A stretch of 64,000 nucleotides of DNA from Methanobrevibacter sp. (GTDB taxonomy: Archaea; Methanobacteriota; Methanobacteria; Methanobacteriales; Methanobacteriaceae), in assembly GCA_017434555.1 (NCBI GenBank), contig JAFRFB010000033.1, forward strand, positions 1 to 64,000. The letters are read 5' to 3'. Both the position numbers and the translations under genes were made by a program. The notes beneath the pieces are model-generated. The model worked only from the letters and a program-made list of their open reading frames with translations, made no database searches and had not been told where the DNA came from. This document shows positions 1 to 64,000 of this stretch, piece by piece; the stretch's first letter is position 1; every line of letters begins with the position of its first letter.

Positions 1-112
<112 letters not shown>

Positions 113-264
113 TGAACACATAACAGACATAATATTAATAAAATAATAATAAAACACTTCCCAAATCATTTTTAAGAATTATTTGAAAATTATTTAATAA
201 AAATTTTTTAAAAAAATAAAAGGTTCCTTTCATGAAAAAAATAATTAAAAAAAATAGTTAATTC

Positions 265-300
265 TTAAAATGCAATATTATAAAAAGAGTATATAAAAAA
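265..300 (-). promoter_or_regulatory. rRNA operon promoter (TATA box and initiator)
   Basis: On the minus strand TTTTATATACT (298-288) is a strong archaeal TATA box, and a TTGCAT initiator lies about 20 nt downstream near 272, matching the TGC-type start of methanogen stable-RNA promoters. The leader to the 16S 5' end is about 160 nt of very AT-rich sequence. A second TATA-like TTTATATACT at 330-321 could be an additional promoter. The start site is inferred, not mapped. Confidence 0.65.
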
Positions 301-331
301 ATAATCACCCAAAAATAACTAGTATATAAAC

Positions 332-1390
332 TTAACTATTTTTTTGTGATTTTTTTATAACTGATATAATTCGGGTTAAACTTCTATGCATTTTAATAGC
401 ATACTGTTCAACAAGTTCAAAGCCCACTTCATCAATCATAGGATTTAAATCAACATAATGGGGACTTGCCATACACAGATATGCATCTTCAGCCATATTA
501 TCATAAATTGCATGGAAAAATTCCTTGAAAATATCGTCTCCATCAATATCTCCTGTTGAAGTTGATATTCCATAAGGCGGATCTGTAACTACACCCGCTA
601 CCTTTTCATACATTTTAAGTTCACGGACATCCAAATGAAATGTCCTGTAGTCCTTTATGCCGCAGTAATCCAAATTGATTGCAGTTCCATTTTTCATTTT
701 CCAGTTGACATCTGAACCTACAACCTTACAGCCTATGAGTCCTGCTTCTATTAAAATTCCTCCGGTTCCGCAAAATGGATCAAGCACCAGCTGACCTGCT
801 TTAACACGGGAGAGATTTACCATGCATCTAGCCAGTTTCGGACTCATTGATCCAGGATAGAAAAATGGTCTTTTATGAGGTTTTATATCTTCAAAATGTT
901 TTTTGTTCAGATGATATTTTTCTATTGCAATATAAATAGTGTCTTCAAATGCAACTAATCTCACAAGTGATTTAGGGTCTTTTAAATTAACTTTGACGTT
1001 TTCACATTTTTCTAAAATCAATGAACCTGCCCTTCTTTCAAAGGCTACGGTATCAATTTCTGAATAGAATCTTTTAACCCTTACGGCAAAAGTCTCATCA
1101 ATATAATCCTGCCAGTCAATTGAAAGGACATCTTCATCAAAATCTGAGACATCAGAGGTTTTTATTATCTGGTGAACCTCATGAGTATAGCCGAGACGTC
1201 TTGTCAGTATCTGATAATATTCATCGATGTTTTCTTCTGATATGTCACTTAGTATAACCAATCCCTCAGTTATTACATTGAGTGTGGTTTTCATATCTTC
1301 ACATTCAATAACTGCCTTAAGTTCTCCTTGAGGCAATAGTGGATGTTCCTGGGATTGTATACATAAAAGTTCCATTAGCTCACCTGACAT
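332..1390 (-). CDS. tRNA (guanine(10)-N2)-dimethyltransferase (Trm-G10 family)
   Basis: Predicted class I SAM enzyme that methylates N2 of G10 in tRNA. The N-terminal half (about 1-170) has the THUMP-type arrangement that binds the tRNA acceptor region. The catalytic domain shows SAM motif I DPFCGTGG (about 204-211), an acidic GSDVN strand, and the N2-methylase motif DPPYG near 270. The 352-residue length fits the family. It is the second gene of a leftward operon: its ATG overlaps the TAA of the upstream PH-domain gene (TAATG). Assignment is from motifs; position specificity rests on family knowledge. Confidence 0.88.
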   Translation of the reverse strand: MSGELMELLCIQSQEHPLLPQGELKAVIECEDMKTTLNVITEGLVILSDISEENIDEYYQILTRRLGYTHEVHQIIKTSDVSDFDEDVLSIDWQDYIDETFAVRVKRFYSEIDTVAFERRAGSLILEKCENVKVNLKDPKSLVRLVAFEDTIYIAIEKYHLNKKHFEDIKPHKRPFFYPGSMSPKLARCMVNLSRVKAGQLVLDPFCGTGGILIEAGLIGCKVVGSDVNWKMKNGTAINLDYCGIKDYRTFHLDVRELKMYEKVAGVVTDPPYGISTSTGDIDGDDIFKEFFHAIYDNMAEDAYLCMASPHYVDLNPMIDEVGFELVEQYAIKMHRSLTRIISVIKKSQKNS

Positions 1391-2412
1391 TATCTTTTAA
1401 ATTTATCAAAATGTCTTCTTACAACACTTTCACTTGATTCATCCACCACATTTCTTTCAACTTTGGAATCTTTAGTGTCAAAATCATCATGTTGATAGTC
1501 TATTTGATTATCTTCATAGTAAGTGTCATCACTATAAGAATATTCATCACTTCTTTGATAATAAGAGGAATTATCTTCATAATCATTTGCCATAGCGCGA
1601 TCAATATTGTTTTCAAGATTTTCATCATATGGTTCATATTCATATTTAGGTCTTTGAACGTCCCCATATTCCAAATCTTCAGGATAATATTCATATTGTC
1701 TGCGCTGATACGGCTCTTCCTGTTTGATAGGAGTTATGACAACATCATCATACTCATCATTAGGATAAAATTCCTGTCTGGAATCCTGATAATAATCCTG
1801 ACTTGGTTCATTATAGTAATTTTGAGGATTTGGTCTTCGATAATCATCCTGAGGGTTTCTGTAAAATCCCATTCTAGGGTCCTGATAACTTCTGTTTCTG
1901 GACATGTTGGAAAATATTATCTCTTCAACTTCAGAAGGATTTGAAATATTTTCAATAGCTATCTGATTATTGTCATATGCACTGAAAACGCTTACAGATC
2001 CGACATTGAACATTCTGGCAAAAATGCTTTGAGAAGTATTGATATCCTGAATTGTAGCATAGGGCATGTAATTTTTACGGTTTAAAAATACGCCGGATTT
2101 AACAATTATTTTGGAATCTGTGAGAATGTATTCCTTGGAATACCATCCGATAATTTGCCAGATGATATATAAAATAATTATTAACATGACTACAAAAACG
2201 GCAATTGCAGTATACCTTGTTAAAGGCAACTGAATTCGTGATATTAAATAGGTCTGCATTTCACCTATAAATCTAATAACGAACCCTGATAGAGATAAAA
2301 CTACAATTAATAAGACAAAAGCTAAAATAGCTTTCTTACAGCCAAATATTAAGTTAGGCTTAGCCTCATAAATAATTCTCTCATTAGATTGATTATCTTT
2401 TTTTCCAAACAT
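1390..2412 (-). CDS. Membrane protein with bacterial PH (bPH2/YdbS-like) domain and acidic tyrosine-rich tail
   Basis: Two hydrophobic segments at about 27-48 and 68-90 are followed by a bPH2-like domain, recognisable from YILTDSKIIVKSGVF, YATIQDI and the VGSVSVFSA strand (about 93-170). The last 160 residues are low-complexity, rich in Tyr, Asp, Asn, Glu and Arg, with repeated YY, DDY and EYEPYDE patterns, and are probably disordered. PH-domain proteins of this type are membrane proteins of unknown role. It is the first gene of a two-gene operon with the tRNA methyltransferase. Function unknown; domain call fairly secure. Confidence 0.75.
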   Translation of the reverse strand: MFGKKDNQSNERIIYEAKPNLIFGCKKAILAFVLLIVVLSLSGFVIRFIGEMQTYLISRIQLPLTRYTAIAVFVVMLIIILYIIWQIIGWYSKEYILTDSKIIVKSGVFLNRKNYMPYATIQDINTSQSIFARMFNVGSVSVFSAYDNNQIAIENISNPSEVEEIIFSNMSRNRSYQDPRMGFYRNPQDDYRRPNPQNYYNEPSQDYYQDSRQEFYPNDEYDDVVITPIKQEEPYQRRQYEYYPEDLEYGDVQRPKYEYEPYDENLENNIDRAMANDYEDNSSYYQRSDEYSYSDDTYYEDNQIDYQHDDFDTKDSKVERNVVDESSESVVRRHFDKFKR

Positions 2413-2466
2413 AATAATACTATAAGATTTTAATTTTAAATAAAGTTTTACAAAAAAAGTATTAAG

Positions 2467-2534
2467 AAATAAGCCTCAGCTCGCCCATCATTCATCACCA
2501 ATCAGAGCTCATAGGGTTCATCATAGGCTTATTT
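2467..2534 (-). ncRNA. C/D box methylation guide sRNA
   Basis: On the minus strand all four boxes are present in order: box C ATGATGA (2524-2518), box D' CTGA (2505-2502), box C' GTGATGA (2498-2492) and box D CTGA (2479-2476). Both guides, ACCCTATGAGCT and ATGATGGGCGAG, are exactly 12 nt, the D'-C' spacer is 3 nt, and the ends pair as AAATAAGCCT with AGGCTTATTT (10 bp). These are the canonical archaeal C/D sRNA dimensions. It would guide two 2'-O-methylations opposite the fifth nucleotide upstream of each D box. It lies 12 nt past the PAN stop codon, so it may be processed from the PAN transcript. Confidence 0.92.
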
Positions 2535-2546
2535 ATTAAATGAAAT

Positions 2547-3800
2547 TTATCCAAACATTACGCCGGCTTCTTTTTTGAATTCCTCATCATGTTCTGAGTC
2601 AACAACCTTATGGACTGCATCCATAAAGTCAGCAACATTTACCTTATCACGTTTTTCACGGATTGCGAACATACCGGCTTCAGTACATACTGCCTTTAAA
2701 TCTGCACCGGACAAGCCGTCAGTCAAATCGCACAATAAATCGATGTCTGCTTCTTCATCCAATGCCATTCTTTTAGTATGAATTTTAAGAATCTCTTTTC
2801 TTCCTTCCTCATTAGGAAGAGGAACTTCAATGAACCTGTCAAAACGGCCAGGTCTTAAAAGAGCAGGGTCTAAAATATCAGGTCTGTTGGTTGCACCGAT
2901 AATACCAATGTCTCCTCTTGATTCAAAACCATCCAATTCAGCGAGCAGTTGCATTAAAGTCCTTTGAACTTCTCTGTCACCACTGGTTGAACTTTTAAGC
3001 CTTTTAGCTGCAACAGCATCAAGTTCATCAATGAAAATAATAGCAGGAGCTTTTTCTTTAGCCAATTCAAATACTTCACGTACGAGTCTTGCACCTTCCC
3101 CGATGTATTTTTTAACGAATTCGGAAGCTACAATTTTAATGAATGTTGCATTTGTCTCATTAGCTACAGCTTTTGCAAGTAATGTTTTACCTGTTCCCGG
3201 AGGACCGTACAATAAGATTCCTTTAGGAGGATCTATACCTATTTTTTCAAATAATTCCGGTTCTTTTAACGGCAACTCAACAGTTTCTTTAACCTCAATG
3301 ATTTGATCTTCCAAACCACCGATTTGCTCATAGGTAACATCAGGTTTTGTTTCGATTTCCATACCTGAAACGTTTGCATCTTTTTCAGACGGCAATACTT
3401 CAACAATACCGAATGTCTGTTGGTTTAGAGCAACTCTGGAACCAGGTACCAATAATTTTTCATCTAAGAATTTTGAGTAATTAACAAGAAAACTAGGACC
3501 AGTACTACTTTTAACTGTCATCCTATTTTCATCTAAAACTTCAGTAATAGTAGCTAAAACTAAAGGGGGAGATCTAAACCTTTCAACTTCGGAACGTAGG
3601 GATTTAGCTTCTCTTTCTAATCTGATTTTTTCATTTTCAATTAGAACTTTATCTTTTTCTAATTTCCTAACTTTCCACATTAAGTTACTTTTAGCTTTGG
3701 ATTTTTCTTCACGAACAGAGGCAATTTCATCTTCCAAAGATTCAATTTTTTCAATTAACTCCTCTTTTGAAGAATTTTCCAAATCATCAAAATCATTCAT
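2547..3800 (-). CDS. pan: Proteasome-activating nucleotidase (PAN), AAA+ ATPase
   Basis: Hexameric ATPase that unfolds substrates and feeds them to the 20S proteasome. An N-terminal coiled coil (to about residue 75) precedes an OB domain, Walker A GPPGTGKT, Walker [10 protein letters not shown], and the second region of homology with [20 protein letters not shown]. Start chosen at MNDFDDL because GGAGATGAT sits 4 nt upstream; the in-frame codons above it overlap that site. The C-terminus is VMFG, so the penultimate residue of the HbYX gate-opening motif is Phe instead of Tyr. Monocistronic apart from the guide RNA downstream. Confidence 0.96.
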
Positions 3801-3916
3801 GTGAATCATCTCCATGTAAATTTCTACAACTAAGTACTTTTAATAACATTTAGTAATTTTAAATATTTAAAGTTATTTATTTTATTTCAGTGAAACAAAA
3901 ATTTATTATTAAAGTT

Positions 3917-3928
3917 AGATATAAAATT
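3917..3928 (+). promoter_or_regulatory. TATA box for mbf1, short-leader promoter
   Basis: AGATATAAAATT is centred about 34 nt before the ATG at 3957, which puts the expected transcription start within about 10 nt of the start codon. No Shine-Dalgarno sequence is visible, so the mRNA is probably leaderless or nearly so. Confidence 0.5.
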
Positions 3929-3956
3929 ACATAATTAAATTTAAAAACTGATTAAT

Positions 3957-4442
3957 ATGGAATGCGAAATTTGTGGTAAACCCGTAAGTGAAACAAATCC
4001 TACAAGAGCAAAAATTGAAGGATCAGTTGTGGTTGTATGTAAGGATTGTGCAAAACTTGGAACAATACAGAAAACACCTCCAAAACCAAAATTCCAGCAA
4101 AAGAAAAAAGGAAAAAGAAATGTACAGCCAAAAAGAAATTACAGAAACGATGAACCTACAGAAGAATTGATTGAAAATTACAATACTGCTGTAAGAAATG
4201 CAAGAGAAGCTAAAAACTGGTCTAGAGAAGATTTAGGAAAAAAAATTAATGAAAGAGTTTCTGTTATTAACCGGATTGAATCTGGAAAAATGACTCCTGA
4301 CAACAAGTTAACAAAAAAATTAGAAAAAGCATTAAACATTACATTGTTTGAAGATGTCAATGATGTTGATTTAAATCAGTTCATGAACAGTTCATCCGGC
4401 GAAAGAACGCTCGGAAACATAATGAAAATTAAAAGGAAATAG
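3957..4442 (+). CDS. Multiprotein bridging factor MBF1 (zinc ribbon + HTH)
   Basis: Archaeal MBF1-type regulator of 161 residues. An N-terminal zinc ribbon with CEICGKP and CKDC pairs is followed by a basic linker rich in Lys and Arg (about 45-65), then a Cro/XRE-type helix-turn-helix (about 77-131) containing REAKNWSREDLGKKI and VINRIESGKMTPD. The family acts as a transcription or translation cofactor; archaeal MBF1 is associated with ribosomes. It is divergent from pan and convergent with the DUF356 gene, sharing a bidirectional terminator. Confidence 0.92.
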   Translation: MECEICGKPVSETNPTRAKIEGSVVVVCKDCAKLGTIQKTPPKPKFQQKKKGKRNVQPKRNYRNDEPTEELIENYNTAVRNAREAKNWSREDLGKKINERVSVINRIESGKMTPDNKLTKKLEKALNITLFEDVNDVDLNQFMNSSSGERTLGNIMKIKRK

Positions 4443-4461
4443 CTATTCCAAATAGCTATTT
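4437..4461. terminator. Bidirectional terminator between convergent genes
   Basis: AAATAGCTATT (4437-4447), a 3-nt spacer and AATAGCTATTT (4451-4461) form an 11-bp hairpin that overlaps the stop codons of both convergent genes. AT-rich tracts follow on both sides. Confidence 0.7.
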
Positions 4462-4874
4462 AATTTATTATTTTGAATATATCTTTTTTCGCCTTTAACA
4501 GAGTAATCAATTTTACCAGCATTTAAAGCTCTGTATGATTTATAACCATCCATATCATGAGCAATTGTTAATTTTTCTTTTAATTCATCATAACCTCTAT
4601 ACTCCGGACTGACAACAACAATATGTGCCGGAGGATGAATCTGTTTAATTTTTAAAATGCTTAAAGTAGTATCCTCTTCAACGAAAAATGCAGTAGCAAC
4701 ATTAGAATGGGTTTTAAGTTTTGATTTTAAAATCTGTTCCACCAAAGAATCGGCAAATTCTGCACTTATGACCTTCGGTTTTGTTGATAAAGTCAAACTT
4801 CCGTGCCTTTCAATATCAGAAATAGCACTTAATATCTTTGTTTTATTCTCCCCTCTGATTAAAATTAATGCCAT
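4443..4874 (-). CDS. Methanogen-conserved protein, DUF356-like
   Basis: Small soluble protein of 143 residues beginning MALILIRGENKTKIL. It shows alternating alpha/beta patterns with the VVVSPEYRGYDELKEKL segment near 85-101 and no catalytic signature. The opening and overall length fit DUF356, a family confined to methanogens and of unknown function; that family call is from memory of the pattern and is moderately sure. It is followed by no operon partner on its strand and lies downstream of the secreted protein gene ending at 4914. Confidence 0.6.
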   Translation of the reverse strand: MALILIRGENKTKILSAISDIERHGSLTLSTKPKVISAEFADSLVEQILKSKLKTHSNVATAFFVEEDTTLSILKIKQIHPPAHIVVVSPEYRGYDELKEKLTIAHDMDGYKSYRALNAGKIDYSVKGEKRYIQNNKLNSYLE

Positions 4875-4889
4875 AATAATCCCCTATTT

Positions 4890-4919
4890 AAAAAAAAGTA
4901 AAAACGGTGAAATTCACCG
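4890..4919 (-). terminator. Intrinsic-type terminator of the secreted-protein operon
   Basis: On the minus strand CGGTGAA, one base, TTCACCG (4919-4905) forms a 7-bp stem overlapping the TGA stop, followed by TTTTTACTTTTTTTT. A good hairpin plus T-tract. Confidence 0.65.
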
Positions 4920-6173
4920 ATTTTGGAATGATTTCAATAGCCTACTTCTAAATATGACAAGTAAAATCAATACTATACCTACCGCAGTCTGAATACTGCC
5001 CAGAATATTCAGGATATTTCCGTCAACAGGTAAATCCCACGCCGGCGCAGACCGGTCACCTGGAAGTGCAGTATAATAAACTCCAACAGCTTTGGAATCC
5101 GGTTTTACATTAATGTCTTTAGGTTCAATGTGATCAACACCCATTAAAAGACCGTTGTTAATACCTTTATTAATAGATCCAGCAATAGCTGATGCATCAT
5201 ATCCGTATTTGTTTACAGAAGCCTGAACTATCTCTTTTGTAGTTGCAGCAATACCTGCTTTACCACTACCGTAGACAGAAACACTAACTGAATTCTTACC
5301 GACAGTAAGTGTATTTCCTAAAGCCTCGTATGCATAAACAACTTTCAAATCATGACCGCATACAGGACATTTCTCATAATTATCGGCTGTAGGATAACCG
5401 ACACCCCAACCACACTCTTCACAAACCTTGGAATAAGGGTCGTCCATCGGGAATCCCGTAGAATTCATTTCGGTAGGAGTAAACATGTCTGAAGTGGATA
5501 ATCCGGAAACAAGGTTGACTCCACCCCCACCATATTTCTCACCAGAATCACGGGCAACTTCACCTAAAGCTTCTGAAAGAATGGTGGTTGCAGGATATCC
5601 ATCCCTAATCATTTTACCAATATTCATTGCAGTTTCTTTACGAACACTGTCTGCAGTACCGTACATTGGGTTTCCATCTGTATTTCTCAAGTGAATAATA
5701 GCTCCTTTCTGGCCTATCGGCAAAGTAGCTACACCACTGCTGTATGGAGTTACGGTAATTGAATTGTCTGCATCATTAACTGTAATTACGTATGCATCAA
5801 ATGAACCACCGATTGCAGCACCCATATACGGACCTCCAACAACTAAACGAGCCCCACTATAACTGCTTGCAATAGAAGCTGCAGACGCTGCAGATACATT
5901 ATTCTCCAAATTAGCAACTGCATCCACAATTGAATCTAACCTAACATCAGAACTACCTGTACCCCCGGAGAGAACTGCAAAATGATTATCTTTAGACATT
6001 AAAAATGTTGACTGGAACATGTTTTCTGCAAAAGACATACTTCCTGCAGCTGCCCCATTAGGATCTTGACCAGTAGGGTCAGTAATAACAATAATGTTAC
6101 AAGTAGCTGCCACACTACTCATAGTCATTAATAATATAATGAAAAAAATAATTGGTATTTTTAATCTCTTCAA
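4914..6173 (-). CDS. Secreted or anchored protein with rubredoxin-like zinc ribbon, unknown function
   Basis: N-terminal signal peptide (about 1-23, ending SVAA) and a C-terminal membrane helix (about 391-410) followed by basic residues, so the bulk (about 24-385) should face outside. The ectodomain is Gly/Ala/Ser rich with an alternation typical of alpha/beta folds. At 251-272 two CxxC pairs (C251, C254, C269, C272) make a rubredoxin-like metal site. I do not recognise the family. It is preceded by a 146-residue anchored protein 11 nt upstream on the same strand, so the two probably act together at the cell surface. Confidence 0.7.
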   Translation of the reverse strand: MKRLKIPIIFFIILLMTMSSVAATCNIIVITDPTGQDPNGAAAGSMSFAENMFQSTFLMSKDNHFAVLSGGTGSSDVRLDSIVDAVANLENNVSAASAASIASSYSGARLVVGGPYMGAAIGGSFDAYVITVNDADNSITVTPYSSGVATLPIGQKGAIIHLRNTDGNPMYGTADSVRKETAMNIGKMIRDGYPATTILSEALGEVARDSGEKYGGGGVNLVSGLSTSDMFTPTEMNSTGFPMDDPYSKVCEECGWGVGYPTADNYEKCPVCGHDLKVVYAYEALGNTLTVGKNSVSVSVYGSGKAGIAATTKEIVQASVNKYGYDASAIAGSINKGINNGLLMGVDHIEPKDINVKPDSKAVGVYYTALPGDRSAPAWDLPVDGNILNILGSIQTAVGIVLILLVIFRSRLLKSFQNR

Positions 6174-6184
6174 ATCGTATCCCT

Positions 6185-6625
6185 CTAAGTATTTTTATCT
6201 TGATCTTCTATTTTAACAGATGAAAAGTCTTCAATAACTGTTACAGTAACAATTCCAGTATTTTTATCAACCTGAACATCAGCTGCAGTAATCGGCGTAA
6301 CTGACGTTCCCGGAACCGTCGACTCTTTAGCAAATTCCTGTGCCGTTTGTATCGCATCCTTCAGCGAAACTTCTCTTTTGGAAGTTTTCAATATGTCGCC
6401 ATATATTACACTACCGTCACGGAAACCCGCTTGCATAACATTTGATCTTATTGTATCTACTGGAACTATATCATTTCCTTTTACAATGATTCCAGAGATT
6501 GGTACACCATCACTAACATCATCAGATGAAGCAAATGCGACATATGTAATTAAACGACCACAAAGAATCAAAATAAACGCTAATAATAAAATTATTAATG
6601 TGTCTCTTCTAATCTTCACAAACAT
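6185..6625 (-). CDS. Small membrane-anchored extracytoplasmic protein, unknown
   Basis: 146 residues with a single N-terminal hydrophobic helix (about 8-31) after a basic start MFVKIRRD, then a polar domain rich in Val, Asp and Thr ending in several beta-like strands. No Cys and no catalytic motif. It is the upstream gene of a pair with the zinc-ribbon secreted protein (11-nt gap), which suggests joint function. Unrecognised family. Confidence 0.65.
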   Translation of the reverse strand: MFVKIRRDTLIILLLAFILILCGRLITYVAFASSDDVSDGVPISGIIVKGNDIVPVDTIRSNVMQAGFRDGSVIYGDILKTSKREVSLKDAIQTAQEFAKESTVPGTSVTPITAADVQVDKNTGIVTVTVIEDFSSVKIEDQDKNT

Positions 6626-6703
6626 GTTTTTATCCTCTTAGATATTATTCTTAAGAATAAAAAATCTATACAATATAACTTTTAATTAATATTATATTTA
6701 AAT

Positions 6704-8125
6704 TTATAGAATATTTTTTAATAATGATTCTGCAGGGTCCATTCCCTGAGCACCAATGAGTAAAATTATATCATTTTCACTGGCCAAATCATAGACATGA
6801 CTTAAACAATCTATTAAATTGTCAAAATGAGTATAATCCCTGTTATTTTCATCTAAAACGTTGAAAAATACTTCTCTTTCTTCACAAGTAACATAATTCA
6901 AATCGTTTACAACATCATTACTGGATGATAAAAACAGATTGATGTCATCCCTTAAAACGTCGACTAAAGCCTCAACATTCAGACGGTTAATTTCAACACC
7001 CCGTGAACCTCTTATGGCACAAACAACATGCAATTTCTGATTATCTTCTAAAAGCTTTATTGTCTCATTAATGGTATTTCTGATTCCATCGGGATTATGT
7101 GCAAAGTCATCTATGATTAAGGGTTTATCATTTAATTTTGCAAAACGTCTGTTGAGCGCTCTGTATGATTTAACTGCATCCTTTATTTGATTTAAATCAA
7201 TATTTAAGTTAATGCAGGCCCCAACAGCGGAAAGAATATTTTGAATAAAGTGACCGCTCGTAAAAGGCAAATCCTCTTTTTCAATGATTAAATCACCCTT
7301 GTAAGAAATTCCATCATCAAAGTACAAATCACAGGATTTATCGTTCATGGACCAGTAGAACGGGTTTTCAGAGTCAAGTTTTCTGACCAATTCATCATCA
7401 TGATTCATGACGCATATTCCTTCACCAATAGCTTTTGGAACTGCAGAAATCTCATCGAAAACCTCATCTATTGAATTGACAAGGCCGATATGGTCCATTG
7501 CAATGTTGGTAATTACTCCGACTTTAGGATTAAGAGCCTCAGACATTAGTGAAGCATGATTTTTCATCAAGTTTCCAAGCCATCCCTGAACTTCAGACAC
7601 TTCAATTACAAGATAATCAAGTTCACCGTTGCTATTGACTTCATCTGAAATAAGTTTTGAAACCATAGGATCGATTAATGTGTTGAACTCGGATTCACTG
7701 TCGGTATTTGTAAATGCATTATAACCTGCACTGTCCAAAATATGATAGATTAAATGGGAAGTGGTTGACTTGCCGTTTGTTCCGGTAATGACAATGTTTG
7801 TGGAATTTGGAGAATAATTATCTACAGTCCATTTCAATGCATAAGCATTTGCCAGTTCGATTTTTTCTGTAATAATTAATGGAAAATTTAATTCTTCTGC
7901 TTTTTCGACTGCACCATCTTTAGGGTTTTGGGTAATCAGACATGCAATATCTTTACCGGAAGCGATTTCAATACCCTTGCCGTTAATCCAATGCCTTATT
8001 ACAATATCTCCTTTTCCAGCATCATTCAATAAAGTAAATCTTCCAGTAAAATCCTGGTTTAAATAAAAATTATCACTGCCTACAATTTTTGCATTAATTG
8101 AATTAGCCAATTCATCAATTTTCAT
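6704..8125 (-). CDS. Mur ligase family protein, probable pseudomurein peptide ligase
   Basis: ATP-dependent amide ligase with an N-terminal UDP-binding-like domain, central domain with P-loop ITGTNGKSTTSH, the ITNIAMDHIG segment and a C-terminal domain containing DDFAHNPDGI. Length 473 fits MurC/E ligases. In Methanobacteriales such genes next to MraY-like and CarB-like genes form the pseudomurein cluster, and that neighbourhood is reproduced here. Start at MKIDELANS chosen because GGTGTG precedes it by a few bases; upstream TTG/GTG codons overlap that site. Whether it adds Glu, Ala or Lys cannot be told from sequence. Confidence 0.88.
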   Translation of the reverse strand: MKIDELANSINAKIVGSDNFYLNQDFTGRFTLLNDAGKGDIVIRHWINGKGIEIASGKDIACLITQNPKDGAVEKAEELNFPLIITEKIELANAYALKWTVDNYSPNSTNIVITGTNGKSTTSHLIYHILDSAGYNAFTNTDSESEFNTLIDPMVSKLISDEVNSNGELDYLVIEVSEVQGWLGNLMKNHASLMSEALNPKVGVITNIAMDHIGLVNSIDEVFDEISAVPKAIGEGICVMNHDDELVRKLDSENPFYWSMNDKSCDLYFDDGISYKGDLIIEKEDLPFTSGHFIQNILSAVGACINLNIDLNQIKDAVKSYRALNRRFAKLNDKPLIIDDFAHNPDGIRNTINETIKLLEDNQKLHVVCAIRGSRGVEINRLNVEALVDVLRDDINLFLSSSNDVVNDLNYVTCEEREVFFNVLDENNRDYTHFDNLIDCLSHVYDLASENDIILLIGAQGMDPAESLLKNIL

Positions 8126-8149
8126 TTCACACACCAAAAATAAAGAAAA

Positions 8150-9220
8150 TTAAAATAAAAACATTTTAGCAACTATACCTATTACACATAATAATACGGT
8201 AAATACCCAATATGTCAATATAATTTTAACTTCAGACATACCGTAATGATTTAAAGTATGATGTAAAGGCTCAACAGGCAATTTAATGATATGTGCTCTA
8301 TGAAGCAGACTTACAATAACTGATATGATAGGTACACCCAATGCTAGAACACCGAAGTATGGTATATCACATATTAAGACTGCTGTAGCATAACCTGTAC
8401 CCAGTACAAATGATCCAGTATCACCCATAAATATTGAAGCAGGATATTTATTGAATACTAAAAATCCTAAACATAAAGCTGCTAAAACTGCAAATGGAGG
8501 TAGAATATTCATCTGACCGAAGAGGTAACCATAGACACAACAGGCGATTGAAGCGATTCCCACGATTCCTGCTGCAAGACCGTCCATACCGTCAATTAGA
8601 TTAACTGCATTGATGGATCCTAAAATACCTATGATAACAACAGGAATAGCTAAAATACCTAATTGGAATCCGCCTAATGATGTTACAACACCAGTTAAAC
8701 CTAAAAATAAACCAATTACTATTTGACAAATAATTTTTTCAAGCTCTTCAGGTTCTGTTTTGATTGGAACTTCACCCACAACTTCTACTTTTCCTTCATC
8801 GAGAAGTTTATCTATTTCTGATTTTGCCTTAGGAGTAGCTACCCTAACCTCTTCCTGAGGCTGGACATCAAGTCTTCCAAGGGTTATTACTTCATCAGAA
8901 ATGTTGACAACTACCTTTTGCACTTCTTTAATTTTAAGCCCAATCAAATCGTCCACCATACCTATAATACCACCGAAAAGTATGATGAATGAAAGGATTG
9001 CAATTTGAGCATGCTGATAACTAATTGAAATAATCAAAGCAATGGAAAATAAGAATGCAATACCACCCATAGTTGGCGTACCGCTTTTATGTCTATGTTC
9101 ACTTACGATAGGATTATCAGCAATCCTTGCTTTAAGCAATATTCTTCTAACATACCATGTGAAGAATACTGTTGCAATAAATGCAATTAAAAAAAGAACT
9201 ATTACTTGCTTTAAAATCAT
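8150..9220 (-). CDS. MraY-like phospho-sugar-peptide transferase (pseudomurein lipid intermediate)
   Basis: Polytopic GT4-family transferase expected to attach a UDP-linked pseudomurein precursor to a polyprenyl phosphate carrier. Visible family motifs are SGTPTMGG near the first helix, GMVDDLIGLKIKE, the NAVNLIDGMDGLAAG segment, FMGDTGSF, and a C-terminal PLHHTLNHYG loop. An unusual hydrophilic insertion of about 45 residues rich in Glu/Val/Pro follows the DDLIGLK motif. Start at MILKQVIV. It sits 24 nt before the Mur ligase start, the same strand, and 65 nt after the ATP-grasp gene. Confidence 0.9.
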   Translation of the reverse strand: MILKQVIVLFLIAFIATVFFTWYVRRILLKARIADNPIVSEHRHKSGTPTMGGIAFLFSIALIISISYQHAQIAILSFIILFGGIIGMVDDLIGLKIKEVQKVVVNISDEVITLGRLDVQPQEEVRVATPKAKSEIDKLLDEGKVEVVGEVPIKTEPEELEKIICQIVIGLFLGLTGVVTSLGGFQLGILAIPVVIIGILGSINAVNLIDGMDGLAAGIVGIASIACCVYGYLFGQMNILPPFAVLAALCLGFLVFNKYPASIFMGDTGSFVLGTGYATAVLICDIPYFGVLALGVPIISVIVSLLHRAHIIKLPVEPLHHTLNHYGMSEVKIILTYWVFTVLLCVIGIVAKMFLF

Positions 9221-9285
9221 TCCAATCACTACAATTATTTTAAACTAATATTAATTTTACTAATTTATACTATATAATAGTTTCA

Positions 9286-10380
9286 TTAACACAAATCATG
9301 AATCCGGTCTTCAAGTTCTTTTTTGGATTTTCCACGTATAGTAATTCTTTGATAACCTTCAGGACCGTGGACGATGAAATTATTATTGTCAAAGGATTTT
9401 ACCGGTTCGTTGATTTCAGGCCCTTCATAATTTCCAATTGGGATTTCAGTGGAATAATAATATTCCAGTTTATCAAATACGTTTTTTAAGCTGAAATCTC
9501 CACATGCCATGTTGATTAATTCACATAATGAGTTGATAGAGCATGTTGCTGAAGTCAGATATCTTGTTCCGTTAGGTCTTGTATTAACCTCAATTGCATA
9601 TAACTGATTTTCGCTGTGGGAATACATGAAATCCATTTCAAATATGCCGTCTGAGTTTAAATTTCTGGCCACATTATAAGCTGTCTGCTGGATGAGATTA
9701 TTGTCCAATCCGTCAATCAGACAAGGCCCCAATTTAACTTTATTCAAAGGATGAGTGCCTTCAAGAGTGGTTTCCCCTTTATAAATTGGCGGCAGTGCTA
9801 CAATTTCGCCTCTGAAAGCCAAAACCTCTATGGAGATTTCAGAGCCTTCAATGAACTTTTCACATAACGCCTGAGAAAACTCTTCAAAATACTCATTTAC
9901 ATCATCTTTATTATGGGCAACCTTAATATCCTTTCCACCTTGGCCTTCACCCTGCTTTAGAACAACTGGAAACTCTAAAGTTAGTTCATCTGGACTTTCT
10001 AAAATCTGATACTCAGGAGTAGCTACGCCAATTTCTGAGTAGAACTTTTTTGTATTGATTTTATTTGAAGTCAATTCAACAGCACGAACATCAGCTGCAA
10101 TTACCGGAATGTCATAATCCCTTTCAAGCTCCTCCTTCATCTCGGCCACCTGAATTAAGGGAGGGTCAATTCCAATTAACGGAACAACTGCATCGACATT
10201 CTGAGTGATTGCAATTTGTTTTGGACCGTCCATTCCCCGGGGTACAATAAATACCTGATCCGGCAAGTCCAAGTTAATAGCTTCATCATTTGATTCTGTT
10301 AAAATGCTTTCTATGCCCCTTTTTTTGACATAATAGTCAACATCATCATACAAACGTGACCCTATAAATAAAATCTTCAT
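9286..10380 (-). CDS. ATP-grasp enzyme, CarB-like, pseudomurein cluster
   Basis: 364-residue ATP-grasp protein related to the carbamoyl-phosphate synthetase large subunit domain. N-terminal Rossmann-like pre-ATP domain, then VVLKQGEGQGGKDI (ATP-grasp glycine loop), EKFIEGSEISIEVLA, and the metal-binding IFEMDF...IEVNTRPNGTRYL strands. CarB-like genes accompany Mur ligases and MraY homologues in pseudomurein loci; the substrate is not known from sequence. Its ATG overlaps the TGA of the hydrogenase-protease gene by four bases (ATGA), so the two are translationally coupled. Confidence 0.85.
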   Translation of the reverse strand: MKILFIGSRLYDDVDYYVKKRGIESILTESNDEAINLDLPDQVFIVPRGMDGPKQIAITQNVDAVVPLIGIDPPLIQVAEMKEELERDYDIPVIAADVRAVELTSNKINTKKFYSEIGVATPEYQILESPDELTLEFPVVLKQGEGQGGKDIKVAHNKDDVNEYFEEFSQALCEKFIEGSEISIEVLAFRGEIVALPPIYKGETTLEGTHPLNKVKLGPCLIDGLDNNLIQQTAYNVARNLNSDGIFEMDFMYSHSENQLYAIEVNTRPNGTRYLTSATCSINSLCELINMACGDFSLKNVFDKLEYYYSTEIPIGNYEGPEINEPVKSFDNNNFIVHGPEGYQRITIRGKSKKELEDRIHDLC

Positions 10381-10892
10381 AATAACTCTCCAAATATTTC
10401 AATTATTTCTTCTGCACTTTTTAAAACATTGCCAGTTAATTCACCATGAAAGTTCATTAAATTTCCATCCAAAGTACCTAATGAATCCTGATCAATTAAT
10501 TCCATCAATTCAGGCTCTATACCTATAAATAATATATTATCCTGATTTATAAATTTGACAAAATATGATAAGGACATCGAATGGGTTGAAATTCCAATAT
10601 TTGCAAAATCATTTTCATCCACTATCTGATAATCTCCAGGATTTAAACCCATCAGACATGCATCTATTAAAATGACATGTGTTGGATTTTCCATTCTGAT
10701 TTTTCCTGTGAAATTTTCAGGAACTGTCTGGGCATTAATCAATAGAATATTATCATTTAAATTTAATTTGTTTAATTCGGATATTATAAATGGTCCTACA
10801 CCATCATCATATTTCAGTTCATTTCCAATGCCCAAAATAATTAATTTCTCACAACCCTTTAAAAACTCCGTTAAATCATCTTTAAAAGAAAT
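10377..10892 (-). CDS. Hydrogenase maturation protease (HycI/HyaD-type), probable ATT start
   Basis: Nickel-dependent endopeptidase that trims the large subunit of [NiFe] hydrogenase. Shows GIGNELKYDDGVGPF (Asp ligand), the VILIDACL strand and STHSMSL histidine. The reading frame stays open and protein-like (FKDDLTEFLKGCEKLIILGIGNE) above the only standard candidate, a TTG at 10835, yet contains no ATG, GTG or other TTG. An ATT codon at 10892-10890 lies 3 nt after GGTGAT, giving 171 residues. Upstream is the methyltransferase gene, whose TAA directly precedes this site. Function sure; start is inference. Confidence 0.85.
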   Translation of the reverse strand: MSFKDDLTEFLKGCEKLIILGIGNELKYDDGVGPFIISELNKLNLNDNILLINAQTVPENFTGKIRMENPTHVILIDACLMGLNPGDYQIVDENDFANIGISTHSMSLSYFVKFINQDNILFIGIEPELMELIDQDSLGTLDGNLMNFHGELTGNVLKSAEEIIEIFGELL

Positions 10893-10901
10893 AAAATCAC
10901 C

Positions 10902-11669
10902 TTATATCAATTGGGTTTTTACAGTTTCAATACCTTGTCCCATAATATATTTTAATTTTACATTAATTAAATCATTGCTTTTTACTTTTATCTCATCTAT
11001 CGGAATCATGAGCGGAGGATTAAACATCGGAGTTGGTCCACAAACCACATTGTCATTAATGATAGTGACAGTGGTTATCTTAATCCCGTTAGCAGTACCT
11101 TCATTATTCGCTCCAAATTCAAGAATATCTTCAAAATTTGGATTGATTTTATTTTTAAAATCTATTTTAGAATAATTTAACGGTTCGGATAATATTTCAT
11201 AAGAGGCACCTTCATCCCAGTGGATATAATGCCTTTCCATATTAACCAGTTCAGCAAAATTGATAACTGCTTTGGGAATGATTTCGCCGTCTTCCTTAAG
11301 GAATTTTCGTACATGATTTAACACCTGAACCTCCTCTTCATCAATCAGTGCGGTGTCAAGCATTTCACATACAATCAAATCAGCCTTTTTTGAAAAATCA
11401 TATTTTAAAACATCCTCATTAAAAACTGTTATGTTATTGAATGATTTTAGATTCTCTGAAGCACACCTTGATGCTTTTTCATCAATTTCAATAGATATTA
11501 TTTCACTGAACTTTTCATTTAAAAAATAGGACAACAATCCTGATCCGCAGCCCAAATCATATGCAAGATCAGTTTTTGAATCGTATTGGTTAATGGCTTC
11601 AAAAAAAGCAGATACCCTATCATTATCTTTCAATAAGTCTAAATGATAATGGGTTGTTTGAAATTTCAT
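10902..11669 (-). CDS. SAM-dependent methyltransferase, PRMT-like fold
   Basis: 255-residue class I methyltransferase. Motif I is LAYDLGCGSGLLSYFL (about 35-50), followed by IISIEIDEKA, ADLIVCEMLDTALIDEEE (resembling the acidic double-Glu loop of protein arginine methyltransferases), and a C-terminal beta-rich domain. The match to the arginine methyltransferase loop is partial, so the substrate remains open. No Shine-Dalgarno is visible before the ATG; it lies 18 nt after nikR, suggesting cotranscription with nikR and the downstream protease gene. Confidence 0.7.
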   Translation of the reverse strand: MKFQTTHYHLDLLKDNDRVSAFFEAINQYDSKTDLAYDLGCGSGLLSYFLNEKFSEIISIEIDEKASRCASENLKSFNNITVFNEDVLKYDFSKKADLIVCEMLDTALIDEEEVQVLNHVRKFLKEDGEIIPKAVINFAELVNMERHYIHWDEGASYEILSEPLNYSKIDFKNKINPNFEDILEFGANNEGTANGIKITTVTIINDNVVCGPTPMFNPPLMIPIDEIKVKSNDLINVKLKYIMGQGIETVKTQLI

Positions 11670-11687
11670 GAAAAAAAATAAAAATAT

Positions 11688-12134
11688 TTAGTGAGTGTGA
11701 GGATGTGAATGTCCATCAGGTTCACTAAATTCTTCTCCGTTTGCAGTACTCGTTAATTTAACGTGCTCTACACCTTTAAGTCTCATTATTTTTTCAGTTA
11801 AATCACGTATTTCTGCAATATCTCCATTCACTACAACAATTTCCATACAATATTTATCAGTCATATGGATATGCATGCTGGTATTTATTTCATTTCTGAA
11901 GCTGTGCTGGATTTCAGCAAGATTTTCCATTACTCCAGTATAATGGTGGTCATAGATAATTGTTATAATACCGATTCTTTCCCCTTCCATTGAGTTCATC
12001 CACTGATAACGAACAATATAATCCTGAAGTGCATCACGAATACCTTTTGAACGAGACTGATAACCTCTTTCCTTTAATACTTCATCAAAATCTGAAAGTA
12101 ATTTTTTAGGTAATGACATACTTATTCTCATCAT
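11688..12134 (-). CDS. nikR: Nickel-responsive regulator NikR
   Basis: Ribbon-helix-helix repressor with an ACT-like nickel-binding domain. The N-terminus MRISMSLPKKLLSDFDEVLKE is the RHH DNA-binding unit; ligands are visible as HTD-region histidines in SMHIHMTDKYCMEIV (HxH followed by Cys). A His-rich tail GHSHPHTH closes the protein. Length 148 fits the family. Start taken at the first of two tandem ATGs, preceded by AAGGTTAT; a TTG further up lacks an upstream site. Its position before a hydrogenase-protease operon matches nickel regulation. Confidence 0.93.
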   Translation of the reverse strand: MMRISMSLPKKLLSDFDEVLKERGYQSRSKGIRDALQDYIVRYQWMNSMEGERIGIITIIYDHHYTGVMENLAEIQHSFRNEINTSMHIHMTDKYCMEIVVVNGDIAEIRDLTEKIMRLKGVEHVKLTSTANGEEFSEPDGHSHPHTH

Positions 12135-12249
12135 AAATATAACCTTAATTCTCAATTATTATATTATATTATAAATTTCAACTTATATAAATATTATGAA
12201 TAAATAGCCAATTAATAATACTTGAATAATAAATTTTATGTAAAAAATA

Positions 12250-12726
12250 TTATTCAACAAGGAGATAATATTCACCATCGGATTTATGAATATGCTTTAA
12301 AAGACCCTTGTTTTCCAAAGAGAGAATTATATGATACATTCTAAAATTAGTTAGTTTCAAATCGCCATAAAGCAGATTACCCTCTAAAATATATTTAGAA
12401 ACCAGATTCTTGTCATTGACTAAAGTTTTTATAACTTCAAATGATTCCTTTTCTTTTAGGTTCAATTCCAGTTCTTCCAAATCCTTTTTGGAATTGACGG
12501 TATTGATTTCCTTATCTGACGCCATGAGTTTAATCTGGGAACCGTCGAATTCTATTAATGTTTTATTTGAAAGAGAATTTAGAACCTGAACCAAATTATA
12601 TTCGTGGAAACTTCCAACACACAACTCCTTTTTTAAAGCGGAAATTGGAATATCCCCGTCGAATTCGACATCGAATATTTTGATTTGGTTGAAAACAACC
12701 TCCTCTTTTCGGGTAATAGTAATCAT
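12250..12726 (-). CDS. Predicted winged-helix DNA-binding protein, unknown
   Basis: 158 residues with two helix-turn-helix-like halves: ISALKKELCVGSFHEYNLVQVLNSLSNKTLIE (about 27-58) and LKLTNFRMYHIILSLENKGLL (about 122-142) followed by a strand-like KSDGEYYLLVE. This looks like tandem winged helices; no metal or effector domain is seen. It starts close to a TATA-like element with no Shine-Dalgarno, so possibly leaderless. Divergent from the DUF2115 gene, which may be its target. Confidence 0.5.
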   Translation of the reverse strand: MITITRKEEVVFNQIKIFDVEFDGDIPISALKKELCVGSFHEYNLVQVLNSLSNKTLIEFDGSQIKLMASDKEINTVNSKKDLEELELNLKEKESFEVIKTLVNDKNLVSKYILEGNLLYGDLKLTNFRMYHIILSLENKGLLKHIHKSDGEYYLLVE

Positions 12727-12791
12727 ATAATTTAATATTTGAATATAATCCTACTTAAATATTATTAACTAAGAAGTAAATATTTACGAAT

Positions 12792-13346
12792 ATGGAAGCG
12801 GAAGACATATTGGGTGAACTGAAAGATATCATGCAAAATGATAATGTCAGCAAAGATGATTTGATGGTAATTTTAAAAAGATATGCCGGAATCATATCCC
12901 CTTTTGACTTGATGATGGCTACAGCCCTGATGAGAAAGGACGGAGAATATATTCAATCCCAATACCGAGAAAAATATCTAAAAATCTATATAAAATACTT
13001 CATCATGAGAATGAAGGAAGTTCTCGACAATAACGATGAAATGGATGTGGAAATAGATTTGAAGAAATTAAAAGATTCATTCCACCTTCTTGAAAAAACA
13101 TTTGAAAATGAAAAATTAAATGACGCTAATCCGGAGAACAAGTTTCCACTGATTTATGTCATCACCTCAGTTTATACCACATTCATCCTAGAAGAACCAA
13201 TCCATCCTGTGGGAAGTGAATTTCCAGGAAATTTAAAGGTAACGGAAGAAAAAGGAACTTATTTCTGCCCTGTAAAAGACAATCAAAAGGACAATCCCAA
13301 TGCGATTTGCCATCTATGTCTGGCCGAACAGACACCAAATATTTAA
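12792..13346 (+). CDS. DUF2115 (UPF0305) family protein
   Basis: 184-residue helical protein ending in a conserved cysteine cluster: CPVKDNQKDNPNAICHLCLAEQ has three Cys suited to metal or iron-sulfur binding. The SPFDLMMATALMRKDGEYIQ segment near 35-55 and the FPGNLKV motif fit the methanogen family DUF2115. Function is unknown for the whole family. Divergent promoter shared with the winged-helix gene; the nuclease gene begins 27 nt downstream. Confidence 0.75.
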   Translation: MEAEDILGELKDIMQNDNVSKDDLMVILKRYAGIISPFDLMMATALMRKDGEYIQSQYREKYLKIYIKYFIMRMKEVLDNNDEMDVEIDLKKLKDSFHLLEKTFENEKLNDANPENKFPLIYVITSVYTTFILEEPIHPVGSEFPGNLKVTEEKGTYFCPVKDNQKDNPNAICHLCLAEQTPNI

Positions 13347-13372
13347 TAATAACAAGATACTAACAATTAACT

Positions 13373-14107
13373 ATGATGAAAATAAATAAAAACATTATAT
13401 TTATAATAATGGTTCTATTGATGCTTGCGGGAGTAATGACTGCAGCTGCAGCATATACCGGAACAGGATTTTCACATGACAAAAGCGTGTCAGACTACAG
13501 TTCATTATCATTAAACGATATTTTAAGCAAATACAGCGATACTGACTGTAAAGCTGAAGCCACCGGAGTATGTTCAAAAGTATCCGATGGAGATACAATT
13601 ACCGTAGAAGGCGTTGGAAAGGTTCGTTTGGTAGGAGTAAACACGCCCGAAAAAGGAGTTGCAGGTGCTGATGCATCAGCATATTTTGTTAAAAAACTCT
13701 GCCTAAACAGGGAAGTCAGCATTGATATTGATGACTCCAAACACACTGACAAATATGGAAGAACCCTTGCAGTTGTGATTGTAGACGGTAAAAACTTAAA
13801 TGAAATGCTTTTAAAAGAAGGCCTTGCAGAAATCATGTATATGCCTCCAAGTGAATTTTATCCATACAATTGGGCGGGAAACAACACCCATGTAGCAGGA
13901 GATTCATCAACAAGCACAGACAGTTCATCAGGAGATATTTCATCAGGTGCTGCAGGAACATATATCGGAAACTCCAATTCCCACAAATTCCATTATCCGA
14001 CCTGCAAATCTGTTGGTAAAATGTCTGAAAAGAATAAGGTAACATTCTCATCAAGAGATGAAGCCATTAATCAGGGTTATACTCCTTGTAAAAACTGTAA
14101 TCCTTAA
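13373..14107 (+). CDS. Membrane-anchored or secreted thermonuclease (SNase) with Ada-like metal domain
   Basis: N-terminal signal/anchor (about 6-26), then a staphylococcal-nuclease OB fold (about 63-165). Catalytic residues are visible: VSDGDTI, RLVGVNTPE and DKYGRTLAVV (Arg) pattern. A Ser/Thr/Gly linker joins a C-terminal domain with HKFHYPTC...PCKNC, the Ada/zinc-binding type fold often seen at the end of secreted bacterial nucleases. Likely degrades extracellular nucleic acid. Two ATGs overlap at the start; the second is 3 nt downstream. Confidence 0.88.
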   Translation: MMKINKNIIFIIMVLLMLAGVMTAAAAYTGTGFSHDKSVSDYSSLSLNDILSKYSDTDCKAEATGVCSKVSDGDTITVEGVGKVRLVGVNTPEKGVAGADASAYFVKKLCLNREVSIDIDDSKHTDKYGRTLAVVIVDGKNLNEMLLKEGLAEIMYMPPSEFYPYNWAGNNTHVAGDSSTSTDSSSGDISSGAAGTYIGNSNSHKFHYPTCKSVGKMSEKNKVTFSSRDEAINQGYTPCKNCNP

Positions 14108-14134
14108 ATATTATTTTTTCTAGATATTTAGACA

Positions 14135-15535
14135 ATGGAAGCAAATGACAATATAGAATCGATTACGGGAAATCCTAAAAAAGCAATTAACAAATTAGCC
14201 ATACCAACTATTTTTTCATTATTATTAATGTTTTTAAATAATTTAATCGACAGTTTGTGGGTTTCAGGAATTAATGCAGATGCTTTAGCAGCATTAGGAT
14301 TTATTACACCATTGTATTTAGTCATGATTGGTATTGGAAGTGGAATCGGAGCTGGAGGAAATTCCATGATTTCCAGATATGTCGGAGCGTCACGATTTGA
14401 AGATGCACATAATGCAGTTATCCATACAATTATATTAACGTTTATTGTTTCATTAATCATTTTAATAATAGGGATTTTCTTTTTAGATGATTTGATCATA
14501 TTATTCGGTGCAGGAGAAGTTATCACATATTGCCTTGCTTACGGACAAATCATATTCCTGTTGAATATTGTATTTTTGCTTCACAATGTTACCTCAAGCA
14601 TATTTAGAGCGGAAGGTGATGTGGGAAAAGCCACCCATCCCTTAATGTTAACTGCAGTACTGAACATGATACTTGATCCGATTTTCATATTCCTTTTGAA
14701 TTTAGGAATCTTTGGAGCGGCAAGTGCAACTATTATCGCATCATTAATCGGATATCTGTGGATGCTTTACTGGATATATATCAAAAAAGACACATATTTC
14801 AAATTTAAAATTAAATACTACAAAAGAAAGCTCAAAATATATAAAGAAATTCTTGTAGTTTCACTTCCGGCAAGCTTTGAAGAGATTATCTTTGCATTGG
14901 TGGCGATAATTCTAAACTACCTGATTATAACAACCTCAGGCGTTAATGAAGTGGCATCATTTACAATAGCCTGGAGATTTATTTCAATTGCATTTCTTCC
15001 ATGCATGGCAATCGGAATGGCCACAATAACAGTGTCCGGAATTGCTTACGGTGCTAAAAACGCTGAAAACTTTGATACGACAATCAAATACTCTACAATG
15101 TTAAGCCTAATCATTACATTATTGATTTCGGTAAGCTTCTTTATTTTTGCATATCCATTATGTGGAGCCTTTAATTACCAGACAGGAAATATGGAATTGG
15201 TTACAAGGTCTGCCGAGATACTGCAGATATTAGTTTTTTATAATATACTGATTCCCTTTGGTGCAACTGCAGCATACACATATCAGGGCGTCGGTTCAGG
15301 ATTCAAGTCACTGGGACTGACAATTTTAAGAGAATTAATATTAAGTATGTTTTTTGCATATTTACTTGGAATAACATTCAATATGGATGTTTTTGGAGTT
15401 TATTTGGGAGCAATTATTGGAATGAATATCGGTTCACTTATAGGATTCATATTCATTTTAATTTTCAATGAGAAGTTTAAAAAAGAAGTTGAAAACACAA
15501 CTTACCCTAAAAAAGTGACAAAAGATTTAAATTAA
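14135..15535 (+). CDS. MATE family multidrug/cation antiporter
   Basis: 466 residues with 12 hydrophobic segments in two related halves, the MATE signatures NNLIDSLWVSGINADALAALG near the first helices and NLGIFGAASATIIASLIGY in the middle. These efflux proteins use sodium or proton gradients to export organic cations. The substrate is not predictable here. No Shine-Dalgarno precedes the ATG; the gene follows the nuclease by 27 nt and the MtrA-like gene follows by 46 nt with its own GGAGG site. Confidence 0.9.
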   Translation: MEANDNIESITGNPKKAINKLAIPTIFSLLLMFLNNLIDSLWVSGINADALAALGFITPLYLVMIGIGSGIGAGGNSMISRYVGASRFEDAHNAVIHTIILTFIVSLIILIIGIFFLDDLIILFGAGEVITYCLAYGQIIFLLNIVFLLHNVTSSIFRAEGDVGKATHPLMLTAVLNMILDPIFIFLLNLGIFGAASATIIASLIGYLWMLYWIYIKKDTYFKFKIKYYKRKLKIYKEILVVSLPASFEEIIFALVAIILNYLIITTSGVNEVASFTIAWRFISIAFLPCMAIGMATITVSGIAYGAKNAENFDTTIKYSTMLSLIITLLISVSFFIFAYPLCGAFNYQTGNMELVTRSAEILQILVFYNILIPFGATAAYTYQGVGSGFKSLGLTILRELILSMFFAYLLGITFNMDVFGVYLGAIIGMNIGSLIGFIFILIFNEKFKKEVENTTYPKKVTKDLN

Positions 15536-15581
15536 TAAAAAAAATAATTAATAAATATCAAGATATATGGAGGAATAATCA

Positions 15582-16142
15582 ATGGCTGATAAAAAAGCTC
15601 CTGCAGATGGCTGGCCAGTAATTAGTGGGGATTACATAGTAGGCGATCCAGAAAGCCCTGTTGCAGTAACCACACTCGCTTCCCACATTGAAGCAGAATT
15701 ATCCGGAGCAGCAATTGCAGGCCCATGTAAAACAGAAAATTTAGGAATAGAAAAAGTTGTCGCTAATATTATTTCAAACCCAAACATCAGATTTTTAATA
15801 TTGGCTGGTGCTGAAGTGCAAGGTCATATTACAGGACAGAGTTTCTTGGCTTTACATGAAAACGGTGCTGACCCAGATAAAAAGAAAATCATCGGTGCAA
15901 CAGGAGCTATTCCATTTGTAGAAAACGTTCCGCTCGAAGGTGTGGAAAGATTCCAACAACAATTGGAAATCGTTGACCTAATTGATACCGAAGATATCGG
16001 CGCAATTCAATCAAAGATTAACGAATGTGTGGAAAAAGACAGCGGTGCTTATGAAGCAGAACCAATTGTAATGGAAGTCGATGAAGAAAACCAAAAATTA
16101 GTAATCGTTGATAAAAAAGAAGAAAAAGAAAACAAAGATTAA
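15582..16142 (+). CDS. MtrA-type corrinoid protein, soluble homologue (no C-terminal anchor)
   Basis: Close to subunit A of N5-methyl-tetrahydromethanopterin:coenzyme M methyltransferase: [17 protein letters not shown] opening, [32 protein letters not shown] and [13 protein letters not shown]. His82 in VQGHIT corresponds to the cobalt-ligating His of MtrA. At 186 residues it lacks the C-terminal membrane helix of canonical MtrA and ends in a charged Lys/Glu tail, and no other mtr gene is nearby. It may be a cytosolic methyl-corrinoid carrier or paralogue. Strong GGAGG site precedes ATG. Confidence 0.88.
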
Positions 16143-16167
16143 ATGGGATTAAATCCCATTCTTTTTT
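16142..16167 (+). terminator. Terminator of the MtrA-like gene
   Basis: AATGGGAT, TAA loop, ATCCCATT (16142-16160) overlapping the stop codon region, then CTTTTTT. An 8-bp stem with a T-tract. Confidence 0.75.
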
Positions 16168-16193
16168 AATTTAAAAAAAATAAAAGAAAAGAA

Positions 16194-16667
16194 TTAAGCT
16201 TTTCTTTGAATAGAAGCTATTGCACTTTGTGCACCTGATTTTACATAACCACTTTCATCATCAAGTAATTTTTCAAGTGCTGGAATAGCTTTTTCGTCAT
16301 TCAAGTTACCTAAAGCCCAGGCAGCTGCACCTCTAACTCTCCAGTCGGGATCATCCAATACTTCGATTAAAGGATCGACTGCAGCAGGACCCATACGGCT
16401 TAAAGAAGTGGAAGCTTCCCTTCTAACTAACTTATTATTATCACGTAATGTTAAGATTAATGGTTGGATAGCTTTTTCGTCACCAATAGCTCCTAAAAGA
16501 TTTGCAGCATGTAAACGAATGTTTTTCTTTCTGTGTGATAAAGCAGAAATTAAAGGATCAACAGCCTCTTCACCTTTTAATTCCAATGCTCCTATTGCAT
16601 CTTCAACAACAAAATCATCTTTGTCATTTAACTTTTCAATTAATTCATCTATTTCAGACATTTTCAT
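16194..16667 (-). CDS. HEAT-repeat protein (PBS-lyase type)
   Basis: 157 residues made of about five 31-residue HEAT repeats, each with the pattern A/P-V-PLI-L-D...VR..A..ALG; examples are IRLHAANLLGAIGDEKAIQPLI and VRGAAAWALGNLNDEKAIPAL. These repeats form a superhelical protein-binding scaffold; the bacterial relatives include phycobilin lyases, but no lyase activity is implied here. Divergently transcribed from the dehydrogenase gene at 16756. Confidence 0.85.
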   Translation of the reverse strand: MKMSEIDELIEKLNDKDDFVVEDAIGALELKGEEAVDPLISALSHRKKNIRLHAANLLGAIGDEKAIQPLILTLRDNNKLVRREASTSLSRMGPAAVDPLIEVLDDPDWRVRGAAAWALGNLNDEKAIPALEKLLDDESGYVKSGAQSAIASIQRKA

Positions 16668-16755
16668 CCCTCAAATATAACAATTATTAAATAAATATAT
16701 CTTTATACTTATATGTATAAAAGTATTTTGATAATATGCGAACAAAAGTGAAACA

Positions 16756-17748
16756 ATGTATGATATTGCAATAATAAGTGGAGACGGTATTGGAAAGGAA
16801 GTAATGGAGTCAGCTGAATATTTACTGGACAAACTGGACATAAACTTTAATTTTAATTATGGTGAAGCAGGTTTTGAATGTTTTAATAAAAACGGAACAA
16901 CATTACTTGAAGAAAGCATTAAAATAGCAAAATCCAGCGATGCAACTTTATTCGGCGCCTCAACTTCAACTCCCGGCCAACCAAGTCCAATAATTAATTT
17001 AAGAAAACAACTTGATGTATATGCAAATTTAAGACCGATAAAATCCTATAAAGGCGTTAAATCAATTAAAGACAATATTGACTTTATAATTGTACGTGAA
17101 AATACGGAAGGGTTATACAGCCAGATTGAATATGGTGATGACAATGAGGTAATTGCCGAAAGGGTAATTACAAGGCATGCCAGTGAAAAGATATCTGAAA
17201 TTGCCTTTAAACTAGCCAAAAGAAGAGAAAAGCTGAATAAAGTTACATGCGTTCACAAAAGCAATGTCCTGAAAAAGACTGATGGCGTATTTAAAGAGTC
17301 ATTTTATAAAATAGCTGAAAAATACCCTCAAATCACAACTGAAGACTTTTATGTTGATGCAACTGCAATGTATCTTATTACCAATCCTTTAAACTTTGAT
17401 GTGATTGTTTCAAGCAATCTTTTTGGAGATATCCTATCTGATGAAAGTGCAGGATTAGTAGGAGGATTAGGTCTTGCACCTTCAGGAAATATCGGAGATG
17501 AACATGGATTGTTTGAACCTGTTCACGGCTCTGCACCAGACATTGCAGGAAAAGGCATTGCAAACCCATGTTCCATGATATTGTCAACTGCCATGATGCT
17601 TGATTATATTGGCGAAAAGGAAACTGCCATGAAAATCAATAAAGCCGTTGAAGACGTTGTTGGTCGAGGAAAAGTTTTAACTCCGGATTTAGGCGGAAAT
17701 GCAAAAACAATGGAAATGACTGAAGAAATTGTCAAAGAGTTGATTTAA
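16756..17748 (+). CDS. Isopropylmalate/homoisocitrate dehydrogenase family (LeuB/AksF-type)
   Basis: NAD-dependent beta-decarboxylating dehydrogenase of 330 residues. Visible motifs: GDGIGKEV, the Arg-rich LRKQLDVYANLRPIK substrate loop, RENTEGLYSQIEYG, VHKSNVLKKTDG, and the signature NLFGDILSDESAGLVGGLGLAPSGNIG. EPVHGSAPDIAGKGIANP closes the NAD site. In methanogens the family makes leucine (LeuB) and, for coenzyme B, homoisocitrate chain extension (AksF); sequence alone does not separate the two. Its TAA/ATG junction overlaps the next gene, so the two form a coupled operon. Confidence 0.88.
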   Translation: MYDIAIISGDGIGKEVMESAEYLLDKLDINFNFNYGEAGFECFNKNGTTLLEESIKIAKSSDATLFGASTSTPGQPSPIINLRKQLDVYANLRPIKSYKGVKSIKDNIDFIIVRENTEGLYSQIEYGDDNEVIAERVITRHASEKISEIAFKLAKRREKLNKVTCVHKSNVLKKTDGVFKESFYKIAEKYPQITTEDFYVDATAMYLITNPLNFDVIVSSNLFGDILSDESAGLVGGLGLAPSGNIGDEHGLFEPVHGSAPDIAGKGIANPCSMILSTAMMLDYIGEKETAMKINKAVEDVVGRGKVLTPDLGGNAKTMEMTEEIVKELI

Positions 17749-19217
17749 TGTTAAATATTACTACATTTTTAGATGCAAATTCAAAAAGACTGGATAAAAA
17801 AGTATTATACAATCCCAGAAGTGGTGAAAAATACTCATCAGGAGAAATATTGTCAATAGTATCCGAAGTCGGCCGCCAGTTAAAATCATCAGGTATCGAT
17901 AAAGGAGACAGAGTCATAATTTATTTAAATAACTCATGCGAATACCTATTTTCACTTTTTGCAATATGGAGAATCGGAGCAATAGCAATACCAACAAACA
18001 GAGTCTTTACAGCCTCAGAACTGGAATACATTGTCAGTGACTCACAGGCCAAATTAATGATTACAGATGATGAAGCAAAGGATTTAATTGACATTAAAAC
18101 ATATGTCCCCCATGATTTAAATGAATATAAGAATTGTGAAGTCCTTGATGCCTCAAATACCGATTGGGATGATTTATGTCAGCTCCAATACACTTCAGGT
18201 ACAACAGGTAAACCAAAAGGTGCAATGTTAACTCACGGGAATTATTTTACAGCAATTCATAATGAATGTGATGTATTAACTTTAAAGCAGGACGATATTT
18301 TCCTGGGAATTTATCCTATGGCACATGTAGGTCTTTCATGGGCAATAGCTGCCTTGAGAGCTGCCGCATATTATATTATGATTGAACAGTTTGATTTGGA
18401 TGAATACCTGAAATTATGCCAAAAAGAAAATGTCACCGTTTTAACCGGAATGCCTCCAGTTATTCATTCACTTACAACAATGGATAAAACAGAGGAACTG
18501 GAAAGTGTTCGTGAAATAATCAGCGGCGGAGGACCACTCCATAAAAAAATCTGGAAAGAATTCCACGAAACCTATGGAATACCAATCATTAATGCCTATG
18601 GACTTTCAGAGAGTATCGTAATTGGAACCGGAACGGTAATCAGACCCGAAGATTATCGTGAAGCGGACAGATTTGAAAGTGTTGGCCACCCAGTTTGTTT
18701 TTCTGAAGTAAAAATCGTTGATGAGATTGATTCAACAAAGACCCTGGAAAAATACGAACAAGGAGAAATTGCTTTAAGAGGACCTGCCATTGCAAAAGGA
18801 TACTGGAGAAGAGAAAAACAAACCATAGAAACATTTTTGGATGACGGATGGTTTTTAACTGGAGATATAGGATATCTTGATGAGGATAACCGTTTATTCA
18901 TTACTGACCGTAAAAAGGACATGATTGTAATGAGCGGCTGGAAAATATACCCAACGGAAGTGGAGGAAGTATTAATTAAATATCCGAAACTTAAAGAAAT
19001 AGCTGTTTTCAGTGTTGATGATTCTCACCGAGGAGAGCTTCCTGTAGCTGCTGTTGTCTGGAAAGATACGCCAGATCATGATGGTTTAATCAACTTTGCA
19101 CGTGAAAACTTATCCCGTTATAAAGTTCCAAGAAAGATTTATGACTTGGACGAGCTTCCAAGAGTTAACGGATGGAAACTCCTTAGAAGAGAATTAAGAG
19201 AAAAGTTTAAAAATTAA
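17748..19217 (+). CDS. Acyl-CoA ligase / AMP-forming synthetase
   Basis: ANL-superfamily enzyme, 489 residues. Core motifs: A3 loop LQYTSGTTGKPKGAML (about 141-157), INAYGLSES (A5), TGDIGYLDEDNRLFITDRKKDM (A7/A8), and the catalytic Lys of A10 in RVNGWKLLRREL. The region before A3 is shorter than usual. It would activate a carboxylate with ATP and CoA; the substrate is unknown. Start overlaps the last base of the dehydrogenase gene, so coupled translation suggests a shared pathway. Ends in a perfect hairpin terminator. Confidence 0.88.
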   Translation: MLNITTFLDANSKRLDKKVLYNPRSGEKYSSGEILSIVSEVGRQLKSSGIDKGDRVIIYLNNSCEYLFSLFAIWRIGAIAIPTNRVFTASELEYIVSDSQAKLMITDDEAKDLIDIKTYVPHDLNEYKNCEVLDASNTDWDDLCQLQYTSGTTGKPKGAMLTHGNYFTAIHNECDVLTLKQDDIFLGIYPMAHVGLSWAIAALRAAAYYIMIEQFDLDEYLKLCQKENVTVLTGMPPVIHSLTTMDKTEELESVREIISGGGPLHKKIWKEFHETYGIPIINAYGLSESIVIGTGTVIRPEDYREADRFESVGHPVCFSEVKIVDEIDSTKTLEKYEQGEIALRGPAIAKGYWRREKQTIETFLDDGWFLTGDIGYLDEDNRLFITDRKKDMIVMSGWKIYPTEVEEVLIKYPKLKEIAVFSVDDSHRGELPVAAVVWKDTPDHDGLINFARENLSRYKVPRKIYDLDELPRVNGWKLLRRELREKFKN

Positions 19218-19252
19218 TTAAAGTTAGAAATTAATCTAACTTTAACTATTTT
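19218..19252 (+). terminator. Terminator of the acyl-CoA ligase operon
   Basis: TTAAAGTTAGA (19218-19228), loop AATTAA, TCTAACTTTAA (19235-19245): a perfect 11-bp stem directly after the TAA stop, followed by CTATTTTTG. Confidence 0.8.
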
Positions 19253-19370
19253 TGCTGCATTGCCTTAGCATATATCATTTAAATTTAAACGTTTAAATCG
19301 TTAGCCATGACCTGAAGGCTGAATTTATTCAAAAAACTGATTTTAGAGTTTTAACACAATGCAACATTTG
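19253..19370. repeat. Possible small inverted-repeat element or IS end relic
   Basis: A 118-nt noncoding segment bounded by imperfect inverted termini: GCTGCATTGCCTTA near 19254-19267 and, on the opposite strand, GTTGCATTGTGTTA near 19365-19352. The core of seven bases, TGCATTG and CAATGCA, pairs exactly. This could be a miniature element or a decayed insertion-sequence end; nothing in it codes. The rest of the gap up to argB at 19490 shows no other structure. Confidence 0.3.
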
Positions 19371-19490
19371 TTTTAAAATGAATAATAAAACCTTCAATTT
19401 ATTGTTTTACAATATATTATTTAAGTTTTATAGAAATTAATCCGGTAAAAAAAGGATTGGGAGGTAAAATTGTCCCAACACATAAAAATT

Positions 19491-20360
19491 CTACTTATAA
19501 ATCATTGTTCCAATGCCATTGGTAGTGAAAATTTCAAATAAAAGAGAGTGTTCTTTACGTCCGTCAATAATATGGCATGATTTAACACCATTTTCAATTG
19601 CTCTAACACAGGTTTCAATTTTTGGAATCATACCACCAGTTAGTATACCCTGTTCTATTAATTCCGGAACCTCACTGATTCTGATTTGTTTAATTAGAGA
19701 ATCGGGATCACTAGGATCTCTTAAAACACCCGGAACATCAGTTAGAATAATTAATTTTTCGGCATCAACAGCGCCTGCAACCTCACCTGCTGCAGTATCT
19801 GCATTAAGATTTAAACTAGTACCATCTTCTGCAATACCAATTGGAGAAATTACTGGAATATAATCGTTTTCAACAAACATATCAAGTATATCAGTGTTTA
19901 TACAGTCAACTTCACCGACTAAACCTAAATCTACTTCTCCACCTATTCCATCAATTTTACTGGCTCCTTTTCTGTGAGCGAAAATTAAACTGGAATCCTT
20001 ACCGGATACGCTTATTGCATCACCGTCATGTTTAATTAACTCAGAAACTATTTCAGTACTGATTTTACCTACAAGAACCATTTCAATAATTTCCATGGTT
20101 TCTTCATCGGTGACCCTTAAACCTTCTATAAATTCAGGCTCTTTTCCTAATTTATCCATTGAACGGGAGATTTCAGGACCTCCTCCATGAACAATAATAG
20201 GTTTCATTCCAACATATTTTAGTAAAACCGTGTCACGAGCCGTGGAAGACATTGCTTCATCATCAATCATAGCATGTCCGCCATACTTAATTAAAATCTT
20301 CTTATTGTGAAACTTTTTAATATATGGTAAAGCTTCAATCAAAACATCAATATCTTTCAT
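19491..20360 (-). CDS. argB: Acetylglutamate kinase
   Basis: Second enzyme of ornithine/arginine synthesis, phosphorylating N-acetylglutamate. Shows the kinase glycine loop [23 protein letters not shown], and the [30 protein letters not shown] region of the amino-acid-kinase fold. Start at [11 protein letters not shown] (289 residues), preceded by AGTAGTGATAAA; a longer reading frame begins 60 bases upstream but has no ribosome site. Separated from argJ by 6.8 kb on the same strand. Confidence 0.96.
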
Positions 20361-20465
20361 TTTATCACTACTATTTAATATTGAATTTATTATTAATAAG
20401 TATTTAGATGAAAAAACCACCTGTAAAAATAATTTTTAAAAAAAAAAGTTAGGAGAGGTTAACTC

Positions 20466-20714
20466 CTATAATCCACATTTGAATTTGAATCTGTACTCTT
20501 GGTTAACAATTTCCATTCCTTCAAATGAACCTTTTAAAATATCTGCAACTTTTTGTAAGTCTTCAGCCGTTATTTGACTACCGTTAGCAACTGGAGAGAA
20601 AAATGTAATCTCATCATCAGTAATAAGGTAGTTCAAAAGTTTTGTGCCTTCTTTTTGATACTTTTCTACGATTGCTAAAATTTCTTCTTCGATAGCTTTG
20701 TCAAGGTTTGCCAT
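20466..20714 (-). CDS. Small conserved-looking protein, unknown
   Basis: 82 residues, soluble, starting MANLDKAIEEEIL with an N-terminal amphipathic helix, then beta-like strands. The start is fixed by GGTGAT 4 nt upstream of the ATG; the upstream GTG is part of that site. No cysteines besides one near the end and no recognisable domain. Lies between argB and a membrane-protein gene on the same strand. Confidence 0.65.
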   Translation of the reverse strand: MANLDKAIEEEILAIVEKYQKEGTKLLNYLITDDEITFFSPVANGSQITAEDLQKVADILKGSFEGMEIVNQEYRFKFKCGL

Positions 20715-20751
20715 ATTAATCACCTTAATAGTTAGTTAACTGATGTAGTAT

Positions 20752-21342
20752 TTAAACTTTTTTAACTAAAAAGACACCAGTGATAAATGACCATAAAATC
20801 AGCGTATAGACCGATAATCTTTCAAGAATCGGCATATAAACACTTTCCACATTAAAAAACATTATCCAAAAGGCAATCAACCCTATGATTCCTAAAACAA
20901 GTGTGATTTTTTGATAGTTTTCAAATTCATCCATTGATCGGGCAATTAAAACAAGTAAAATATTGCCTCCCAAAATTGCCATTACAGCTCCCAGAGTATG
21001 ATAACCTGAAGTTAAAGGATTACCTCCATGGATTAGACCAACGATAATTACACCTAAAGAGGTTATTAACGTAAAAATGTAAAAAACAGTCCGGTTTTTA
21101 ACTATAAAATCCTTGAACTTATAAAAATTGCCGAATATTAACGTCAGACCTATTAAAATGAATGCTGAGTTCATCAGCCAAAAAAGTGGTGAATTGGAAT
21201 TTGGTATTCCCAGTGAGGAAATAGTATTGAACAGATAAGTATTAACTAAAGAAGCATTGAAAAAAGTTGCAGAAATAGCTTCAGCAATCAGATAATACAG
21301 ACTGCCAATTAAAAATATGATTCCGGCAACTTTAGCTTTCAT
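20752..21342 (-). CDS. DUF998 family membrane protein
   Basis: 196 residues with about six hydrophobic helices: GIIFLIGSLYYLIAEAI at the start, LMNSAFILIGLTLIFG, FTLITSLGVIIVGLIHGG, MAILGGNILLVLIAR and ILWSFITGVFLV at the end. The order and a GG-H-LG motif between helices 4 and 5 fit DUF998, an uncharacterised archaeal and bacterial membrane family. Its start codon lies 2 nt from the stop of the SAP-domain gene upstream, so the pair is an operon. Confidence 0.7.
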   Translation of the reverse strand: MKAKVAGIIFLIGSLYYLIAEAISATFFNASLVNTYLFNTISSLGIPNSNSPLFWLMNSAFILIGLTLIFGNFYKFKDFIVKNRTVFYIFTLITSLGVIIVGLIHGGNPLTSGYHTLGAVMAILGGNILLVLIARSMDEFENYQKITLVLGIIGLIAFWIMFFNVESVYMPILERLSVYTLILWSFITGVFLVKKV

Positions 21343-21344
21343 AA

Positions 21345-22220
21345 TTAAATCCCGAACTTCTTATTGAAGTATTTTTCTTTTAAATCGAAGTTTAACTCAT
21401 CAAGGTCTGCACCTGAAATTGCCTTTTGCAAAATCTTGTAAGAAGTCTTTTTAGGTACAGTGATGTTTGTAACATGAGATTTTGCCCAGATTTTATCAAA
21501 TCTTTTCTTTAAGCTTCCAAAGTCAAATTTAGCCAAGACATTTCTTAAGTTTATGATATTTGCCTCATTAATAATATCATAAGTAGCATAGGTTTGAGCA
21601 TCCATAACAATCGGATTTAAACCTAAGATGTACCTTTGAAGATCATAATCAAGGAATGATTCATAATCTCTATCATATGCATAAACATGTGCCTTTGCGG
21701 ATAATGCGTCAATGAATACCAGGAACTGGTTAGCCATTAATGCCCTTGAAATGATTTCATCACAGAAATTCAAGGCTGTTTTTACATCGTCTTCAGATGA
21801 TGTTTTCACATAAGTTTCATAATCTTCAAATCTGAATGCAACAAGTGCAAACATGTATAAATCTATCCAGGAGTTTTCTTCAATAAATTCCTTTGCCTTA
21901 TCTGTTAATTCATAATCTCCTGAGTTTTCACTTAAAACAGGCAATATTCTTTCAACAAGTTCCTGTTTTTTACCTGAAACTTTCAAACCGTTTTCCTTTA
22001 ACAGTTCTTTTAATTGAGCTACAGTATATTTTTTGGAAATGCTTTCGGCAGTTACATTACCCCCCTCGCCTGCAAGGTAACCGTTTTCAACCAAATAACT
22101 TATACAGTCTTCAGCAGATGGAAAAGTTCCAAAATTGCCTTGCTTTAAAATATCATCAAGCTCGTAACCACTATTTAAAAAATTCAAAACATTAAAAACT
22201 TCTAATTTTTGTTCACTCAC
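21345..22220 (-). CDS. SAP-domain protein, unknown function
   Basis: 291 residues. A SAP-type DNA-binding motif is visible at about 63-98: KYTVAQLKELLKENGLKVSGKK...LVERILP. The rest is helical with no enzyme signature and an acidic-to-basic C-terminus. SAP motifs bind AT-rich DNA or nucleic-acid complexes and occur as accessory modules; here the catalytic partner is missing. Operon with the DUF998 gene. Confidence 0.65.
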   Translation of the reverse strand: MSEQKLEVFNVLNFLNSGYELDDILKQGNFGTFPSAEDCISYLVENGYLAGEGGNVTAESISKKYTVAQLKELLKENGLKVSGKKQELVERILPVLSENSGDYELTDKAKEFIEENSWIDLYMFALVAFRFEDYETYVKTSSEDDVKTALNFCDEIISRALMANQFLVFIDALSAKAHVYAYDRDYESFLDYDLQRYILGLNPIVMDAQTYATYDIINEANIINLRNVLAKFDFGSLKKRFDKIWAKSHVTNITVPKKTSYKILQKAISGADLDELNFDLKEKYFNKKFGI

Positions 22221-22479
22221 TTAAACACCTTTTTACTTTTAAGTAATATTATTATATATGTTTTTAGTTAATTTAATACTTTACTAAGAAATTATTTTTG
22301 ACATTACCAAAAACAAAATTCTTTCAGGTCAATTTTACCTCATAATTATAATATTGCTTTGAGCTTATTTTTTTGTATAAAGATAGAATATTGTAGCAAT
22401 TTAGACTATACTAATTTATAAACCTTAAAATACAATATTACTAATTACAAAAATATTAAAAAGAAAAAGGTGATATTTA

Positions 22480-23022
22480 ATGTATGAAAAAAATGACGAA
22501 AAAATAAGCCATACACTGATAGAAAATATCTTTGGCGACTATAGAAAAATCGTTGGAAAGGCATCAGATGAAGTCCATAATATAGCAAGAGCCCATGAGA
22601 TTCAGGCCGATATCTACAGGACAGAAGATGATGAACTGATTTCATTTACAATAACCAAAGGAGACATTGGAAATGCTGAAATGGAAAAATACAAGAAATA
22701 TGGTGAGGAATTATATGAATTAAATGGGAAACTGATTTGCATTTATATTTTGGGCTCCACACACTCGAAATTTAAAGCGACAAAAGATATTGAATCTGAA
22801 GCACCCATTCTAATAAACGTCTCAATTATGAAGTACTCAAGTGCATATGACACATTAAGACATATTTCAGGTCTTGTTGAAAGCCGTCAAAAGCTTGATA
22901 GTGATGATTTGCATGCATTGAAAATGATTCCCTCTATGGGACCTCCGGAAGATAAGAGAAACTTGAGATTTGAATGTCTTGAATTATGGAAAACAATAAC
23001 TAGAAAAGGATTGATAAAATGA
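22480..23022 (+). CDS. PD-(D/E)XK-like paralogue 1, divergent
   Basis: 180 residues, related to the two following proteins over their whole length: an N-terminal helix ending DYRKIVGKASDE, a central EIQADIYRTEDDELISFTITKGDI strand pair and a C-terminal DLHALKMIPSM...LRFECLELW box. In the other copies the central part reads GELIDLEYQ, resembling the D...ExQ core of Rpn/PD-(D/E)XK nucleases; here the Glu and Gln are replaced (SFTITK), so a nuclease role is unlikely. GGTGAT site. Overlaps the next gene (ATGA). Function unknown. Confidence 0.65.
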   Translation: MYEKNDEKISHTLIENIFGDYRKIVGKASDEVHNIARAHEIQADIYRTEDDELISFTITKGDIGNAEMEKYKKYGEELYELNGKLICIYILGSTHSKFKATKDIESEAPILINVSIMKYSSAYDTLRHISGLVESRQKLDSDDLHALKMIPSMGPPEDKRNLRFECLELWKTITRKGLIK

Positions 23023-23405
23023 ATGAAGAAGAAATAAAATTAATAAGAAAAGCATTTAAGGATGAGCGCAAAATCGTTGAAAGGACACCTGATGAAATGA
23101 GAAGTGTTGACAAAAAGTTTTATCAAGGAGGATCTGTCTATACAACAGAAGACGGAGAGTTAATCGATTTGGAAATTCAGGAACGGGATTATGATATCGA
23201 AGACCACGTGAACTACATTGAGTTTGCAGAAGCATTGTATGAAAAAACCAAAAGACGGGTGAATGTTTATGTTTACTGTGCCCCTTCTATAAAAATAAAT
23301 ATTCAGCTTTATGAAATTCCATCCGAAGCTGACTTTAAAATAAGATTGGCCCAGCTTAAAAGTGGATCAAAGATAAAGAGGCTAAAATCAATATTAAAAA
23401 AATAA
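23019..23405 (+). CDS. PD-(D/E)XK-like paralogue 2, C-terminally short
   Basis: 128 residues, clearly homologous to the 175-residue copy at 23871, sharing FYQGGSVYTTEDGELIDLEIQERDYD and the EALYEKTKRRVNVYVYC segment. It lacks the last 40-50 residues of its relatives (the MIP box), ending in a basic KRLKSILKK. The D...ExQ motif is intact. The frame beyond the stop carries a different gene relic, suggesting the 3' end was replaced by a rearrangement. Confidence 0.65.
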   Translation: MNEEEIKLIRKAFKDERKIVERTPDEMRSVDKKFYQGGSVYTTEDGELIDLEIQERDYDIEDHVNYIEFAEALYEKTKRRVNVYVYCAPSIKINIQLYEIPSEADFKIRLAQLKSGSKIKRLKSILKK

Positions 23406-23590
23406 ATCATGCCAGAAATGGAAACGGTTTGGATTGGTGCGTGTTTACCCACAAAGACAAAGGAGTTAAAATATATGAGAAATACAACGAAATTTCTTCT
23501 AACATGATTTTAAGTGTTTTTTCGAGAGAGTCAATATGTATAGGTGAACAGAATGTTAAGCAATTTACGTGTTTGTCGTATCGGTGTTAA
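23405..23590 (+). pseudogene. Gene relic, 3' fragment of a lost coding sequence
   Basis: After the stop at 23403-23405 a 61-codon open stretch reads NHARNGNGLDWCVFTHKDKG, then a KIYEKYNEISSNMI segment and a decayed end, stopping at 23590. No start codon or ribosome site precedes it and the composition is protein-like, so it looks like the remnant of a degraded gene of unknown type. The rest of the gap to 23870 holds two TATA boxes (near 23701 and 23807) serving the downstream gene and no other gene. Confidence 0.4.
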
Positions 23591-23870
23591 TATGAATGCA
23601 AAAAGATTTTTTCAAACTTTTCCAATCCTCACCTCCATTTTCACAGATGTGTTTTAACCACATGGTAAACACATTGTGTAATAGTATATTGTGTATAAGT
23701 GGTATATAAATCTTTTGTGCAAAAAAATTTACCTATGATAAAAAAATTCTATTATAGCCATAATATCCAAATAAGTAAGTAAAATTGATCTAAAAAGAAA
23801 CTTAATAATTTATAAGTCATTAAAGACAATAATAAATATTACAATCAAGTTAAAAAGAGGTTTGATAAAA

Positions 23871-24398
23871 ATGGATAAAGAAAATATTGACTACGAAATT
23901 AAAATAATTAAAGATGCATTTAATGAAAAAAGAAATATAATAGGTTATGCACCTGAAGAAAAGATAAAAGTAAATAAAGACTGTCATCAAGGAGGAGACA
24001 TATTTATAACTGATGAAGGAGAATTGATTGATTTGGAATATCAGATGAGGGATTTTGATGAAGAAGAACTTGCAAAATACGTAGAACTAGCGGAAGAACT
24101 TTATGAAAAAAATAAAGTATCAATCACCATTTATGTATTGTGCCCAAGAACTCTAAAAGTAATCGCTCCCGAATGTACAATCAAATCAGAAGCCGAATTC
24201 ACAATAAAACTGGCATGTTGGGGTGAAAATCCGGCATATGAGCGATTTTTTCAAATAAAAGAAAAAGTTGAAAAAAATATACAAATTAGTGATGATGACA
24301 TAACCGCTCTTGAAATGATTCCTTTAAGGGTTCCAAAAGAAGAAAGAAAAACTTTTAGAGTGGAATGCTTTAAACTCTTAAATAAAGCAATTAAATAA
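23871..24398 (+). CDS. PD-(D/E)XK-like paralogue 3, intact
   Basis: 175 residues. Contains CHQGGDIFITDEGELIDLEY with QMRDFDEEELAKYVEL following, the pattern D...E-x-Q seen in Rpn/PDDEXK_2-type nucleases, then IYVLCPRTLK and a C-terminal DDDITALEMIPLRVP box shared with paralogue 1. Start at MDKENIDYE, with GAGGTTTGAT upstream. Convergent with the tarJ-like gene, one base apart. Membership in the nuclease superfamily is an inference from motif spacing. Confidence 0.65.
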   Translation: MDKENIDYEIKIIKDAFNEKRNIIGYAPEEKIKVNKDCHQGGDIFITDEGELIDLEYQMRDFDEEELAKYVELAEELYEKNKVSITIYVLCPRTLKVIAPECTIKSEAEFTIKLACWGENPAYERFFQIKEKVEKNIQISDDDITALEMIPLRVPKEERKTFRVECFKLLNKAIK

Positions 24399-24399
24399 C

Positions 24400-25416
24400 C
24401 TAAATTTCCCATTTTAAAATAGTTTTTCCAAAGTCTGAAATGTAATCCTTATCAAAAGATGTTTTTAAATCATCAATTGATCTGATTTCACAGACATTTG
24501 TAATCAATTTAGACAAATAGCTGAAAAGTTGAGGATTGTTATGAAGGATACTTACAACACCTTCAAAATCTTCTCTTTCAGAGCGGCTGTTTCCCTGTAA
24601 TGTCAATCCCTTTTCAAGAACCATACGCGTATTGACAGGTATAGGGTATTCGCTTACACCAAAGAGGTTGATTGTTCCCTGAGGATTTATCAAATCAATA
24701 ATCTGTTCAATAGCTGACTGGGAAGCAGCAGAACCAACACATTCAAATGCATGATCAATTTTTAAATCCTTTGGAACGTCATGGATTAAATAAATATCAT
24801 CAGCAAATGAAAAAAGGTTCAAGTTTTCAACATGCTTTCCGAAAACTATTACCTTTGATTCAGGACACATCTGCTTTAAAAAAAGTGCTGTAATGTAGCC
24901 CAGATTTCCATCACCCCAAACTCCCAAAACATTTGAAAACGGAGTTTTGAACTCTTTGAACTTCATTATCCCCTGATAGGCAACAGTCATTAATTCTATA
25001 AATGCAGAGACTTTCAAATCAAAATCATCGGGCAGGCTGACCAGCCGGTCATGATTCAAACTGACCAAATCACGTGTAAAACCGTCGAACCCACTTCCTC
25101 TGAATTTAGACAACTTTGAGTAATTGGCACGGTATCCGTCATCCCCCAAAGGAGTGTTCGGTATCATTACAACTTTATCTCCAGGACTAAAGACATTTTC
25201 ATTATCAGAGATGACTTCGCCGACCGCTTCATGAATTAAAGCCATAGGCAATTTTTCTGTTAGAATATCTGAAGGTCTGGAACCCTGATAATACCTTTGG
25301 TCTGCCTGACAAATTGATAAATAGGTTGGCCTTACAATAACGCCGTCTAATTCAACCTCCTCAATAGCTTCCTCAAAGAATTTCGGAGATTTCAATCTAT
25401 AAATAATGTTAATCAT
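24400..25416 (-). CDS. Ribulose-5-phosphate reductase-like (TarJ-type)
   Basis: 338-residue zinc-type alcohol dehydrogenase fold. Near identity to the TarJ pattern: RPTYLSICQADQRYYQGSRP at the start, LPMALIHEAVGEV, VVMIPNTPLGDDG, WGDGNLGYITALFLK (NADPH site), FECVGSAASQSAIEQ and LEKGLTLQGNSRS. TarJ reduces ribulose 5-phosphate to ribitol 5-phosphate. Overlaps the tarI-like gene by 8 bases. Expected to supply CDP-ribitol for a surface glycan; the acceptor is unknown in this organism. Confidence 0.88.
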   Translation of the reverse strand: MINIIYRLKSPKFFEEAIEEVELDGVIVRPTYLSICQADQRYYQGSRPSDILTEKLPMALIHEAVGEVISDNENVFSPGDKVVMIPNTPLGDDGYRANYSKLSKFRGSGFDGFTRDLVSLNHDRLVSLPDDFDLKVSAFIELMTVAYQGIMKFKEFKTPFSNVLGVWGDGNLGYITALFLKQMCPESKVIVFGKHVENLNLFSFADDIYLIHDVPKDLKIDHAFECVGSAASQSAIEQIIDLINPQGTINLFGVSEYPIPVNTRMVLEKGLTLQGNSRSEREDFEGVVSILHNNPQLFSYLSKLITNVCEIRSIDDLKTSFDKDYISDFGKTILKWEI

Positions 25417-26122
25417 GATTTGTTTCCTTTAAAATTGTATTAGCTAATTTCAAGTCATATGGATATGTAATTTTAATATTTGTTATTTCACCCTTTACAA
25501 GATGCACATCTTCACCTTTAAGAACAAATATTTTACATGCATCTGTTAATATATTAGTCTCCTCATCACTTAAACTATTTATTAACTCAGATAACTTATT
25601 GATTTTGAAACTTTGTGGAGTCTGACCCTGATAGAAATTGTCCCTTATCGGAATATCTGATATTATTTTTGAATCAACACTTTCAACAATCGTATCTGTT
25701 GCCGGAACAACGGTATCGCATGCTCCAAATTCTTTTGCAGCATTAATATTGTCCTCAATAATACGATGAGTTACAAATGGACGTACAGAATCATGTGTGA
25801 CGATTACAGTATCATCACCAATTTCAAAATTTTCCTTAATATATTCAATGGAATTTATTAAAGTGTCATTTCTTGTATCACCGCCTTTTAAAACAATGAT
25901 GTTATCGTTTTCACCAAAATACTCCTTTATCAAATTTTTAGTGTGATTAACAAAGCTTTGTGGAGATAAAACAAGAATTTTATCAAATTTAGAATTAATA
26001 ACAAACTTTTCAATCGTGTGGATGATAACCGGCTTATCACCTAAAGTTAAAAACTGTTTAGGTGTATCAGTGCCACCCATTCTTGATCCTATTCCGCCTG
26101 CCAATATAGCTGCAAAAATCAT
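25409..26122 (-). CDS. Ribitol/sugar-alcohol-5-phosphate cytidylyltransferase (TarI/IspD family)
   Basis: 237 residues. IspD-family signature: AAILAGGIGSRMGGTDTPKQFL, VTHDSVRPFVTHRIIEDN, and QGQTPQSFKINKL. IspD proper makes CDP-methylerythritol, but archaea make isoprenoids from mevalonate and the gene is coupled to a tarJ homologue, so ribitol-5-phosphate (CDP-ribitol synthesis) is the better call. SD-type AAAAGGAG precedes it. Operon: methyltransferase, tarI-like, tarJ-like. Confidence 0.88.
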   Translation of the reverse strand: MIFAAILAGGIGSRMGGTDTPKQFLTLGDKPVIIHTIEKFVINSKFDKILVLSPQSFVNHTKNLIKEYFGENDNIIVLKGGDTRNDTLINSIEYIKENFEIGDDTVIVTHDSVRPFVTHRIIEDNINAAKEFGACDTVVPATDTIVESVDSKIISDIPIRDNFYQGQTPQSFKINKLSELINSLSDEETNILTDACKIFVLKGEDVHLVKGEITNIKITYPYDLKLANTILKETNHD

Positions 26123-26128
26123 TTTATA

Positions 26129-26731
26129 TTACTCCTTTTCAAAAACAATGAAGTAATGTGATTTGCCTTCAGGAATATCTTCTCCAATTTCTTCATTTAA
26201 GTAAGTCATTTTAAGACTATGTTTTGAAAAAGCCTCTTCCAATTCTTCAGGAGAGCTTCTTACCTGTGTTGGAGGTCCTTTAGGAACGTCCCATTTTTTA
26301 TAATCCATTATGGCAATTCTGCCATCATTTTTAATCAAACGGGCAAATTCACTTATTGCTTCATCAACTTTTCTTGAAGCAGTAAATCCGTGGAATACAT
26401 TTACCATCAAAATTACGTCCAAGGTCCCATCTTCAATTTCATCAATACCTTGAGTAATATCTGCTTCAATATTAATTAAATTATCTACATTGTTTTCTAA
26501 TTTATATTTTTCCATATCTTCAATTGATGCATCATAGATATCAACAGCATAAACTTTTCCGGAATCAATATACTCATCCAAAAGTTTTATAGCAATATGT
26601 CCGTCACCACATCCGGCATCCATAATTATCTCTGGGCCTTTTAAGTTTAATTCATCGATTATTTCATTTGAATCCAGGAAAAATTCGCTGGAAAATCCAT
26701 GTGCTCTATGTCCATTTGCGGGCATCATCAT
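26129..26731 (-). CDS. Class I SAM-dependent methyltransferase (UbiE/Methyltransf_25 type)
   Basis: 200 residues. Motif I IIMDAGCGDGHIAIKLL (about 35-51), motif II YAVDIYDASIEDM, and DVILMVNVFHGF then IAIMDYKKWDVPKGPP. The MVNVFHGF post-motif resembles small-molecule or quinone-type methylases; substrate unknown. Three tandem ATGs start it; GGTGATAAT precedes the first. First gene of the operon with tarI and tarJ homologues (6-nt gap), so it might modify the same surface glycan. A TATA element (TTATATACT) lies near 26765. Confidence 0.78.
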   Translation of the reverse strand: MMMPANGHRAHGFSSEFFLDSNEIIDELNLKGPEIIMDAGCGDGHIAIKLLDEYIDSGKVYAVDIYDASIEDMEKYKLENNVDNLINIEADITQGIDEIEDGTLDVILMVNVFHGFTASRKVDEAISEFARLIKNDGRIAIMDYKKWDVPKGPPTQVRSSPEELEEAFSKHSLKMTYLNEEIGEDIPEGKSHYFIVFEKE

Positions 26732-27011
26732 ATTATCACCAATATTAATTCTTTTAAAAATAGTATATAATATTAAGTGAAAAACATTTCATTTCGATGA
26801 ATTGGTGAATAATTATTAAAACATCTACATTACACCATGAAAGATTTAAAAATTATGAAAAGTGATTGTTAAAACTGAAAAAACAATTAATTAAAATGAC
26901 AGTTGGCTGGTGATGAGAGCAAATAGTTACATTATAATTTAATTAAACTATGTGAAAAAATATGTTTGGTTATGGTTAAAATGAATTAAAAAAAAGTAGT
27001 GTTAAGAGGAC

Positions 27012-27116
27012 TTATTTTTTCCAAGTTTGTTTAACTCCTCTTCCTCTTTTACTACCAGGTTTGGTATAACTTCTTTTTTGTCTGGTTCTCCTGTTAGTAC
27101 CTTTAACTTTTGCCAT
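27012..27116 (-). CDS. Very small basic protein (34 residues), unknown
   Basis: Reading leftward from the ATG at 27116: MAKVKGTNRRTRQKRSYTKP, then GSKRGRGVKQTWKK and stop. Nearly half the residues are Lys or Arg, and it carries one of the strongest ribosome sites in the window, AAAGGAGGG, 6-7 nt upstream of the ATG. This suggests an RNA-binding or ribosome-associated protein. No membership in eL41 or S30e is apparent from sequence. The 280-nt region downstream (26732-27011) contains only the promoter of the methyltransferase gene and no other feature. Confidence 0.7.
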   Translation of the reverse strand: MAKVKGTNRRTRQKRSYTKPGSKRGRGVKQTWKK

Positions 27117-27202
27117 ATCTTACCCTCCTTTAAATTTTTAATAACAACATCAGAATTATGTTAATATAAAAATATATGTTTTTAAAGTATTTATATCTTT
27201 TC

Positions 27203-28426
27203 TTATGTAGTGTATTCTGCATTGATTTTTACATAATCATAAGTTAAATCACAACCCCATGCAGTGGCCTCACCATCACCTAAAAACATATTGATATTAA
27301 CAGCAATGTTTTTAGATTGCATTATTTTTTCTGCACGCTCCAGATATGGAGTGTTTTCAAAAGCAAGAATTTCACCTTTGCGCACAAGATCCACTTCATC
27401 ATCTTCATCAGCTATTGCAATAGTGACAACGTTTTGATCAAGTTCACATCCAGAATAACCGATGGCTGAAACAATTCTTCCCCAATTTGGATCTCCTCCA
27501 AAAACAGCTGACTTGAATAACGGGGATGTTACAATAGCTTTTGCAGCGAGTTTTGCATCTTCAAATGATTCTGCACCACAGACATTGGCCTCGATGAATT
27601 TTGAAGCTCCTTCACCGTCACGAGCCATTTTTTTGGCTAGATTAATGCAGAGATGATTTAAGCCTTCCTGGAAATTGGAATCGATTTCACCATCCTTTTC
27701 AACATTAACTCCTGATGCACCGTTTGCCATCAAAAGACAGGTGTCATTGGTACTTTCATCACCGTCTACGACAATCATGTTAAAACTTAAATCAGCAGCT
27801 TTTTTTACTGCTTGTTTAATAGCTTTTTGAGAAATTTCTGCATCAGTTACAATAAATGACAGCATTGTAGCCATATTCGGAGCAATCATACCGCTTCCTT
27901 TAGTAATTCCTGCAATTTTGACAACTTCACCTGAAGTTAACGTGACTTCAACCGCTTCCTCTTTAGGGAAAGTGTCTGTTGTCATTATTGCCTTTGCAGC
28001 AGCCAGTGAATTTTCAGCATCAGACCCTAATTTAGAAATAGATTCATAGGCAACCTTGGATATTATGTCCATAGGCATTTCACGGCCAATAACACCTGTT
28101 GAGCAGATTGCAATTTCTGAAGCAGGTATTTTTAAATCCTTTGAAACCAAGTTAACTAACTCTTCACAGTCTTCAATTCCTTTCTGGCCGGTGAAACAGT
28201 TTGCATTACCACTGTTTACAACAACAGCAGAAACAATACCATTTTTAACAACATTTTTTGTATATCTTACTGATGCTGCAACAACTTTGTTAGTTGTAAA
28301 AACTGCTGAAGCAGTGCTGTTTGGTGCTAAAATTACGCTAACACCGTATTTTCCTTCACGTGCTCCAGATACCTTAACATTTTCTAGGATGGAAAATCCA
28401 CCATCCACTTCACGAATAAATTCCAT
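27203..28426 (-). CDS. argJ: Bifunctional ornithine acetyltransferase / N-acetylglutamate synthase
   Basis: 407 residues. Ntn-type fold with self-cleavage at the conserved Ala-Thr in GSGMIAPNMATMLSFIVTDA; also CSTGVIGREMPM, DGDESTNDTC, and the C-terminal AWGCDLTYDYVKINA. ArgJ moves the acetyl group from ornithine to glutamate, recycling it in arginine synthesis with ArgB. The start is preceded by a GTGATAATATG junction. Intact with family-typical length. Confidence 0.96.
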   Translation of the reverse strand: MEFIREVDGGFSILENVKVSGAREGKYGVSVILAPNSTASAVFTTNKVVAASVRYTKNVVKNGIVSAVVVNSGNANCFTGQKGIEDCEELVNLVSKDLKIPASEIAICSTGVIGREMPMDIISKVAYESISKLGSDAENSLAAAKAIMTTDTFPKEEAVEVTLTSGEVVKIAGITKGSGMIAPNMATMLSFIVTDAEISQKAIKQAVKKAADLSFNMIVVDGDESTNDTCLLMANGASGVNVEKDGEIDSNFQEGLNHLCINLAKKMARDGEGASKFIEANVCGAESFEDAKLAAKAIVTSPLFKSAVFGGDPNWGRIVSAIGYSGCELDQNVVTIAIADEDDEVDLVRKGEILAFENTPYLERAEKIMQSKNIAVNINMFLGDGEATAWGCDLTYDYVKINAEYTT

Positions 28427-28440
28427 ATTATCACAAAAAA

Positions 28441-28710
28441 TTAATCTCTTTTAACCTGTTGATTTGTATAATTTTCATTATAATCAACCATATCTGCTTC
28501 ATAATCAAACTCTACAGATTGCTTATTACTAAGATTTGAAGTCATCTCAACAGTCACATTTTCAACATGAGTAGTATTATTAGTATTATCAGCGGTTGCA
28601 TTATCCTGCTGGCTCATGCTGACTGAAATTCCTATAGCTGAACCAACAACAAATGCAATTAAAGCCAGTATCATTATTAAAGCTATTTTTCCTTCGTTTC
28701 TTCGTGTCAC
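28441..28710 (-). CDS. Small single-pass membrane protein, unknown
   Basis: 89 residues: short basic N-terminus MTRRNEG, one membrane helix (about 8-30), then an outer Asn/Thr/Asp-rich domain with several N-x-T or N-x-S sequons. No motif. It sits downstream of the cyclase-like gene on the same strand. Orientation (N-terminus in) inferred from the positive charges. Confidence 0.6.
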   Translation of the reverse strand: MTRRNEGKIALIMILALIAFVVGSAIGISVSMSQQDNATADNTNNTTHVENVTVEMTSNLSNKQSVEFDYEADMVDYNENYTNQQVKRD

Positions 28711-28737
28711 TGTTATTCCCTTTTTATTTTTGTAAAT

Positions 28738-29940
28738 TTAAGCAATAAAAGCATATATTACTGCAATAATGATTGTTATGAAACTGAATGCTCCCAATCC
28801 AAGTACACATAGCAGATATGTGATTATAAATACGAAAGCGAAAACACCGATTAGTTTTTGTTTTTCATTTTCAAATAAATTAATCAGAGTTCTTGTAAAC
28901 TCTGAAGGTACATTATATGCATATAATCCGTTGGCAAGTTCAAAAACCACTAATGACAGCGGAGATGTAGATTCCAAACTATCTACCAGTTGTGCTCTCT
29001 CACCTGCTTCCCTTCGGCTTCTTCCAACACCTGCCCTGATTTTTGCATCATTGTCAAGTGCAAACCATGCGGCATCCAAACCTGCACGGATAGCCAAGTC
29101 TTTGGATGGGAAACTTGCAATAAAATCATCTCCACCTTCACGGTATCCTTCAAGCTGTCCTCCGCATTCGGTTTCAATGAAATATTTGATATTTGTCATC
29201 AAATCAACCAGCTGGTTCTTACCATGCTTACTGGTGTATGATGTTGAGTCAATCAAATCAACGAATAAATAATTTTTAAACTCAGTAGGCCTTGACTGTG
29301 CCAATTTGAATGGACCGTCAAAGACAAGAGCAAATTCACCGCCGAGTTTTGTAAATGCGACACCAGGGAAATTTCCCAGGTTTTGTCTGTAATTAATTGA
29401 TCTTTCAATTGATGCTGCACCGGTCATTCCCACAGCAGACATCACTTCAATACCCCTTTCAAGACCTATTCCAATAAGTTCAATAGCTACCCTGATTGCA
29501 TCGTTTTTACTGAGCATCTTTGCAACCAGTTCAGTGGAGCTTTTTTCGACAATTTCTCCTTTTTCATTTTCAATAATCTTAACAAATATATTAATTAAAT
29601 TAGATGGATTTGGAAGTTCAACGTAAAAATAACGGTCACTACCCATTACGATATTACTTACAAGAGCATATTCTTCGATTTTGTTTTCCGCAGGTTTGAT
29701 TTCATAGAAATTATATTCCCTAGGAATATTTTCAGCACCAATATCCCTTATAAGATTAGATTCAATACTGTTGGAACTTATTTCTGCTTTTTGCAGTTCA
29801 AACAGAATAGTTTGAGTATAATTAAATAATTCCACATATTCATTCTGCATTGAATCTGTGGGGAAAAATTTAGTCCCTACGCTGATAGGTGTGAGACCTG
29901 TGGTTAGCTTAATTATAGCTTTAGATAAGCTATTAACCAT
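28738..29940 (-). CDS. Membrane protein with class III nucleotidyl cyclase-like domain
   Basis: 400 residues. Region about 220-290 matches the class III cyclase catalytic core: KNYLFVDLIDSTSYTSKHG (first metal Asp) and GGQLEGYREGGDDFIASF (second metal Asp). GGDD also resembles GGDEF. The adenine-selecting Lys is not evident and the transition-state Asn-Arg pair is unclear, so activity is uncertain. Two hydrophobic helices at the C-terminus (about 357-400) anchor it. It overlaps the NYN ribonuclease gene by 8 bases and is two genes from a CpdA-like phosphoesterase. Nucleotide-signalling role inferred. Confidence 0.6.
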   Translation of the reverse strand: MVNSLSKAIIKLTTGLTPISVGTKFFPTDSMQNEYVELFNYTQTILFELQKAEISSNSIESNLIRDIGAENIPREYNFYEIKPAENKIEEYALVSNIVMGSDRYFYVELPNPSNLINIFVKIIENEKGEIVEKSSTELVAKMLSKNDAIRVAIELIGIGLERGIEVMSAVGMTGAASIERSINYRQNLGNFPGVAFTKLGGEFALVFDGPFKLAQSRPTEFKNYLFVDLIDSTSYTSKHGKNQLVDLMTNIKYFIETECGGQLEGYREGGDDFIASFPSKDLAIRAGLDAAWFALDNDAKIRAGVGRSRREAGERAQLVDSLESTSPLSLVVFELANGLYAYNVPSEFTRTLINLFENEKQKLIGVFAFVFIITYLLCVLGLGAFSFITIIIAVIYAFIA

Positions 29941-30958
29941 CTAATTTTCCTCCTTTCTCTAATTCGATTTCGAATTCACCAGGACGTTCTAACAGCATGT
30001 CCGGTTTTACGGAAACGAAAGGAAACTTCCATGACCCAAGTCTGCCCGCAATGGTACTGGCAATATTTCTTGAATTTTTCTTGATGAAAACCTCATCATG
30101 AGTGCTTACACGAACAAGCACGTTGTACGGTGCGGTTTCGGTAACCTCATCAGCCAACATAATGTTCAATTCAAAAGTACCTGGTTTGGTGAACAAATCA
30201 TTACGTACAGCAATTAACGGTTTTTTCTCAAGACCTAACCTGTCTGCTACAGTTACTGAAATATTACCCGCATTTTTAACAGCCAATTTATAGTCTTTAG
30301 GATGGACAAGTACGAAAATAACATAAGGAGCAGCTATTTCAACATCGTCAACCATATCGACAATCTTATTGAACATAGGTATTTTTGAGAAGATATTTTC
30401 TACCTTGGAATTGATATTGTTCTCATCGTCGATACGGATAATAGCCTGTTTTGCAATGTTTAAAGGAGAGATTTCCAATCCTTCCTTACCTGTGTATACT
30501 TCCCATTTCTTGAAGTTCAACTGTTTAATGATTTCATCGGAAATCTTTTGCAGGATATTCTTGTCATGTTTTGGTTTTTTTGGTCTTCCAAAGGTCAATC
30601 TATTGTCTTTTATAACAAATGGAATCCTGAATGAATTAATGTTTTTAAATTCAGCAGCATAATCTCTGAATTTATCATTTGATAAAATCTTTGCTTTTTC
30701 ACTGTAAGCAATTTCTAAAATAAAATGATCAGCATCATTGCCTGCCGGAACTTCCTCTACATTATCACTTTCCAGCAGTTTTAAAAATGCATCCTTATCA
30801 TCTATTTCATGACGAAGTGATGCATCAGCTATAATAACGAACTCATCTTCACTTTCCTCTAATGCCTTAACAGCAGCTAAAATATTAATCATTTGAGGCT
30901 GTGAGTTTTCATTTTTTACATTATGTGCAACATTAGAAGCATCTACAACGACTTTCAT
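29933..30958 (-). CDS. NYN/Zc3h12a-like ribonuclease domain protein with duplicated C-terminal module
   Basis: 341 residues. The N-terminal 115 residues show a PIN-like nuclease core: VVVDASNVAHN, VIIADASLRHEIDD, and PAGNDADHFILEIAY with AKILSNDKFRDY, giving the acidic cluster of Zc3h12a/NYN RNases. The C-terminal half contains two related stretches of about 65 residues (about 200-265 and 270-335) sharing DRLG/GRLG, a basic FVS/IAVR strand and PGxFE. Known family proteins cleave RNA; this target is unknown. ATG is 8 bases before the end of the cyclase-like gene. Good GGTGATAT site. Confidence 0.75.
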   Translation of the reverse strand: MKVVVDASNVAHNVKNENSQPQMINILAAVKALEESEDEFVIIADASLRHEIDDKDAFLKLLESDNVEEVPAGNDADHFILEIAYSEKAKILSNDKFRDYAAEFKNINSFRIPFVIKDNRLTFGRPKKPKHDKNILQKISDEIIKQLNFKKWEVYTGKEGLEISPLNIAKQAIIRIDDENNINSKVENIFSKIPMFNKIVDMVDDVEIAAPYVIFVLVHPKDYKLAVKNAGNISVTVADRLGLEKKPLIAVRNDLFTKPGTFELNIMLADEVTETAPYNVLVRVSTHDEVFIKKNSRNIASTIAGRLGSWKFPFVSVKPDMLLERPGEFEIELEKGGKLDG

Positions 30959-31011
30959 AATATCACCAATCTAATTAAATAATTTATTATATATTAACTT
31001 TACTAATATAT

Positions 31012-31752
31012 TTAATGTTTTCTTTGAAATTTACCAAATAGGAATTTTTCTCCACCGACATTATTCAAAAATATCTCAATCGTGTCCTCATCAATAATAT
31101 AAACATTATATGAATTGCCTATTTTGCCTCTCAACTTATTTGAACAGAGAGACCCTGCATTGACAACAACGGTTTCATTGATTTTCCAAACGTGAGGAAC
31201 ATGCTTATGTCCGCATAAAATCAAATCAACTTCATGCGTTGTTAAAATCTTTAGGATTTCACCTGCATCTGATAAAATATTGCGTTCACGTCCGGTATCC
31301 GGTATTGGAATAACATGATGGTGAAGCGCAACGATTGAAGAGAGGTCATTGATTACGCACTGATCCAGCTGATGTTCCATCCACATACGCTGAGGCTTGC
31401 CGACATGCCCCCAATCCTCATCAGGAGAACTGCTGTCAAGACCAATTACTGTGAAATCATTTTCTTTGGTTAATTTCCAGCTGTTTTCACCGATTAACTC
31501 TTCAAAGCTTTGATGGCCTAAATTACGTGCATCATGGTTTCCCGGAACTGCAAACAACGGAGCTTCAAACATGTCCAGGTATTTTACAGCCTGCTGAAAT
31601 TCCCTGTAATAACCGTCATTTGTTAAATCACCGGTTAAAATAATCATGTCCGGCTTTAAATTATTGATTTCAGCCACAGCTTCCATAAAAACCTCTTCAT
31701 CAAAAGCTGTGTCACTTATATGTAAATCTGAGATATGAGCAATGATTGTCAT
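31012..31752 (-). CDS. Calcineurin-like metallophosphoesterase (Icc/CpdA type)
   Basis: 246 residues with all five metal-binding blocks: AHISDLHISD, ILTGDLTNDG, AVPGNHDAR, ALHHHVIP and CGHKHVPH, each in order. The family includes cyclic-nucleotide phosphodiesterases such as CpdA and broader phosphoesterases. Located 53 nt upstream of the NYN gene on the same strand, so possibly linked to the cyclase-like protein; substrate unproved. Confidence 0.85.
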   Translation of the reverse strand: MTIIAHISDLHISDTAFDEEVFMEAVAEINNLKPDMIILTGDLTNDGYYREFQQAVKYLDMFEAPLFAVPGNHDARNLGHQSFEELIGENSWKLTKENDFTVIGLDSSSPDEDWGHVGKPQRMWMEHQLDQCVINDLSSIVALHHHVIPIPDTGRERNILSDAGEILKILTTHEVDLILCGHKHVPHVWKINETVVVNAGSLCSNKLRGKIGNSYNVYIIDEDTIEIFLNNVGGEKFLFGKFQRKH

Positions 31753-31758
31753 AATTAT

Positions 31759-32109
31759 CTATTGAGCCAATTTCATAATAGCTTCAGCAAGGTCTCCTTT
31801 ACATTCCTCTAAAGCTTGCCTTGCAACATCTTCAGAAACGTTAGCTTGATTAGCTACCATTTCAACGTCTTCATCAGGAATTTCAACTTCATAATCAAGC
31901 TCCACTTCACGAGCTTTACCTTCAACCTGATAAGTTTCCTGACCCATTACATTCATTAAACTTACGCTGGGATTATCAATGATTAATTCCTTATCTTCAA
32001 AACGGATAATGACTTCAGTAACGCCGTCAAGGTCTTCCATTTTCATACCCATTTTTTTCATCTGTCTTTCCATTTGCTTCATTTGCTTTTTATTCATACC
32101 AGGTATCAT
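31759..32109 (-). CDS. Nascent polypeptide-associated complex protein (archaeal NAC)
   Basis: 116 residues. NAC domain beginning MIPGMNKKQMKQMERQMKK (positively charged ribosome-binding start), VTEVIIRFEDKELIIDNPSV and YQVEGKA, then a C-terminal UBA helix EDVARQALEECKGDLAEAIMKLAQ. Archaeal NAC forms a homodimer at the ribosome exit tunnel. The phosphoesterase gene begins 6 nt downstream, so the two are probably cotranscribed. Confidence 0.95.
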   Translation of the reverse strand: MIPGMNKKQMKQMERQMKKMGMKMEDLDGVTEVIIRFEDKELIIDNPSVSLMNVMGQETYQVEGKAREVELDYEVEIPDEDVEMVANQANVSEDVARQALEECKGDLAEAIMKLAQ

Positions 32110-32211
32110 AATAATTTCCTCAAAAATTCATTCAATTATTTATAATTATATTATTTAATAGTATTAAAGTTTATGATGAAAAAATAAAAAATAAAAAAAT
32201 AAAGGCTTTAT

Positions 32212-33354
32212 TTAATCCGTAAAGCCATAATAGTCCACTTCAAATGTTTTAGCAACATCTTTCATGACTTCAGGAATATTTATGTGCTGTGGACATTCTT
32301 CGATACATGCCTCACATTCCGTACAGTCAGATGCAAGACCAACACCCGGAAGCTTGGAATAGTTAACATAAGCATTACCTACAGCAGTCCAATTACCCAA
32401 ATCCTGTATTTTTTCATTATTATACAAATCAAAGAGTTTTGGTATATTGATTTCTTCCGGACAAGCATCCAGGCAATATTTGCATTTGGTACATTCAACA
32501 GTAATATTGGAATTGATGATTTCTCTAACCTTATCAATGATTTCATATTCCTCATCATTCAAAGGAGTGAAATTATTAAAGTCATCTATATTTTCCTCAA
32601 GCTGTTTTAAACTGCTAGCTCCAGTCAAAATCATAGAAACATTATCCAAACTGGCAACAAACCTTAATGCCCATGAAACAATGGATGCATCAGGATTATA
32701 ATCTTTCATTAATTTTTCCGCTTCCGGAGGAATATCTGCTAAAAAACCACCTTTAAAAGGTTCCATTACCCATACAGGTTTCTTATGTTTGCATGCAACT
32801 TCATAACATTTTCTTGACTCAACACCCTCATTTTCCCAGTCGAGATAATTGATTTGAAGCAGAACAAATTCCATTTCAGGATGGAGCGTTAATATATTAT
32901 CCAAATATTCCGCATTAGCATGAGTAGATAAACCCAAATGCTTGATTTTACCTTCTGCTTTTTTCTCATTTGCAAAGGAAAAAGAATCAACATCCAAAAA
33001 ACCAGGTTCTGAAAAACCACTGACATTGTGCATCAAATAATAATCAAAGTAATCCACACCAGTACGTTTTAATTGCTCAGAAAATATTGGTTCAAGCTGA
33101 TCTTCGGAAGTTATTGAAAATAAAGGCAATTTATCTACAACAACATAAGAATCTCTAGGATATCTTTCAACAACAGCTTTTCTTAAAGCCACTTCACTAT
33201 TGCCCATATGATAAGGATATGCAGTATCAAAAAAGGTAAATCCATTTTCCATAAACAGATCTGCCATTTCATTTACCTGTTCAAAATCCACATCTTCTTC
33301 CTTATTTTCATCAAGAAGAGGTAATCTCATCATTCCAAACGCTAATTTTTTCAT
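32212..33354 (-). CDS. Aldo/keto reductase fused to 4Fe-4S ferredoxin domain (copy 1)
   Basis: 380 residues. TIM-barrel AKR: FAFGMMRLPL, TFFDTAYPYHMGNSE, VVDKLPL (Lys), LMHNVSGF. The C-terminus has two cysteine motifs, CTKCKYCLDACPEEI and CTECEACIEECPQHI, for 4Fe-4S clusters. Such fusions are oxidoreductases of unclear substrate in anaerobes. A paralogue of the same layout lies 39 nt upstream on the same strand (the pair is likely one operon). Confidence 0.88.
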   Translation of the reverse strand: MKKLAFGMMRLPLLDENKEEDVDFEQVNEMADLFMENGFTFFDTAYPYHMGNSEVALRKAVVERYPRDSYVVVDKLPLFSITSEDQLEPIFSEQLKRTGVDYFDYYLMHNVSGFSEPGFLDVDSFSFANEKKAEGKIKHLGLSTHANAEYLDNILTLHPEMEFVLLQINYLDWENEGVESRKCYEVACKHKKPVWVMEPFKGGFLADIPPEAEKLMKDYNPDASIVSWALRFVASLDNVSMILTGASSLKQLEENIDDFNNFTPLNDEEYEIIDKVREIINSNITVECTKCKYCLDACPEEINIPKLFDLYNNEKIQDLGNWTAVGNAYVNYSKLPGVGLASDCTECEACIEECPQHINIPEVMKDVAKTFEVDYYGFTD

Positions 33355-33393
33355 ATTAATCCCTCTTAATTATAATATTTCTTTTCACCAACA

Positions 33394-34536
33394 TTAATTA
33401 AACAAGTCCTGAGCATCCAGCATTATATCCACTATTTTAACATTGAACGGACATCTGTCTTCACATTCACCGCATGCTATACATTCGGTTGCATCATAAG
33501 CTAAATTATTGTAATGTTCCCTTACACTTTGGGGGACCTCATCATGAATAACCGCCAAATCATAGAGCTTTATAAGGCCTGCAACATCTATTCCCGAAGT
33601 ACATGGAGCACAGTGTCCGCAGTACATGCATTTTCCTTCAAATGAATGTCTAGGAGCATTAGCCAAAATGCTCTTATATTCTTTTTCATCATCTGAAGCG
33701 GATTCATATTCAAGTGCAGCGTCAAGTTCTTTCGTGTTGTTAATGCCAACGAAAATACTGGCTACTCCTTTTTGATCGAGAGCATAATGAATACATTGAA
33801 CAGGGGTTAATGCAACCCCAAATGGGGAATCATTTTCATCGAAGAGTCTTCCACTGGCATATCCTTTCATAACAGTTATCGGAGTGCCGTTTTCTTCACA
33901 TAGCTGATAAAGCTCTGCCCTTCTTGGATCCAAACCGGCCAGACCTTCGTAGTTATCATCATCACGATAGTCTTCTATATCATTAGTCGGCGGAAACATG
34001 TCATATGCAGGGTTGATACTGAACATGAGCAATTCGATTTCGGGATTTTTTGCAGCCAAAAGAGCAATGTCTGAATTGTGAGTACTCAAACCAATGTGCT
34101 TTATTGTTCCTGCATCTTTTAACTCACGGACATATTCAATGAACTCCCCGGACATTATTTCATCATAGTCTTCAAAAGTGTCAACGTAATGAATCATTCC
34201 AAAATCCAATGTTTCTATTTGAAATCTTTCCATGAAATCTTCAAAAGCCTCTTTTACCTTATTCATTTCACGTGTTCTTACATATTGATTGTTCTGCCAG
34301 GTGGAGCCGATATGTCCCTGAATAATCCATTTATCACGAGTATCCTTAATGGCTTTACCGAGATTTGTCCTGACTGTAGGCTCACTCATCCAGCAATCCA
34401 AAAAATTAATGCCGTTTTCCTCACAGTGCCTTACTATCTCTTCAACGTCTTGGTATGGCCTTTCAACATACCATTCGGCACCAAAAGCAATTTCACTTAC
34501 TTTTAATCCAGTATTTCCCAAAGTTCTGTATTCCAT
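33394..34536 (-). CDS. Aldo/keto reductase fused to 4Fe-4S ferredoxin domain (copy 2)
   Basis: 380 residues from MEYRTLGNTGLKVSE, the start supported by a GAGTGATAAT site; the frame continues 105 bases upstream without a site. Active-site Lys region and FGMIHYVDTFED are present, then CMYCGHCAPC and CIACGECEDRC cysteine motifs. Same architecture and length as the next gene, consistent with an old duplication. Divergent from the tag gene. Confidence 0.87.
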   Translation of the reverse strand: MEYRTLGNTGLKVSEIAFGAEWYVERPYQDVEEIVRHCEENGINFLDCWMSEPTVRTNLGKAIKDTRDKWIIQGHIGSTWQNNQYVRTREMNKVKEAFEDFMERFQIETLDFGMIHYVDTFEDYDEIMSGEFIEYVRELKDAGTIKHIGLSTHNSDIALLAAKNPEIELLMFSINPAYDMFPPTNDIEDYRDDDNYEGLAGLDPRRAELYQLCEENGTPITVMKGYASGRLFDENDSPFGVALTPVQCIHYALDQKGVASIFVGINNTKELDAALEYESASDDEKEYKSILANAPRHSFEGKCMYCGHCAPCTSGIDVAGLIKLYDLAVIHDEVPQSVREHYNNLAYDATECIACGECEDRCPFNVKIVDIMLDAQDLFN

Positions 34537-34591
34537 ATTATCACTCAAAAAACAGTAATAATATTTATGAAATTCATTAATATTAATCATT

Positions 34592-35131
34592 ATGACTAAA
34601 AAAAGATGCAGATGGGTAGAAGGAAAAGAAGAAATATACATTAAATATCATGACGAGGAATGGGGAGTTCCAAAATATGATGATGATATCCTCTTTGAAA
34701 TGCTAATTTTGGAAATGTTTCAGGCAGGTTTGTCCTGGATTACTATATTAAAGAAACGTGAAGCGTTTAAAAAGGCTTTTGATGATTTTAATATTGACAA
34801 AATAATGAAATACGACGAAAGTAAAGTAAATGAGCTTCTTGAAAATGAAGGCATAATCCGAAACAAACTCAAGATTAACGCAACAATCAACAATGCCAAA
34901 ATATTTAGAAAAATTCAAAAAGAATACGGCAGTTTTTCAGCATATATCTGGAGTTATACTGATGGTAAAATCATTAAAGCAGAATATAAGACCAAATCAG
35001 ACTTATCAGAAAAGATTTCAAAGGATTTGAAGGAAAAAGGAATGAAATTCGTAGGCCCGACAATAATATATTCATACATGGAATCGATTGGAATAATAGA
35101 CAATCACACACCAGACTGCTTTAAATATTAA
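34592..35131 (+). CDS. tag: DNA-3-methyladenine glycosylase I
   Basis: 179 residues. The zinc-snap ligands are visible at both ends: Cys6 in KKRCRWVEG, His near 20 in IKYHDEEWG, and NHTPDCFKY. Also the family signature QAGLSWITILKKREAF and GIIRNKLKI. Removes 3-methyladenine from alkylated DNA. Divergently transcribed from the AKR gene. Confidence 0.96.
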   Translation: MTKKRCRWVEGKEEIYIKYHDEEWGVPKYDDDILFEMLILEMFQAGLSWITILKKREAFKKAFDDFNIDKIMKYDESKVNELLENEGIIRNKLKINATINNAKIFRKIQKEYGSFSAYIWSYTDGKIIKAEYKTKSDLSEKISKDLKEKGMKFVGPTIIYSYMESIGIIDNHTPDCFKY

Positions 35132-35147
35132 AAAAACTCGTTTTTTA
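35129..35147 (+). terminator. Terminator after tag
   Basis: TAAAAAAACTCGTTTTTTA: an AAAAAAC/GTTTTTT hairpin just past the stop, with the T side acting as tract. Confidence 0.5.
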
Positions 35148-35257
35148 TATAGTTTAATAGTATACTAATCGAATAATATTTTATTTAAAGATTTGAAAAA
35201 AAAGACCAGAATTTGATAAAAATAGAAAAAAATTCCGCATATCCTTGAATAAGTCAA

Positions 35258-35296
35258 ATATGTCGTTATGAAAAGATTTATATGCCGTTATCGATA
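35258..35296 (+). promoter_or_regulatory. modABC promoter with tandem operator-like repeats
   Basis: ATATGTCGTTAT (35258-35269) and ATATGCCGTTAT (35280-35291) are direct repeats with 22-bp spacing, about two helical turns. They flank the TATA box ATTTATATG (35276-35284); TATCGATA (35289-35296) adds a palindrome. A molybdate or tungstate sensor is a reasonable guess for the binding protein. The leader from here to modA is about 270 nt. Besides a 27-codon open frame at 35393 nothing else is seen in the 443-nt gap. Confidence 0.5.
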
Positions 35297-35392
35297 TAAA
35301 CATAATTACTAATCATGATAATTAAATTGTAATTTAAGATTAGAAAAACGAAAGAGGAAAAATCAATATAAATTAATGAAAATTATTCATTG

Positions 35393-35476
35393 ATGTTATT
35401 TTTGATTGTTCTAATTTTATTATCTGTAGTTTCGGTATCAGATGTAAATACGAGTAAAAATATTTATATTACTTGA
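35393..35476 (+). other. Short signal-peptide-like open frame in the modA leader
   Basis: Reads MLFLIVLILLSVVSVSDVNT and seven more residues, then TGA. It is hydrophobic like a signal peptide and its ATG overlaps the TGA of a five-codon MKIIH frame. No ribosome site is clear. It could be a decayed signal peptide or a leader peptide; reported only as an open frame. Confidence 0.2.
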
Positions 35477-35574
35477 TGTGTATAAAAAACCTATTCATAT
35501 CAGCTTTTCAATCTTTAATTACTGCTTAATATCTGAATAGTAATATTTGATAATCTAATTAAAGGAGACAAATT

Positions 35575-36399
35575 ATGAAAACAAAAAATATGTTAATTAT
35601 TGCTATTGTAGCTATAGTAGTAGTTATTGGTGCAACCTCTGTTGTAAGCGCTGGATTATTTGACTTCTTAGGATCTAACTCTAATTTAGATGGACAAGAA
35701 GTTAACTTAGCTGCAGCAGCTAGTTTAAAAAACGTTTATGACGAAAAGTTAATTCCAATGTTCAAAGAAAAATACCCTGGTGTAAAAGTTACTCCTACCT
35801 ACGCTTCAAGTGGGGATTTACAATCACAAATTGAAAATGGTTTACAAGCAGATGTCTTTATGTCTGCGGCCAATAAACAGATGAATAAACTAGCAGAAGA
35901 AGGATTAGTCGACAATAAGACCAATGTTCAATTCTTAGAAAACAAAGTTGTTTTAATTGTACCTAAAGACTCAACTGCTAACATAACTTCATTTGATGAT
36001 TTGAAAAAAGTTAATGGAACTATCGCTATCGGTGACCCAGAATCCGTACCTGCAGGACAATACGCTAAAGAAGCAATGACCAACTTAGGTATTTGGAACG
36101 ATACCGAATCCAAATTATCCTTAGGTACTGATGTAACTGCAGTATTAAACCAAGTAGCTCAAGGATCTGCTGACTGCGGTATTGTATACTCAACTGATGC
36201 TAAATCCAACGATGGTGTAAAAGTTGTTTGTGAAGCTCCAGATGGTGCTTTAAAAACTCCAGTTATCTACCCTGTAGCTCAACTTACCAACAGTACACAC
36301 CCTGATGCTGCAAAAGCATTTATGGACTTCTTACAAACCAAAGAAGCTAAAGATATCTTTGTTGAATATGGATTTACCATCCACGAAGACAAAAAATAG
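35575..36399 (+). CDS. modA: Molybdate/tungstate ABC transporter substrate-binding protein
   Basis: 274 residues with a signal peptide (about 1-30, ending VVSAG) and a periplasmic-binding type-2 fold: VNLAAAASLKNVYDE, TYASSGDLQSQIENG, ADVFMSAANKQM and VPAGQYAKEAM (oxyanion-binding loops). Mo or W supplies formylmethanofuran and other molybdopterin enzymes in methanogens. First gene of modABC with AAAGGAGAC upstream. Which metal is preferred cannot be told. Confidence 0.94.
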   Translation: MKTKNMLIIAIVAIVVVIGATSVVSAGLFDFLGSNSNLDGQEVNLAAAASLKNVYDEKLIPMFKEKYPGVKVTPTYASSGDLQSQIENGLQADVFMSAANKQMNKLAEEGLVDNKTNVQFLENKVVLIVPKDSTANITSFDDLKKVNGTIAIGDPESVPAGQYAKEAMTNLGIWNDTESKLSLGTDVTAVLNQVAQGSADCGIVYSTDAKSNDGVKVVCEAPDGALKTPVIYPVAQLTNSTHPDAAKAFMDFLQTKEAKDIFVEYGFTIHEDKK

Positions 36400-36451
36400 A
36401 TTTAATACCTATTAATTAAAAAAAATAATAGTATATTAAGGAGATAAAGAC

Positions 36452-37126
36452 ATGATGGACTGGTCCCCCATTTTCATATCTATGAAAACAGCAAGCCTAT
36501 CAATTCTGATAACCTTTTTTGTAGGTTTGATTGTTGCTTGGCTTCTTGTTAAGATTAAAAATGACACATTAAAAATTGTATTGGACGGTATTTTTACACT
36601 CCCAATAGTATTGCCCCCTACAGTAGTCGGGTTTTTCCTATTATACATTTTTGGTGTTAGAGGACCTATAGGAAGCTTTTTTATATACTTTTTTGCTGTA
36701 AAAATAGCTTTTTCATGGCCTGCAACAGTTATTGCAGCCATAGTCATGTCTTTTCCTTTAATGTACAGATCCGCCAGAGGAGCATTTGAACAGGTTGATT
36801 CAAACCTGCTGGATGCAGGACGTACATTAGGTATGTCAGAATGGAAAATTTTCTGGAAAATTTTATTTGCAAATGCATTGCCTGGAATTATCAGTGGTGG
36901 AATTCTTGCTTATGCTCGTGGTTTAGGCGAATTCGGTGCTACAGCTATGCTTGCAGGTAATATTGCCGGACAAACAAGAACACTCCCTATGGCAGTTTAT
37001 TCAGAAGTGGCTGCTGGAAATATGGGAGAAGCTTTTAATTATGTAATAGTCATTGTTATCATATCATTTATAGCTATTTTTATTATGGATTATGTTTCCA
37101 TACGTAAGGAAAGGCAGTGGAAATAA
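36452..37126 (+). CDS. modB: Molybdate/tungstate ABC transporter permease
   Basis: 224 residues, about five membrane helices, with the BPD permease EAA loop EQVDSNLLDAGRTLGMSEWKIFWKI and the ModB-typical FGATAMLAGNI segment near the end. Forms the membrane channel with ModC. Follows modA by 52 nt with AAGGAGAT site, same operon. Confidence 0.93.
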   Translation: MMDWSPIFISMKTASLSILITFFVGLIVAWLLVKIKNDTLKIVLDGIFTLPIVLPPTVVGFFLLYIFGVRGPIGSFFIYFFAVKIAFSWPATVIAAIVMSFPLMYRSARGAFEQVDSNLLDAGRTLGMSEWKIFWKILFANALPGIISGGILAYARGLGEFGATAMLAGNIAGQTRTLPMAVYSEVAAGNMGEAFNYVIVIVIISFIAIFIMDYVSIRKERQWK

Positions 37127-37147
37127 TAACAATCAGAGGGACAGATT

Positions 37148-38182
37148 ATGAGTAATAAATTGTTAAAAGTGAATATCCATAAGGAACTTAAGGAATTCGA
37201 TTTGGATGTTGAATTTGAATTGAAAAATGGAAATTTAGGTATTCTCGGTCCTTCCGGCTGCGGTAAAAGTATGACATTGAAATCCATTGCAGGCATTGAA
37301 GATCCCGATGAGGGTGTTATTAGTTTAGTTATAGATGAAGAAACCACTTATTTTGATTCCGATAAAAAAATTAATTTAAAACCACAGCAAAGAAATGTAG
37401 GTTACTTATTTCAAAACTATGCTTTATTTCCCAACATGACCGTTGAAGAAAACATTGGCATAGGAGTATCTAAAGATAATCAGGAGAAAACAGTGCCTGA
37501 AATGATTAAGCGTTTTCATTTGGAGGGCCTTGAAAAAAGATATCCGAGACAACTGTCCGGAGGCCAGCAGCAGAGAGTGGCTTTAGCCCGTATAATGGCA
37601 TACGGTCCGGACGTTATATTGCTGGATGAACCATTCAGTGCCATGGATACTTTCTTAAAGGAACAGTTACGTATTGAACTGGCTAATTCACTAAAAGATT
37701 TTGACGGATTTACTATTTTAGTTACTCATGACCGTGATGAGGCATTCCAGTTCTGTAATGAACTTATAATATTGGACGAAGGAAAGATTATAGCAAAAGG
37801 AAATACATATGAAATCTTTGAGAATCCGAAAAAAGTTCAGGTTGCAAGACTTACAGGATGTAAAAACATTTCAGAAATAGAAATTATAGATGACTATCAT
37901 CTCAAATCCCATGATTGGGGATTGACATTTGAAGTATCCGAAAAGATTACTCCAAATATTACCCATATAGGAATAAGAGCTCATGACTTTTCCGCTGCTG
38001 AAAAAGATGAAGTTAATGCCTTTGATACTGAAAATTCAACAAAAATGGAAATGCCATTTGAGTGGGAAGTAACTTTGTCAAACGGTTTATGGTGGAAATA
38101 CGAAAAGCAGATTTATGACCATGAATTTGAGATTCCAAAGTATCTAAAAGTGAATCCTAAAGATATAATACTATTAGAATAG
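37148..38182 (+). CDS. modC: Molybdate/tungstate ABC transporter ATPase
   Basis: 344 residues. Walker A GPSGCGKSMT (about 34-43), Q-loop FQNYALFPN, signature LSGGQQQRVALAR, Walker B VILLDEPFSAMD and switch His in LVTHDRDEAF. The C-terminal 110 residues form a MOP/TOBE-like domain. Closes the modABC operon. Confidence 0.94.
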   Translation: MSNKLLKVNIHKELKEFDLDVEFELKNGNLGILGPSGCGKSMTLKSIAGIEDPDEGVISLVIDEETTYFDSDKKINLKPQQRNVGYLFQNYALFPNMTVEENIGIGVSKDNQEKTVPEMIKRFHLEGLEKRYPRQLSGGQQQRVALARIMAYGPDVILLDEPFSAMDTFLKEQLRIELANSLKDFDGFTILVTHDRDEAFQFCNELIILDEGKIIAKGNTYEIFENPKKVQVARLTGCKNISEIEIIDDYHLKSHDWGLTFEVSEKITPNITHIGIRAHDFSAAEKDEVNAFDTENSTKMEMPFEWEVTLSNGLWWKYEKQIYDHEFEIPKYLKVNPKDIILLE

Positions 38183-38238
38183 TTCAATTATATCCCACTA
38201 CTTTTTTATAACAAATATTTAAAATTAGAAAATACTTC

Positions 38239-38317
38239 AATCAAATAAAGTACTTCACCTAGATGAAGTTGAAACCCGAACTTTAATCAAATAAAGTACT
38301 TCACCTAGATGAAGTTG
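38239..38317. repeat. Two perfect 33-bp direct repeats containing a hairpin
   Basis: AATCAAATAAAGTACTTCAC...GAAGTTG occurs at 38239-38271 and 38285-38317, separated by 13 nt. Each copy contains ACTTCACCTAGATGAAGT, an 18-nt near-palindrome with CTAG at its centre and one mismatch. They follow modC by about 55 nt. Two copies and a short spacer do not make a CRISPR array. Possible terminators, element remnants or protein sites. Confidence 0.7.
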
Positions 38318-38330
38318 GTGTCCAAATATT

Positions 38331-38709
38331 ATGAAAACTAATTATTTACCAATAAATTTACAGATTATAGTTTTTCAGAACAATTTTTCATCAGGAGTTC
38401 GACAAACATTGAATAAGTCGTATTGCAAAGGCATGTTGAAAAATACATTATATTTCAGCAATAGCATTAATTATTTCATGGAAAATAACATTTAAAGATG
38501 ATTATATGAAGTATTTGATATACACCACAATGATTTAATCAAATGCCATATTAACACCCTCGCAGTTAATGCAAAAGACACTCCATTAAAACCTAAACAA
38601 AAAAATTACCTTTGATTTAATTAACTCCAAAAGCAATTATTCAATATGCAAAGAATATATGAAAATATCGGGAAATAATTATCATCAGACAAAAATTATA
38701 TTAAAATAA
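38331..38709 (+). pseudogene. Decayed coding sequence, frameshifted, unknown family
   Basis: Three protein-like segments follow one another in different frames: a 54-codon frame from ATG 38331 to TAA 38493, then EVFDIHHNDLIKCHINTLAV and on to a stop at 38613-38615, then DLINSKSNYSICKEY and a stop at 38707. The last two would join through a frameshift. Low complexity and no ribosome site suggest a dead gene; the family is not recognised. The gap 38183-38750 holds this, the repeats above, and nothing else. Confidence 0.35.
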
Positions 38710-38750
38710 AATAATAGATAGAAATTTAATTAAAAAAGATAGGTGAAAAA

Positions 38751-39164
38751 ATGTCAGATATTGAAAAAGTAAACGACTTTTTAGCAGATGCAGGAGTATT
38801 TTTCCTTGCAAGCATAGACGGTGATCAGGCAAAATGCAGACCTTTAGGTTTTCACATGCTAATCGACGACAAAATATACTTCGGCGTAGGAACCTTTAAG
38901 GAAGTATGGAAACAAATGCAGGAAAACCCAAAAATAGAAATCGTTGCACTAAACGATGAAAAAGATAAATTCATAAGATATTATGGAACTGCAACAGCAG
39001 ATGACAACCCGGAACTTGTTGAAAAAACCTTTGAGATAATGCCTGAAATCGGTGAAATCTATAAGGCAAACAACTGGGAAATGGGAATATTCTATCTTGA
39101 TGATGCTACTGCAGAATTCAGAAACATGATGGAAATTGAAGAAACCTTAAAATTTAAATATTAA
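38751..39164 (+). CDS. Pyridoxamine 5'-phosphate oxidase-like flavin-binding protein
   Basis: 137 residues with a FMN-binding split-barrel layout: VNDFLADAGVFFLASIDGDQAKCRPLGF, YFGVGTFKEVWKQMQENPKIEIV, and GTATADDNPELVEK. The family covers small redox or F420/flavin-binding proteins of unknown substrate. GATAGGTGAAAAA site upstream. It stands alone, convergent with the CMD-family gene. Confidence 0.85.
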   Translation: MSDIEKVNDFLADAGVFFLASIDGDQAKCRPLGFHMLIDDKIYFGVGTFKEVWKQMQENPKIEIVALNDEKDKFIRYYGTATADDNPELVEKTFEIMPEIGEIYKANNWEMGIFYLDDATAEFRNMMEIEETLKFKY

Positions 39165-39175
39165 TGCTTTATGCA

Positions 39176-39868
39176 TTAATATTCATTAATTATTGCCAAT
39201 GCATTCAATGTTCTTGGAAAACCGATATAAGGTAAAAGAATAGTCAATGCATCTATTAAAATCGCTTTATCATTGCCAACATTAAAATTACCCTGTACGT
39301 GACCCCTTAACTGATTTTCACAGCCCCCAAGAGTTGCAAGTACACAGAATGTTATCAGTTCCCTGTCCTGATCAGTTAAGGCATCCCTTGTGTAGAAATC
39401 ACCGAAGCAGTATCCTGAAAGAAAGTCATTGAATCTTTCCTGGCCTTCGGGAGTGTTGTCAATCATTGCCTGAATATTTTCAGCACCAAAATACTTATTT
39501 TGAATTTCCAATCCTTTTTCATGCCTATTATCTGGGTTAACTGTAGAAATGCTTTTTAAAGGAAGTTCAACGCCATTTTTTGATAAAACGTCATTTGTTA
39601 TTTCAAATAATTCAAATGTTTTTCCAAGGCCCACATATGCAACTGACTGATACAGCACCTCCTTAATCTCTACAGGAGTTAAGACCTCCAATGCGTCACG
39701 AACGGCAATCGCATATTTTTCCTTTGAGGTGTTGGTTATTAATGTGGCCAAGGTAACTATGAATCTCGTTCTTTTTGATATGGAAACGTATTCCAGTATC
39801 TCCTTGTTATTGAAATGATTAAATATCTCAAAAAAATCAGGATCGTTTTTCTTTAATTTCAAATTCAT
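39176..39868 (-). CDS. Carboxymuconolactone decarboxylase family protein
   Basis: 230 residues, two CMD-type repeats: RFIVTLATLITNTSKEKYAIAVRDALEVLTPVEIKEV (about 37-75) and QDRELITFCVLATLGGCENQLRGHVQGNFNVGNDK (about 167-202). The CxxxH of peroxidase-active members is present only loosely as CENQLRGH, so peroxidase activity is possible. GGGGG lies 2 nt before the ATG. Its upstream region carries two DtxR-like sites. Confidence 0.82.
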   Translation of the reverse strand: MNLKLKKNDPDFFEIFNHFNNKEILEYVSISKRTRFIVTLATLITNTSKEKYAIAVRDALEVLTPVEIKEVLYQSVAYVGLGKTFELFEITNDVLSKNGVELPLKSISTVNPDNRHEKGLEIQNKYFGAENIQAMIDNTPEGQERFNDFLSGYCFGDFYTRDALTDQDRELITFCVLATLGGCENQLRGHVQGNFNVGNDKAILIDALTILLPYIGFPRTLNALAIINEY

Positions 39869-39932
39869 TCCCCCTAATTAATTATAAATTTATAAAACAT
39901 AATTGTTAAATTTTTACGAAAAGGAGAATGGT

Positions 39933-39962
39933 GAAAAAGAAAAAATTGAATTTTTCTTTTTC
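39933..39962. other. Long AT-rich inverted repeat upstream of the CMD gene
   Basis: GAAAAAGAAAAAATT (39933-39947) pairs with AATTTTTCTTTTTC (39949-39962), a stem of about 13 bp. It could be a transcript hairpin in the CMD-gene leader or a terminator of a lost gene. Confidence 0.35.
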
Positions 39963-40052
39963 TATTTGATGATAAAATATAACCTCATTTATCACCCATA
40001 TAACTTAATAGATAATTTATTATACATTATATTTAAAATTAACTATTTTAAA

Positions 40053-40107
40053 TTTAGATTTACCTAAATAAAAAGAAAATAAGTGGTTAAATTTAGTTTA
40101 ACCTAAA
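40053..40107. promoter_or_regulatory. Two DtxR-like operator palindromes
   Basis: TTTAGATTTACCTAAA (40053-40068) and TTTAGTTTAACCTAAA (40092-40107) share the half-site TTTAG..T / ACCTAAA, similar to archaeal DtxR/IdeR-type metal-repressor sites. They lie upstream of the CMD gene and just past the stop of the 66-residue protein gene. Assignment to the DtxR family is inferred from the motif. Confidence 0.45.
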
Positions 40108-40119
40108 ATATAAACGATA

Positions 40120-40320
40120 CTATTTTTCATCATCTTTTTTAGCAGAACAACCTAGCAAGTCTCCAATCATGAATCCTCCGACAAAAACACTTTTCATACA
40201 GTTATAGGCAAAAGATTCAGTAGTATTTAACTTCCATACTTCTTTTTTACTGGTTAATTCATCGTTTTCGTCAACGACAATTGTATCTTCAAAATCAACA
40301 TCTTTTTTCTTAGCCATCAT
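40120..40320 (-). CDS. Small protein, unknown
   Basis: 66 residues, charged N-terminus (KKKDVDFEDTIVVDENDELTSKKE) and a hydrophobic Gly-rich C-terminal part (FVGGFMIGDLLGCSAKK) that might pack on a membrane or partner. GAGGTAAT lies just before the ATG. A palindrome TTTAGTTATATCTAAA 90 bp upstream could control it. Family not recognised. Confidence 0.55.
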   Translation of the reverse strand: MMAKKKDVDFEDTIVVDENDELTSKKEVWKLNTTESFAYNCMKSVFVGGFMIGDLLGCSAKKDDEK

Positions 40321-40409
40321 ATTACCTCAAATTAATTATTTGCTTAAATATAGATTATATCATAAATAATATTTAAAATTAACTTAGTTTAATTAAAAAA
40401 ACGTGTAAA

Positions 40410-40425
40410 TTTAGTTATATCTAAA
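40410..40425. promoter_or_regulatory. DtxR-like operator palindrome
   Basis: TTTAGTTATATCTAAA, a 16-nt palindrome of the same TTTAG/CTAAA type as the sites at 40053 and 40092. It is upstream of the 66-residue protein gene; a TATA-like TTTTAAATATT follows near 40370-40380. Confidence 0.35.
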
Positions 40426-40452
40426 AAAAAAGTTTTTATAAACCTAAAAAAT

Positions 40453-41628
40453 TTAATTCTTTCTAAGTGAAAAGAGAGCTATCGGAAGTGCAAGAAATGT
40501 GATTGCAGATGCCACATAATACATCATAGTATATCCTGTCGCAGGAGATACGAAACTTCCAAGGAGTGCTGGGCCAAAACCCATCGTAGCATCACAGAAT
40601 ATGAAAAATGTTGATAAGGCATATGAACGACGGGAAAGAGGAGAGTTTCTAGTTACAATTGTTGTGCATGCTGAGTTTAATGTTCCGAAACCTAATGCGA
40701 CACAGACCGCACATATGAAAACCGTGATATATGAAGGTGCCCATGCAATTAAAAAGATACCTATACTTTGCGCTAGAATTCCAACAACACATATTATCAT
40801 GTCACCGTATTTGTCCTGAATTTTACCTGCAATAGGCCTTGATGCAACCAGACAAATAGAATATATGATAAAGAAGTATGAAAAGGCATCAACCAGATTG
40901 ACTTCAGCAGCATATAATCTGTAAAATGACAATATTGAAACATAACCCAGAGCAGTTAATGCTGTAAAAAATGAGACAGGTATTGCCTTTATTTCAAAAA
41001 TCTTTTCAAATAGGCTATATGATTTACTTTCATCAATTTCACCATCAGTTTTTGTATCAAAGTTATCTGTATTAATTAAAAACATGGCAGTTAATGCAAT
41101 GGCTGAAAATATCATTGCCGCTATAAAACAGCCTGAAGCTGAAAAATTGTCATATAGAAATGCGCCGATATATGGACCAAGACCAACGGCAATTGTTGTT
41201 CCAAGCATGAAGTAACCGAATGCCTCACCAAAACGGCTTTTAGGAAGGATTTCACTAGCAATTGTAACGATTGCATTGGCAGAGGCTCCAAAACCAATAC
41301 CATGGATAAATCGGACTATAATTAACATACCAACATCATTGACAAAAAAATACAAAAAGCAGGAAATAAAGTGAATTCCCATGAAAATCAGCGCAATCTT
41401 TTTCCAGCTGTGTTTTCCCAAAGCGTTTCCTGAATAGATTCTTGATAGAAGGCCTCCGAAAATATAAATCCCTGAAACTAATCCTGCAATTGTTGCAGAA
41501 GATCCCATGGCTGTGGCGTATTCCGTCAGTGTAGACATCAGCGCATACATTACAAGAGCAGTAAAAAGAAGTGCTGTAAAAATCAGAAAAAATGACTTTG
41601 TAAATATTTTTTCGTTATTGGCATTCAT
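40453..41628 (-). CDS. MFS transporter
   Basis: 391 residues with about 12 membrane helices. The loop-2 motif reads GLVSGIYIFGGLLSRIYSGNAL and the second-half counterpart SICLVASRPIAGKIQDKYGD. Substrate unknown; drug or sugar efflux is typical. No ribosome site precedes the ATG, so leaderless translation is possible. Followed by the 66-residue protein gene on the same strand. Confidence 0.88.
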   Translation of the reverse strand: MNANNEKIFTKSFFLIFTALLFTALVMYALMSTLTEYATAMGSSATIAGLVSGIYIFGGLLSRIYSGNALGKHSWKKIALIFMGIHFISCFLYFFVNDVGMLIIVRFIHGIGFGASANAIVTIASEILPKSRFGEAFGYFMLGTTIAVGLGPYIGAFLYDNFSASGCFIAAMIFSAIALTAMFLINTDNFDTKTDGEIDESKSYSLFEKIFEIKAIPVSFFTALTALGYVSILSFYRLYAAEVNLVDAFSYFFIIYSICLVASRPIAGKIQDKYGDMIICVVGILAQSIGIFLIAWAPSYITVFICAVCVALGFGTLNSACTTIVTRNSPLSRRSYALSTFFIFCDATMGFGPALLGSFVSPATGYTMMYYVASAITFLALPIALFSLRKN

Positions 41629-41682
41629 TAAAATAATATTTAGAAATTAAACTATAAAAAAATAAGCAAAATAAAGAAGAAA

Positions 41683-41796
41683 TTAATCTCCTTTATTCCA
41701 GTTTATTATACCATAAACAATACAGAAAAGTGTGGATAAGATAATTCCAACATATACTCCCCAAATCCATGGGTCTTCAATTCCCAAAACCATCAT
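41683..41796 (-). CDS. Symporter small accessory subunit
   Basis: 37 residues, reading MMVLGIEDPWIWGVYVGIIL then STLFCIVYGIINWNKGD: a single membrane helix with the IEDPW and YGxINWN pattern of the tiny proteins that accompany some sodium:solute symporters. The ATG overlaps the TAA of the symporter gene (TAATG), so translation is coupled. Too short for usual gene finders; called from the context and the motif. Confidence 0.8.
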   Translation of the reverse strand: MMVLGIEDPWIWGVYVGIILSTLFCIVYGIINWNKGD

Positions 41797-43406
41797 TATG
41801 CTTCACTTCCTTTATTGTCAATATTTTTAAAAGCTTCATCAATAACTTCCTTGGCAGGAGGTTTTGTAAGTAAACTTACAACAACAGTAAATACTGCTGA
41901 AACAGGCACTGCTATTAACATCACATCAATAAACGGCCATGGTGCAGAAGGAATAATAGTTTCAACACCAAGTAATGCCATACATATTCCAAGACCTTTT
42001 GCAGTTTTTGCAAATACGAAAATCATCCAGAATAAACTTACGAATGTTCCGGATACGATTCCTGCAATAGCTCCAGGTCTTGTAATTCCTTTCCAGTAGA
42101 GTGCACCTAAAAATACAGGAAGGAATGCTGCTGCACAGATTTCAAAGAAGAGACTTGTTCCAAGTGCAACTACACTTCCAGGAAGTGAAAATGCCATTAT
42201 CAATGCTAAAATAATAGCTATTAAAATACCAACTCTTGAAATTGTTATCTGGTCAAGTTTCTGTTTGGATTTTTCTCTTATTGTACCATAAATATCAACA
42301 CCGAATGCTGTTCCCTGAGTATGAAGCTGTGAGGATATTGTTGACATTGCAGCTGCAATCAAGGACAATAAAAAGATATATACAAACCATTCAGGCATTG
42401 CTGATGTAATAAATGTCGGTATGATTTTGTCAATGTTTCCTCCAACCATATCAACTGCGATTTTACCGAAGTTTTGATGGAAATATACATTGGAAAGAGA
42501 TCCTACAATATAAGCGGTTGTCGGCATGATTGCAATGAAAATACCCCCAATCAATACTGATCTGTTTAATTCTTTATCTGATTTTACTGTCATGAATCTT
42601 ACAATCAATGAAGGCTGAGCAAGCACACCAATACCTACACCAATAAGGGTAGATGATACAAGTGACCACCAGAATGGCGTTCCCAGCTGTGGAAAACTCG
42701 TCCATCCCGTACCACCCGTCGCTATGGCATCAGCAGGATATAGATTTACCATATTTGTAAGAGCAGTGTTTGCATTTGTAACTCCTCCAAGTAACCAATA
42801 GATAAATACAAGCAAAAATACCATTGCAACAACCATTATGGAACCCTGCAATGCATCTGTATACATTACTCCACGGATTCCTCCAAAGAGCACATAGAAT
42901 GTGATAATTATTGATAGAATAAGAAGTGCAATACTGAAATCGATTAAAAGTGAAGATTCCAAAAATCTTGCAGCACCTATTAAAACAACAGCTGCATAAA
43001 GAGGCATTGCACAGAAAATTATTAAACCTGAGAAATAATGGATGAATTTGGAATCAAAACGCTTTCCTAAAAACTCAGGAAATGTTAAAGAGCCCAAAGC
43101 ATGACCCATTCTACGGGTTCTTTTTCCTAAGAGTATGAATGCTATTATTACTCCAACAATAATATTAAGGAAAGCCAACCATAAAACACTCATCCCATAT
43201 TCACCTGCGACTCCTCCAAAACCTACAATAGCTGCTGTCGAGATAAAAGTAGCTCCATAACTCATTGCCATAATAAATGGATGAGTATCCTTACCAGCTA
43301 TCATAAAATCTTCTGAGGAATTGGTTTTTCTGTATGCATAATAACCTACAAAAACCAATGCAAAAATATAAATTATAAATACAATAGCTAAAATCATTAC
43401 GTCCAT
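41796..43406 (-). CDS. Sodium:solute symporter (SSS family)
   Basis: 536 residues, about 13 membrane helices. The SSS pattern is visible in DFMIAGKDTHPFIMAMSYGATFIST near the start, the GGIRGVMYTDALQG segment, and LIAAAMSTISSQLHTQGTAFG (sodium site). Substrate cannot be told; the neighbouring arylacetate-CoA ligase across the shared promoter suggests organic-acid uptake. Overlaps the small subunit gene. Confidence 0.9.
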   Translation of the reverse strand: MDVMILAIVFIIYIFALVFVGYYAYRKTNSSEDFMIAGKDTHPFIMAMSYGATFISTAAIVGFGGVAGEYGMSVLWLAFLNIIVGVIIAFILLGKRTRRMGHALGSLTFPEFLGKRFDSKFIHYFSGLIIFCAMPLYAAVVLIGAARFLESSLLIDFSIALLILSIIITFYVLFGGIRGVMYTDALQGSIMVVAMVFLLVFIYWLLGGVTNANTALTNMVNLYPADAIATGGTGWTSFPQLGTPFWWSLVSSTLIGVGIGVLAQPSLIVRFMTVKSDKELNRSVLIGGIFIAIMPTTAYIVGSLSNVYFHQNFGKIAVDMVGGNIDKIIPTFITSAMPEWFVYIFLLSLIAAAMSTISSQLHTQGTAFGVDIYGTIREKSKQKLDQITISRVGILIAIILALIMAFSLPGSVVALGTSLFFEICAAAFLPVFLGALYWKGITRPGAIAGIVSGTFVSLFWMIFVFAKTAKGLGICMALLGVETIIPSAPWPFIDVMLIAVPVSAVFTVVVSLLTKPPAKEVIDEAFKNIDNKGSEA

Positions 43407-43490
43407 AATTTAAACCTCAATAATATATTATATCCTATTAATTATATATCTCATTCTTTATTTAAAGATTATCATTAAAGATACATTAAT

Positions 43491-43657
43491 GTACAGAAAT
43501 GTACGATAAATATGTGACTAATTAAAACAGAATCAATATTTAAAAACGCCAACACAACATAGTACACAAATGTACAATAATATATGACTAATTACAACTG
43601 AATCGATATTTTAAACAAAATAAAACATCAACACAACATAGTACACAAATGTACAAT
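43491..43657. promoter_or_regulatory. Tandem ~75-bp repeats with GTACA-N4-TGTAC operators
   Basis: Three sites with perfect GTACA arms: GTACAGAAATGTAC (43491-43504), GTACACAAATGTAC (43562-43575) and the same at 43641-43654; TACATTAATGTA (43482-43493) partly overlaps the first. They repeat at 71 and 79 bp, and CAACACAACATA precedes both later ones. Between divergent symporter and ligase genes, they look like a regulator's binding array. The 324-nt gap contains these and the two promoters. Confidence 0.7.
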
Positions 43658-43730
43658 TAAAAAAAGCTTATATTATTAAAAAACCAAATATGAAAACGTA
43701 TGAAAAAATAATTTTAAAATAGGGATAAAT

Positions 43731-45029
43731 ATGTTTTGGAATGAAAAAGCAGAATGTATGAATAAAGAAGAAAAAGAAAAGCTTCAACTTGAAAGGTTGA
43801 AGAAAACCGTGAAACTTGCATACGAGAATGTTGAGTTTTATAAAAAAAGATTTGATGAAATAGGATTAAAGCCAGAAGACATAAAAACTTTAAAAGACAT
43901 AGAAAAAATACCATTTACAACAAAAAGCGATTTAAGAGAAGCTTACCCATTAGGATTACTGGCTGTTCCCCGTGAAGAAATTGTAGAAATCCACGCTTCT
44001 TCAGGAACAACAGGAAAACCAACAGTAACCGGATATACACAAAATGACTTGGATGTCTGGGGAGAATGTATTGCCCGTGGATTGAAAATGGCAGGAGCCG
44101 AAAAAGAGTACATCATCCAAAATGCATACGGATACGGGTTATTCACTGGAGGATTTGGAATTCACCACGGCGGGAACAAAATGGGTGCAATAACAATACC
44201 AATTTCAGCAGGAAACACCCAAAGACAACTGGACACAATGGTAGATTTCCAAAGTGATATTTTAACATGTACTCCATCATATGCAATGTATTTGGGAGAA
44301 TCACGTCAAAAGGCAGGAATTCCATTAGAAGACATTAACTTAAAAAGTGGAATTCACGGAGCTGAAATGTGGACCGATGAAATGAGAAAAAGAATTGAAG
44401 AATCCCTTGGAATTATAACACACAACATTTATGGACTTACCGAAGTAATGGGTCCGGGAGTTGCACAGGAATGTGATGAACAGAACGGTATGCATATCCA
44501 AGACGATCACTTTTATCCAGAAATAATCAATTCAGAAACCGGAGAAACTCTAGATTACGGAGAAAACGGAGAATTAGTATTAACATCCCTTACAAAAACT
44601 GGAATGCCTATTTTAAGATTTAGAACAAAAGATTTAACTTCATTAATAGCAGATAAATGTGAATGTGGAAGAACAACCGTCAGAATGACTAGAATTACTG
44701 GAAGAAGCGACGACATGCTTAAAATCAAAGGTGTAATGGTATTCCCATCACAAATTGAAAAAGCATTGCTCAGGATTGAAGGTGCAAGTCCAAACTATTT
44801 AATACATGTAACAAGACCGGACATTCTTGATGAGGTTGAAGTTAAAGTAGAAGCTTCAAAAGAATTGTTCTCAGACGAAATAAAAGAAATGGAAAAACTA
44901 GAAAAACAAATCCAAGCATCAATCAGATCAGAAACAGGATTAAGAGTAGATGTTACATTATGTGAACCTGAATCACTCCCAAGAAGTGAAGGAAAAGCTG
45001 TTCGTGTAATCGATGAAAGGAACTTATAG
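43731..45029 (+). CDS. Phenylacetate/arylacetate-CoA ligase (PaaK-like)
   Basis: 432 residues. PaaK signatures: [18 protein letters not shown] (adenylation loop), [31 protein letters not shown] and the hinge [20 protein letters not shown]. In methanogens these enzymes activate imported arylacetates such as phenylacetate or indoleacetate, which Ior then carboxylates reductively to aromatic keto acids. A possible internal start at the MNKEEK methionine lies 27 bases downstream. Confidence 0.88.
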
Positions 45030-45041
45030 AAAGGTGGTAAT

Positions 45042-45470
45042 ATGGCAATTCAAATTTCAGTATTTATCGAAAATAAAGAAGGAAGAATTAAAAAAGCTAT
45101 TGATACATTAGCAAAAGTAGGAGTTAATATTCGTGCATTATCCGTTGGTGATTCAAGCAAATACGGTATCTTAAGATTAATTGTATCCGATAATGAAAAA
45201 GCAATAACAGCTCTTGAAGAAGACGGATTCATTGTAAAGAAAAGTGAAGTTATTGTAATTGCAGTTCCGGATAAGCCAAACGGATTAAATTCAACATTGG
45301 CCGTTTTGGATGATGCAAACATTAATCTTGAATACATTTATGCTTTTGTAAGTAGCCAACCTGATGAAGCAATAGTCGCCATAAAAGTAGAAGACACTGA
45401 AAAAGCAGTTGAAGTCTTTGAAAAAAGCGATGTCAAAATACTTAAAAACGAAGAATTAGAAAAGATTTAA
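45042..45470 (+). CDS. Tandem ACT-domain protein of the arylacetate locus
   Basis: 142 residues, two ACT-type beta-alpha-beta repeats: IQISVFIENKEGRIKKAIDTLAKVGVNIRALSV (about 3-35) and VIAVPDKPNGLNSTLAVLDDANINLEYIYAF (about 69-100). ACT domains bind amino acids; copies next to PaaK and Ior suggest aromatic amino-acid sensing. AAGGTGGTAAT ribosome site, 12 nt after the ligase, same operon. Confidence 0.9.
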   Translation: MAIQISVFIENKEGRIKKAIDTLAKVGVNIRALSVGDSSKYGILRLIVSDNEKAITALEEDGFIVKKSEVIVIAVPDKPNGLNSTLAVLDDANINLEYIYAFVSSQPDEAIVAIKVEDTEKAVEVFEKSDVKILKNEELEKI

Positions 45471-45550
45471 AACTCTTTTCTACTATTTTTTATATTGATT
45501 AACCACGAAAATTAACTATCAATAATTTGAAAAGGAAAAAAATAAAAAAA

Positions 45551-45829
45551 TTAGAATCCTTTTAATAATTTAGCAATATCATCTCTGGAGTATCCTAAAC
45601 GTGGAAGTAAACTTTTTACAGGTTCGGAATCAGGAACCACACCAAGTTCTCTCCAGCTTTTAAAGTCATTGTTTAAGATACTGTTAATTAAAAGTTGAAT
45701 TGTAATTAAATCATCACTTTTTATTGCTATGAAAGCATCTTCATCTTGAAAATGACCTTCAGGGTCAATTAATGTTAATTTTCCGGTTCTATCTTTTTTT
45801 ACAATAGCATTATCTATTTGGTAAGCCAT
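45551..45829 (-). CDS. Small protein, unknown
   Basis: 92 residues, soluble, MAYQIDNAIVKKDRTGKLTLI start followed by two or three strands and a helical C-terminus ending SRDDIAKLLKGF. No cysteine or known domain. Sits between the ACT gene (convergent) and iorB (same strand, 47 nt upstream). Function unknown. Confidence 0.6.
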   Translation of the reverse strand: MAYQIDNAIVKKDRTGKLTLIDPEGHFQDEDAFIAIKSDDLITIQLLINSILNNDFKSWRELGVVPDSEPVKSLLPRLGYSRDDIAKLLKGF

Positions 45830-45876
45830 AATATCCCCACTTTTTTATCTATTTAAAGATTTAATCATAATAATAT

Positions 45877-46455
45877 TTAACCTTTTATGGAATTATATCC
45901 GCTTTCGATTGCTTTAAGATTTAAATCATGGAATCTTTCATGCAAATTATTTTTCATTGCATCAATAACAGAATCCTTTGATAATGGAAACTTATCATCA
46001 GCAGTCACTGCACCTAAAAGCACCATGTTTAAAGACAATACGTTTCCGGCTTCCAGTGCCAATTTAGTAGCATCAATAGGCAATACATGATTAAAATTCT
46101 CTTTTAATGAATTTGTAATACTATCAACACTCGGATACGCTTCATTTGTTGAAGACGGAATAATCGGATGAGTATTATAAACGATTTTACTGTCTTTATT
46201 GACCTTGTGCAATCCCCTTATGGTTTCAATCGGTTCAAAGGAAAGCAGCATGTCGGCAGTTGTATCAGGAATAATTGAACTGTTAAAATCACCTATTTTA
46301 AGTTCTGTTGATACGGATCCTCCTCTTTGTGACATTCCATGAATTTCACTCATTACAACGTCCAGACCCTGATTCATTGCAGCTTCACCTATTATTACGG
46401 AGGTTTTAATTATTCCCTGACCTCCTACACCGCAAATATAGATACTGTAGCTCAT
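45877..46455 (-). CDS. iorB: Indolepyruvate ferredoxin oxidoreductase, beta subunit
   Basis: 192 residues, pyruvate:ferredoxin-oxidoreductase gamma-type domain: IYICGVGGQGIIKTSVIIGEA start and SEIHGMSQRGGSV. With IorA it interconverts arylpyruvates and aryl-acyl-CoA with ferredoxin. ATGA overlap with iorA (46452-46455), a two-gene operon. Confidence 0.94.
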   Translation of the reverse strand: MSYSIYICGVGGQGIIKTSVIIGEAAMNQGLDVVMSEIHGMSQRGGSVSTELKIGDFNSSIIPDTTADMLLSFEPIETIRGLHKVNKDSKIVYNTHPIIPSSTNEAYPSVDSITNSLKENFNHVLPIDATKLALEAGNVLSLNMVLLGAVTADDKFPLSKDSVIDAMKNNLHERFHDLNLKAIESGYNSIKG

Positions 46456-48344
46456 TTTCCCACCTCCAATGCACCATATTTACAGACCTGAATACAAACT
46501 CCACATCCGTCACATGTTGACTTGTCAATATCTATTTTTCCATCAATTTTTGATATTGCAGGACATGCAAGTTCATTTACACATTTATCACAGTTATTAC
46601 AGTTTGATTCAATGAAATTAACTGGCGGTTTTTTAGTTAAACCTTTGATTAAAGTACATGGAGCTTTTGAAATAATAACTGCAGTGTCATCTCTTTCAAA
46701 GGCTTCCTTATAAGTTTTGACAACCTGTTCAAGATTAAAAGGATTTATTACACGTACAAAGTCAACACCACATGCAAGAGCAAGTTTACGAATAGAAATT
46801 TCCGGTGCTTCATCACCCATTCCATCAACAGGAATTCCTGGGTTAGGCTGACCGCCTGTCATTGCAGTAATCCTGTTGTCAAGCACGGTTAAAACGAAAT
46901 TATGCTTGTTGTGAACAGCATTGATTAGTGGAGAAATACCGCTGTGGAAAAATGTGGAATCCCCAATGAAACTTGCTACCTTCTGGTCTGTTGAAACTGA
47001 AAATCCGCATCCGTCACCAACACTTGAACCCATTGATAACAAATAATCGGCAGCATTGTAAGGAGGATTGATACCTAATGTGTAACATCCTATATCTGAT
47101 GCGAATACAACGTCTGCAGGAGTCAATCCGAGCTCTTCAATAGCTAAATTAATTCCATAATACATTGACCTGTGAGGACATCCTGCACACAATACAGGTG
47201 CTCTTGAAGGTATTTTTTCACTTAATTCATTTAAACTGATGGAAAATTCAATATTATCCTTATTTAAAAAGTTTAGGACTTTATCATAACCTTCTGCAAC
47301 GATGTCTGAATTGAATTCATAGCATTCAGGTAATGTTCCATCAAGTTTACCGTGAACGACTACAGTTAAGTTTTCACGGCCGATTATGGCCAAAACTTCT
47401 TTTTCCATTATAGGGTCAACTTCTTCAACGACAAAGACCTCATCCAAATCCTTAATGAATTCCAAAACTTTTTTGTCCGGGAAAGGATAGGAAAATCCTA
47501 TTTTTAAAATGTCCATATCCAAATCATTGTATTTGATAACGTCAAATGCATAATTATATGCACTTCCGGAAGAGATTACTCCATATTTTTTATTATCTGA
47601 AAATGAAGTTGGACCATTGAATCCGGATTTATTAGTTTCATCATTGATTTTAGTAATTTTTTCACATAATCTTTCATGCATCTTGCCTGCGAATGCTGGT
47701 ACAGGCACGTATTTTGACGGGTCTTTATTGAAATGACCTCTGGCCCAGTGATCATCACCGTTTGATGAATTGTCCTTAACATCACCAAATTCAACTACAC
47801 CCCGCATATGTGATACACGAGTTGTTGTTCTCACAATTACAGGCAATTTGTACTCTTCAGATAAATCAAATGCATATTTGACCATGTCCTTAACTTCCTG
47901 ACAGTTTGAAGGTTCCAAAACAGGAACATTAGCCAAACGTGCATAATTACGGGTATCCTGTTCATTTTGAGATGAAAAGAGTGAAGGATCATCTGCAGTT
48001 AAAATTACCATTCCGCCATTAACGCCAGTGTATGCGGTAGTCATGAATGAGTCGCTTGCAACATTCATTCCCACATGCTTCATGAAAGTAAATGAACGAA
48101 GTCCGGATGCTGCTGCGGTTGCTGCCACTTCCATTGCGACCTTTTCATTTGTTGAAAACTCAAAATAAATATTAGCGTCTTTTGCAAGCACTGACAATAT
48201 ATTTCCTATTTCTGATGAAGGAGTTCCAGGATATGTTGCTGCAATAGAAATACCTGCTTCTATTACGCCTCTTACTGCAGCCTCATTACCAAGCAAAAAC
48301 TGTTTTTCACCAGATTTTCCAGTAACTAGTTCTTTTAAATTCAT
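46452..48344 (-). CDS. iorA: Indolepyruvate ferredoxin oxidoreductase, alpha subunit
   Basis: 630 residues from MNLKELVTG, start supported by GAGGAT 7 nt upstream; an in-frame TTG above overlaps that site. TPP-dependent: EKVAMEVAATAAASG region, the GCPHRSMYYG and SDIGCYTLG motifs, SVGDGCGFS and the TPP-binding FIGDSTFFHSG. C-terminal 2x[4Fe-4S] ferredoxin domain with CNNCDKC and CDGCGVCIQVCKYGA. Pairs with PaaK and ACT genes in this locus. Confidence 0.95.
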   Translation of the reverse strand: MNLKELVTGKSGEKQFLLGNEAAVRGVIEAGISIAATYPGTPSSEIGNILSVLAKDANIYFEFSTNEKVAMEVAATAAASGLRSFTFMKHVGMNVASDSFMTTAYTGVNGGMVILTADDPSLFSSQNEQDTRNYARLANVPVLEPSNCQEVKDMVKYAFDLSEEYKLPVIVRTTTRVSHMRGVVEFGDVKDNSSNGDDHWARGHFNKDPSKYVPVPAFAGKMHERLCEKITKINDETNKSGFNGPTSFSDNKKYGVISSGSAYNYAFDVIKYNDLDMDILKIGFSYPFPDKKVLEFIKDLDEVFVVEEVDPIMEKEVLAIIGRENLTVVVHGKLDGTLPECYEFNSDIVAEGYDKVLNFLNKDNIEFSISLNELSEKIPSRAPVLCAGCPHRSMYYGINLAIEELGLTPADVVFASDIGCYTLGINPPYNAADYLLSMGSSVGDGCGFSVSTDQKVASFIGDSTFFHSGISPLINAVHNKHNFVLTVLDNRITAMTGGQPNPGIPVDGMGDEAPEISIRKLALACGVDFVRVINPFNLEQVVKTYKEAFERDDTAVIISKAPCTLIKGLTKKPPVNFIESNCNNCDKCVNELACPAISKIDGKIDIDKSTCDGCGVCIQVCKYGALEVGK

Positions 48345-48469
48345 TATATTTATCCTCAAAAAAATCTTAAAATTAAATAATTATTAAATAGATAATATAT
48401 TATAATAATAAGTTCAAAATATAATATAAATTTATAGTTATTTTGACTAGCTTTATAAAGGAGGAAATG

Positions 48470-49942
48470 ATGATTAAAGTTTATGTCTCAAGGTTCGATA
48501 AAAAAGTTGACAGCGAACCCCACATGGAGTGTTATGAAATTGAGAAAACTCCACAAATGAAAGTTTTGGATGCTCTTCAGGCGATAAATGAAAAGTATGA
48601 TGCCGACATTAGCTTTAGAAGTTCCTGTAGGGCTGGACAATGCGGATCCTGTGGAATTTTATTTAACGGTAACGGTGCTCTTGCATGTCAAAAGGAAATC
48701 AAGGACAATGCAAGAATTGAGCCTTTGCGTTTTCCGGTTATTAAAGACCTGATTGTTGATAAAAGCGGGATTGAAAACAAGGTTAAAGACCTTCAACTGA
48801 ATTTACACTCACAGCATCATGATGAACTGGATGAATCAATAACCAAAGAGGATACTGCTGAAACCAAAAAGGTCAGAAGCTGTATTGAATGTTATTCCTG
48901 CTTATCAAGCTGTCCTGTCGTTAACTTTGCAACCTCAGAATTCGGCGGCCCGTACATTATGAGATACATATCAAAATTTGATTCTGACCCTCGTGAAGAC
49001 TTTGACCGTTTAAAAGAAGGTTTGGATGAAGGTCTCTACAACTGTACCAGCTGTGGCAAATGTCTGGCGGTCTGTCCGAAAAACATCAATACCTTCGGTG
49101 ACGCAATCGAAAAGATGAGGGCAATTGCATGCAGTAAAGACCTTGGGCCTTTGCCTGAGCATGTTGCATTCAATGACAACATCAAAAATACTGGAAGGTC
49201 AGTCAGTTGTGACGGTGAAAGCTTTATCAGCCAGGTTGACAATTACAACGGCTCCAAAGTTGCACTCTTTACCGGATGCATGCTGGACAATAAACTGCAA
49301 AAGATAGGCCACAGTCTACTTAATGTTCTTGAAGCAAATGACATTAAAATCGACATTCCTGAAGGACAGGTCTGCTGCGGTTCTCCGCTTTTAAGAACTG
49401 GTCAGACCGAACTTGTGCAAAGCCTTGTTGATAAGAATAAAGAAGTTTTCAAGGATTATGATACTGTAATCACGCTATGTTCAGGCTGTGGAGCCACACT
49501 TAAAAACAATCATCCGCAGTTCGGTTCAAAACTCAATGTAATGGATATCAGCGAATTTCTGGTTGATAAGCTAGATACTGACAAAATGAAAGAAGTGAAT
49601 ATGAAAGTTACCTATCACGATCCATGTCACTTGGGAAGAGGTCAGGGCATTAAGGACCAGCCTAGAGAAATAATTGAGCAAATCCCCGGAGTTGAATTTG
49701 AAGAAATGCTTTATCCTTGCCAGTGCTGCGGTGCCGGAGGAGGAATCAAATCCGGAAGACCTGACATTGCAATGGAACTTTCAAAAGCAAAAGCAGAAAT
49801 GATTAAAGACACTAATGCCGATGCAGTAATTACAATATGTCCGTTCTGTCAGAGAAACCTTCAGGACGGATTGGATGACATTAATGAAGAAAACGTTAAG
49901 GTTATGCACATTTTAGAATTATTAGAAAAAGCTTATGAATAA
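48470..49942 (+). CDS. tfrB: Thiol:fumarate reductase (CoM/CoB) subunit B
   Basis: 490 residues. N-terminal 2Fe-2S ferredoxin domain with FRSSCRAGQCGSCGILFNG; two 4Fe-4S motifs CIECYSCLSSCPV and CTSCGKCLAVCPK; then two CCG repeats LFTGCMLDN...VCCGSPL and YHDPCHLGRG...YPCQCCGAGGG, as in HdrB. TfrB oxidises CoM-SH plus CoB-SH with fumarate, giving heterodisulfide and succinate. TfrA is not in the window. ATGATG start after AAAGGAGG. Confidence 0.95.
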   Translation: MIKVYVSRFDKKVDSEPHMECYEIEKTPQMKVLDALQAINEKYDADISFRSSCRAGQCGSCGILFNGNGALACQKEIKDNARIEPLRFPVIKDLIVDKSGIENKVKDLQLNLHSQHHDELDESITKEDTAETKKVRSCIECYSCLSSCPVVNFATSEFGGPYIMRYISKFDSDPREDFDRLKEGLDEGLYNCTSCGKCLAVCPKNINTFGDAIEKMRAIACSKDLGPLPEHVAFNDNIKNTGRSVSCDGESFISQVDNYNGSKVALFTGCMLDNKLQKIGHSLLNVLEANDIKIDIPEGQVCCGSPLLRTGQTELVQSLVDKNKEVFKDYDTVITLCSGCGATLKNNHPQFGSKLNVMDISEFLVDKLDTDKMKEVNMKVTYHDPCHLGRGQGIKDQPREIIEQIPGVEFEEMLYPCQCCGAGGGIKSGRPDIAMELSKAKAEMIKDTNADAVITICPFCQRNLQDGLDDINEENVKVMHILELLEKAYE

Positions 49943-50845
49943 TTGGAGTTGATTAAAATAGGAGATGCAGCGGTAAGTGAACAGAAAGTGGTTGAAACTG
50001 CACCGGTCACTTCACCTGAAGAAGAAAAAAAGGCTGAAAAGAAATCAACCTCCACAAAAAAGGCAAAATCCAGAGGACAGTCACTGGCCATTAAAGATTT
50101 GCAGCAGAATAAAAAGGATGAAGATGACGAACTGGATTTCTTTAAAAATAACATTTATATTGTTTTTGTTGAATGTGAAACCCCTGGAAATATTGGATTT
50201 CTTGCAAGAACCATGGCGAATTTCGGATTGAAAAACCTGGTGCTCATAAATCCGCCGGCATTAACTCCCGAAGCCTATTATCAGGCAACACACGGAAAAT
50301 ACATTGTTGAAAATGCTTTGATTTATCCGAGTCTCGATGAGTTTTACCAGTCAAAAAGAATTGACTTTAAAATCGCATCAACAGGTGTTGCCGGAGGAAG
50401 CTACAATTTATCAAGAATTCCTTTAAGACCTGAACAGTTATCAAAAAGCATAAATATTAATAATAAAATAGCAATATTATTCGGAAGAGAAGGTGACGGT
50501 CTTTCAAATAAGGAAATAGAAGACTGCGACATTTGCGTATCTATTCCAACAGACCCCACATATCCAATATTAAATATTTCACACGCTGCAGCAATAATAT
50601 TTTATGAATTGTTTAAAAATAAGCACGAATTTCCTGTTGAAGGCCTTGAAGAGAGCACTTTACTTGAAAAGGAATATCTGATTAAGGATATGGAAGAAAT
50701 GATAAATGGCCTTGACATTCCCTACCACAAGAAAAGAAATGGATTGAAAGTATTTAAAAATATAATAAACAGAGCATTTATTACAGGAAGAGAAGCCCAT
50801 ACATTTAAGGGCATTTTAAGAAGATTGAAAAATAAAATGGAGTAA
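49943..50845 (+). CDS. tRNA/rRNA 2'-O-methyltransferase, SpoU family (TrmJ-like)
   Basis: 300 residues. The SPOUT core reads IVFVECETPGNIGFLARTMANFGLKNLVL, LFGREGDGLSNKEIE and SHAAAIIFYELF. TrmJ-like enzymes methylate position 32 of tRNA. The first 55 residues are a charged, disordered-looking extension. No ATG starts the frame: TTG 49943 or 49949 are candidates, with GGAG between, so the true start is unsure. It begins directly after tfrB. Confidence 0.82.
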   Translation: MELIKIGDAAVSEQKVVETAPVTSPEEEKKAEKKSTSTKKAKSRGQSLAIKDLQQNKKDEDDELDFFKNNIYIVFVECETPGNIGFLARTMANFGLKNLVLINPPALTPEAYYQATHGKYIVENALIYPSLDEFYQSKRIDFKIASTGVAGGSYNLSRIPLRPEQLSKSININNKIAILFGREGDGLSNKEIEDCDICVSIPTDPTYPILNISHAAAIIFYELFKNKHEFPVEGLEESTLLEKEYLIKDMEEMINGLDIPYHKKRNGLKVFKNIINRAFITGREAHTFKGILRRLKNKME

Positions 50846-50847
50846 AC

Positions 50848-51672
50848 ATGAAAAGAAAAAGCTTTGCTGAAATAAGCATATTTGTTGTTAACAGAATCTT
50901 CAACTGGAGATTTAGAATTGCCCAGACAACAAAACAATCCAAAATTGCTAGAAAAATAATCAATAAAATGCTATTTGAAAAGGATGAAATCATAGTTATT
51001 CCAAATACAATCAACGTTAATAAAAAAATTGAGGCTGAAAAATCAGAATTTCTTCCAACAGACGTTATTAAAGATGTTATTAAACGCTGTGACGACATAG
51101 TAATCATGAATACATGCTTATGCAGAACTTCAAGTGACTGCAAGGATTATCCTCATGATATCGGCTGTATTTTCCTCGGTCCGACAAGCAGAAAGATACC
51201 TGAAGCCATAGGTAAAAAAGCAACAGTTGAAGAGGCATTGGTCCAGGTTGACAAAGCTGACGAAGCAGGATTATGCCACATTATCGGCAGAAATAAAATC
51301 GATACAGTCTGGATGAATGTAAGGCCTGGCGAAGGTCTTCTTACGATATGCCACTGCTGTCCATGCTGCTGTTTATGGAAGGTGTATCCGAATTTACATT
51401 CAGATATCACCGACAAACTGGAAAGACTGGAAGGAGTTAAAGTAAAATATGACTGCAACAAATGTAAAAGCTGCATGAAATGTTTAAATGAAGTCTGCAT
51501 GTATAAAGCGATTGATGAAAAGGATGGTAAAATAATAATTGATTCTGATAGCTGTAAAGGCTGCGGTCTTTGTGTGAACTCATGTAAATTCGGTGCCCTT
51601 ACAATTGACTATACAAGTGAAACTATTGATAATGTAGTCAATAGAATGGAAAACCTCATTGAATATGAATGA
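50848..51672 (+). CDS. 4Fe-4S dicluster protein, unknown partner
   Basis: 274 residues. A basic N-terminal half followed by Cys-rich stretches: NTCLCRTSSDC, HCCPCCCLWKV, then a ferredoxin tail CNKCKSCMKCLNEVC and CKGCGLCVNSCKFGA (two 4Fe-4S clusters). An electron-transfer protein; no catalytic motif. Two nt after the methyltransferase gene, so in the same operon region. Confidence 0.8.
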   Translation: MKRKSFAEISIFVVNRIFNWRFRIAQTTKQSKIARKIINKMLFEKDEIIVIPNTINVNKKIEAEKSEFLPTDVIKDVIKRCDDIVIMNTCLCRTSSDCKDYPHDIGCIFLGPTSRKIPEAIGKKATVEEALVQVDKADEAGLCHIIGRNKIDTVWMNVRPGEGLLTICHCCPCCCLWKVYPNLHSDITDKLERLEGVKVKYDCNKCKSCMKCLNEVCMYKAIDEKDGKIIIDSDSCKGCGLCVNSCKFGALTIDYTSETIDNVVNRMENLIEYE

Positions 51673-51690
51673 TATTTATTGTGTGATAAA

Positions 51691-52275
51691 ATGGCAATTT
51701 TAAGTGATAAAACTATAAGAGAATACTTGGAAGAGGGAAAAATCGTTATTGACCCTATTATAGATGAAAAACAAATCCAACCATCTTCTGTTGATATGAG
51801 ACTGGGAGATGAGTTTAAGGTATTTAAAGTAATTAGAAAAGCATATATTGATCCTAAGGATGAAGATGACGTTGCATCATACATGGAATCAAGTACCGTT
51901 AAAGAAGGAGAAGCATTTATAATTCATCCTAATGAATTCGCATTGGCTACCACATTGGAGTATGTTAAAATTCCCGATGACCTTGTAGCTCGTGTTGAAG
52001 GCCGTTCCAGTATGGGAAGGCTCGGTGTTACAATGCATGTAACCGCAGGTTTTGTTGATCCCGGTTTTGAAGGTAAAATCACCCTTGAAATCTCAAATAT
52101 TGGAGCAATGCCTGTTGCACTATATCCCGGCCAGAGAGTATGTCAGCTTGTTTTTGAAACAATGACTACACCATCAGAATTACCATATGGACATCCTAAA
52201 AGGAACAGTAAATATATGGGACAGGTACGTCCAGAAAGCAGTAGAGTTAAACAAGATTACGAATTAAAAAAATAA
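51691..52275 (+). CDS. dcd: dCTP deaminase, possibly bifunctional
   Basis: 194 residues from MAILSDKTIREYLEEG, the start supported by GTGATAAAATG. Trimeric dUTPase-like fold with VEGRSSMGRLGVTMHVTAGFVDPGFEGKITLE, including the catalytic RSS and TAGFVDPGF. Archaeal enzymes of this length may also hydrolyse dUTP (DCD-DUT); that cannot be told here. Start choice moves 12 bases from an upstream TTG. Confidence 0.93.
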   Translation: MAILSDKTIREYLEEGKIVIDPIIDEKQIQPSSVDMRLGDEFKVFKVIRKAYIDPKDEDDVASYMESSTVKEGEAFIIHPNEFALATTLEYVKIPDDLVARVEGRSSMGRLGVTMHVTAGFVDPGFEGKITLEISNIGAMPVALYPGQRVCQLVFETMTTPSELPYGHPKRNSKYMGQVRPESSRVKQDYELKK

Positions 52276-52291
52276 ATGGAAGTTAATATTT

Positions 52292-53986
52292 ATGAATCAT
52301 GACAAAATGACTAATATAAGTGCAAAAAGAGGATTTTTATGGCCATCATTTGAAATATATTCCGGAGTGTCCGGATTTACAGATTATGGACCTTTAGGAG
52401 CAAGCCTGAAAAACAACATCATGCAGAAATGGAGAAAACAGTATGTTTCAGGTGAAGGATTTTATGAAATAGAAGGTCCTACAGTAATGCCTAAAGAAGT
52501 CCTTAAAGCATCAGGACACGTTGACAATTTCACAGACCCAATGACCAAATGTGAAAGCTGTGGGGAAGTTTTCAGAGCAGACCATATTATTGAAGAGGCA
52601 ATTGGCCGTGACGTGGAAAGCCTTGAAAACAGTGAAATGGATGAAATCGTAAAGGAAAACAATATCAAATGTCCTGAATGTGGAGGAGATTTGGCCAATA
52701 TCTGGGATTACAATTTAATGTTTAAAACCCAAATAGGTGCTAAAGGAAATAAAGTAGGTTACATGAGACCTGAAACTGCACAGGGAATATTCATCTTATT
52801 CAAACGTCTTGAAAGATTCTTCAGAGGAAAACTTCCATTCGGTGCCGTTCAGTTAGGAAAGGCATACAGAAATGAAATTTCACCAAGACAGGGTGTTATA
52901 AGACTCAGGGAGTTCACACAGGCTGAAGCAGAAATATTTTTAGACCCTGAAGATAAAACAACCCCTAAATTTTCAGAAATTGAAAATGAAATATTGATTT
53001 TAAACTCACAGGAAGTTCAGGAAAATGATTTGGAACCTCTAAAAATAACCGCACGTGAAGCCCTTGATAAAGGCATTGTTGCAAATGAAATGCTGATTTA
53101 TCAGTTATACCTGGCACGTAAATTCCTAAATGAAATCGGAATTCCTTCAGAGGTTTTAAGATTCCGTCAGCATTTGGCAGGAGAAATGGCTCATTATGCA
53201 CTCGACTGCTGGGACGTTGAAGTTAAAACCGACAAATACGGATGGGTTGAAATCATCGGAATTGCAGACAGAGGAGACTATGACTTATCATCACACTCAG
53301 AATTCAGTAATGATGAATTGTATGTCTTTAAGGAATATGATGAACCTAAAAAAGTCAAAAAAACCGTTGTAAAACCTAACTTATCAAAATTCGGACCAGT
53401 CTTTAAAGGAGATTCACCGAAGGTGAAACAGGCAATTGAAGATGCAGATCCTCAGGAAATCATTTCCGCTTTAGAAAGTGAAGACAAATATGTCATAGAA
53501 TTAGATGGGACATATGAAGTGTCAAAAGATCTTCTCATCATTGAAGAAGTGGAAGAGGACGTTACCGGTGAAAAAATCATACCTCATGTAATTGAGCCTT
53601 CATTCGGTATTGACCGTATTCTTTATTCAGTTTTACTTCATTCATTTAAGGAAACGGAAGAAAAAGACTATTTCAAATTTGCAAAATCCGTAGCGCCTGT
53701 TCAGGTAGGAGTATATCCTCTCGTTAAAAAAGACGGACTTCCGGAAATTGCTACAGAAATAAAAGATTCATTAAGGGAAGCCGGTTTTACCGTTGAATAT
53801 GATGAAGGAAATACAATCGGTAAAAGATATGCAAGAGCTGATGAAATCGGTATCCCTCTTGCAGTAACTGTAGATTACGAATCAAAAGATGACAATATGG
53901 TTACCGTAAGGGACAGGGACACCGAATCTCAGGAAAGAATTGCAATCAGCGAATTGAAAGATTATTTGGAAAATTATTATAAATGA
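52292..53986 (+). CDS. glyS: Glycyl-tRNA synthetase (archaeal/eukaryotic dimeric type)
   Basis: 564 residues. Class II core: motif 1 region SGVSGFTDYGPLG, CESCGEVFRADH zinc-ribbon-like insertion and CPECGG, motif 2 GKAYRNEISPRQGVIRLREFTQAE, motif 3 EPSFGIDRILYS, and the anticodon-binding C-terminal domain (APVQVGVYPLV). It stands alone after dcd with weak spacing (16 nt). Confidence 0.96.
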   Translation: MNHDKMTNISAKRGFLWPSFEIYSGVSGFTDYGPLGASLKNNIMQKWRKQYVSGEGFYEIEGPTVMPKEVLKASGHVDNFTDPMTKCESCGEVFRADHIIEEAIGRDVESLENSEMDEIVKENNIKCPECGGDLANIWDYNLMFKTQIGAKGNKVGYMRPETAQGIFILFKRLERFFRGKLPFGAVQLGKAYRNEISPRQGVIRLREFTQAEAEIFLDPEDKTTPKFSEIENEILILNSQEVQENDLEPLKITAREALDKGIVANEMLIYQLYLARKFLNEIGIPSEVLRFRQHLAGEMAHYALDCWDVEVKTDKYGWVEIIGIADRGDYDLSSHSEFSNDELYVFKEYDEPKKVKKTVVKPNLSKFGPVFKGDSPKVKQAIEDADPQEIISALESEDKYVIELDGTYEVSKDLLIIEEVEEDVTGEKIIPHVIEPSFGIDRILYSVLLHSFKETEEKDYFKFAKSVAPVQVGVYPLVKKDGLPEIATEIKDSLREAGFTVEYDEGNTIGKRYARADEIGIPLAVTVDYESKDDNMVTVRDRDTESQERIAISELKDYLENYYK

Positions 53987-54002
53987 GTATTAATACTCAT
54001 TT
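53981..54002. terminator. Bidirectional terminator, glyS and the FilR1-like gene
   Basis: AAATGAGTATTAATACTCAT then TT: a perfect 22-nt palindrome spanning both convergent stop codons (TGA at 53984 and TTA at 53990), with AT-rich flanks. Confidence 0.75.
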
Positions 54003-54793
54003 AAATTCTCTTTTTTGAAATTATTGAATAGCTCATTAGCCCAGTCAATGCAGATATCGTTAGTTGATGTCAATAAACGATTCTGATCATATATGCCGTC
54101 CTCTTTAAAAAAGCCTAACATCATTTTTTTATCGCTGCAGATTAAAAGCAGATAGTCATCATCATCAAAGTCCATAAAGTCAATTTTTAAATTGCTCCTA
54201 GAATTTTTAATGTTTTTAAGTATGAAATCCTTGATATCAACAGGTGAAATCAGATGGATGTTCTTATTTTTTGATGCAATCCTATTAATGCTTTCATTGA
54301 AATTGTTATATGAAAAAGGCAGGATTGCCTTTAAGCTTCCTGATTTTTTTATTGCATTTTCAATCAAATCATATGCTTTGTAAACGTTCAATCCGTCTGC
54401 TTCAATCAGATTGACATCATCTAGATAATGGAAGTTATAAATTGAATCCAAAGGCAGGCAATGAACAATGTGGTTTTGAGTAATGGGGGCAATTCTTTCA
54501 AGCAATTCCATTAACTGGCCCAGCTTTAACATATTTCCCATGTATATCCTCATGGCGTTTGAGAGAAAATAGCAGTCATTTTCCTGATAGATATATCCTC
54601 TCAGCTCCAGCATGTGCATGTTATTTGATATTGCGCTGTAATTGATTTGGGTTTCATGATTAACCTCCCTCATATTCATAGGACATTCGTATAAAGTCTT
54701 AAGTATCGCTAACCTAATCATGGATTTAGGCAAGAATTTTATATCTTTTGATATGGGTTCATAGTTCTCTATAGTATTTGAAATATTTTTCAT
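53990..54793 (-). CDS. Transcriptional regulator, winged helix + FilR1/DUF1724 domain
   Basis: 267 residues. N-terminal winged helix MRLAILKTLYECPMNMREVN (about 30-80), then a C-terminal DUF1724/FilR1-like domain with an NFHYLDDVNLIEADG strand and KIDFMDFDDDDYLLLICSDKK. FilR1-type regulators act in methanogens and autoregulate in some. Start at MKNISNT; the longer GTG-based start overlaps its ribosome site. The operator palindrome at 54856 lies in its divergent promoter. Confidence 0.75.
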   Translation of the reverse strand: MKNISNTIENYEPISKDIKFLPKSMIRLAILKTLYECPMNMREVNHETQINYSAISNNMHMLELRGYIYQENDCYFLSNAMRIYMGNMLKLGQLMELLERIAPITQNHIVHCLPLDSIYNFHYLDDVNLIEADGLNVYKAYDLIENAIKKSGSLKAILPFSYNNFNESINRIASKNKNIHLISPVDIKDFILKNIKNSRSNLKIDFMDFDDDDYLLLICSDKKMMLGFFKEDGIYDQNRLLTSTNDICIDWANELFNNFKKENLNEY

Positions 54794-54855
54794 AAATATC
54801 GCCACCAGTAATACTTATCCAAGAGTTTATCATAATCATAATATAAAGGCTAATG

Positions 54856-54883
54856 AAGTGCGACTAGTCGCACTTTCGCACTT
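54856..54883. promoter_or_regulatory. 20-bp palindromic operator in a divergent promoter
   Basis: AAGTGCGACTAGTCGCACTT (54856-54875) is a perfect palindrome, and TCGCACTT recurs next to it at 54876-54883. It sits between the TATA box of the FilR1-like gene (TTTATATTAT, minus strand, 54847-54838) and that of the TatD-like gene (GTATTTAAAT, 54891-54900). Probably the binding site of the FilR1-like protein. Confidence 0.75.
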
Positions 54884-54981
54884 GCAAAAAGTATTTAAAT
54901 CATGAGTAAAGTTAGGATAATTTTTTAACCTGAAAGCAATATACCAATAACATGAGAAGGTAATTTATTGAAAGTGATATA

Positions 54982-55737
54982 ATGATAGACACACATATAC
55001 ATGCTGATGCAAGAAGTGGTGAAGATTTTAATGAGATGTATTTATCTGGAATAGACACTGCAGTAACTTGTGCCTATTACCCATACAAGATAGATAATGA
55101 CACGGTTCTTTTAAATCATTTAATGAGAATTTTGAACTATGACACGAAAAGAGCATATGAACATGGACTCGAACTTAAGGTTGCACTTGGAATTCATCCG
55201 ACAAATACCTCAGTTGACGGTGAAATAATCTTTGAAGATCTATACCGATGGATTGAAAATAAAGACATTGTTGCAATAGGTGAAATAGGACTTGAAGACC
55301 TGACAGAAAACGAATACAGAATTTTTAAAAGGCAGCTTGATATAGCTGAAGAGACAAAAACCAATGTCATCATCCACACCCCAAGGAAAAACAAATCCGA
55401 AGTGCTTGACGAGATACTGGAGATTTTACCTGAACACATTTCCCCGGAGTATGTTGTAATAGATCATATCAATCAAAATGTGGTGGATAAGGTAATTTCA
55501 ACCGACTACACACTGGGTCTTACGGTTCAGCCACAAAAAATGGACAAAGAAGAAGCAATAGGCATTTTAGATGAATACGGATTTGACAAATTCCTCTTAA
55601 ACAGTGACATGAGCAATAAGGCATCAGACCCATTGTCCGTTCCCAAAACCATTAGAGAATTAACCAGACAGGGCTTTGATAAAAAGGAAATTGACAAGAT
55701 TGCCTTTAAAAATGCTGAAAAATTTTTTAATCTGTAA
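54982..55737 (+). CDS. TatD-family metal-dependent hydrolase
   Basis: 251 residues. MIDTHIHADAR provides the HxH metal site, and VALGIHPTNT, AIGEIGLED, VIIHTPRK and VVIDHIN add the remaining ligands of the TIM-barrel amidohydrolase/TatD fold, ending with LLNSDMSNK. Members are DNases or small-molecule hydrolases. Possibly controlled by the palindrome upstream. Strong hairpin terminator follows. Confidence 0.87.
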   Translation: MIDTHIHADARSGEDFNEMYLSGIDTAVTCAYYPYKIDNDTVLLNHLMRILNYDTKRAYEHGLELKVALGIHPTNTSVDGEIIFEDLYRWIENKDIVAIGEIGLEDLTENEYRIFKRQLDIAEETKTNVIIHTPRKNKSEVLDEILEILPEHISPEYVVIDHINQNVVDKVISTDYTLGLTVQPQKMDKEEAIGILDEYGFDKFLLNSDMSNKASDPLSVPKTIRELTRQGFDKKEIDKIAFKNAEKFFNL

Positions 55738-55752
55738 AAAAAGAGATAATAA

Positions 55753-55790
55753 TTGGTGTTTAATACCGCTTTAAACACCAAAGTGTTTTT
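55753..55790 (+). terminator. Terminator of the TatD-like gene
   Basis: TTGGTGTTTAA (55753-55763), 7-nt loop, TTAAACACCAA (55771-55781): 11-bp perfect stem, then AGTGTTTTTT. Confidence 0.85.
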
Positions 55791-55912
55791 TGGAAAATTG
55801 TTTGGCAGATATTTTCCGATATTTGAATTAGAAAATTGTGGAAAAACTAATTCAAAAAATTTAATTTTGGAGTTTTTTCATTAATGACTATAATGTTTAA
55901 AGCAATGTGTTT

Positions 55913-56000
55913 TTTAGGTTTACCTAAACTTTACATCACTATTTAATAATGTAGTAAGAAGTAGTATATAAATATTTCTATTTTTTTAGGTCTGCCTAAA
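55913..56000. promoter_or_regulatory. Orphan promoter with two DtxR-like operators
   Basis: TTTAGGTTTACCTAAA (55913-55928) and TTTAGGTCTGCCTAAA (55985-56000) flank a TATA element TATATAAAT (55965-55973) that can work in either direction. No gene begins near it: the minus direction leads only to a tiny MKKLQN frame, the plus direction runs antisense into sepF. It could drive a small RNA or be the remnant of a lost metal-regulated gene. The 307-nt gap holds this and the terminator above. Confidence 0.5.
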
Positions 56001-56044
56001 AATTACAAAAAATAAGAAAATAATGCGAAAATGCATTATCGAAA

Positions 56045-56503
56045 TTAAGCTTTTTTAACTAATTTAACTTTCTTAGGAGAAATAACAATTAAATTTTTCT
56101 CACTGGTACGGGAAAGCAATAATGCCTGAGCACCATAACGAGATCTCATCTGTTTAATCTTATCCCCAGCAAGTTTAAAGTTAGCAGGACTTTCGTTTTC
56201 AAGAAAAGACAAATCCAAAATTACAGGATTTTTCTCTTCAAGAACCTGATCTACAACATAATTGATATCGTCGATAGTCCTTGGCCTAATCAAAACAATT
56301 TCATAATACGGTTGTTCAGGAATAATAGGCTCGATATCCTCATAAGTTGGTCTAGGACGTGCATTACCTGAAAAATTAGGATTTTGTCTTGGACTGCGAG
56401 GGGTGGAAGAACCCATGTTTGGACCATTATTCCTAGGTTGTTGTCTAGGTCCTTCTTCGATTTCAAAACCTAAACTTTTTTTAATTGTATCCATCAATGT
56501 CAT
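56045..56503 (-). CDS. sepF: Cell-division protein SepF (archaeal)
   Basis: 152 residues. N-terminal amphipathic helix MTLMDTIKKSLGFEIEEG that targets the membrane, a flexible Pro/Asn/Arg linker (about 20-60), then the SepF core YYEIVLIRPRTIDDINYVVDQVL, PVILDLSFLE and SRYGAQALLL. SepF anchors FtsZ to the membrane in archaea that lack FtsA, including Methanobrevibacter. Transcribed 6 nt after the DUF1611 gene. Confidence 0.94.
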   Translation of the reverse strand: MTLMDTIKKSLGFEIEEGPRQQPRNNGPNMGSSTPRSPRQNPNFSGNARPRPTYEDIEPIIPEQPYYEIVLIRPRTIDDINYVVDQVLEEKNPVILDLSFLENESPANFKLAGDKIKQMRSRYGAQALLLSRTSEKNLIVISPKKVKLVKKA

Positions 56504-56508
56504 GTAAA

Positions 56509-57558
56509 TTACTCCTCTAAATAATCAAGAATAGCATCTAATAATTTTGAAGCTCCATTATTATAAACATCCTCAACAGGCAAATCAAACTTAGATTCGA
56601 AGAATTCAATATCCATATCTAATTCTGCATTTTTTAAGTTAATGGACAGACCAACAACTTTGGTTGGTTCGAGAGATTCAATAGCTTTAATTTCTTCTTC
56701 GATTCCTCTAGGTTCCCTGTATGGATGATTAGGTCTGTGTCCAACAATGACTGCATCAGGAGCAGCTCCGATTAAAATAGCTGCAGATAAACCTCTTGGA
56801 TGAGGATTTCCTTTTTCGGTTAAACTGGATTGACCTTCAATAAAAATAATATCAGGATTCTTTTTGTTTTCCACATATTTAATAGCGGATAAAATAGCGG
56901 CAGGAACATCCATTGCAGATAAACTGCCTGCTCTAAAATTAAAATCAGTTGGTTCTTCAAGTCCCATTTCATCAGTAGATATAATTGCAGGAGTCATACC
57001 ACGTTCCATAGCAGCTATACCTAATTTTTTAGAAGTAGTTCTTTTACCGCATTCCTGAGAAGTTCCTCCAACAAATACAACAGGAGCTTTTGGAGTGTAA
57101 GAAATTTTAGGTAAAATTTCACAGGATTTTTCAGGAGCAATACCTGCAAATTCCTCAACTACATCAAGTCTAGGGCTGATTTCTTTAATAACAACATTCT
57201 TTGATTCAGCGAATTTAGCTAATGACGGATTATCTTCTATAGATAATGACCTGAATGAAGTAACAACATTTAATCCTGCATCAATCGCCTGAACTGCATA
57301 CTTGAGAGCTGTTCCCTCTGCACCAATCGGCAACATGATAACTAGGGATTTTGCATCTGTTTCCATCAAACACTTTTCCAAACTGTCTGAAATGATATGT
57401 CCGCAATACTGTTTGCCTTGTTTTCTTTCGTCATCATCAATGAATCCAACTGCTTCAACGCCTTCAAGATTGGAGAACTTTTCTCCGCCGCCTCCACAAC
57501 CAACAACAATGAAGGGGTTTAAATCCTGAATTTCCTTAACTGAATTTACTGAATACAA
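56509..57558 (-). CDS. DUF1611 family P-loop protein
   Basis: 349 residues. N-terminal Rossmann-like [16 protein letters not shown] and [12 protein letters not shown]-terminal P-loop domain [21 protein letters not shown] with [12 protein letters not shown] and [16 protein letters not shown]1611 proteins are ATP-binding enzymes of uncertain role, some linked to N-acyl amino-acid metabolism. Its placement directly before sepF with a 6-nt gap is a hint to a division or envelope role, but that is inference. Confidence 0.8.
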
Positions 57559-57761
57559 AACTAATCTCTCCTTATAACTTATAATATCTCATAATATAAA
57601 AAATAATCTTGAAAATTTTTTTAAAAAAATTCTTTCAAAAAAATTATATATTAATTATAATTATTATATTTTCTTATATTAAAATATATCTTTTAAATTG
57701 AAAAATCTTATTTAACATAATTGATATAAATTATACAAAAGACAACTTGGAGTGGCAAAAC

Positions 57762-58706
57762 ATGAGAAAACCTTATGTTATATTAATTGGAAGTGCCTCA
57801 GGGATTGGAAAATCAACAATTGCTTCCCAATTGGCTAAAGAATTAAATATAAAACATTTAATCGAAAGTGATTTCATCAGGGCAGTTGTTCGAGGAATTA
57901 TAGGAAAAGAATATGCTCCCGCACTACACAGTTCATCATATGACGCATATAAAAGTTTAAGAAATAAAGGAAATTACAAAAGTTATGAAGATTTGGTTTC
58001 AGCAGGTTTTGACGAACATGCATCTTATGTAATTCCAGGGCTTGAAAAAATAATTCAGCGTGCAATAACCGATTATGACGACATTATAATTGAAGGAGTC
58101 CATTTGGTTCCGGGTTTGATTGACATTGAACAGTTTAAGGATTATGCAGAGATTTATTTCTTCGTCTTAAGTTCCGATGAAGAATCCCACAAAGAGAGAT
58201 TTGTTAAAAGAGCTATCCAAATCCACAGAGGAGGAAAACAGCTCGATTTCTTTACTGAAAACAGAATCATTCATAATCACTTATTACATGAAGCTGAAAA
58301 GAATAACGTTTCAATAATCAAAACAGAAAGCATTGACAAAAGCATAGAGCAAATTTTAACAATAATCAATAAATCCTGCATGAATATCAAATTAACAAAT
58401 AGCATAGACGAGCTGAAAGACGTTGTCGACATCATTATAAATCAGAACAACGGAAGCATAGAAAAAATTATTTACAGTTTAAAAGGATTTAAAGATCCCC
58501 TCATAAGAGACGTTAAGGTTTCAGATTACGATTCTGCAAAACGCTTTATCGAAAATATTGATAAAAACGATAATGTCAGACAAGATTTATCCAATTTATA
58601 TAATATTTCAAAATACAGGGAACTGTTAGTCTGTGCTGCCAACAATGAAGTGCTTGAAAAGATTAAAAAAGAATTAACAGATAAAGGATTTGTTTATCAT
58701 GAGTGA
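57762..58706 (+). CDS. 2-Phosphoglycerate kinase
   Basis: 314 residues from MRKPYVILIG, with GGAGTGG upstream; the TTG 15 bases earlier overlaps the site. P-loop GSASGIGKSTIASQLAKEL, ESDFIRAVVRGIIG, and IIIEGVHLVPGL, the pattern of Pgk2. The C-terminal third is a helical extension. It makes 2,3-bisphosphoglycerate, precursor of the cyclic 2,3-diphosphoglycerate found in Methanobacteriales. Confidence 0.9.
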   Translation: MRKPYVILIGSASGIGKSTIASQLAKELNIKHLIESDFIRAVVRGIIGKEYAPALHSSSYDAYKSLRNKGNYKSYEDLVSAGFDEHASYVIPGLEKIIQRAITDYDDIIIEGVHLVPGLIDIEQFKDYAEIYFFVLSSDEESHKERFVKRAIQIHRGGKQLDFFTENRIIHNHLLHEAEKNNVSIIKTESIDKSIEQILTIINKSCMNIKLTNSIDELKDVVDIIINQNNGSIEKIIYSLKGFKDPLIRDVKVSDYDSAKRFIENIDKNDNVRQDLSNLYNISKYRELLVCAANNEVLEKIKKELTDKGFVYHE

Positions 58707-59289
58707 AGAAGAAACAGTAGAAATTAATGAGATGGTTATCAAATGCCCTGCATGTGGCGTAGACGGTATTGCAACATCAATAATGAAAGAAATTGAAATT
58801 CCACATTTCGGAAAAGTTTTAGAAACAACAATCCAATGTAAAAAATGTGGTTTTAAACACAGCGACGTTATTTCTCTAGAACAGAACGAACCTGCAAAAT
58901 ATACATTGAAAATATCCGAAGAAACATTATCAGTCAGGGTTGTACGTTCACAGTCAGCTACCGTCAGCATACCTGAAATTGGTGTTAAGGTGGAACCAGG
59001 TCCAAAATCAGAAGGATATGTAACAAATGTTGAAGGAATGCTTACAAGATTTGAAGGAGCAGTCATTAAGGCATTGAATCTTTTTGAAGATGAAGTATCA
59101 CAGACAAACGCCAAAAATACATTATCCCAAATCCGAGAGTTAATTAAAGGTAACGGCACTGCCACATTAATAATAGATGATCCATTCGGCCAGAGCAATA
59201 TTGTAAGCGATGATGTGGTAATATCTGAAATTCCTGAAGAGGAATTGAAAAATCTGAAAACGGGCTTTTCTCATATCGAGGATAATTAA
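58699..59289 (+). CDS. ZPR1-type zinc finger protein (archaeal)
   Basis: 196 residues from MSEEETVEI, overlapping the stop of the kinase gene (ATGAGTGA). CPACGVDGIA and CKKCGFKHSD (zinc pairs spaced about 36 residues), then the ZPR1 domain VRVVRSQSATVSIPEIGVKVEPGPKSEGYVTNVEGMLTRFE. Eukaryotic ZPR1 binds translation factor eEF1A; the archaeal role is unknown. Confidence 0.9.
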   Translation: MSEEETVEINEMVIKCPACGVDGIATSIMKEIEIPHFGKVLETTIQCKKCGFKHSDVISLEQNEPAKYTLKISEETLSVRVVRSQSATVSIPEIGVKVEPGPKSEGYVTNVEGMLTRFEGAVIKALNLFEDEVSQTNAKNTLSQIRELIKGNGTATLIIDDPFGQSNIVSDDVVISEIPEEELKNLKTGFSHIEDN

Positions 59290-59313
59290 AAAAAATAAGT
59301 AATAAGAAGAGAA

Positions 59314-59748
59314 TTATTCTTCTTCCTCTTCTTCAATTTCTGCTGAGAAGTTAGCGAATGAATCTTCTTCTACAACATCTTTTAATTTCAATGTTTTTTG
59401 AACATCCATAGCTAAAGCATTACAATCAGCTTTAATAGCTTCTAAGTGTAATAAAATTCTTTCTTTTTCTTGATTGATTCTTTCAATGTTAGTGTAAGGG
59501 TAAGTAGATTCCTTAAGCATTTCGTATTCGATAGTAGTGTATGGGTAATCGTTTAATTGTTTACATACATTTTTCAATACTTCTCCTAAGAACTTGTTCA
59601 TTTCCACTTTAACTCTTTCCCTAATCATTTTGTCGTCATCAAGATTTTCTTTCATTAAACGAACAACTTCAGCTTTAGCGAAAGGTAATTTTTCTTCATC
59701 TTCATCGACGAATTCTTCGGTTTGTTCAAAGTTTTCTTCTTCTGACAT
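59314..59748 (-). CDS. Probable coiled-coil histone (histone fold + C-terminal coiled coil)
   Basis: 144 residues, acidic at both ends. [16 protein letters not shown], then [20 protein letters not shown], matches the helix-1 and helix-2 layout of archaeal histones (LPxAxVxRxxK, then a long central helix). After a [13 protein letters not shown] segment comes a heptad-rich helix [22 protein letters not shown] ending in AMDVQKTLK. Methanobacteriales are known to carry coiled-coil histone variants; this one fits, but DNA binding is unproved. Upstream TATA box at 59853-59861 and GAAGTGAT near the start. Confidence 0.55.
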
Positions 59749-59852
59749 AAAAAATCACTTCATTTTTATTAAAAAAATATTGTGCAAAATTTTTCAAGTT
59801 TGTAAAAAACTTTTCTTTACACCAATATCAATTATTATTTTTATTCAAAGTC

Positions 59853-59861
59853 TTATATAAA
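59853..59861 (-). promoter_or_regulatory. TATA box of the histone-like gene; gap to 60241
   Basis: TTTATATAA on the minus strand (59861-59853) predicts a start about 25 nt downstream, so the leader is about 75 nt. Between 59870 and 60241 the AT-rich sequence contains only short unsupported open frames, for example 25 codons from about 60033; nothing else is seen. Confidence 0.5.
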
Positions 59862-60241
59862 TCTATGTATTATTTTACATTTACGAATAATAATTATAAT
59901 AGTAATGAGATTAACTAGTAAAATAATTTAGTGAAAAATCAATAATTTTGATACTTCAAAAATTTGGAAAAATCGATTTGGGAAAATGAAAGTAATAATT
60001 GAAAAGCAACTTTTAAATTACCCTTTCATTCACATATGAAAAAGAAAATTAATAAGATTATTCTTCTTGTGAACTTTGTGAAAAATCAGAAAATAACTCT
60101 TTTTCGACTATAACTCATTTTTTCATACAAATAGGATATTATCATGACAGACCCACATAGTTTTTCATTAAATCACATTAACAAACAATAATTAATAGAA
60201 CTAGTAGAATAAATAATCGTCAAATCGATGATTTTAAAAGA

Positions 60242-60280
60242 ATATAAAAAATAAAAAAATAAGTAGCATGAAAGCTACTT
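60242..60280 (-). terminator. Terminator of the adhesin-like gene
   Basis: On the minus strand AAGTAGC, loop, GCTACTT (60280-60261), followed by TATTTTTTTATTTTTTATA: a 7-bp hairpin with a long T-tract, 4-5 nt beyond the stop. Confidence 0.8.
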
Positions 60281-60284
60281 TAAA

Positions 60285-63200
60285 TTAATCTTTTTTGGAA
60301 ATTCTTGAACCGCACAAAGCAAGTGAAATCAATGCCATGCTTATTAACAATCCAACAGGAATTCCTGTTTCCTTCATCAATACGCTAGCTTTTGCAACCA
60401 AAATCAAATCATCATCGAATCTAGCATGTAAGCCAGGATTGAAAGTATTATTAGGGTCTATAATTTTTTTAATAATTTCAACGATTGATTTAGCGTAATT
60501 ATTTTCCAAATCATGGTCGAAAGTATCGCTAACTACAGAAACCCTATTGTTAGCCATTCCCTCATTTTTAGCGATTGCATTAATAGCCATATAGGTTTTT
60601 TCACCATTTGCCAAAGAACTTAAATGCCATACATGATTAACACTGTCGTAATCTCCTGATGCAGTGAATGAGGATTTGAATTCAAGGGAATCATCCATAA
60701 ATTCACTGACATTAATGTTTCTTGCAGTGCTTGGACCGTTATTGACAATCTCGATTCTGTATGCAATCAAGTCTCCAACTTCATATTGGACTTTTGAAAC
60801 GCTTTTTGTAATTGCCAAGTCGGCTGCAGGAGGTACGGTAACAGTTTTTTCTGCCCTGTTGTTTGAGGAATTATAATCATGGTGATCGCATTTAACGACA
60901 GCAACATTTGTAAATTCACCTACTTCATCACATCTGGTAATAATTGCCAATTCTTTAGTCTGACCTGATGCAAGGTCACCAATATACCATGTTCCGGTTG
61001 TTGAGTAAGTACCATCACCTTGTGCACTTATGAAGGTTAATCCTTCAGGCAATGTGTCAAGAACCACAACACGTGTTGCATCGCTTGGACCGTTATTCTT
61101 AACAATTAAATTCCATTTAACCAACTGTTTATAGTTGACTGTGCTTTGATTGGAGAGTTTCATCACCTGCAGGTCACATGAAGGATCGACGTTGACTGAT
61201 GATTCCGCTCTGTTATTCGAAGGATTGTGGTCATATTCCTTAGCGCTGGCTGTAACGATATTCTTAACGACACCGATAGCCTTAACTCTGGTGATAATTT
61301 CTAAATTCTGGGATTCACCTACTTCAAGACAGCAGAATTTCCAGAATCCGTCATTATAATAACCTTTAGTAGAGTTATAGCTGACAAATTCAAGACCTTT
61401 AGGTAAAATGTCTGTTATTTCAATGGAATTAGCTTTATCCGGACCATTATTTTTAACAGTCACAGTCCATTTGACAAGGTCATAGTAATTAGGAGAGGTG
61501 TTGTTAACCTTTTTAGTTACTTCCAAATCAACTGAAGGAGAAACTTCTATTGATTTATTAGCTTTGTTGTTTTCGGGAACATAGTCATATTCATTTCCGG
61601 TAATGTTAACCATATTGGTGAAATTACCTGTTTTTACAACTTTAGATATAATTTCCAAATTAGCTCTTTCTCCAACATCCAAATCACCAATATCCCAGAC
61701 GCCATTAATGTAATATCCTTTACTTGCAGTTGATTTAACCAATTCGAAAGCATCGGACAATACTTCATTGACTTTAACACCGGTTGCCTTATCAGGACCG
61801 TTGTTTTTAACAATGATTATCCATTTTACATTGTTTTTATATAATGGATTTTGATTGTCAACAATTTTTGAAATTTCCAAGTCAGATGCCTTTGGAACAT
61901 CAACAGATGAATTATCCCTGTTGTTGGATTCATTATGGTCATATTCATTTCCAGTAACATTAGCATTGTTAATTAACAAACCGGTTTTATCAATAAATGT
62001 TACAATTTCCAATGTTTTTGATGAATATGCATTTAAAGATCCGATATTCCATTTGCCTCCGGTAAAATTACCGCTTACACTTCTTATTATAAGTCCGTCA
62101 GGTAAAATGTCTTCAACGAAAACACCGCTTGCGTTATCCGGACCATTGTTTTTAACGGTAATTGTCCATTTAACCAAGTCATGGTAGTTTGGAGCTGAAT
62201 TATTAACTGATTTAATAATTTCTAAATCACAGGATTTTGGAACATCTATTGAAGCTTGAGCCTTATTATTGCTTTTATCGATATCATATTCATTTCCACT
62301 AACAGATGCAACATTTTTAATAACACCAGTTTTATTGACCAAACATACAATATCCAAAGTCTGAGAAGCGCCTTTAGCCAAATCACCAATAGTCCAGACA
62401 CCATTGGAATAACTACCAACACTAGGAGTAGCTGACTGATAAATCAAACTAGAAGGCAACACATCACTCACATTAACCCCAGTTGCAGCATCAGGACCAT
62501 TATTTGTAACAGTTAATGTCCATTTAACCAATTTCAAGTAATTAGGAGTGCTTTCATTAACTGTTTTAATTATGGATAAATCAGCAGTTTTAGGAACAGA
62601 AATTGATTTTGATGCCTTATTATTGGACGGATTATAGTCATATTCTCTTCCAACAACAGAAACCCTGTTAACAAATGAACCCGTTTTATTGACCAAAGTT
62701 ACAATTTCAAAAGTTAAGGATTTTCCAACACCCAATAATCCGATAGACCATTTACCGTTAGAATAATTACCAGTTGTGCTTTTTATAACTAATCCGGAAG
62801 GCAATACGTCAGTTAAAACAACGTCATTTGCAGGATCTGGACCATTATTTTTCACAGTAATCGTCCATTTAACCAGATCGCCATAATTTGGATTTATCTT
62901 ATTAACCTTCTTAATAACCGCCAAATCAGCAGCTTTTGAAACATTTATGAAAGCATCATCACGATTATTGCTTTTATCGATATCATATTCATTTCCACTA
63001 ATAGATGCAACATTTTTAATAACACCAGTTTTATTGACCAAACATACAATATCCAAAGTCTGAGAAATGCATTTAGCCAAATCACCAATAGTCCAAATAC
63101 CATTGGAATAACTACCAACACTAGGAGTAGCTGACTGATAAATCAAACCAGAAGGCAACACATCACCCACATTAACCCCAGTTGCAACATCTGGACCATT

Positions 63201-64000
63201 ATTTGTAACAGTTAATGTCCATTTAACCAATTTCAAGTAATTAGGAGCGCTTTCATTAACTGTTTTAATTATGGATAAATCAGCAGCTTTTGCAACATTA
63301 ACAGAAGCTTGTGCACGATTATTACTTTTATCGATATCATATTCATTTCCACTAACAGATGCAACATTTTTAATAACACCAGTTTTATTGACCAAACATA
63401 CAATATCCAAAGTCTGAGAAGCGCCTTTAGCCAAATCACCAATAGTCCAAATACCATTGGAATAACTACCAACACTAGGAGTAGCTGACTGATAAATCAA
63501 ACCAGAAGGCAACACATCACTCACATTAACCCCAGTTGCAGCATCAGGACCATTATTTGTAACAGTTAATGTCCATTTAACCAAATCACCATAATTAGGA
63601 CGAGTATTATTAACAATTTTCACAATAGCCAAATCAGCAGCATTTGGAACAGAAATTGATTTTGATGCATTGTTATTTAGCGGATTATAGTCATATTCTC
63701 TTCCAACAACTGAAACCCTGTTAACAAATGAACCGGTCTTATTGACCAAAGTTACAATTTCAAAAGTTAAGGATTTTCCAACACCCAATAATCCGATAGA
63801 CCATTTACCGTTAGAATAATTGCCGGTTGTGCTTTTTATAACTAATCCGGAAGGCAATACGTCAGTTAAAACAACGTCATTTGCAGGATCTGGACCATTA
63901 TTTTTCACAGTAATCGTCCATTTAACCAGATCGCCATAATTTGGATTTGTCTTATTAACCTTCTTAATAACCGCCAAATCAGCAGCTTTTGAAACATTTA
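60285..64000 (-). CDS. Large DUF11-repeat adhesin-like surface protein (N-terminus beyond window)
   Basis: At least 1230 residues, running off the right edge without a definite start. About ten tandem DUF11 units of 110-117 residues, each with D-L-x-I-x-K-x-V-N...PNY, WTxTVxNNGPDxA, xxxDVLPSGL and a closing GNEYD..NN; many N-x-T/S sites. The C-terminus ends in a membrane helix GIPVGLLISMALISLALCG and RISKKD, so it is anchored. Repeat units 1 and 4, and 2, 3 and 5, are near-identical in DNA. Likely a cell-surface protein of the adhesin-like type common in gut Methanobrevibacter. Confidence 0.9.
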   Translation of the reverse strand, partial: NVSKAADLAVIKKVNKTNPNYGDLVKWTITVKNNGPDPANDVVLTDVLPSGLVIKSTTGNYSNGKWSIGLLGVGKSLTFEIVTLVNKTGSFVNRVSVVGREYDYNPLNNNASKSISVPNAADLAIVKIVNNTRPNYGDLVKWTLTVTNNGPDAATGVNVSDVLPSGLIYQSATPSVGSYSNGIWTIGDLAKGASQTLDIVCLVNKTGVIKNVASVSGNEYDIDKSNNRAQASVNVAKAADLSIIKTVNESAPNYLKLVKWTLTVTNNGPDVATGVNVGDVLPSGLIYQSATPSVGSYSNGIWTIGDLAKCISQTLDIVCLVNKTGVIKNVASISGNEYDIDKSNNRDDAFINVSKAADLAVIKKVNKINPNYGDLVKWTITVKNNGPDPANDVVLTDVLPSGLVIKSTTGNYSNGKWSIGLLGVGKSLTFEIVTLVNKTGSFVNRVSVVGREYDYNPSNNKASKSISVPKTADLSIIKTVNESTPNYLKLVKWTLTVTNNGPDAATGVNVSDVLPSSLIYQSATPSVGSYSNGVWTIGDLAKGASQTLDIVCLVNKTGVIKNVASVSGNEYDIDKSNNKAQASIDVPKSCDLEIIKSVNNSAPNYHDLVKWTITVKNNGPDNASGVFVEDILPDGLIIRSVSGNFTGGKWNIGSLNAYSSKTLEIVTFIDKTGLLINNANVTGNEYDHNESNNRDNSSVDVPKASDLEISKIVDNQNPLYKNNVKWIIIVKNNGPDKATGVKVNEVLSDAFELVKSTASKGYYINGVWDIGDLDVGERANLEIISKVVKTGNFTNMVNITGNEYDYVPENNKANKSIEVSPSVDLEVTKKVNNTSPNYYDLVKWTVTVKNNGPDKANSIEITDILPKGLEFVSYNSTKGYYNDGFWKFCCLEVGESQNLEIITRVKAIGVVKNIVTASAKEYDHNPSNNRAESSVNVDPSCDLQVMKLSNQSTVNYKQLVKWNLIVKNNGPSDATRVVVLDTLPEGLTFISAQGDGTYSTTGTWYIGDLASGQTKELAIITRCDEVGEFTNVAVVKCDHHDYNSSNNRAEKTVTVPPAADLAITKSVSKVQYEVGDLIAYRIEIVNNGPSTARNINVSEFMDDSLEFKSSFTASGDYDSVNHVWHLSSLANGEKTYMAINAIAKNEGMANNRVSVVSDTFDHDLENNYAKSIVEIIKKIIDPNNTFNPGLHARFDDDLILVAKASVLMKETGIPVGLLISMALISLALCGSRISKKD

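Follow-up and report, generated by a model that had tools for sequence, protein, structure and literature searches.

A conserved gene pair encoding an NYN ribonuclease and a membrane-anchored cyclase-fold protein in Methanobrevibacter and its phylum

A gene for an NYN ribonuclease (NYN) and a gene for a cyclase-fold protein (CYC) form a conserved pair in Methanobrevibacter sp. and its relatives. The two products may constitute a two-protein, membrane-tethered, nucleotide-responsive RNase with a housekeeping role. This tentative reading, for which the probability is estimated at about 0.4, would make the pair something other than a defence system and probably something other than a cAMP signalling device. 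The pair was studied in a window of 64,000 nucleotides, the whole stretch of DNA analysed (GCA_017434555.1, contig JAFRFB010000033.1, positions 1 to 64,000).

Locus and distribution of the gene pair

The open reading frames claimed in a first-pass annotation of the window were present, and the following features were assigned:

28441..28710, minus strand: small membrane protein, 89 aa, GTG start; at the same place in many, not all, relatives
28738..29940, minus strand: CYC, cyclase-fold protein, 400 aa
29933..30958, minus strand: NYN RNase (Regnase/Zc3h12a-type), 341 aa
29941..29959, minus strand: ribosome-binding site of CYC, aaaggagg, within the last codons of the NYN gene
31012..31752, minus strand: MPE, calcineurin-like metallophosphoesterase; inconstant neighbour of the NYN-CYC pair
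31759..32109, minus strand: NAC, archaeal nascent polypeptide-associated complex protein (TIGR00264); conserved upstream neighbour

The transcription order was NAC, MPE, NYN, CYC, small membrane protein and ArgJ. Since every gene is read leftward, MPE lies upstream of the pair; it precedes NYN and CYC instead of following them, as had been claimed. The overlap noted earlier between the cyclase-like and NYN reading frames was confirmed and amounts to 8 nt (28738-29940 and 29933-30958, both minus). The NAC and small membrane protein genes, also within 28441-32109, had not been named. A scan for bacterial-type promoters gave matches at chance level only.

NYN and CYC co-occurred in 146 of 152 genomes of the phylum and were adjacent in all but three. 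Both were found in 90 of the 91 good-quality genomes and in all 20 genera. The genes were co-stranded in every measured locus (65/65), with a spacing of −8 to +1 nt in 57 of the 65; the usual overlap among relatives was 1–8 nt. The ribosome-binding site of CYC was located inside the NYN gene in most relatives, and the gap was larger in some. A shared strand, tight spacing and a ribosome-binding site inside the preceding gene are the usual sequence signature of stoichiometric partners. Adjacency is not absolutely required, because the genes are separated in genome G132 and lie 2.5 kb apart in genome G129 of the same genus. NYN and CYC had about the same identity to distant relatives as the core genes NAC and ArgJ.

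Homologues outside the phylum were sampled with Methanococcales and Methanopyrus left out. The NYN domain was present in only 3 of 200 genomes searched; M. jannaschii, of the Methanococcales, carries a PF11977 gene. No CYC homologue was detected in 200 genomes of the phylum of G153 or in 23 of that of G152, both searched without a positive control. PADLOC gave no match for either protein, viral contigs contained no relatives of NYN or CYC, and plasmids contained no NYN relatives. A defence system (CBASS, type III CRISPR or mCpol) was rejected on these negative searches and on the universal presence of the pair in the phylum.

The phosphoesterase assignment of MPE held at the superfamily level (PF00149, 1.7e-21), whereas the "CpdA-like" label reflected superfamily resemblance only, with 66.7 bits against a cut-off of 225 in the curated CpdA model. 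MPE was the upstream neighbour of the pair in many genera, including deep ones, as would be expected if CYC made a second messenger, MPE degraded it and NYN responded to it. However, the locus lacked MPE in genus g9 and in part of g12, and nothing beyond weak superfamily matches remained in the genomes searched there. It was relocated in G114, G117 and G124, and g13 had a fragmentary match elsewhere. The NYN-CYC pair persisted in every genus or genome where MPE was lost or moved, and spacing ties MPE to NAC rather than to NYN. Neither class III cyclases (PF00211) nor cNMP-binding receptors (PF00027) were found in any of 31 related genomes. Because MPE is lost or moved while the pair stays, the signal-making, signal-degrading and RNA-cutting unit suggested by the first-pass annotation is not supported and is considered very improbable. 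Of the gene order on which it was built, the CYC-NYN part was kept across the phylum, overlapping or abutting at the 57 loci above, and the phosphoesterase part was not.

Domains and conserved residues of CYC and NYN

By predicted structure, CYC is a palm (cyclase-fold) protein with two tandem domains and a membrane hairpin:

CYC residues 1-100: N-terminal alpha/beta part
29305..29640, minus strand: palm domain 1, diverged, residues ~101-212; metal-site Asp replaced
28906..29304, minus strand: palm domain 2, residues ~213-345; D228, S232, T233, GGDD (269-272) and R309/R310; D228/D271/D272 kept
CYC helices 360-379 and 383-399: C-terminal transmembrane hairpin

The AF2 model (pLDDT 85) showed two successive palm domains followed by a C-terminal helical hairpin, and the hairpin was conserved. 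The best Foldseek matches were class III cyclases, tandem or single (AC9, 3.7e-7; human sAC; 6yii, rank 14; Rv1900c, 1.8e-5), together with GTP cyclohydrolase III (2qv6, 1.5e-4). The palm fold, for which a structure prediction had been set beforehand as the test, was thus found in both the model and the fold search. The CYC profile gave an E-value of 0.0056 against Rv1900c. A viral fold library yielded no match below 0.001. The single cyclase domain described earlier is real and corresponds to domain 2, but the first domain of the tandem had been missed: the profiles of the two halves matched each other with an E-value of 2.8e-10, compared with 0.17-0.82 for shuffled controls. A third palm copy in the N-terminal 100 residues was unsupported (E 0.022 and 0.22).

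Both metal aspartates reported for CYC were identified as D228 and D271, with D272 in addition. They were invariant in 81 of 81 distinct homologues, as were S232, T233, G269, G270, R309, E179, R180, K198 and E202. In domain 1, the motifs GMT-AA--ER (171-180) and KLG-E (198-202) were invariant. The reported lack of Lys and Asn-Arg residues was also borne out. The purine-specifying Lys/Asp pair was absent: domain 1 had no invariant Lys at the equivalent position (K133 occurred in 59 of 81 homologues and was off-register), and domain 2 carried R267. No conserved N-x3-R was found for the transition-state Asn-x3-Arg. The beta4-beta5 arm was absent from both palm domains, in which strand 4 leads straight into helix 4 (167-171 to 174; 301-306 to 309). 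None of 34 CYC members matched PF00211 over the cut-off.

NYN comprises the following domains:

NYN residues 1-122: NYN domain, PIN-like; D6, N9, D77 and D95 invariant
NYN residues ~205-271 and 272-341: tandem C-terminal repeat of a domain of unknown family

The NYN domain had been recognised correctly; it matched PF11977 with 1e-16 and 61.5 bits against a cut-off of 23, and PF11977 was present in 22 of 22 NYN members. The catalytic D6, N9, D77 and D95 aligned with those of ZC3H12B, and the fold matches were ZC3H12A/C and KHNYN. Judged from its sequence, NYN is a Regnase-type RNase with intact catalytic residues and is predicted to cleave RNA. The C-terminal part looked KH-like by eye, yet Pfam and PDB profile searches were empty, and the repeat is therefore treated as a duplication with no assigned family. 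NYN showed no recognised nucleotide sensor domain.

Proposed mechanism and alternative explanations

NYN and CYC are proposed to be two subunits of one membrane-tethered RNase. The C-terminal hairpin would anchor CYC in the membrane with both palm domains facing the cytoplasm, where they would probably pair within one chain, like C1/C2 of tandem class III cyclases. The aspartates of domain 2 and the invariant R180, K198 and E202 of domain 1 may together build a single metal-nucleotide site. This composite site is a proposal, because Foldseek alignments spanning the full tandem, with an rmsd near 20 Å, leave the relative placing of the palm domains uncertain. Two separate sites are also possible, given the acidic residues E108 and E137 retained in domain 1. 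By binding or turning over an NTP at the composite site, CYC would control NYN or place it at the membrane, and NYN would cut RNA through its intact metal site. The role may be a routine one, such as mRNA or tRNA turnover near ribosomes and the membrane. The predicted fold, the duplication, the invariant residues, the gene coupling and the distribution were observed; we infer from them that the two proteins form a complex, that the RNase sits at the membrane under the control of a nucleotide, and which RNA it cuts.

CYC could instead make a diffusible nucleotide (a cyclic mono-, di- or oligonucleotide, or an unusual one) that switches on NYN, following the logic of type III CRISPR and CBASS. 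The invariant metal aspartates and GGDD are hard to explain without catalysis, and CYC shares its palm fold with cyclases and is strictly paired with an RNase gene. However, CYC lacks the arm of class III enzymes as well as their residues for substrate and transition state, the 31 relatives have neither PF00027 receptors nor PF00211 cyclases, and NYN has no recognised sensor, its C-terminal repeat matching nothing. The universal vertical distribution is also unlike that of patchy defence systems. This explanation is regarded as rather unlikely. An active CYC with a product unknown from class III cyclases, switching NYN directly in a core, vertically inherited nucleotide-to-RNase circuit of methanogens, is unlikely. 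Such a circuit might be the ancestor of the palm-polymerase/RNase logic seen in type III CRISPR, or a parallel to it.

The missing cyclase residues, the conserved hairpin and the match to 6yii, a tandem ATP-binding cyclase-like protein of P. aeruginosa, are consistent with CYC being a dead pseudo-cyclase whose only task is to hold NYN at the membrane, perhaps with a nucleotide bound in a structural role. Dead enzymes, however, tend to lose metal ligands, and those of CYC are kept throughout its homologues; a pure scaffold is likewise regarded as rather unlikely. Quite improbable is a metabolic enzyme of the GTP cyclohydrolase III (GCH III) type, working on an NTP as a hydrolase or cyclohydrolase and loosely linked to NYN. 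The GGD motif, the Foldseek match, the tandem palm and the missing arm hinted at GCH III. Against this, the profile comparison was not significant (hhalign E 0.0094-0.02), PF05165 gave no match, and a true GCH III gene lies elsewhere in the same genome (G000:C105:19530-20249); GCH III was rejected as the CYC family.

Comparison with described systems and significance

The pair corresponds to cluster D of a 2025 study (PMC11915815), a syntenic NYN ribonuclease (OG0001213) and polytopic nucleotide cyclase (OG0001214) of Methanobacteriales/Methanopyrales; the match is by annotation, order and lineage. Cluster D came from a search for genes of pseudomurein archaea, carried InterPro labels only and was judged probably unrelated to pseudomurein (PMC11915815). 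The earlier view of an undescribed system is thus only partly right: the pair had been listed, though with no function assigned. No paper dealing with the operon of NAC or with NYN-cyclase pairs in archaea was found beyond PMC11915815. The tandem palm domains, the missing cyclase residues, the overlap and the NAC and MPE neighbours are not in its description, and the domain architecture and coupling of NYN-CYC are added here.

An NYN RNase gene also lies beside a gene for a palm-fold nucleotide-making protein (Cas10) in Bacteroides fragilis, where the CRISPR-associated NYN RNase was proposed to trim crRNA (PMC11346440). Unlike that case, the NYN-CYC locus lies outside any Cas context, occurs throughout the phylum and is inherited vertically.

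CYC has in common with class III adenylyl cyclases (AC9, human sAC, Rv1900c) the palm fold, the D-x3-ST and G-D spaced metal aspartates and the tandem pseudo-dimer, and differs in the missing residue pairs, arm and PF00211 match. GCH III (MJ0145, 2qv6) is likewise archaeal and has a tandem palm, a GGD[DN] motif and no arm, but it has no membrane anchor. NYN shares the D, N, D, D active site with Regnase/ZC3H12 and KHNYN, its closest solved folds, but has no zinc finger and no KH match.

Little is known about how RNA is degraded, and how this is controlled, in Methanobacteriales, the order to which the main methanogens of the human and ruminant gut belong. The coupling of a membrane-anchored protein of nucleotide-binding fold to an RNase, seen in nearly all genomes of the phylum, marks a clear, testable gap. 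Should CYC prove catalytic, it would represent a cyclase-fold enzyme whose active site is laid out in a new way. Otherwise it would serve an RNase as a membrane anchor, nucleotide-gated or structural, in a role comparable to the way bacterial RNase E or RNase Y is anchored in the membrane.

The gene block and conservation of the NYN-CYC pair

All six genes of the block at 27203–32109 were oriented leftward, in the following order:

31759–32109, −, nascent polypeptide-associated complex protein (NAC)
31012–31752, −, calcineurin-like metallophosphoesterase (MPE)
29933–30958, −, Regnase-type RNase (NYN)
28738–29940, −, cyclase-fold membrane protein (CYC)
28441–28710, −, small membrane protein
27203–28426, −, ArgJ

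The NYN and CYC reading frames overlapped by 8 nt, confirming the overlap reported in the first-pass annotation. The final codons of NYN contained a strong ribosome-binding site for CYC (aaaggagg), and this placement recurred in many distant relatives. The small membrane protein had a GTG start and an Asn/Thr-rich tail; many genera had it at this position, flanked by CYC and ArgJ, and its sequence was poorly conserved. Two adjoining minus-strand genes nearby, D-ribitol-5-phosphate cytidylyltransferase-like (25409–26122; 378.7 bits, cut-off 166) and zinc-type alcohol dehydrogenase-like (24400–25416), resembled by sequence a TarI/TarJ-like pair for CDP-ribitol, which bears on archaeal wall polymers.

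Of 152 genomes sampled in the phylum, 148 carried CYC and 146 carried NYN; they occurred together in 90/91 good-quality genomes and 20/20 genera. Both were on one strand in all 65 measured loci: 48 overlapped, 9 abutted or lay within 30 nt (all 0–1 nt), 7 were spaced by 31–300 nt and 1 by more than 300 nt. Non-adjacent genomes were picked out by eye from two position tables side by side. The genes were 2.5 kb apart in genome G129 and in separate places in G132; adjacency was undecided in G027, since both lay at contig ends. The adjacency of CYC and NYN was otherwise kept in nearly all genomes of the phylum. G129 and G132 both belong to genus g13, where the pair was broken up: in G129 (L170, 1460–3491) two ORFs lay between the genes, and in G132 (L169, 3260–5772) CYC came after two genes, one resembling small GTPases and the other short. 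Most genera kept NAC upstream and ArgJ downstream, and identities of NYN and CYC between distant genera were comparable to those of NAC and ArgJ. Given this near-universal presence, the kept neighbours and these identities, the pattern is that of a core pair inherited vertically.

In another archaeal phylum, stand-alone NYN domains occurred in a few genomes (L147–L150), 33–39% identical in the NYN part; CYC was not matched in the sample of that phylum searched. The viral contigs searched held relatives of neither protein, and neither matched a PADLOC family.

Structure and active sites of CYC and NYN

A single-sequence Pfam search with CYC gave no match. A profile of 34 homologues matched Rv1900c, a class III adenylyl cyclase, over residues 219–316 (E 0.0056). 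The AF2 model built from the alignment (pLDDT 85, pTM 0.76) showed beta-alpha-alpha-beta-beta-alpha-beta-alpha-beta-beta at 223–343, a similar order at 103–206, and two long hydrophobic helices (360–379 and 383–399) after the palm regions. Class III cyclases led the Foldseek matches in the PDB (tandem AC9, 3.7e-7; human sAC; 6yii, a P. aeruginosa cyclase-like ATP-binding protein; Rv1900c; Ma1120), followed by GTP cyclohydrolase III. The two halves were mutually related (hhalign probability 96.8, E 2.8e-10; column-shuffled control 0.17–0.82). Based on the modelled secondary structure, the Foldseek matches and the related halves, CYC is predicted to be two palm domains in tandem on a membrane hairpin. 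The membrane-anchored, cyclase-like protein of the first-pass annotation stood in predicted fold and helices; the tandem arrangement of two palm domains had not been visible to it.

Invariant residues in 81 distinct homologues were G171, M172, T173, E179, R180, K198 and E202 in domain 1 (about 101–212), and D228, S232, T233, G269, G270, D271 and D272 in domain 2 (about 213–345). Since D228, D271 and D272 were unchanged, the class III metal site is retained in domain 2, and the metal aspartates recognized earlier (D228 and D271) were upheld. According to the alignment and the model, neither domain had the Lys/Asp that bind the purine, the Asn/Arg pair or the strand 4-helix 4 arm, which extends the earlier remark on absent Lys and Asn-Arg. 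CYC thus shares the domain 2 metal site with class III cyclases but lacks their substrate and transition-state residues and arm; it belongs to the palm superfamily, outside class III cyclases proper, membership of which was rejected. Membership of GTP cyclohydrolase III was also rejected. CYC may work as a tandem cyclase with a single site made by both domains.

The NYN protein scored over the PF11977 cut-off. D6, N9, D77 and D95 were kept without exception among homologues, and ZC3H12A/B/C and KHNYN were closest in sequence and fold. Its C-terminal part was an internal duplication (E 9.3e-12) with no match in the known-family search. This tandemly duplicated beta-alpha-alpha-beta-beta domain (residues 205–341; 29936–30346) was highly conserved in all homologues, with 71% mean column identity, and is possibly an RNA-binding or CYC-binding part.

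Possible mechanism of the pair

The most likely mechanism (probability about 0.42) is a stoichiometric RNase tethered to the membrane, in which CYC would sense or turn over an NTP and NYN would cut RNA. CYC could instead synthesize a diffusible signal with NYN as its effector, for which the invariant metal aspartates speak and the missing substrate residues do not; we consider this unlikely. PF00211 cyclases and PF00027 cNMP-binding domains were each found in 0 of 31 relatives, while the same searches were positive in 5/14 and 10/14 control genomes, so classical cAMP signalling is unlikely. That CYC is a dead scaffold is equally doubtful: the same missing residues would fit, the invariant aspartates would not. 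A metabolic enzyme like GTP cyclohydrolase III, suggested by the fold matches and opposed by the rejected membership, is improbable.

Least probable is the original three-gene unit of CYC, NYN and MPE, despite the position of MPE in this block. MPE is not a fixed member of the locus. It was gone from the locus in genus g9 and part of g12, where genome searches gave only weak superfamily matches; full-strength matches lay elsewhere in G114, G117 and G124, and a fragmentary one in g13. The NYN-CYC pair was present in every one of these genomes, and MPE-NYN spacing varied between 9 and more than 1,200 nt. The phosphoesterase was thus neither constant nor kept in position, and the curated CpdA model gave no support to its naming as CpdA-like.

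Compared with the tethered RNase proposed here, the published listing of the pair ('cluster D', PMC11915815) has no function or domain analysis. The pair is already in print, since that listing agrees in annotation and distribution, on which the likeness rests rather than on accessions. The NYN-CYC pair is broadly conserved, and its function is easily testable.
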